Assembly: GCA_031255975.1 (NCBI GenBank) | Contig: JAIRRM010000136.1 | Span: 1-17,848 of the forward strand | Reading direction: 5' to 3' | Length of the DNA stretch: 17,848 nt | DNA from: Propionibacteriaceae bacterium | GTDB taxonomy: Bacteria; Actinomycetota; Actinomycetes; Propionibacteriales; Propionibacteriaceae | Shown here: positions 1 through 17,848 of the stretch, one piece after another | Layout: the number at the start of each line of letters is the position of its first letter | Numbering within the stretch: the stretch's first letter is position 1 | Notes under the pieces: model-generated | The model's input: only the letters and a program-made list of their open reading frames with translations | The model's database searches: none | What the model was told of the DNA's origin: nothing | Position numbers and translations under genes: made by a program

Positions 1-647
1 GGCGACGGCATGTCAAGCTTCTTGAACGAAAGCGTGGGGATACGGCTGAACGCCAACGCCGCCACCAGAAGCAACCAGCACGCCACCACGACGGGATGTG
101 ACCACCAGCCTTTGCCGAACCCCAGCAGCGCCACCACCGGGGCCAACGCCAGCCAACTCGCCGCCGGGGCTGGAACTCCGATGAAAAACTCTTTCATGTA
201 GTCGGGTCGGTCGTCGTCTCCCAAATCGGTGTTGAAGCGCGCCAGTCGCAGCACGATAGCCGACGCATACACCAGCGCCGCGAACCAGGCCAGCATCCAC
301 AACTTACGGTGATCCGTCTCGGAGATCAGGGTGTACGTGACGATGGCGGGACCGACACCGAACCCGATGGCGTCCGCGAGTGAATCCAACTGTTCGCCCA
401 TCGGCGACGTGGCCCCCAGCGCCCGCGCCACCCGACCGTCGCTGGCGTCCAGTAGCGCTTCGGCGACGATGAGAATGACGACCATGCTGTAGTTTCCAGC
501 GATGGCGAATCGGATCGCCGTCAACCCACACGCCAGCGCCAACAAGGTGAGAAAGTTCGGCAGCATCGCCACCGGACGAGGGTCACGCGGCGCATTGCCG
601 TACGTCTCGACCGTGAACCGGCGCGGACGGCGCTGTGCGGGAGTCAC
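1..647 (-). CDS. pssA: CDP-diacylglycerol-serine O-phosphatidyltransferase (3' end outside window)
   Basis: Makes phosphatidylserine from CDP-diacylglycerol and L-serine at the membrane, the substrate of the Psd enzyme encoded just upstream. I translated 215 codons from a GTG at 647; the frame is still open at the window edge. The CDP-alcohol phosphotransferase signature is complete: D67-x2-D70-G71-x2-A74-R75-x8-G84-x3-D88-x3-D92. Hydrophobic segments follow at about residues 29-66, 95-106, 113-130 and 150-200, as expected for this multi-pass family. The start is set by a GTGA overlap with the psd stop (TGA 644-646), which implies translational coupling in a psd-pssA operon. The C-terminus lies beyond position 1. 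Identity is secure from the motif and the gene pair. Confidence 0.93.
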   Translation of the reverse strand, partial: MTPAQRRPRRFTVETYGNAPRDPRPVAMLPNFLTLLALACGLTAIRFAIAGNYSMVVILIVAEALLDASDGRVARALGATSPMGEQLDSLADAIGFGVGPAIVTYTLISETDHRKLWMLAWFAALVYASAIVLRLARFNTDLGDDDRPDYMKEFFIGVPAPAASWLALAPVVALLGFGKGWWSHPVVVACWLLLVAALAFSRIPTLSFKKLDMPS

Positions 648-1351
648 GGCAGCCTCGCCAGAACTGTCTCGCCGCCAACCGCCCGCTGCCCAACCGCAAC
701 CTGCGGTTCGGCGTCTTCCGGCAAGTAAAGATCGACGCGCGAGCCGAACCTAATCAGCCCATACACCTCTCCCGCCGCGACCGGGTTACCGGGCGTCACA
801 TCGCACACGATGCGGCGCGCGACCATACCGGCCACCTGCACAGCCGCCACTTTGGTGCCGTCCGCCGCCTCGAACACCACGGTGTTGCGTTCGTTTACCT
901 CGGAGGTCTCCGGCAGGTCGGCGGAAAGAAACTGCCCCGGTACATGAGTGACAACCGCGACCGTAGCAGCCAGTGGGGCGCGCTGCACATGTACGTCGGT
1001 GATTGACAGGAAAGTGGAGATACGCCGCATGGCGCGCTCACCCAACCCCGCCTCGCTCGGGGGCACTGCGAAGTCCACGGCGCATATTTCGCCATCCGAC
1101 ACGGCGACAACGGCGGCGGGGTCGCCGGGCGTCACTCGCGTCGGGTTACGGAAGAACGCCGCTGACGCCGCCGCGAACCCCAACCCCAGCCGTCGTAACA
1201 CCGGAACCCGCAGCCCGAGCGCCGCCAGTGCCAGGCCACCGACGACGAACGGCTTCCCCGCCGGATGTAGCGGCGGAATCGCTGTTTTCACCATCTCGGC
1301 CACATGAGCAAACGCAGACTGAGGTGCGCCATTCACAAGCTTGTTCGCCAT
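644..1351 (-). CDS. psd: Phosphatidylserine decarboxylase proenzyme
   Basis: Converts phosphatidylserine to phosphatidylethanolamine at the membrane. The 235-residue protein is short compared with the E. coli enzyme, as in the compact bacterial Psd subfamily. A hydrophobic segment lies at about residues 34-66, followed by FRNP (67-70). Likely self-cleavage residues are D86 (SDGEI), H121 (DVHVQRAP) and the G203-S204 pair in RFGSR, where the family cleaves to form the pyruvoyl prosthetic group. I prefer ATG 1351 over the upstream in-frame start at 1384, because a TATGCT box lies exactly 6 nt before it, the leaderless spacing seen at other genes here. It is the first gene of the psd-pssA operon and is divergent from the gene at 1418. 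Confidence 0.93.
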   Translation of the reverse strand: MANKLVNGAPQSAFAHVAEMVKTAIPPLHPAGKPFVVGGLALAALGLRVPVLRRLGLGFAAASAAFFRNPTRVTPGDPAAVVAVSDGEICAVDFAVPPSEAGLGERAMRRISTFLSITDVHVQRAPLAATVAVVTHVPGQFLSADLPETSEVNERNTVVFEAADGTKVAAVQVAGMVARRIVCDVTPGNPVAAGEVYGLIRFGSRVDLYLPEDAEPQVAVGQRAVGGETVLARLP

Positions 1352-1357
1352 CCGTCC

Positions 1358-1363
1358 AGCATA
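1358..1363 (-). promoter_or_regulatory. -10 box of psd, leaderless arrangement
   Basis: On the minus strand this reads TATGCT, then the six bases GGACGG, then the psd ATG. With transcription starting about 7 nt after the box, the mRNA would begin at or near the A of the start codon. No Shine-Dalgarno sequence is visible. The box sits inside a CGTCC-N8-GGACG inverted repeat (1353-1357 and 1366-1370), which could be an operator or chance. Confidence 0.6.
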
Positions 1364-1405
1364 TCGGACGCGGCAAGGGAGCAAGGCGGCTCAAACGGTT
1401 GACGG

Positions 1406-1411
1406 TACGCT
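1406..1411 (+). promoter_or_regulatory. -10 box of the beta-helix gene, leaderless arrangement
   Basis: TACGCT is followed by six bases and then ATG 1418. There is no purine-rich ribosome binding site. TTGACG at 1399-1404 is too close to serve as the -35. The divergent psd box lies about 45 bp away, so the two promoters share a 66-bp region. Confidence 0.55.
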
Positions 1412-1417
1412 GGGTAC

Positions 1418-2581
1418 ATGGCGACGGTGCGAGAACTCATCGAACGGGGCGTCACTGTGTTCGCGCCGGAGACGGTGTACCTCGGCCCCGAAGTGAATCC
1501 CGAACGTATCAGCGGCGAGGGCGTGGTGATCCATCCTGGATGCCGTATCCGGGGGGAGCGGAGCGTCATTTCGGCTCGATGTGAACTGGGTGCGGAGGCC
1601 CCGCTGACCATTGATAACTGCGCTTTGGGTCAAGACGTGAAGCTTAAGGGCGGCTACGCCACGGATTCGGTGTTCTTGGCAGGTGTGGAAGTTGGCTCCG
1701 GCGCGCAACTACGTGAAGCCTGTCTGTTGGAGGAGCAGTCGGCGGCGGCGCACAACGTCGGGCTCAAGCAGACCATCCTTTTCCCATATGCCACCATCGG
1801 CTCATTGGTGAACTTCTGCGACTGCCTGCTGGCAGGTGGCACCTCGCGTAGCAACCATGCCGAGGTTGGCTCGGGTTATATTCACTTCAACTTCACCCCC
1901 GCTGGGCATAAAGCCACCGCAAGTCTTTTTGGCGACGTGGTACGCGGCGTTTGGCTGCGTGAGCAGCCGGTGTTTTTAGGCGGTGGCGGCGGAGCAGTGG
2001 GGCCGGTGCGGGTCGGCTACGGGGCCGTAGTCGGAGCCGGTTCGATTCTCAAAGACGATGTTCCCGACGATACGCAGGTGGTCGTTCCGGGCGTCGCCTC
2101 GACCCATCCGGTGAAGCGTTTTGCATACCCACGGCTGGCGCGCGTCGTGGCACACAACGTCGAGTACATCGCTCAGCTTTTGGCGCTCAAATGCTGGTAC
2201 CAAGAGGTACGCGCACCGCTTTACACTCCAGTCGAGTACGGGAATGAGCTACTGGAGGCCGCGCTGCGCGTCATCGATGCGGCCATCGGTGAACGCACCA
2301 AACGCTTTGCGGCGTTCACTGAGTCGGTACGATCCGAAGACGCCGACGCGCGACGGCTACGTGAACGCGGTGGTGATGTCGCCGGGTACCTGGCTGCCTA
2401 CCACCCCCGGCTCGACCCCGAGTTGGCCCGCCGTATCACGGTGGGCGAGCAGCCGTATTTGGCCACTTTGAGCGCACTGGATGATGAGACAGTCATCACC
2501 GGGCAGCAGGCGCTGGCGGCCATTGTCGCCGAGGTTACAGCCAGCGCTCAGGAAATGCTGCACGCATTGCCCGGTGAATAG
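1418..2581 (+). CDS. Left-handed beta-helix protein, UDP-N-acetylglucosamine pyrophosphorylase/acyltransferase-like
   Basis: A 387-residue protein. Residues about 10-230 are built of hexapeptide-like repeats (for example GEGVVIHPGCRI, VFLAGVEVGSGAQL, VRVGYGAVVGAGSIL), typical of left-handed beta-helix acyl- and nucleotidyltransferases. The stretch EVGSGYIHFNFTP, the following ATASLFGDVVRGV and the glycine-rich FLGGGGGAVGPVRVG resemble proteins annotated as UDP-N-acetylglucosamine pyrophosphorylase-related, which keep the GlmU-like C-terminal helix. I see no N-terminal nucleotide-binding GlmU domain, so it is not a full bifunctional GlmU. Residues about 235-387 are probably alpha-helical and I do not recognise them. 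glmM, which makes glucosamine-1-phosphate (the substrate GlmU acetylates), lies downstream on the same strand, consistent with an amino-sugar role. The substrate is an inference. Confidence 0.7.
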   Translation: MATVRELIERGVTVFAPETVYLGPEVNPERISGEGVVIHPGCRIRGERSVISARCELGAEAPLTIDNCALGQDVKLKGGYATDSVFLAGVEVGSGAQLREACLLEEQSAAAHNVGLKQTILFPYATIGSLVNFCDCLLAGGTSRSNHAEVGSGYIHFNFTPAGHKATASLFGDVVRGVWLREQPVFLGGGGGAVGPVRVGYGAVVGAGSILKDDVPDDTQVVVPGVASTHPVKRFAYPRLARVVAHNVEYIAQLLALKCWYQEVRAPLYTPVEYGNELLEAALRVIDAAIGERTKRFAAFTESVRSEDADARRLRERGGDVAGYLAAYHPRLDPELARRITVGEQPYLATLSALDDETVITGQQALAAIVAEVTASAQEMLHALPGE

Positions 2582-2586
2582 CCCCG

Positions 2587-2709
2587 CTACAGGTCGGCCA
2601 GCAGTTGCTCCCGCTTTTGTTCGTACTCTGCATCGGAGATCAGCCCAGACTCTTTTAATTCGGCGAGTGTACGCAAGCGGTCGGCTACCGTGGGTGTGGA
2701 AAAGACCAC
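2587..2709 (-). pseudogene. SHOCT-domain tail, probable gene remnant
   Basis: An open frame of 40 codons starting at a GTG just past the ATPase stop. Its C-terminal part, LAELKESGLISDAEYEQK followed by REQLLADL, is a clear SHOCT motif (short C-terminal helical domain, usually at the end of a longer protein). The frame stays open upstream into the ATPase 3' end, but no ribosome binding site is visible. Either it is a mini-protein translated with the ATPase, or the 3' end of an older gene whose body was replaced. I favour a remnant. Confidence 0.5.
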
Positions 2710-2714
2710 CGCAA

Positions 2715-3935
2715 TTACACGAAACTCACCGGGATCAGTGCATCCGTCGTCGTCAGCGGCTGTACGGTGTCCGCCATGCAGATGACTCCTCCTGCGCCTC
2801 GTTTCACCCCCGAAAAGCCATCCAAGACTCTGAACGCATTTGTATCTTTGGCGGTCGGGAGCGCTGATTGCTTTATCTCGATCGGATACATCACCCCATC
2901 GCGGACGATCAGTAGGTCTATTTCACGCTGATCGTGGTCGCGGTAGAAGTACAGGGGAGGGTCGAGCACGCCCGCGTTGTAGTAGCCCTTCAGCACCTCC
3001 GTCACCACAAACGTCTCGAAAAAAGCACCCGCCATCGCGCCGTCCCTGATTACCTCCGGACTCGTCCAGCTAGTCAAATATGCGGCCAAACCTGTGTCCA
3101 TAAAGTACAACTTCGCAGTTTTGACGGCGCGTTTCGTGACGTTCGTGTGATACGGGTGGAGCAGATACACCAGGTGCGATGTCACCAGCACCGACAACCA
3201 ACGCTCTGCGGTCGTGCGGCTAACACCTACTTCGGATGCGATGTCGGCAAGGTTTAACAACCCGCCGGTACGTGCCGCGACCACCGTCATAAACCGCATG
3301 AAAGTCATCTCGTCGCCCACGTTCACAAGTCGTCGTACGTCGCGCTCAATGTATGTACGCACATATGACCCGAAGAACAGGTTCCAGTCGTATTCGGGGT
3401 TGGCGACCAACTCCGGCATAGAGCCGCGATGAATATGCCGCCAAACAGCGGACGGCAGTATCGATTGACGCCTAAGTGACAAAAAACTGCCAGTGGGAAC
3501 AAATGGGTCTGCTACTTCGCTACCCAGTTGCTCGCGTAACGACAGCCCCGTCAAAGTCAAGATGCCGACACGTCCTGCCAACGATTCCGTGCCCCCCTGC
3601 ATCATCTCGAACTGATCGGAACCGCTGAAGTAGAGCAAGCCTTTAGCCGATGATTCGTCAAGCGCTTCTTTTGCGGCCAAAAACAACCCCGGTGCCCGTT
3701 GCACTTCGTCAACGAAGATCGGCGGAGTGTTGTACCTGAAGAACAGCTCGGGCACGTCGGTCGCGGATCGTAAAACCGCGGCGTCATCAAGGGAAAGCTC
3801 TGGCACGTCCGGGATGACATGACGCAACAATGTTGACTTGCCCACCTGACGCGCGCCGGTAACAAGTACCGCCCCGAACTGCGCCGCAAGCTTGCGCACG
3901 GTGTTTTCCGCGTGACGCTGGATGTACGGTGCCAT
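2715..3935 (-). CDS. AAA+ ATPase with DUF4143 domain
   Basis: A 406-residue P-loop ATPase of the AAA_14/DUF4143 family, a widespread accessory family of uncertain function. Walker A is GARQVGKST (27-35), Walker B is FVDEVQ (74-79), and the sensor stretch YFSGSDQFEMMQGGTESLAGR is typical. The middle holds a winged-helix-like region (ASEVGVSRTTAERWLSVL). Near the C-terminus, EIDLLI followed by PIEIKQS resembles the core of a PD-(D/E)xK nuclease fold, common in this family. Start ATG 3935 is preceded by GGGGGAG at 5 nt spacing. The gene appears richer in A/T than its neighbours, has an AT-rich upstream region and interrupts two amino-sugar-type genes, suggesting horizontal acquisition. No partner toxin or nuclease gene is visible. 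Confidence 0.85.
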   Translation of the reverse strand: MAPYIQRHAENTVRKLAAQFGAVLVTGARQVGKSTLLRHVIPDVPELSLDDAAVLRSATDVPELFFRYNTPPIFVDEVQRAPGLFLAAKEALDESSAKGLLYFSGSDQFEMMQGGTESLAGRVGILTLTGLSLREQLGSEVADPFVPTGSFLSLRRQSILPSAVWRHIHRGSMPELVANPEYDWNLFFGSYVRTYIERDVRRLVNVGDEMTFMRFMTVVAARTGGLLNLADIASEVGVSRTTAERWLSVLVTSHLVYLLHPYHTNVTKRAVKTAKLYFMDTGLAAYLTSWTSPEVIRDGAMAGAFFETFVVTEVLKGYYNAGVLDPPLYFYRDHDQREIDLLIVRDGVMYPIEIKQSALPTAKDTNAFRVLDGFSGVKRGAGGVICMADTVQPLTTTDALIPVSFV

Positions 3936-3960
3936 GTAGCTCCCCCGATTTTCTCGTGCG

Positions 3961-3995
3961 ATTTACTCTCGGAAAATAATATACACGGATTTATG
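3961..3995 (-). promoter_or_regulatory. AT-rich probable promoter of the DUF4143 ATPase
   Basis: The minus strand carries TATATT (3978-3983) and overlapping TATTAT (3976-3981) about 40 nt before the start, in strong contrast to the G+C-rich surroundings. ATTTTC (3948-3953) and GAAAAT (3972-3977) form an inverted repeat between promoter and ribosome binding site. The exact -35 is unclear. Confidence 0.4.
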
Positions 3996-4047
3996 GTGTG
4001 CCCCCTACGGCAGCCTTGCCGAGGGTTACGCGCCAGTCCCAGTCTGG

Positions 4048-4053
4048 CAGAAT
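4048..4053 (+). promoter_or_regulatory. -10 box of glmM, leaderless arrangement
   Basis: CAGAAT is followed by six bases and then ATG 4060. The weak hexamer TTACGC (4026-4031) lies 16 nt upstream as a possible -35. No Shine-Dalgarno sequence precedes the ATG. Confidence 0.5.
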
Positions 4054-4059
4054 GGCCGT

Positions 4060-5412
4060 ATGGGAAAACTTTTCGGCACCGACGGCATCCGTGGCGAAGC
4101 CAATCGGCACCCGATGGACGCCATGACGGCATTCGCGCTCGGGCAGGCGCTCACGCATGTCATCCACCCGAAGCATCGCCCGCCCGTGGTCGTCATCGGT
4201 AAAGACACCCGTATCTCCGGCTACATGCTGGAATCCGCGCTGGAAGCGGGCATCACTTCGATGGGTGGCATCGTACACATGCTCGGGGTGTTGCCGACTC
4301 CAGGTATCGCGTACATCACCCAGTCGATGCGCGCCGACGCCGGATTCGTGGTCTCAGCCAGCCACAACCCGTACCAGGACAACGGCATCAAGGTTTTCGG
4401 CCCCAATGGTTTCAAGCTCTCCGACGCGCAAGAGGACGAAATCGAGCGGTTGATGCTCTCCGGCGAGTTGGCGTCCCTCACCCCACCTGCCGCCGAGTTG
4501 GGGCGGGCCTACCGGCTCGACGATGTACTGGGCCGCTACATCGTGTTTCTGAAGAACTCGTTCCCGCGCTCGCTCAGATTGGACGGCGTAAAGATCGCCA
4601 TGGACGTGGCCAACGGCGCGTCGTACCGGGTGGCCCCAGCGGTGTACCGCGAGTTGGGCGCTGATGTGTACGTCATTAACGACGAACCAAACGGCTACAA
4701 CATCAACGACAATGCGGGCGCGATGCACCCCGAAGCGCTGGCCAAGGTGGTGCGCGAGATCGGTGCCCAGGTGGGGTTTGCGTACGACGGCGATGCCGAT
4801 CGACTCATCGCGGTGGATGAGTCGGGAGAGGTGGTCAGCGGTGACCAGATTCTGCTTATCAACGCGCTGGAACTTAAACGTCAAGGACGGCTCACAAACA
4901 ACGCCGTCGTCTCCACCGTGATGAGCAACCTCGGGTTCCGCGTTGCCTGCGACGAGGCGGGCATCGTCAACCATGCCGCACCGGTTGGTGACCGCTATGT
5001 GTTGGAGTTGATGAAAAAGGTGGGGGCCGTCATCGGCGGCGAGGACTCCGGACACACCATCTTCCTGCGCCGTCACACCACCGGCGACGGCATCCTCAGC
5101 AGTCTGCAACTCATCACCTGCATGTTGAAAACCGGGAAACCGCTCTCTGAGTTGAAACAGGCGATGCGGGTGTACCCGCAGGCCCTCGTCAACGTGGACG
5201 TGGCCCGCAAACCCGAGTTGGAAAATGTACCCGAGGTGATGGCCGCCATCGCCGCTGCCGAAGGCGAATTGGGCACACACGGACGGGTGTTGGTGCGCTA
5301 CTCCGGCACGCAAAACCTCTGCCGCGTGATGGTGGAAGGCCCCACGATCACCGAAACCGAATCCCACGCCGAGGCCATCGCCGACGCGGTGCGACTGACC
5401 ATCGGAGTTTAG
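4060..5412 (+). CDS. glmM: Phosphoglucosamine mutase
   Basis: Interconverts glucosamine-6-phosphate and glucosamine-1-phosphate in the cytoplasm, on the route to UDP-GlcNAc and peptidoglycan. The 450-residue length is normal. Signatures in order: FGTDGIRG (5-12); catalytic phosphoserine loop SASHNP (99-104, Ser101); metal loop DGDADR (243-248); sugar-binding GEDSGH (327-332); phosphate-binding loop RYSGT (413-417). The last loop continues QNLCRVMVEG rather than the more common RPSGTE form. Wording such as IGKDTRISGYMLESALEAG resembles proteobacterial GlmM more than typical actinobacterial GlmM, so transfer is possible. A leaderless -10 box supports the ATG. It could act with the beta-helix protein encoded upstream. 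Confidence 0.95.
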   Translation: MGKLFGTDGIRGEANRHPMDAMTAFALGQALTHVIHPKHRPPVVVIGKDTRISGYMLESALEAGITSMGGIVHMLGVLPTPGIAYITQSMRADAGFVVSASHNPYQDNGIKVFGPNGFKLSDAQEDEIERLMLSGELASLTPPAAELGRAYRLDDVLGRYIVFLKNSFPRSLRLDGVKIAMDVANGASYRVAPAVYRELGADVYVINDEPNGYNINDNAGAMHPEALAKVVREIGAQVGFAYDGDADRLIAVDESGEVVSGDQILLINALELKRQGRLTNNAVVSTVMSNLGFRVACDEAGIVNHAAPVGDRYVLELMKKVGAVIGGEDSGHTIFLRRHTTGDGILSSLQLITCMLKTGKPLSELKQAMRVYPQALVNVDVARKPELENVPEVMAAIAAAEGELGTHGRVLVRYSGTQNLCRVMVEGPTITETESHAEAIADAVRLTIGV

Positions 5413-5705
5413 CGACCCATTCCCGCAGCGCGGTGGCGCAGAACGTATCTCCCGTTGGGTTGCAGCAATAGCGCGAGCCACCAGGCCGAAAGACCGATCC
5501 GAGTGGCCTCACATCGTGGTTACCTTGTAGCGCGTCACGTTACGCGCACCCAGGCAGTACCTTGCCGATACCGCCTACCACTCTCATCGAATGCGGCACG
5601 GCCACGCGCGGTAAGCCAGGCGGCGTTCTCGGCCTGCACTAGCAAAGCCTCCAGCGCTTCGCGCAGTTCGTCGGAGCTGGCGTTACCCATGGGAGATACT
5701 GAAGT
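5413..5705. other. Gap between glmM and the met promoter
   Basis: No recognisable gene lies on the plus strand. The only credible coding signal is a 51-codon minus-strand ORF (5535-5690), listed separately. I see no convincing terminator after glmM and no tRNA. Confidence 0.5.
5535..5690 (-). CDS. Small ORF, possible truncated HEPN/DUF86-like protein
   Basis: A 51-codon frame from ATG 5690. The first 40 residues look like real protein: an amphipathic helix (DELREALEALLVQAENAAWL) followed by TARGRAAFDES. The helix plus RGRxAF stretch recalls the N-terminus of HEPN/HepT-like (DUF86) proteins, but the rest of that domain, including RxxxxH, is missing. The tail YRQGTAWVRVT looks unrelated. There is no Shine-Dalgarno sequence. 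It would be divergent from the metQNI promoter. It may be a decayed fragment; function unknown. Confidence 0.3.
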   Translation of the reverse strand: MGNASSDELREALEALLVQAENAAWLTARGRAAFDESGRRYRQGTAWVRVT

Positions 5706-5735
5706 TTGGGAATACTCGCGGTAACGGGGTATTCT
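5706..5735 (+). promoter_or_regulatory. Promoter of the metQNI operon with inverted repeat
   Basis: The -35 TTGGGA (5706-5711) and -10 TATTCT (5730-5735) are 18 nt apart, predicting a transcript start near 5742, about 30 nt before the leader ORF. GAATAC (5710-5715) and GTATTC (5729-5734) form a perfect inverted repeat with a 13-nt spacer that overlaps both promoter elements, where a repressor would act. The regulator is unknown. Confidence 0.6.
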
Positions 5736-5771
5736 CTCTGTTCATCCAATGGAGGTTCACCCGGAGGGCTC

Positions 5772-5858
5772 ATGAACTACGACGCTCACACCTGCTTCGG
5801 CATGATGTGCTGCCGTTTCATGATGATGCCCACCGCGCGAGCGTCCGCTGGCTGCTAG
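5772..5858 (+). CDS. Met/Cys-rich leader peptide upstream of metQNI
   Basis: A 28-codon ORF starting at ATG 5772, with GGAGG at 5763-5767 a few bases before it. The core is HTCFGMMCCRFMMMP. In 28 residues there are six methionines including the start, and four cysteines, counting adjacent Met-Met, Cys-Cys and Met-Met-Met; these are normally rare codons. The stop (5856-5858) is followed 22 nt later by an intrinsic terminator and then the methionine importer genes. This is the architecture of a ribosome-mediated attenuator: ribosomes slowed at Met or Cys codons would change RNA folding and permit read-through. It is not the HVDL-type leader seen before many actinobacterial sulfur genes. The regulatory role is inferred. 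Confidence 0.75.
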   Translation: MNYDAHTCFGMMCCRFMMMPTARASAGC

Positions 5859-5879
5859 CTGTCTAGCCAAGCAAACGGT

Positions 5880-5917
5880 AACCGCCCGCGCGAGTAAATC
5901 GCCGGGCGGTTTTGTTT
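5880..5917 (+). terminator. Intrinsic terminator/attenuator between leader ORF and metQ
   Basis: ACCGCCCG (5881-5888) pairs perfectly with CGGGCGGT (5903-5910). An extra GCG/CGC pairing is possible in the loop, and A5880 can pair with T5911. The run TTTTGTTT (5910-5917) follows directly. Its place inside the transcribed leader, before metQ, makes it a regulatory rather than an end-of-gene terminator. Confidence 0.8.
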
Positions 5918-5983
5918 GTCTTGACAGTTGGCAGCGAGCGCACCCACGGAAACGTAAAAGAACGCAGAGAAAGAGGAACCATC

Positions 5984-6931
5984 GTGAACAGCAAGCCAAG
6001 GAGCTTCGCAGCCAGGGTCATCGCGCTGGCCGTCGCCACCATCTTCGGTCTTGGAACCCTGGTCGCGTGCTCGTCCAACGACCCGAATGGCACCCCCACC
6101 GGTTCACCCAACGACGGCGACAACACCAAGGGCACCGCAAGCAACCCCGTCAGAATCGGCGTGGTCGGCGCTACCGAGAAATACTGGGACACCCTGACAG
6201 ACGAACTCGAAACCGAGGGCATCTACGTAGAGATCGTGGATTTCGCCGAATACCCGCTGCCTAATCCGGCGCTGACCGCGGGCGATATCGATCTGAACCA
6301 GTTCCAGCACATCGTGTACCTGGCCGCGTACATCGCCAACACCGGCAACGAACTGGCCCCCATCGGCTCCACCGCCATCTACCCGCTGATGCTGCATTCA
6401 CAACGTTACGACTCCGTGGCTGAAATCCCCGCAGGTGCCGAAATCGCCGTCCCGAACGACCCGTCCAACCTGTCGCGGGCGCTGCTGGTGCTACAGTCCG
6501 CCGGGCTCATCAAACTACGAGATGGCGGCTCCATCTTCTCCACCGATCTTGACATAATCGAGGCAGAATCGCGGGTACGGGTACGCCCGGTAGCCGCCGA
6601 CCTGCTGCCAGCCACACTGGCCGACCTGGCCGGTGCCGTGATGAACAACGACTGGGTGGTCAAAGCTGGGATGGACATGAACGCCGCTATCGCCCAAGAC
6701 GACCCAAACGATCCGGCGGCGGCAGCCTACGTGAACATCTGGGCCTCCCGCACCGAAGACGCTGACAACGCGCTCTATCTGCGGATCGTCGCGGCGTACC
6801 AAAACAGCACGCAGGTCATCACAGAACTGCAAGAGGTTTCTGGAGGTGCTGCGGTGATCGTGAAGATTCCCCAAGCCGAGTTGCAAACGGCGCTTGATAA
6901 GACGATTGCCGACACCAAGGCGAATGCGTAA
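5984..6931 (+). CDS. metQ: Methionine ABC transporter substrate-binding lipoprotein (NlpA family)
   Basis: Binds methionine outside the membrane and delivers it to MetI. A 315-residue protein. Start GTG 5984 is chosen because AGAGGA (5972-5977) precedes it at 6 nt and a proper lipoprotein signal follows: basic start, hydrophobic core (about residues 10-24), then LVAC lipobox. An upstream TTG at 5912 falls in the terminator U-tract and is rejected. The mature domain has the NlpA pattern: VRIGVVGATEKYW, IDLNQFQHIVYL (E. coli MetQ has a similar FQH stretch) and AVPNDPSNLSRALLVLQSAG followed by LIKLRDG. A Gly/Ser/Thr/Asn-rich linker follows the lipid-modified Cys. First structural gene of the operon, downstream of the attenuator. 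Confidence 0.95.
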   Translation: MNSKPRSFAARVIALAVATIFGLGTLVACSSNDPNGTPTGSPNDGDNTKGTASNPVRIGVVGATEKYWDTLTDELETEGIYVEIVDFAEYPLPNPALTAGDIDLNQFQHIVYLAAYIANTGNELAPIGSTAIYPLMLHSQRYDSVAEIPAGAEIAVPNDPSNLSRALLVLQSAGLIKLRDGGSIFSTDLDIIEAESRVRVRPVAADLLPATLADLAGAVMNNDWVVKAGMDMNAAIAQDDPNDPAAAAYVNIWASRTEDADNALYLRIVAAYQNSTQVITELQEVSGGAAVIVKIPQAELQTALDKTIADTKANA

Positions 6932-6934
6932 ACG

Positions 6935-7984
6935 ATGAATGACCCCACGACACTCGTCGAACTTCGCGACGTCACCAAGACGTTCGAGGTGACCCCCACC
7001 AGGGAAAACCCGGCGAGCACCCTCACGGTGCTCGACCGGGTTAGCCTGGAGGTTCGTACCGGCGAAATCTTCGGCCTCATCGGTTATTCAGGAGCTGGGA
7101 AATCCACCCTGGTACGACTCATCAACGCGCTCACCCCGCTCACCAGCGGTTCGGTGACGGTGGACGGCGTGGAGGTCAGCACCCTCAAAGAACGCGGACT
7201 GCGAGAACTGCGCCGTGACATCGGCATGATTTTCCAACAGTTCAACCTGTTCAACTCCCGCACCGTAGCCGGGAACGTGGCGTATCCGCTAACCATCGCC
7301 GGGACGCCGAAATCCGAACGGGATGCTCGGGTGGCGGAACTGCTCAACTTCGTGGGGTTGGCCGACAAAGCGCATACGTATCCGGATCAACTCTCCGGTG
7401 GGCAGAAGCAGCGGGTGGGCATCGCCCGGGCGCTTGCCACCCGTCCCAAGTTGTTACTCGCCGACGAGGCGACAAGCGCGCTCGACCCGGAGACCACCCA
7501 GGAGGTATTGGCGCTACTACGCCGCGTGAACACCGAACTGGGCACCACCATCGTGGTGATAACACACGAAATGGCGGTGATCCGCGGCATCGCGCATCGG
7601 GTGGCGGTGCTGGATGAAGGGCGCATCGTAGAGACCGGCGAGGTGTATGACGTGTTCGCCAAGCCACAACACCCGGTGACGGCTCGATTCGTCGCCACGG
7701 TTATCGAACCGCCGCCCTCTGGCGAAACCTTGGCGGCGCTCAAAACGGCGCATCCGAACGCGACACTGGTAGCGCTTCGCTTCGATGAAGACCGGGTGAA
7801 TCAGGCCGCGGTGTATCGATGCTTTTTCGAGGCCGGTGTCGCTTTCGAGTTGGTGGCCGGTGGTATTGAGGCGATTCAAGGACGGCACTTCGCGCAGTTG
7901 ACGTTGGCGCTGGATGGGCCGGATGCCGCCGTACGCGACGCCCTCGCGCAGGTGTCGGAACTTGTGAAGGCGGAGGTGCTCTAA
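6935..7984 (+). CDS. metN: Methionine ABC transporter ATP-binding protein with NIL domain
   Basis: Hydrolyses ATP to power methionine import through MetI. A 349-residue protein. Walker A is GYSGAGKST (50-58), signature LSGGQ (153-157), Walker B LLLADEAT (173-180) and switch His H211. Residues about 265-349 form the C-terminal NIL (ACT-like) domain that binds methionine and inhibits transport in characterised MetN proteins, so the importer probably has feedback control on top of the proposed attenuation. It starts 3 nt after the metQ stop, and its stop shares one base with the metI start (TAATG), so the genes are co-translated. An internal extension in the first 30 residues (TPTRENPAST) is slightly unusual. 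Confidence 0.96.
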   Translation: MNDPTTLVELRDVTKTFEVTPTRENPASTLTVLDRVSLEVRTGEIFGLIGYSGAGKSTLVRLINALTPLTSGSVTVDGVEVSTLKERGLRELRRDIGMIFQQFNLFNSRTVAGNVAYPLTIAGTPKSERDARVAELLNFVGLADKAHTYPDQLSGGQKQRVGIARALATRPKLLLADEATSALDPETTQEVLALLRRVNTELGTTIVVITHEMAVIRGIAHRVAVLDEGRIVETGEVYDVFAKPQHPVTARFVATVIEPPPSGETLAALKTAHPNATLVALRFDEDRVNQAAVYRCFFEAGVAFELVAGGIEAIQGRHFAQLTLALDGPDAAVRDALAQVSELVKAEVL

Positions 7985-8679
7985 TGCTTGATGGACTGTG
8001 TGGCTGGTGGGGGCGCACCCGCCTTTGCGAACTGGTGGATCGCGGCTATCTCGCCGAAGCCATCTTCGAGACGCTGTATATGGTGGCGATCGCGCTCGGC
8101 GTGGGTATCGTCATCGGGCTCATCGTGGGCCTGGGCCTCTACACCACTCGCAAAGGGGGCCTGTACGCGAACCGGGTGATGTACGCGGTACTGAATATCA
8201 TCGTGAACATCTTCCGCCCCATCCCGTTTGTGATCTTCATCGGCGCGGTGCAGCCGTTGGCGCGCGTCGTCACCGGAACTGGCATCGGCAACCCGGCCAT
8301 CATCTTCGGGCTGTCTATCGCCGCTGGATTCTTCGTGTCGCGCATCGTGGAACAGAACCTGTTCTCGGTCGATCCGGGTGTGGTGGAGGCGGCGCGCGCG
8401 ATGGGGGCGTCAAGACCGCGAATCGTGTTCGGAGTGCTGATCCCCGAAGCTCTCGGCCCGCTCATCCTCGGACTGACGTTCTCGTTCGTCTCCGTGGTGG
8501 ACGCCTCTGCCATCGCCGGGGTGCTAGGCGGCGGCGGTCTTGGCAACTTCTCGCTGAGTTACGGCTTCCGCCAATTCGACACTCTGGTCACCTGGGTAAC
8601 GGTGGTCATCATCATCGTCATCGTGCAACTGGCGCAGCTACTCGGCAATTGGGTGGCCCGGCGTGTCATGCGCCGTTGA
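7984..8679 (+). CDS. metI: Methionine ABC transporter permease
   Basis: Forms the membrane channel of the MetNIQ importer. A 231-residue protein with about five membrane segments (residues roughly 25-52, 66-92, 104-120, 148-180 and 200-222). The cytoplasmic EAA coupling loop, EAARAMGASRPRIVFGVLIP (135-154), contacts MetN. RPIPFVIFIGAV and GVLGGGGLGNF are typical of this family. The ATG overlaps the metN stop by one base. Last gene of the operon; I see no clear terminator in the 79 bp before the next start. Confidence 0.95.
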   Translation: MLDGLCGWWGRTRLCELVDRGYLAEAIFETLYMVAIALGVGIVIGLIVGLGLYTTRKGGLYANRVMYAVLNIIVNIFRPIPFVIFIGAVQPLARVVTGTGIGNPAIIFGLSIAAGFFVSRIVEQNLFSVDPGVVEAARAMGASRPRIVFGVLIPEALGPLILGLTFSFVSVVDASAIAGVLGGGGLGNFSLSYGFRQFDTLVTWVTVVIIIVIVQLAQLLGNWVARRVMRR

Positions 8680-8746
8680 TGGAAGATCGACCGGCTACGA
8701 ACCACCCCATGCGGTGCGCACGAAGTGGGTGGCGGCAACGACCGAC

Positions 8747-8752
8747 TACCCT
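8747..8752 (+). promoter_or_regulatory. -10 box of the thioesterase gene, leaderless arrangement
   Basis: TACCCT is followed by six bases and then ATG 8759, with no Shine-Dalgarno sequence. The gene may therefore have its own promoter rather than depend on metI read-through. Confidence 0.5.
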
Positions 8753-8758
8753 GAACGT

Positions 8759-9217
8759 ATGAAATCCATCCAGGAGCGCTATCCGGAGCCGTATACGCAC
8801 TGCTTCGGGTGCGGCACGCACAACCAGGCGGGCTGGCACATCCAGACGTACTACGTGGACGGCGTTTACGTGGGCCGCCATCGAGTGCCACCGGAGTACA
8901 GCGGCGGCTGGGCGGATTCCATGTACGGTGGGGCCATCGCCGCCCTGATTGACTGCCATACCGCAGCGGCCGCCGCCGACGCCAAAGGCCGCGAACTCGG
9001 GCTCACCGCAGCCGATCCGCTGCCCCGCTTCGTCACCGCGACTATCACAGTGGATTATCTGGCACCCACTCCAGCCGGAGTTGAGGTGAACCTCAAGGCG
9101 CGTGTCACCAGCATTGCTGGACGCAAGGTACATGTCAGTTGTGAGTTGTTCCCAGCCGGTTCCGCCACTCCGACCGCGCGCGGCGAGGTGCTGATGATTC
9201 AGGTACGGGAGCCTTGA
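8759..9217 (+). CDS. PaaI-like hotdog-fold thioesterase
   Basis: A 152-residue single-domain protein, probably a cytoplasmic acyl-CoA thioesterase; the substrate is unknown. The N-terminus has HCFGCGTHN, the cysteine-containing entry motif common in small actinobacterial hotdog proteins. YGGAIAALIDCHTAAA forms the long hotdog helix and VTATITVDYLAPTP a core strand pair. ATG 8759 is preferred over the longer frame beginning at 8663, which would overlap the end of metI with non-conserved residues, and the leaderless -10 box fits it. It converges on purT. Nothing ties it to methionine transport except position. Confidence 0.8.
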   Translation: MKSIQERYPEPYTHCFGCGTHNQAGWHIQTYYVDGVYVGRHRVPPEYSGGWADSMYGGAIAALIDCHTAAAAADAKGRELGLTAADPLPRFVTATITVDYLAPTPAGVEVNLKARVTSIAGRKVHVSCELFPAGSATPTARGEVLMIQVREP

Positions 9218-9427
9218 CGACACCCGGGGACGCCACGCCGCGCACTTGACCACCTGCCACCGAGCCCGTTCGCAACCGCTCGACCGGGGCAAAAGAACCC
9301 AGCCCAGAGCATCCAATCGCCTCCGCCGGCCGACCCGCAACCGGATTGGGTTTGACCGAGTATGAACTAGGCGGTGGCGAAAGACCGGTCACCGTTCGGC
9401 CTCGCCGGGGGTGGAAATCTGGTGCCG
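9218..9427. other. Convergent intergenic region, thioesterase/purT
   Basis: Ends of two converging genes. I see no conserved ORF and no strong hairpin with a T-run. A short palindrome (GACCGGTC, near 9384-9391) is the only symmetric element noticed. Confidence 0.4.
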
Positions 9428-10624
9428 CTACACCAGATGCGCCCCCAGCGCGGCGGCGGAGTTACGCGCCGTCTCACGGGCTGCGGCGACAGACGCGCCG
9501 CGCGCCAGCGCCACGGCGACACGACGATGACCATGTACCTCTGGTTTGCCAAAAAGACGCACCTGAGTACCGGGCTGCGTAAGCGCGGCATCCACGGAAT
9601 CGAACACCGGTACACCGTCACCTGTTGCCAGCACAGCGCAAGACGCGCTCGGGCCGTATTGGGTGATGGCGGGCACCGGTAAACCGAGCAGAGCGCGGGC
9701 GTGCAACGCGAACTCACTCAGATCCTGCGACACCAGGGTCACCAGACCGGTGTCATGGGGCCGAGGTGAAACCTCCGAGAACAACACGTCGTCGCCCACC
9801 ACGAACAGTTCCACTCCGAAGATGCCCCAGCCGCCGAGCGCCCCGGTGACCTTTTCGGCGATTTCGCGCGCTTTCTCCAGCGCCACGGCGCTCATCGGTT
9901 GCGGCTGCCAACTCTCGCGGTAATCGCCGTCGATCTGGATGTGCCCCACCGGCTCGCACATGACGCACCCGCCGGCGTGCTGCACCGTCAATAGCGTGAT
10001 TTCGTAATCGAACTTGACGAAACCCTCGACGATGACCCGCACTCCCGAGCCATGCGCGCCGCGACCGCCGGTCTGGGCATACGTCCAGGAGCCCTCAATG
10101 TCAGCCTCGGTACGTACCAGTGACTGCCCCTTGCCAGACGAACTCATCACCGGTTTCACCACGCACGGCAGCCCTACCTGAGCGATGGCCGCCTGGAAGT
10201 CCTCGAAAGTGTCCACAAAAAGGTATGGACTGGTCGGCAAGCCAAGTTCCTCGGCGGCCAACCGCCGGATGCCTTCCCGATCCATGGTCAGCCGCGCGGC
10301 GCGAGCCGTCGGGGTAACCCGTACCACTCCCTCAGCCTCCAATTGCTGCAAGGTGGGTGTGGAGATGGCCTCAATCTCGGGCACCACGATGTCGGGGCGT
10401 TCCGTCTCGATGAGGGCGCGTAGCGCGGCACCGTCCAGCATGTCGATCACATAGTGCCGATGCGCCACCTGATGGGCGGGCGCACCCTCGTAACGATCAA
10501 CCGCGATCACCTCAACGCCGAGTCGCTGTAGTTCGATTACCACCTCTTTGCCGAGTTCGCCGCTGCCCAGCAACATCACCTTGGTTGCCGTGGTGGTGTT
10601 AGGGGTTCCGATTCTCACGCTCAT
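9428..10624 (-). CDS. purT: Formate-dependent phosphoribosylglycinamide formyltransferase
   Basis: Uses formate and ATP to formylate GAR in de novo purine synthesis, a folate-independent alternative to PurN. The 398-residue length matches the family (about 390). This is an ATP-grasp protein: GSGELGKE (20-27) in the N-terminal nucleotide/substrate domain, VPEIEAI (81-87), the ATP lid stretch MSSSGKGQS (160-168) and, near the C-terminus, [12 protein letters not shown] with metal ligands. ATG 10624 is preferred over the in-frame upstream start at 10669, because AAGGA lies 8-9 nt before it. It stands alone on this strand. Confidence 0.95.
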
Positions 10625-10652
10625 GCTCAGGTTCCTTTCGTGGGCCAATCCA

Positions 10653-10658
10653 AGCCTA
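10653..10658 (-). promoter_or_regulatory. Possible -10 box of purT
   Basis: The minus strand reads TAGGCT about 28 nt before the ATG, giving a short leader of roughly 22 nt with a ribosome binding site. No convincing -35 was found. Confidence 0.35.
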
Positions 10659-10728
10659 CGTGCTATCACCCCGTGCCACCCTCCGCCTACATAAAGGTAT
10701 GGCTGTGCACTTGCGGCGGTCGTATGCC

Positions 10729-10818
10729 TTATTGCCGCTCGCCGCGCATGAACCAGTCGTGTACGAGCCGGTGGTAATACCCTTCAAATCGCGGCGAGAT
10801 AGACTCCACTGAATACAT
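10729..10818 (-). pseudogene. Unidentified minus-strand protein tail
   Basis: A 29-codon frame ending in TAA at 10729. Its residues, [22 protein letters not shown] in part, look like the C-terminus of a genuine protein, with aromatic and charged residues in a helix-like pattern. I cannot assign a family. The upstream part runs into the Ltp fragment on the opposite strand, so this may be a gene cut at a rearrangement joint near 10800-10814. Confidence 0.3.
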
Positions 10819-10912
10819 GGCGTTTTCCCGCTCGGGGTTGATTAGGCAGCTAATGTACGAAGGCTTCACGCGAGAACAAGCCGAATACGGGGTGACTCAG
10901 GCGGGGCTGTAA
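10784..10912 (+). pseudogene. Fragment of Ltp-family lipoprotein repeat
   Basis: The frame ending at TAA 10910-10912 encodes EYMAFSRSGLIRQLMYEGF followed by TREQAEYGVTQAGL. This matches one copy of the Ltp (host cell surface-exposed lipoprotein) repeat, whose usual pattern is S-x-x-GLI-x-QL-x-x-EGF-x-x-EQAEYAV. No signal peptide, lipobox or further repeats remain; a stop lies about 10 codons before the homology. It is a terminal fragment of a lost gene, a family found in actinobacteria and some phages. Confidence 0.6.
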
Positions 10913-11155
10913 CGGGCCAGGTTCTGTTCCGGAGAGGCAGTCCAGAAGACCTGTCTAGCCGTCCTGTTGTGCGTGCCTTGGCATACATCTTCGGAACGGA
11001 AAGCCCGTCGTTCTCTTTGGGGTCAGCCGCTTGTCGCACCTGCGTACCGCCGTTGCCTTGACGGGGTTGATCCCCGTCGGCGCCCGTGATCGCAACTCGG
11101 GAATGGCCTTGTCGGTGGCTTGAAGAAGTGGGTAACCCGAGTCGGGTCAGGAGCC
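10913..11155. other. Non-coding stretch before the IS remnant
   Basis: No supported gene. It holds a perfect 7-bp hairpin (GACGGGG 11060-11066, CCCCGTC 11072-11078) with no T-run on either side, and near 11132-11150 the symmetric sequence ACCCGAGTCGGGT, which may be close to the end of the broken insertion sequence. Confidence 0.4.
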
Positions 11156-11706
11156 CTAGTGTTTTGGTTGTGGGTCGTTGATGGTGTTGCGGGTGTGTTG
11201 TTGTTCTGGGGTGGTTTGGGCTGGGATGGTTTGGGTGATGCCGTTGATGTTGATGGTTGCTGAGCGTAGTGAGTGTGTGATGTTGCGGATTGTTCAGTTG
11301 GTGCGTTATTGGAGAGTTCTGGCGATGGCGAGGGCTGCGAAAACGATGGTGAGGTGGGCTTCGATAGCGTCACGGGTTCTGACGAACAGGGGTCTGGCCG
11401 CGCGATCAGTTTTGGAGATGCGGAAGGATTGCTCGATGTGCCATAGGCCGTGATAGTGAGCGAGGATTTCACTGGCGGGGGCTATGGCACCGGGAATGTT
11501 GGTGACGTATCCTTTCAGCCCGGCGAGCATTCGTGCCCGATTCAAAGCGGCTGTATCAAGGCTGAATCCTTTCGTGCTGGCTTTCACGAACCGGGGTTTA
11601 CGGGCAGGTTTTCACCGTTGACGACGCGCGTTGCCCGGTTCTCTTGTTGACTCAGAGTCCGGTTATCGTGGATGAATCTCTTGGCTGAATACTGCCAGAT
11701 AGCCCG
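11156..11706 (-). pseudogene. Decayed IS transposase (IS4/IS1634-like DDE), C-terminal part
   Basis: Remnant of a DDE transposase. From 11706 one frame reads IWQYSAKRFIHDNRTLSQQ and on to ENRATRVVNGEN; near 11600-11615 the homology changes frame to ARKPRFVKASTKGF, then GLKGYVTNI and the conserved block HYHGLWHIEQSFRISKTD followed by RPLFVRTRDAIEAHL. After ARTLQ there are two in-frame stops (11306-11308 and 11294-11296), yet the frame still resembles transposase (SLRSATININGITQTIPAQT) to a stop at 11156-11158. So there is at least one frameshift, two stops and a missing N-terminal half. The block with E in IEQSF is the usual third catalytic region. It cannot transpose by itself. Confidence 0.8.
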
Positions 11707-11818
11707 CTACGAGCCCGGATAAACCACCGCCCAGCGGCGGCCGACCCCAAAAACCAATCCCCCAAGACCCGAACGTCCAGCAAGACGACCACACGAGGCA
11801 GTTGACCTCTGGAGAAGC

Positions 11819-11851
11819 CGATCCCCCAGAGAAAATTACCCTGGGGGATCG
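11819..11851 (-). terminator. Hairpin terminator downstream of fba
   Basis: CGATCCCCCAG (11819-11829) and CTGGGGGATCG (11841-11851) form a perfect 11-bp stem with an 11-nt loop, 23 nt after the fba stop. No U-run follows in the fba direction, so it is of the U-less type often proposed in actinobacteria. It may also shield fba from the IS remnant. Confidence 0.65.
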
Positions 11852-11874
11852 CACACCATCACAAAACCGGGTTG

Positions 11875-12897
11875 CTACTGCACGTGCGTACCAGCGCTAC
11901 GCAGCTCCACGCAGGCCTGCACCACGCGGGCAGCCATGCCAATCTCAGCAGCCTTACCCCAGGAACGAGGGTCATACAGCTTCTTGTTGCCAACCTCGCC
12001 GTCAATCTTAAGCACGCCGTCATAGTTAGCCATCATGTGACCGACAGCGGGGCGCGTGAAGGCATACTGAGTGTCGGTGTCGATATTCATCTTAATTACA
12101 CCGTAATCAACCGCATCTGAAATCTCCTGTGGCGACGAACCCGAACCCCCATGGAAAACCAGATCGAACGGGCGCTCCTTGCCGTAATGCTGGCCCACCG
12201 CGTCCTGAATCTCCTTCAGCACCGCCGGGCGCAGCTTCACCGCACCGGGCTTATACACGCCATGTACATTGCCGAAGGTGAGCGCCGTGATATAGCGACC
12301 CCGCTCGCCCAACCCCAACGCCTCAGCAGTGGCCATACCGTCGGCAACGGTGGTGTAGAGCTTCTCGTTGATCTCGTTGGACACACCGTCCTCTTCACCG
12401 CCGACCACGCCGATCTCAACCTCCAGGATGATATGCGCGGCGGCGGCCTTCGCCAGCAACTCCTGCGCTATCTGGAGGTTCTCGGCTAGCGGCACCGCAG
12501 AGCCGTCCCACATGTGCGACTGGAACAACGGGGTACGTCCGGCGTTCACTCGCTCCTGACTGATGGCGAGCAGCGGGCGTACATAACTATCCAGCTTTTC
12601 CTTCGGGCAGTGGTCGGTATGCAGCGCCACGTTGACGCCATACTTGGCGGCCACCACATGCGCGTACTCGGCCAGCGCCACCGCTCCGGTGACCATGTCT
12701 TTCACCTTCTGGCCCGCAAGATACTCGGCACCGCCGGTACTGATCTGCACGATGCCGTCAGAACCGGCCTCGGCAAACCCTTGAATCGCGGCGTTCAGGG
12801 TCTGGGACGACGTGACGTTGATGGCGGGGTATGCGAAACGACCGGCCTTCGCGCGGTCAAACATCTCGGCATAGACCTCAGGTGTGGCGATGGGCAT
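11875..12897 (-). CDS. fba: Class II fructose-bisphosphate aldolase
   Basis: Cleaves fructose-1,6-bisphosphate to DHAP and glyceraldehyde-3-phosphate in glycolysis, and the reverse in gluconeogenesis. A 340-residue zinc enzyme. Zinc and catalytic region LHTDHC (92-97: H93, D95, H96), second-site EVEIGVVGGEEDG (159-171), FGNVHGVYK and FHGGSGSS, the last two carrying metal and phosphate ligands. The N-terminus MPIATPEVYAEMFDRAKAGR is typical of the actinobacterial form. ATG 12897 is chosen over the longer frame from 12936, because AAGGAGAG lies just upstream and the added residues are non-conserved. A hairpin follows the gene and two 11-bp direct repeats precede it. Confidence 0.96.
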   Translation of the reverse strand: MPIATPEVYAEMFDRAKAGRFAYPAINVTSSQTLNAAIQGFAEAGSDGIVQISTGGAEYLAGQKVKDMVTGAVALAEYAHVVAAKYGVNVALHTDHCPKEKLDSYVRPLLAISQERVNAGRTPLFQSHMWDGSAVPLAENLQIAQELLAKAAAAHIILEVEIGVVGGEEDGVSNEINEKLYTTVADGMATAEALGLGERGRYITALTFGNVHGVYKPGAVKLRPAVLKEIQDAVGQHYGKERPFDLVFHGGSGSSPQEISDAVDYGVIKMNIDTDTQYAFTRPAVGHMMANYDGVLKIDGEVGNKKLYDPRSWGKAAEIGMAARVVQACVELRSAGTHVQ

Positions 12898-12922
12898 GGT
12901 AGCTCTCCTTCTCCGCAAGCTG

Positions 12923-12972
12923 CTCTCACCCGGCACGTTCGGCCAGGTAGCACCTATAAGTCTCTCACCCGG
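12923..12972 (-). repeat. Direct repeats upstream of fba
   Basis: The 11-mer CTCTCACCCGG (plus-strand reading) occurs at 12923-12933 and exactly again at 12962-12972, 39 bp apart. AGGTAGCACCT (12945-12955), a short imperfect palindrome, lies between. The pair lies in the fba leader/promoter region, so protein binding is possible. Confidence 0.5.
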
Positions 12973-12984
12973 AAGTAGCTGTTG

Positions 12985-14052
12985 TCAGACGATGCGGTCG
13001 AGCCGTCGCAGATTCAATGTCCGGGCGCCCAATGTGGCCGAGCGTATCGCCGAATCGATGGTGCCAGGCAGCACATCCAAGTAGAGGAACGGCACACTCC
13101 ACGGCTTATAACCGCTACGGCGCACCACCAGCTCTGCCCCCGGGGTGAGGGCATGACTCCGGGTACCGATACCGATTTCGTTCCAGGTGGCGCGATCCGG
13201 GCCGGGGGTGTCGGGGTCCGCAAGCGCCACCCCGGCCGCGTCGATACGAAACGCCGGGCCGGTAGGCATATCTTCATACAACGTCACCAGATAGATGATG
13301 TTCGCCGTCGTTCGTCCCATCCGTATCACCGGCAACGCCAGCATCGCCGCGATAAGCCAGATGACACCGTCGTACGTCATCATCTCGTACACTCCGGTGT
13401 CCACACTCGCGGGAATATCCAGGCTGGGCAACACCGATTGCCCCAGCATGGCCGCAGCGATGCCGCTCACCAGGCAGAAGATACCGGAGCCGAGCAGTCC
13501 GGCGCTGACGAAGTTTCGTGCCAGGAAACCGTACGTATGAGTGTCTCCGGTACGCCACAACACCATCAGCACCGCTCCGGCGATGACAAGCCCCCCCACC
13601 AGAATCAGCCCGATCAGCAACACCATGGGCACCCAGGCGATGCCGTCAAACACCTCGCTCTCACCAAAACGAGAGGTGGCCCGTAGCAGCAGCGTGGGCG
13701 GTAGCAGTAGCACGACGGCTACCCCGAAGGTCACCGCCATCGCCGGGCCGGCTTTCGCTGACCCCGGTTCGACCGATTTCGCCATGAACATGGCGACGAG
13801 TTGCCCCACGATGGCGGCAACGATGGCCAACAGCATCAGAACGGTGGGCAGTTGAAAGTCAAAGTTGTGCCCGGTTCCTCGCCCGATCATGACGGCGAAC
13901 AGCATCGAGATGATGAGCCCGGTCACATGACCACGCACCGAGCCATGCAACGCCAGAATCAGCTTCACCAGCCGCGTCGAACTGTAGTGGGCCGTGAAGG
14001 CGTAGTCGTCCGCGTCCTGCATGGGCGAGAACTCCGCTACAACTGACTGCAC
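12985..14052 (-). CDS. Multi-pass membrane protein of unknown function
   Basis: A 355-residue protein from GTG 14052. Hydrophobic segments at about residues 43-57, 67-89, 105-122, 140-165, 178-204 and 230-247 give about six membrane passes. A soluble C-terminal domain of about 100 residues follows (ATWNEIGIGTRSHALTPGAE, then VPFLYLDVLPGTID), ending in basic residues. The start of the protein, PMQDADDYAFTAHYSSTRLV, is polar. I do not recognise a family. The GTG start is supported by a TAGACT box exactly 6 nt upstream. Neighbours on the same strand are fba and the dehydrogenase, each with its own signals, so an operon is not obvious. Confidence 0.75.
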   Translation of the reverse strand: MQSVVAEFSPMQDADDYAFTAHYSSTRLVKLILALHGSVRGHVTGLIISMLFAVMIGRGTGHNFDFQLPTVLMLLAIVAAIVGQLVAMFMAKSVEPGSAKAGPAMAVTFGVAVVLLLPPTLLLRATSRFGESEVFDGIAWVPMVLLIGLILVGGLVIAGAVLMVLWRTGDTHTYGFLARNFVSAGLLGSGIFCLVSGIAAAMLGQSVLPSLDIPASVDTGVYEMMTYDGVIWLIAAMLALPVIRMGRTTANIIYLVTLYEDMPTGPAFRIDAAGVALADPDTPGPDRATWNEIGIGTRSHALTPGAELVVRRSGYKPWSVPFLYLDVLPGTIDSAIRSATLGARTLNLRRLDRIV

Positions 14053-14058
14053 GAATCG

Positions 14059-14064
14059 AGTCTA
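14059..14064 (-). promoter_or_regulatory. -10 box of the membrane-protein gene, leaderless arrangement
   Basis: On the minus strand TAGACT is followed by six bases (CGATTC) and GTG 14052. There is no Shine-Dalgarno sequence, so this box decides the start in favour of GTG 14052 over ATG 14022. Confidence 0.6.
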
Positions 14065-14138
14065 GTGGAGACCCGACCTTTCCAGCCGTGCTCAGCCGGA
14101 GCATCCCTCCGGGAGATCGGTGCCAGCCGGGCGTCAAC

Positions 14139-15182
14139 TCAGTAGAACAACTCTTTGTTCATCACGTTGCGCAGCGGGCGACCTTCGACGAGCGCGTGAG
14201 CGTTTTCGAGGAAGATGTCCATCACCCGCTCCTCTTCCTTGGCGGCGAAAGCCATGGTGTGCGGCGTGATGAGCACGTTCGGCATGTCCCAGAGCGGGCT
14301 GGCGGTGTCCAGCGGTTCCCGCGTCATCACGTCCAGCGCGGCGTAGCCGATGTGCCCGCTTTGCAATCCGGCGATGAGCGCTTCCTCGTCGACGCAGTTG
14401 CCGCGCCCCAGGCTAACTATGATGACGCCCGGTTTGGCGGCTGCCAGCACCTCGGCACTGATGAGCTTCTCGGTACCTACGGCACCCGGCAGGCAGTTGA
14501 TGATGGCGTCGGCGCGGGCGGCGCAGGCCACCAGGTCTGCCACACCATGCATCTCCACGCCAGGCACCTCACGTACGGTACGGTTCACGCCGATCACCTG
14601 CGCCCCCATGTGGCGGAAGTAGTCGGCGGTGAGTCGTCCGATCTCACCCATGGCGACGACGAGAATCGTCATCTCGTCAATGTGCTTGGTGGCCCAGCGC
14701 TGGGCCCAGACGTGCTCTCGCTGATACGCCTGCACCCGTGGCAACTCCTTCGCGCCACACAGCACCCCAAACACGGCGTACTCGGCCAACGTCCTGGCGT
14801 GCGCTCCAGCGGAGGTGGTGAAGATCACGCGCTCCAGATCGGCATCCGACAGTTTCGCCATCCGAACTTGTCCGCCACCCCCGGCGGCCATGGTGTGTAC
14901 CCACACCAGATGCGGGTTCAACGGCACCACCCGGCGCAGCACACTAGGCCGGGAGTCTGGGATGCCGAACATGACCTCGGCACTAGTCAGCAGTTGTTCG
15001 TAACGGGCCTGTTGTTGCGCCGTACGGGTGAAATCCGGGTCGCCTTCCCAATCGGAGACGAACCGCTGCGGCGGATACAGTTCTGCCTCGTAGTGGAGGT
15101 CGATGACCGGATCGGCGCTGAGCCGCTCCACTACCCGCGCGCTTGGCACGCTGCCGATCACCGTCTTCAGTTTCGCCGTCAT
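14139..15182 (-). CDS. D-2-hydroxyacid dehydrogenase (NAD(P)-dependent)
   Basis: A 347-residue cytoplasmic oxidoreductase that probably reduces a 2-oxoacid or oxidises a D-2-hydroxyacid; the substrate cannot be read from sequence. The catalytic set is present: R260 (SLGRGNCVDEEAL), E289 (DVMTREPL) and H308 (ITPHTMAF). The nucleotide-binding loop is unusual: VVAMGEIG has Ala177 where the first glycine of GxGxxG normally sits, while G179 and G182 are kept. ATG 15182 is preceded by GGGAGG at 8 nt. It is divergent from the DUF368 gene, with an AGGTGT-N4-ACACCT dyad between them. Confidence 0.88.
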   Translation of the reverse strand: MTAKLKTVIGSVPSARVVERLSADPVIDLHYEAELYPPQRFVSDWEGDPDFTRTAQQQARYEQLLTSAEVMFGIPDSRPSVLRRVVPLNPHLVWVHTMAAGGGGQVRMAKLSDADLERVIFTTSAGAHARTLAEYAVFGVLCGAKELPRVQAYQREHVWAQRWATKHIDEMTILVVAMGEIGRLTADYFRHMGAQVIGVNRTVREVPGVEMHGVADLVACAARADAIINCLPGAVGTEKLISAEVLAAAKPGVIIVSLGRGNCVDEEALIAGLQSGHIGYAALDVMTREPLDTASPLWDMPNVLITPHTMAFAAKEEERVMDIFLENAHALVEGRPLRNVMNKELFY

Positions 15183-15228
15183 GTCGTATGCCTCCCTGGG
15201 TACGCGCGGTGTTCAGACGCTGGTGTGT

Positions 15229-15244
15229 AGGTGTACCAACACCT
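15229..15244. promoter_or_regulatory. Inverted repeat in divergent promoter region
   Basis: AGGTGT (15229-15234), four bases, ACACCT (15239-15244): a perfect dyad in the 80-bp gap between the dehydrogenase and DUF368 genes. It covers the expected -35 position for the DUF368 -10 box and lies upstream of the dehydrogenase ribosome binding site, as expected of an operator. Confidence 0.5.
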
Positions 15245-15250
15245 CAGAGC

Positions 15251-15256
15251 TAGGCT
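15251..15256 (+). promoter_or_regulatory. -10 box of the DUF368 gene, leaderless arrangement
   Basis: TAGGCT is followed by six bases (AGTCAG) and GTG 15263. No separate ribosome binding site is visible, and the box supports this GTG over ATG 15281. Confidence 0.6.
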
Positions 15257-15262
15257 AGTCAG

Positions 15263-16228
15263 GTGGTTACCGAGAACGAAATGACGCCGAACCCGTCCCC
15301 CGCCGAGCCCGCGACCCCAGCGACCTCTGAAACCCCAGCACCGCAATCGGCGCGGGCAACCGAGCGAGCGACACCAACCGAGCGACCCGACACCGTATTC
15401 GGATGGGTACTGCGAGCCGTTAAAGGTATGTTCATCGGCACCGGTGCCATCCTGCCCGGTGTGAGCGGTGGGGCACTGGCGGCGGTGTTTGGCATCTACG
15501 AACGCATGATCGGCTTCCTCGCCAATCCGAAAAAAGATTTCGTCAAGAACACACTGTGGTTCATCCCGGTGGTGATCGGGGCGCTGTTCGGCATGTTCGT
15601 GCTCGCCTTCCCGCTCGACTACTTCCTACTGCACAACAAGGTACAGGTGGTGTTCTTCTTCATCGGCGCAATCGCGGGCACCTTCCCGGCGCTGCTCGGC
15701 GAGGCTGGCAAGCGGGGCCGCAAAACGTGGCATTGGGCACTGATGTTGGCAGTCGCCGCCGCCATGCTGGTATTCCTGATCTGGGCGCGTAACAATCTCG
15801 ATGTGAATCTGCCGTTGAACTTCGGCACCTGGGTGCTCGCGGGCGGCATTTTCGCCCTCGGCATGATCGTGCCGGGGCTGTCGCCGTCCAACTTCCTGCT
15901 CTACTTCAACATGTATCAGCCGATGACGGACGGCATCAAGCGGGTCGATCTCTCCATCCTGGTGCCGGTGGGCATCGGTGCGGTGCTGTGTGTAATAGCG
16001 TTTGCCAAACTGATGAGCCTGCTGCTGGAGCGAGCGTATGCTCCGGTGTTCCACTTCATCCTGGGCGTGGTGATCGCGTCCACCGCCATCATCCTGCCGT
16101 GGGGCACCGATTACGACGGCATGGGCGTTCCCGGATACCTCACCACCGGTTTGCTGTTCGCCGCCGGGGTGACGCTGGGACTGTGGATGGGCTGGCTGGA
16201 GAAGAGATACCAGAAGGACGACGAATGA
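15263..16228 (+). CDS. DUF368 membrane protein, probable undecaprenyl phosphate translocase (PopT family)
   Basis: A 321-residue integral membrane protein. DUF368 (PopT) proteins have been shown in other bacteria to return undecaprenyl phosphate across the membrane for reuse in wall synthesis; the role here is by family. The duplicated signature is visible: KGMFIGTGAILPGVSGGALA (54-73, PGVSGG at 65-70) and GMIVPGLSPSNFLLYFNMY in the second half. About eight hydrophobic segments follow a polar N-terminal tail of about 45 residues rich in Pro, Ala, Thr and Glu, probably cytosolic and disordered, and longer than usual. Its TGA overlaps the ATG of a 27-codon ORF, which overlaps the methyltransferase start. 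Confidence 0.85.
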   Translation: MVTENEMTPNPSPAEPATPATSETPAPQSARATERATPTERPDTVFGWVLRAVKGMFIGTGAILPGVSGGALAAVFGIYERMIGFLANPKKDFVKNTLWFIPVVIGALFGMFVLAFPLDYFLLHNKVQVVFFFIGAIAGTFPALLGEAGKRGRKTWHWALMLAVAAAMLVFLIWARNNLDVNLPLNFGTWVLAGGIFALGMIVPGLSPSNFLLYFNMYQPMTDGIKRVDLSILVPVGIGAVLCVIAFAKLMSLLLERAYAPVFHFILGVVIASTAIILPWGTDYDGMGVPGYLTTGLLFAAGVTLGLWMGWLEKRYQKDDE

Positions 16229-16308
16229 GTGGCCTTGATGGCACCGGGGTGACCAATCACCGTTCTACCTGCGGCAGTGGCACCACGATTGCGCCTCGGG
16301 GGTTGTGA
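16225..16308 (+). CDS. 27-codon bridging ORF
   Basis: Its ATG (16225-16227) overlaps the DUF368 stop as ATGA, and its TGA (16306-16308) overlaps the methyltransferase ATG as TGATG. The predicted peptide begins MSGLDGTGVTNHRSTCGSG. It has no recognisable domain. The double overlap would let ribosomes pass from the DUF368 gene to the methyltransferase gene without release, so its purpose may be coupling rather than its product. It could also be chance in a G+C-rich 76-bp gap. Confidence 0.4.
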   Translation: MSGLDGTGVTNHRSTCGSGTTIAPRGL

Positions 16309-16976
16309 TGAGCGGAACAGAGCCAGCGATGTTCAGCGACGCACCCCGACCGCTGCTCAGCGAGGACGACATCGCCGCACTGTCGTCACCCGGGGTGGGA
16401 CCCTGGGTGGGGGTGTGGCCCCAGGATGAACGCTACGACCCGGCGCTGTTGGCCGAGGGAGACCGTCGTAACGTCGCCGACGGTTACCGCTATTGGACGG
16501 TGGACGCCATCCGTGCCGAGCTGGCAACGCGCGCCGTACCGCTACACGTCGCCATCCAGAACTGGGAACATGATTTCAATATCGGCTCCATTGTGCGTAC
16601 CGCCAACGCTTTCGGCGTGGCCGGAGTGCACATAGTCGGACGGCGCCGCTGGAACCGGCGCGGTGCCATGGTGACCGACCGCTACCTCGACGTACACCAC
16701 CACGAAGACGAAACGGCACTGGTGCGTTGGTGCGCCGCCGCCACGACAACCCTCATCGGCGTAGACAATCTACCCGGCGCGGTGCCGTTGGAAACCGCCG
16801 CACTCCCCGAGCGCTGCTGCTTAGTTTTCGGCTCCGAGGGCGCCGGGCTCACCGACGCCATGGTCGCCGGCTGCGAACGTCTCGTCGCCATCACCCAATA
16901 CGGCTCCACCCGCTCCATCAACGCCGGTGCCGCCGCCGCCATCGCCATGTACCACTGGTCGCTCAAGTGGCGGTGA
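16305..16976 (+). CDS. SpoU/TrmH-family RNA 2'-O-methyltransferase
   Basis: A SAM-dependent RNA ribose methyltransferase of the knotted SPOUT fold, about 223 residues. Motif 1 is NWEHDFNIGSIVRTANAFG (86-104), motif 2 VFGSEGAGLTDAM (174-186), motif 3 ITQYGSTRSINAGAAAAIAM (196-215). N in motif 1, E178 in motif 2 and the S-I-N turn in motif 3 are the usual positions; INAG replaces the more common LNVS. An N-terminal extension of about 75 residues precedes the domain, perhaps for substrate binding. Start is GTG 16305 or, better spaced from GGGGG, ATG 16308. Target (rRNA or tRNA) unknown. Confidence 0.88.
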   Translation: MMSGTEPAMFSDAPRPLLSEDDIAALSSPGVGPWVGVWPQDERYDPALLAEGDRRNVADGYRYWTVDAIRAELATRAVPLHVAIQNWEHDFNIGSIVRTANAFGVAGVHIVGRRRWNRRGAMVTDRYLDVHHHEDETALVRWCAAATTTLIGVDNLPGAVPLETAALPERCCLVFGSEGAGLTDAMVAGCERLVAITQYGSTRSINAGAAAAIAMYHWSLKWR

Positions 16977-17154
16977 ACACCGCCAGACGTGGCTAACCGA
17001 GTGAGCACCACACCGGTGCCAGTCGCGGCAATCCAACAACACCTCGTCGAAATACTGGCCGCATACGTTGAATGCGCTGGGATGCACGGCCTCGGCACAC
17101 ACCGTCGCCTTGACGCACATCACCGCCTGGGCACATGAACGGAATCCGAACACA

Positions 17155-17192
17155 AAACAGGGCCGCGAAGGGATCTCCTCGCGGCCCTGTTT
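17155..17192 (-). terminator. Strong intrinsic terminator after lemA
   Basis: AAACAGGGCCGCGA (17155-17168) pairs perfectly with TCGCGGCCCTGTTT (17179-17192) around a 10-nt loop. In the lemA direction the stem runs into TTTTGTGTT, starting 16 nt after the lemA stop. The short TTTG on the plus side may also help end the methyltransferase transcript. Confidence 0.85.
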
Positions 17193-17208
17193 GTAGCTGA
17201 TGAAGCGG

Positions 17209-17848
17209 TTACTGCTGACCGGGCTGCGGCGGCTGCACCGGGGCAGGCTGGAACACCGGACTCTCGGTGGCCGGGATCGGCATCACGTCGTTGTTCACGG
17301 CGGGAGGCAACGCTCCGGCGGCCTGCTGCGCGGTTCCGATGGCCTCCTGGCGGGCACGACCACCGAGATCGCTCATATCGATTTCCACGCGAGCGCGGAC
17401 CGTCGGGTCATTCACCTCGAAATAGCCAGCCTTCTGGAATCCGAACATGCCGGCGATGATGCTAGACGGGAACACTTCGGTCCTCGTGTTGTAGTTGCCA
17501 ACGATGGCGTTGTAGTACTTGCGCGAGTTGGCGATGCGATTCTCGGTCTCGACCACTTCCGACTGCAATTGAAGGAAGTTGGTGTTCGACTTCAGATCGG
17601 GATACGCCTCGGATACGGCAAAGAACTGGGTGACGGCCTGCGTCAACTGCTGCTCCAACTGGGCACGCTCCGGGCTGAGGGCACCACTGGGGGCTTGCGA
17701 CACCTGCTGCGCACGGGTACGCAGTTCGGTGATGCGCTCCAATGTCTCACGTTCGTTGAAGGCATAACCCTTGGCGATCTCCACCAGGTTTGGCAACAGG
17801 TCATAGCGACGGTTCAGTTCCACGTCCACCTGCCGCCAGGATTCCTGA
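17209..17848 (-). CDS. lemA: LemA family protein (5' end outside window)
   Basis: The frame is open through the right edge (ESWRQVDVELNRRYDLLPN), so the N-terminal membrane segment is outside the window; the GTG at 17829 is internal. Conserved LemA stretches: the above, then LVEIAKGYAFNERETLERI, SEAYPDLKSNTNFLQLQSE, ENRIANSRKYYNAIVGNYN and FPSSIIAGMFGFQKAGYFEV. These form the family's long antiparallel helical hairpin. The C-terminal tail, about 60 residues rich in Pro, Gln and Ala, ending PVQPPQPGQQ, is an extension beyond the usual domain. LemA proteins are membrane-anchored with an N-terminal helix; their molecular function is not settled. A strong terminator follows. Confidence 0.9.
   Translation of the reverse strand, partial: QESWRQVDVELNRRYDLLPNLVEIAKGYAFNERETLERITELRTRAQQVSQAPSGALSPERAQLEQQLTQAVTQFFAVSEAYPDLKSNTNFLQLQSEVVETENRIANSRKYYNAIVGNYNTRTEVFPSSIIAGMFGFQKAGYFEVNDPTVRARVEIDMSDLGGRARQEAIGTAQQAAGALPPAVNNDVMPIPATESPVFQPAPVQPPQPGQQ

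Follow-up and report, generated by a model that had tools for sequence, protein, structure and literature searches.

A leader peptide rich in methionine and cysteine codons ahead of the methionine importer operon metQNI, a probable transcription attenuator in Propionibacteriaceae

Repressors, SAM riboswitches or T-boxes are the controls described for methionine importers. The classical attenuators of trp, leu, ilv and his operons combine a leader ORF, repeated codons for the amino acid of the operon, competing hairpins and an intrinsic terminator. The region upstream of metQNI in a Propionibacteriaceae bacterium raises the question whether methionine import can be gated by such a translated leader, and which amino acids would be read. 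The window, that is the whole stretch of 17,848 nucleotides analysed here, belongs to a 1.6-Mb draft genome (G000) of 212 contigs and 88.6% completeness, with metagenome assemblies titled 'Propionibacteriaceae bacterium' as the nearest named relatives by MetQ. The features discussed are the following.

5706-5735, plus strand: putative weak promoter, TTGGGA (5706-5711), 18-nt spacer, TATTCT (5730-5735); matches the consensus at 8 of 12 bases, as read by eye
5763-5767, plus strand: Shine-Dalgarno (SD) sequence of the leader ORF, GGAGG, 4 nt 5′ of the ATG; scored 5/5
5772-5858, plus strand: leader peptide ORF MNYDAHTCFGMMCCRFMMMPTARASAGC, 28 codons, then a TAG stop
5802-5813, plus strand: control codons Met-Met-Cys-Cys (MMCC), read from the sequence
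5820-5828, plus strand: control codons Met-Met-Met (MMM), read from the sequence
5832-5895, plus strand: predicted antiterminator hairpin, by folding; 5834-5843 pairs with 5883-5892
5880-5922, plus strand: intrinsic terminator, stem of 5′ arm AACCGCCCG (5880-5888) and 3′ arm CGGGCGGTT (5903-5911), then the T-rich tract TTGTTTGTCTT; by terminator scan, folding and relatives
5984-6931, plus strand: metQ, substrate-binding lipoprotein, GTG start; Pfam Lipoprotein_9
6935-7984, plus strand: metN, ATPase with NIL domain; Pfam ABC_tran and NIL
7984-8679, plus strand: metI, permease; Pfam BPD_transp_1

None of 4227 Rfam families matched the window at the gathering score, be it a SAM riboswitch, a T-box or another described RNA family. 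Leader ORF, terminator and metQ-metN-metI follow one another in this order, as the earlier note had claimed. The promoter which that note had set in front of them holds less well, as it is weak, is missed by a scan of 5300-6400 requiring 9 of 12 consensus bases, which gave no site, and lies in a stretch poorly conserved in G006, the closest relative. An inverted repeat over the putative promoter, GAATAC-N13-GTATTC (5710-5734), was considered as an operator and dropped because the repeat is not conserved in G006.

The Met/Cys-packed 28-codon ORF behind GGAGG proved real. With 7 Met/Cys in 10 codons it ranks first among the short ORFs that follow an SD within the 700 nt 5′ of metQ, while 1000 dinucleotide shuffles of these 700 nt reached a maximum of 5, and this three times; the codon run exceeds chance. 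It is accordingly very improbable that the ORF arose by chance, with the terminator ending transcripts of the upstream phosphosugar-mutase gene (4060-5412) and a metQ promoter further down. Intergenic terminators are common, and the promoter before the leader is neither convincing nor conserved, but the Met/Cys enrichment lies far above shuffles and recurs in frame across genera, and the promoter scan also gave no site between terminator and metQ.

G006, which belongs to the genus of the window, carries the leader MNRAAHTRLRAVCCCCFMMMPAARASAGC at the same place. Between the Met run and the 5′ arm of the terminator, stop codon included, the DNA of the two is nearly invariant, the exception being 3 nt inserted behind the stop. 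Variation is found upstream of the leader and in the N-terminal part of its peptide, and the ORF lengths differ by one codon, in frame. The counterpart of MMCC is CCCC in G006, MMCCC in G217, MMCC in G218 and MMCS in G215, while MMM is kept in G006 and absent in the latter three, the leader peptides of which share 28% (G217), 32% (G218) and 22% (G215) identity with that of the window. All five peptides share a central Cys and the C-terminal Arg, and four of the five possess MM. When 198 genomes of the family were searched with the Met/Cys core as a DNA pattern, only the window and G006 matched exactly, with 11 other rows showing one or two mismatches.

A survey of this family (f1, with g1 the genus of the window; f and g labels are family and genus codes) shows how far the leader extends. 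A MetQ-like match at E ≤ 1e-20 is present in 102 of the 198 genomes, and 48 loci were fetched, 46 non-window matches with E ≤ 1e-50 and two weaker ones, in 47 of which metQ is the first gene. The 47 loci scanned are these 48 minus L189 (N-I-Q-Q order) and L192 (metQ at the contig end), plus the window, and include short upstream stretches in L150 (353 nt), L187 (442 nt) and L191 (326 nt). Of the 47, 30 contain a short ORF behind an SD in which a stretch of 10 codons holds 4 or more Met/Cys; 27 reach 5 or more and 17 reach 6 or more, as compared with 3, 1 and 0 on the opposite strand of the same loci and 16, 2 and 0 in 940 shuffles; species within one genus are not independent in these counts, with leaders in 9/9 loci of g13 and 5/5 of g4. 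The conservation of Met/Cys codons in orthologues with drift of the rest, proposed as a check in the earlier note, is thus borne out by 30 of 47 family loci over low backgrounds, and by further families.

The 17 loci below the threshold of 4 are those of G215, G197, G026, G061, G010, G210, G027, G202, G132, G167, G120, G163, G141, G203, G169, G121 and G003. G215 still shows MMC, and G163, G167 and G169 (L176, L172 and L186) have leader candidates 5′ of metQ with MM near RRHIDMMR or a similar motif, which resembles the RRHVDL type of leader peptide at sulfur genes of Streptomyces. The 12 leaders aligned from g13 and g4 (14 without L184 and L185) show no change at M18, M19, R27, M28 and G30 and almost none at the last Cys; the N-terminal H7, A11 and A15 are invariant as well. 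N-I-Q loci of the own family were also considered as leader carriers and judged unconvincing, as 6 of 20 reached at least 4 Met/Cys without SD filter, with 0/10 from g34; L310, one of the 20, sits at a contig edge and hence was outside the test.

Terminator scan and codon counts were performed on a set of 48 leaders, 32 of the family and 16 of family f23, from which L149 and L153, doubtful despite reaching the threshold, were removed by eye and to which L148, L172, L176 and L186, with a score of 3, were added by eye. Many of these leaders end with Arg (CGA)-Met, a few residues, Cys and the stop. The window leader keeps the CGA and the terminal GGC TGC TAG with GCG following CGA, and so ends in RASAGC without Arg-Met, as opposed to RMRLGC in G218. 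TGT accounts for 67 of 168 Cys codons in the leaders and for 12 of 64 in the corresponding metQNI matches (p 0.003); the share of CGA among Arg codons is 41 of 227 versus 102 of 1974. Met and Cys amount to 13.6% and 11.2% of the leaders versus 1.2% and 0.2%, shares that are partly circular because the leaders were chosen for Met/Cys; the synonymous codon choice is free of that circularity, though related species are not independent.

Beyond the family, a scan of 85 loci (five of family f3 and 80 named) gave three matches, L066, L067 and L069, which add nothing since they are the same loci as those of G006, G218 and G217. The 82 others stayed below 4, namely a fourth Propionibacteriaceae assembly, L086 (identical with G215), and 81 loci mostly titled as genera that presumably belong to Microbacteriaceae and Nocardioidaceae. 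From a class-wide draw of 394 genomes, 121 with a MetQ match at E ≤ 1e-25, 40 stronger matches were scanned without SD filter. The leader was found in 16/16 loci of f23, for example MSRASSDTARIVTTATGRGMSMCPMRMRRCR, these loci representing 16 of the 18 f23 genomes having a match, and in 0/24 of the others, including three Q-N-I loci of f22. Among 20 weaker matches, all of N-I-Q order and picked from a longer list, 11/12 of f22, for example MTTTSSRTLATEAMMTPGARCMCRMCAF, 4/7 of f20 and 0/1 of f21 carry a leader. As the f22 peptides are very close to metL of Streptomyces lividans (MSTTSDRTPATEATTTPGARCMCRRMCAF; PMC8079986), f22 is probably the Streptomyces family.

In S. lividans TK24, the leader peptide metL has been reported in front of metNIQ (PMC8079986, Table 4), and the kind of leader is therefore not wholly new. 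The earlier note, which knew of no described peptide attenuator for MetNIQ that reads both sulfur amino acids, needs correction on this point: a leader peptide before this importer is published. The literature searched, with most subscription papers beyond reach, gave no instance of Met and Cys codons acting together. Within that same literature, metL was the only Met leader found before a methionine importer. In the accessible part of the metL paper it is Met and Thr, and not Cys, that are given as enriched, and no typical Rho-independent terminator was found (PMC8079986). As far as that part describes it, metL (GARCMCRRMCAF) equals the window leader in being a short Met/Cys-codon peptide directly 5′ of a methionine importer operon, and many leaders of the present group in having Arg-Met followed by Cys near the C-terminus. 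It differs in its leaderless transcript, the absence of a typical terminator and metN as first gene, whereas the window combines an SD, an intrinsic terminator and metQ as first gene, and displays the runs MMCC and MMM as well as Arg-Ala where metL has its C-terminal Arg-Met. The odds lean slightly towards a widespread actinobacterial leader class in at least four families (f1, f20, f22 and f23), which would read Met and Cys codons jointly and gate methionine import by both supplies, and in which the termination step would have been exchanged between lineages, with an intrinsic terminator in the nearest relatives of the window and something else elsewhere.

Clusters of Met and Cys bind soft metals, and the peptide itself could be the functional product, a metal-binding (for example copper) microprotein ahead of the importer. 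Related peptides in many species would agree with this view. On the other hand, sequence and spacing drift strongly, as judged by eye, and ten leader peptides gave no meaningful match in Pfam and NCBIfam, the best one being Pfam Gallidermin with E 0.015, below its cut-off. That the peptides precede methionine importers is no independent evidence, because the loci were fetched by MetQ. The C-terminal DNA pattern CGAATGNNCNGCRCCTGCTGA, searched for with at most one mismatch, in turn occurs in 19 of the 198 family genomes, at one place each, and 16 of the 19 places (15 exact, one with a mismatch) are directly 5′ of metQ matches; the remaining three, in G065, G028 and G155, have one mismatch each. 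All 15 exact matches therefore lie in front of metQ, which argues against a metal-binding role.

The cysteine synthesis operon of the same genome also fits the codon reading better. On contig C104 of G000, an SD-preceded leader ORF, MIRIARAAGCCVACCACL (L320, 6337-6393, minus strand), with five Cys and no internal Met, precedes cysK- and cysE-like genes, as read from the translations and a PF00291 match; no clear terminator was seen by eye at this leader. The cysK-like gene of G006 has a Cys-rich candidate leader with a TTG start and two internal Met, and the cysK-region stretches fetched from G217 and G218 contain no Cys-rich leader at threshold, so that a difference between leaders with Cys only and leaders with Met plus Cys has one clear case behind it. 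With these observations, the metal-binding microprotein appears highly unlikely. With respect to sulfur metabolism, MetE (PF01717) was detected in 0/4 of G000, G006, G217 and G218, which are incomplete genomes (the control was positive in 10/14), while the homocysteine methyltransferase domain PF02574, the Cys/Met-metabolism PLP enzymes PF01053 (in G006 one end fragment above the cut-off plus two weak matches) and the CysK-type enzymes PF00291 were present in 4/4.

The codon reading requires an output step, for which the terminator is the candidate. The terminator hairpin of the window has a predicted energy of about -23.9 kcal/mol. Taken alone it is not beyond chance, as the scan of 5300-6400 gave 2 sites versus 0.8 expected in shuffles; its weight comes from its position and its presence in relatives. 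A strict scan is positive in 6 of the 48 leaders and convincing in four, those of the window, G006, G217 and G218, of which G217 and G218 belong to a different genus than the window and likewise carry the leader followed by the terminator. G158 presents a further candidate. The terminator is thus conserved among the closest relatives of the window, while the majority of the remaining leaders lack it; in these the output step must either be of another kind or have been overlooked.

The 5′ arm of the predicted antiterminator (5834-5843) is located inside the ORF, just 3′ of the Met run, and its partner (5883-5892) overlaps the 5′ arm of the terminator. Folding of 5829-5902 yields a hairpin of -29.6 kcal/mol, equalled in stability by 2 of 200 shuffles; the same hairpin is predicted for G006, where 61 of 200 shuffles are as stable. 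With the whole ORF included, the RNA preceding the 3′ arm of the terminator is matched by 57 of 200 shuffles in the window and 16 of 200 in G006, and the complete leader including the terminator beats 200 of 200 (z -5.4). In a ribosome-masked folding model of the RNA preceding the 3′ arm, the predicted holding of the terminator 5′ arm is 0.55, 0.35 and 0.27 at codons 19-21 of the window, where the ribosome leaves the Met run, and 0.60, 0.34 and 0.09 at codons 20-22 of G006; in G218 it is non-monotonic, down to 0.25 at codon 20 and up at codons 21-23, with 0.85 at codon 22. In the complete RNA of the window and G006 the terminator is predicted with 0.93-0.99 at every ribosome position. As the terminator wins at equilibrium, the switch would have to be kinetic. 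Among 300 shuffles each of the sequence from control codons to terminator, an equal or larger switch occurred in 36% (window), 18% (G006), 28% (G218), 21% (G217) and 1% (G158); the antiterminator is plausible as a modelled structure, mostly not above shuffles and weakly supported.

The locus is probably a ribosome-mediated transcription attenuator of metQNI that senses the supply of Met and Cys, a reading with good support for the Met/Cys leader peptide and only moderate support for the hairpin switch. The transcript would begin 5′ of 5772 and a ribosome would translate the leader. With ample charged tRNA-Met and tRNA-Cys, the ribosome would pass the Met/Cys codons to the stop and block the pairing of 5832-5845, so that the 5′ arm of the terminator (5880-5888) would be free, the terminator would form and RNA polymerase would stop near 5912-5922. 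If Met or Cys is short, the ribosome would stall at MMCC or MMM and 5834-5843 would pair with 5883-5892 before the 3′ arm of the terminator is made, a kinetic lead which would let transcription proceed into metQNI. An objection is that shortage of Met is expected to slow initiation on the leader itself as well.

An unlikely, though not negligible, alternative retains the leader as real and as controlling metQNI, with stalling acting on Rho access, mRNA stability or metQ translation, and with the terminator setting basal termination only. It draws on the related leaders, which mostly lack a T-run terminator, and on the predicted hairpin switch, which mostly does not rise above shuffles. Published systems point in the same direction, as S. 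lividans metL is without a typical terminator (PMC8079986) and, in the accessible text on the Cys leaders of actinobacteria, the Mycobacterium regions are likewise described without conserved terminator hairpins (PMC1262725). Against it stand the window, G006, G217 and G218, in which a strong stem and a T-rich tract are placed where attenuation needs them, approximately 15-60 nt after the leader stop.

Compared with the classical attenuators, the attenuator proposed for metQNI shares the leader ORF with cognate codons and the intrinsic terminator, and would also share the competing hairpins, as far as these are predicted. It differs as the control amino acid Met is joined with Cys, the target is an importer and the 5′ arm of the predicted antiterminator is positioned inside the ORF, 3′ of the control codons. 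Poly-Cys leaderless short ORFs of mycobacteria have reportedly been described by Canestrari and colleagues in 2020. Cys leader peptides have been described for the cys operons of Mycobacterium and Propionibacterium acnes and for cbs of Bifidobacterium longum (Seliverstov et al., 2005; PMC1262725). As far as the accessible text goes, these resemble the window leader as short ORFs that carry Cys codon runs and precede sulfur genes, and differ in containing control codons for Cys only and in their target genes; according to the same survey, methionine operons showed no conserved RNA structures in front of them (PMC1262725).

A leader with Met codons raises a direct question, because initiation is itself affected by a shortage of Met. 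Having Cys codons in addition may answer this initiation problem, or may tie the import of Met to the supply of Cys. The set of leaders found makes the question testable in cultured species, with the four leaders possessing an intrinsic terminator as the simplest form to test.

Some minor observations concern the surroundings and the relatives. An ORF on the minus strand of the window (11306-11587) looks like what we presume to be a transposase fragment. A thioesterase-like gene (Pfam 4HBT; 8663-9217, plus strand) overlaps the 3′ end of metI and could be a further gene of the met operon. In g13 and g4 (for example L170 and L171), a possible hairpin CCTGC...GCAGG around the stop codon of the leader was seen by eye, and in g13 its inner part changes in pairs, again as judged by eye; this hairpin could be the switch where the terminator is absent.
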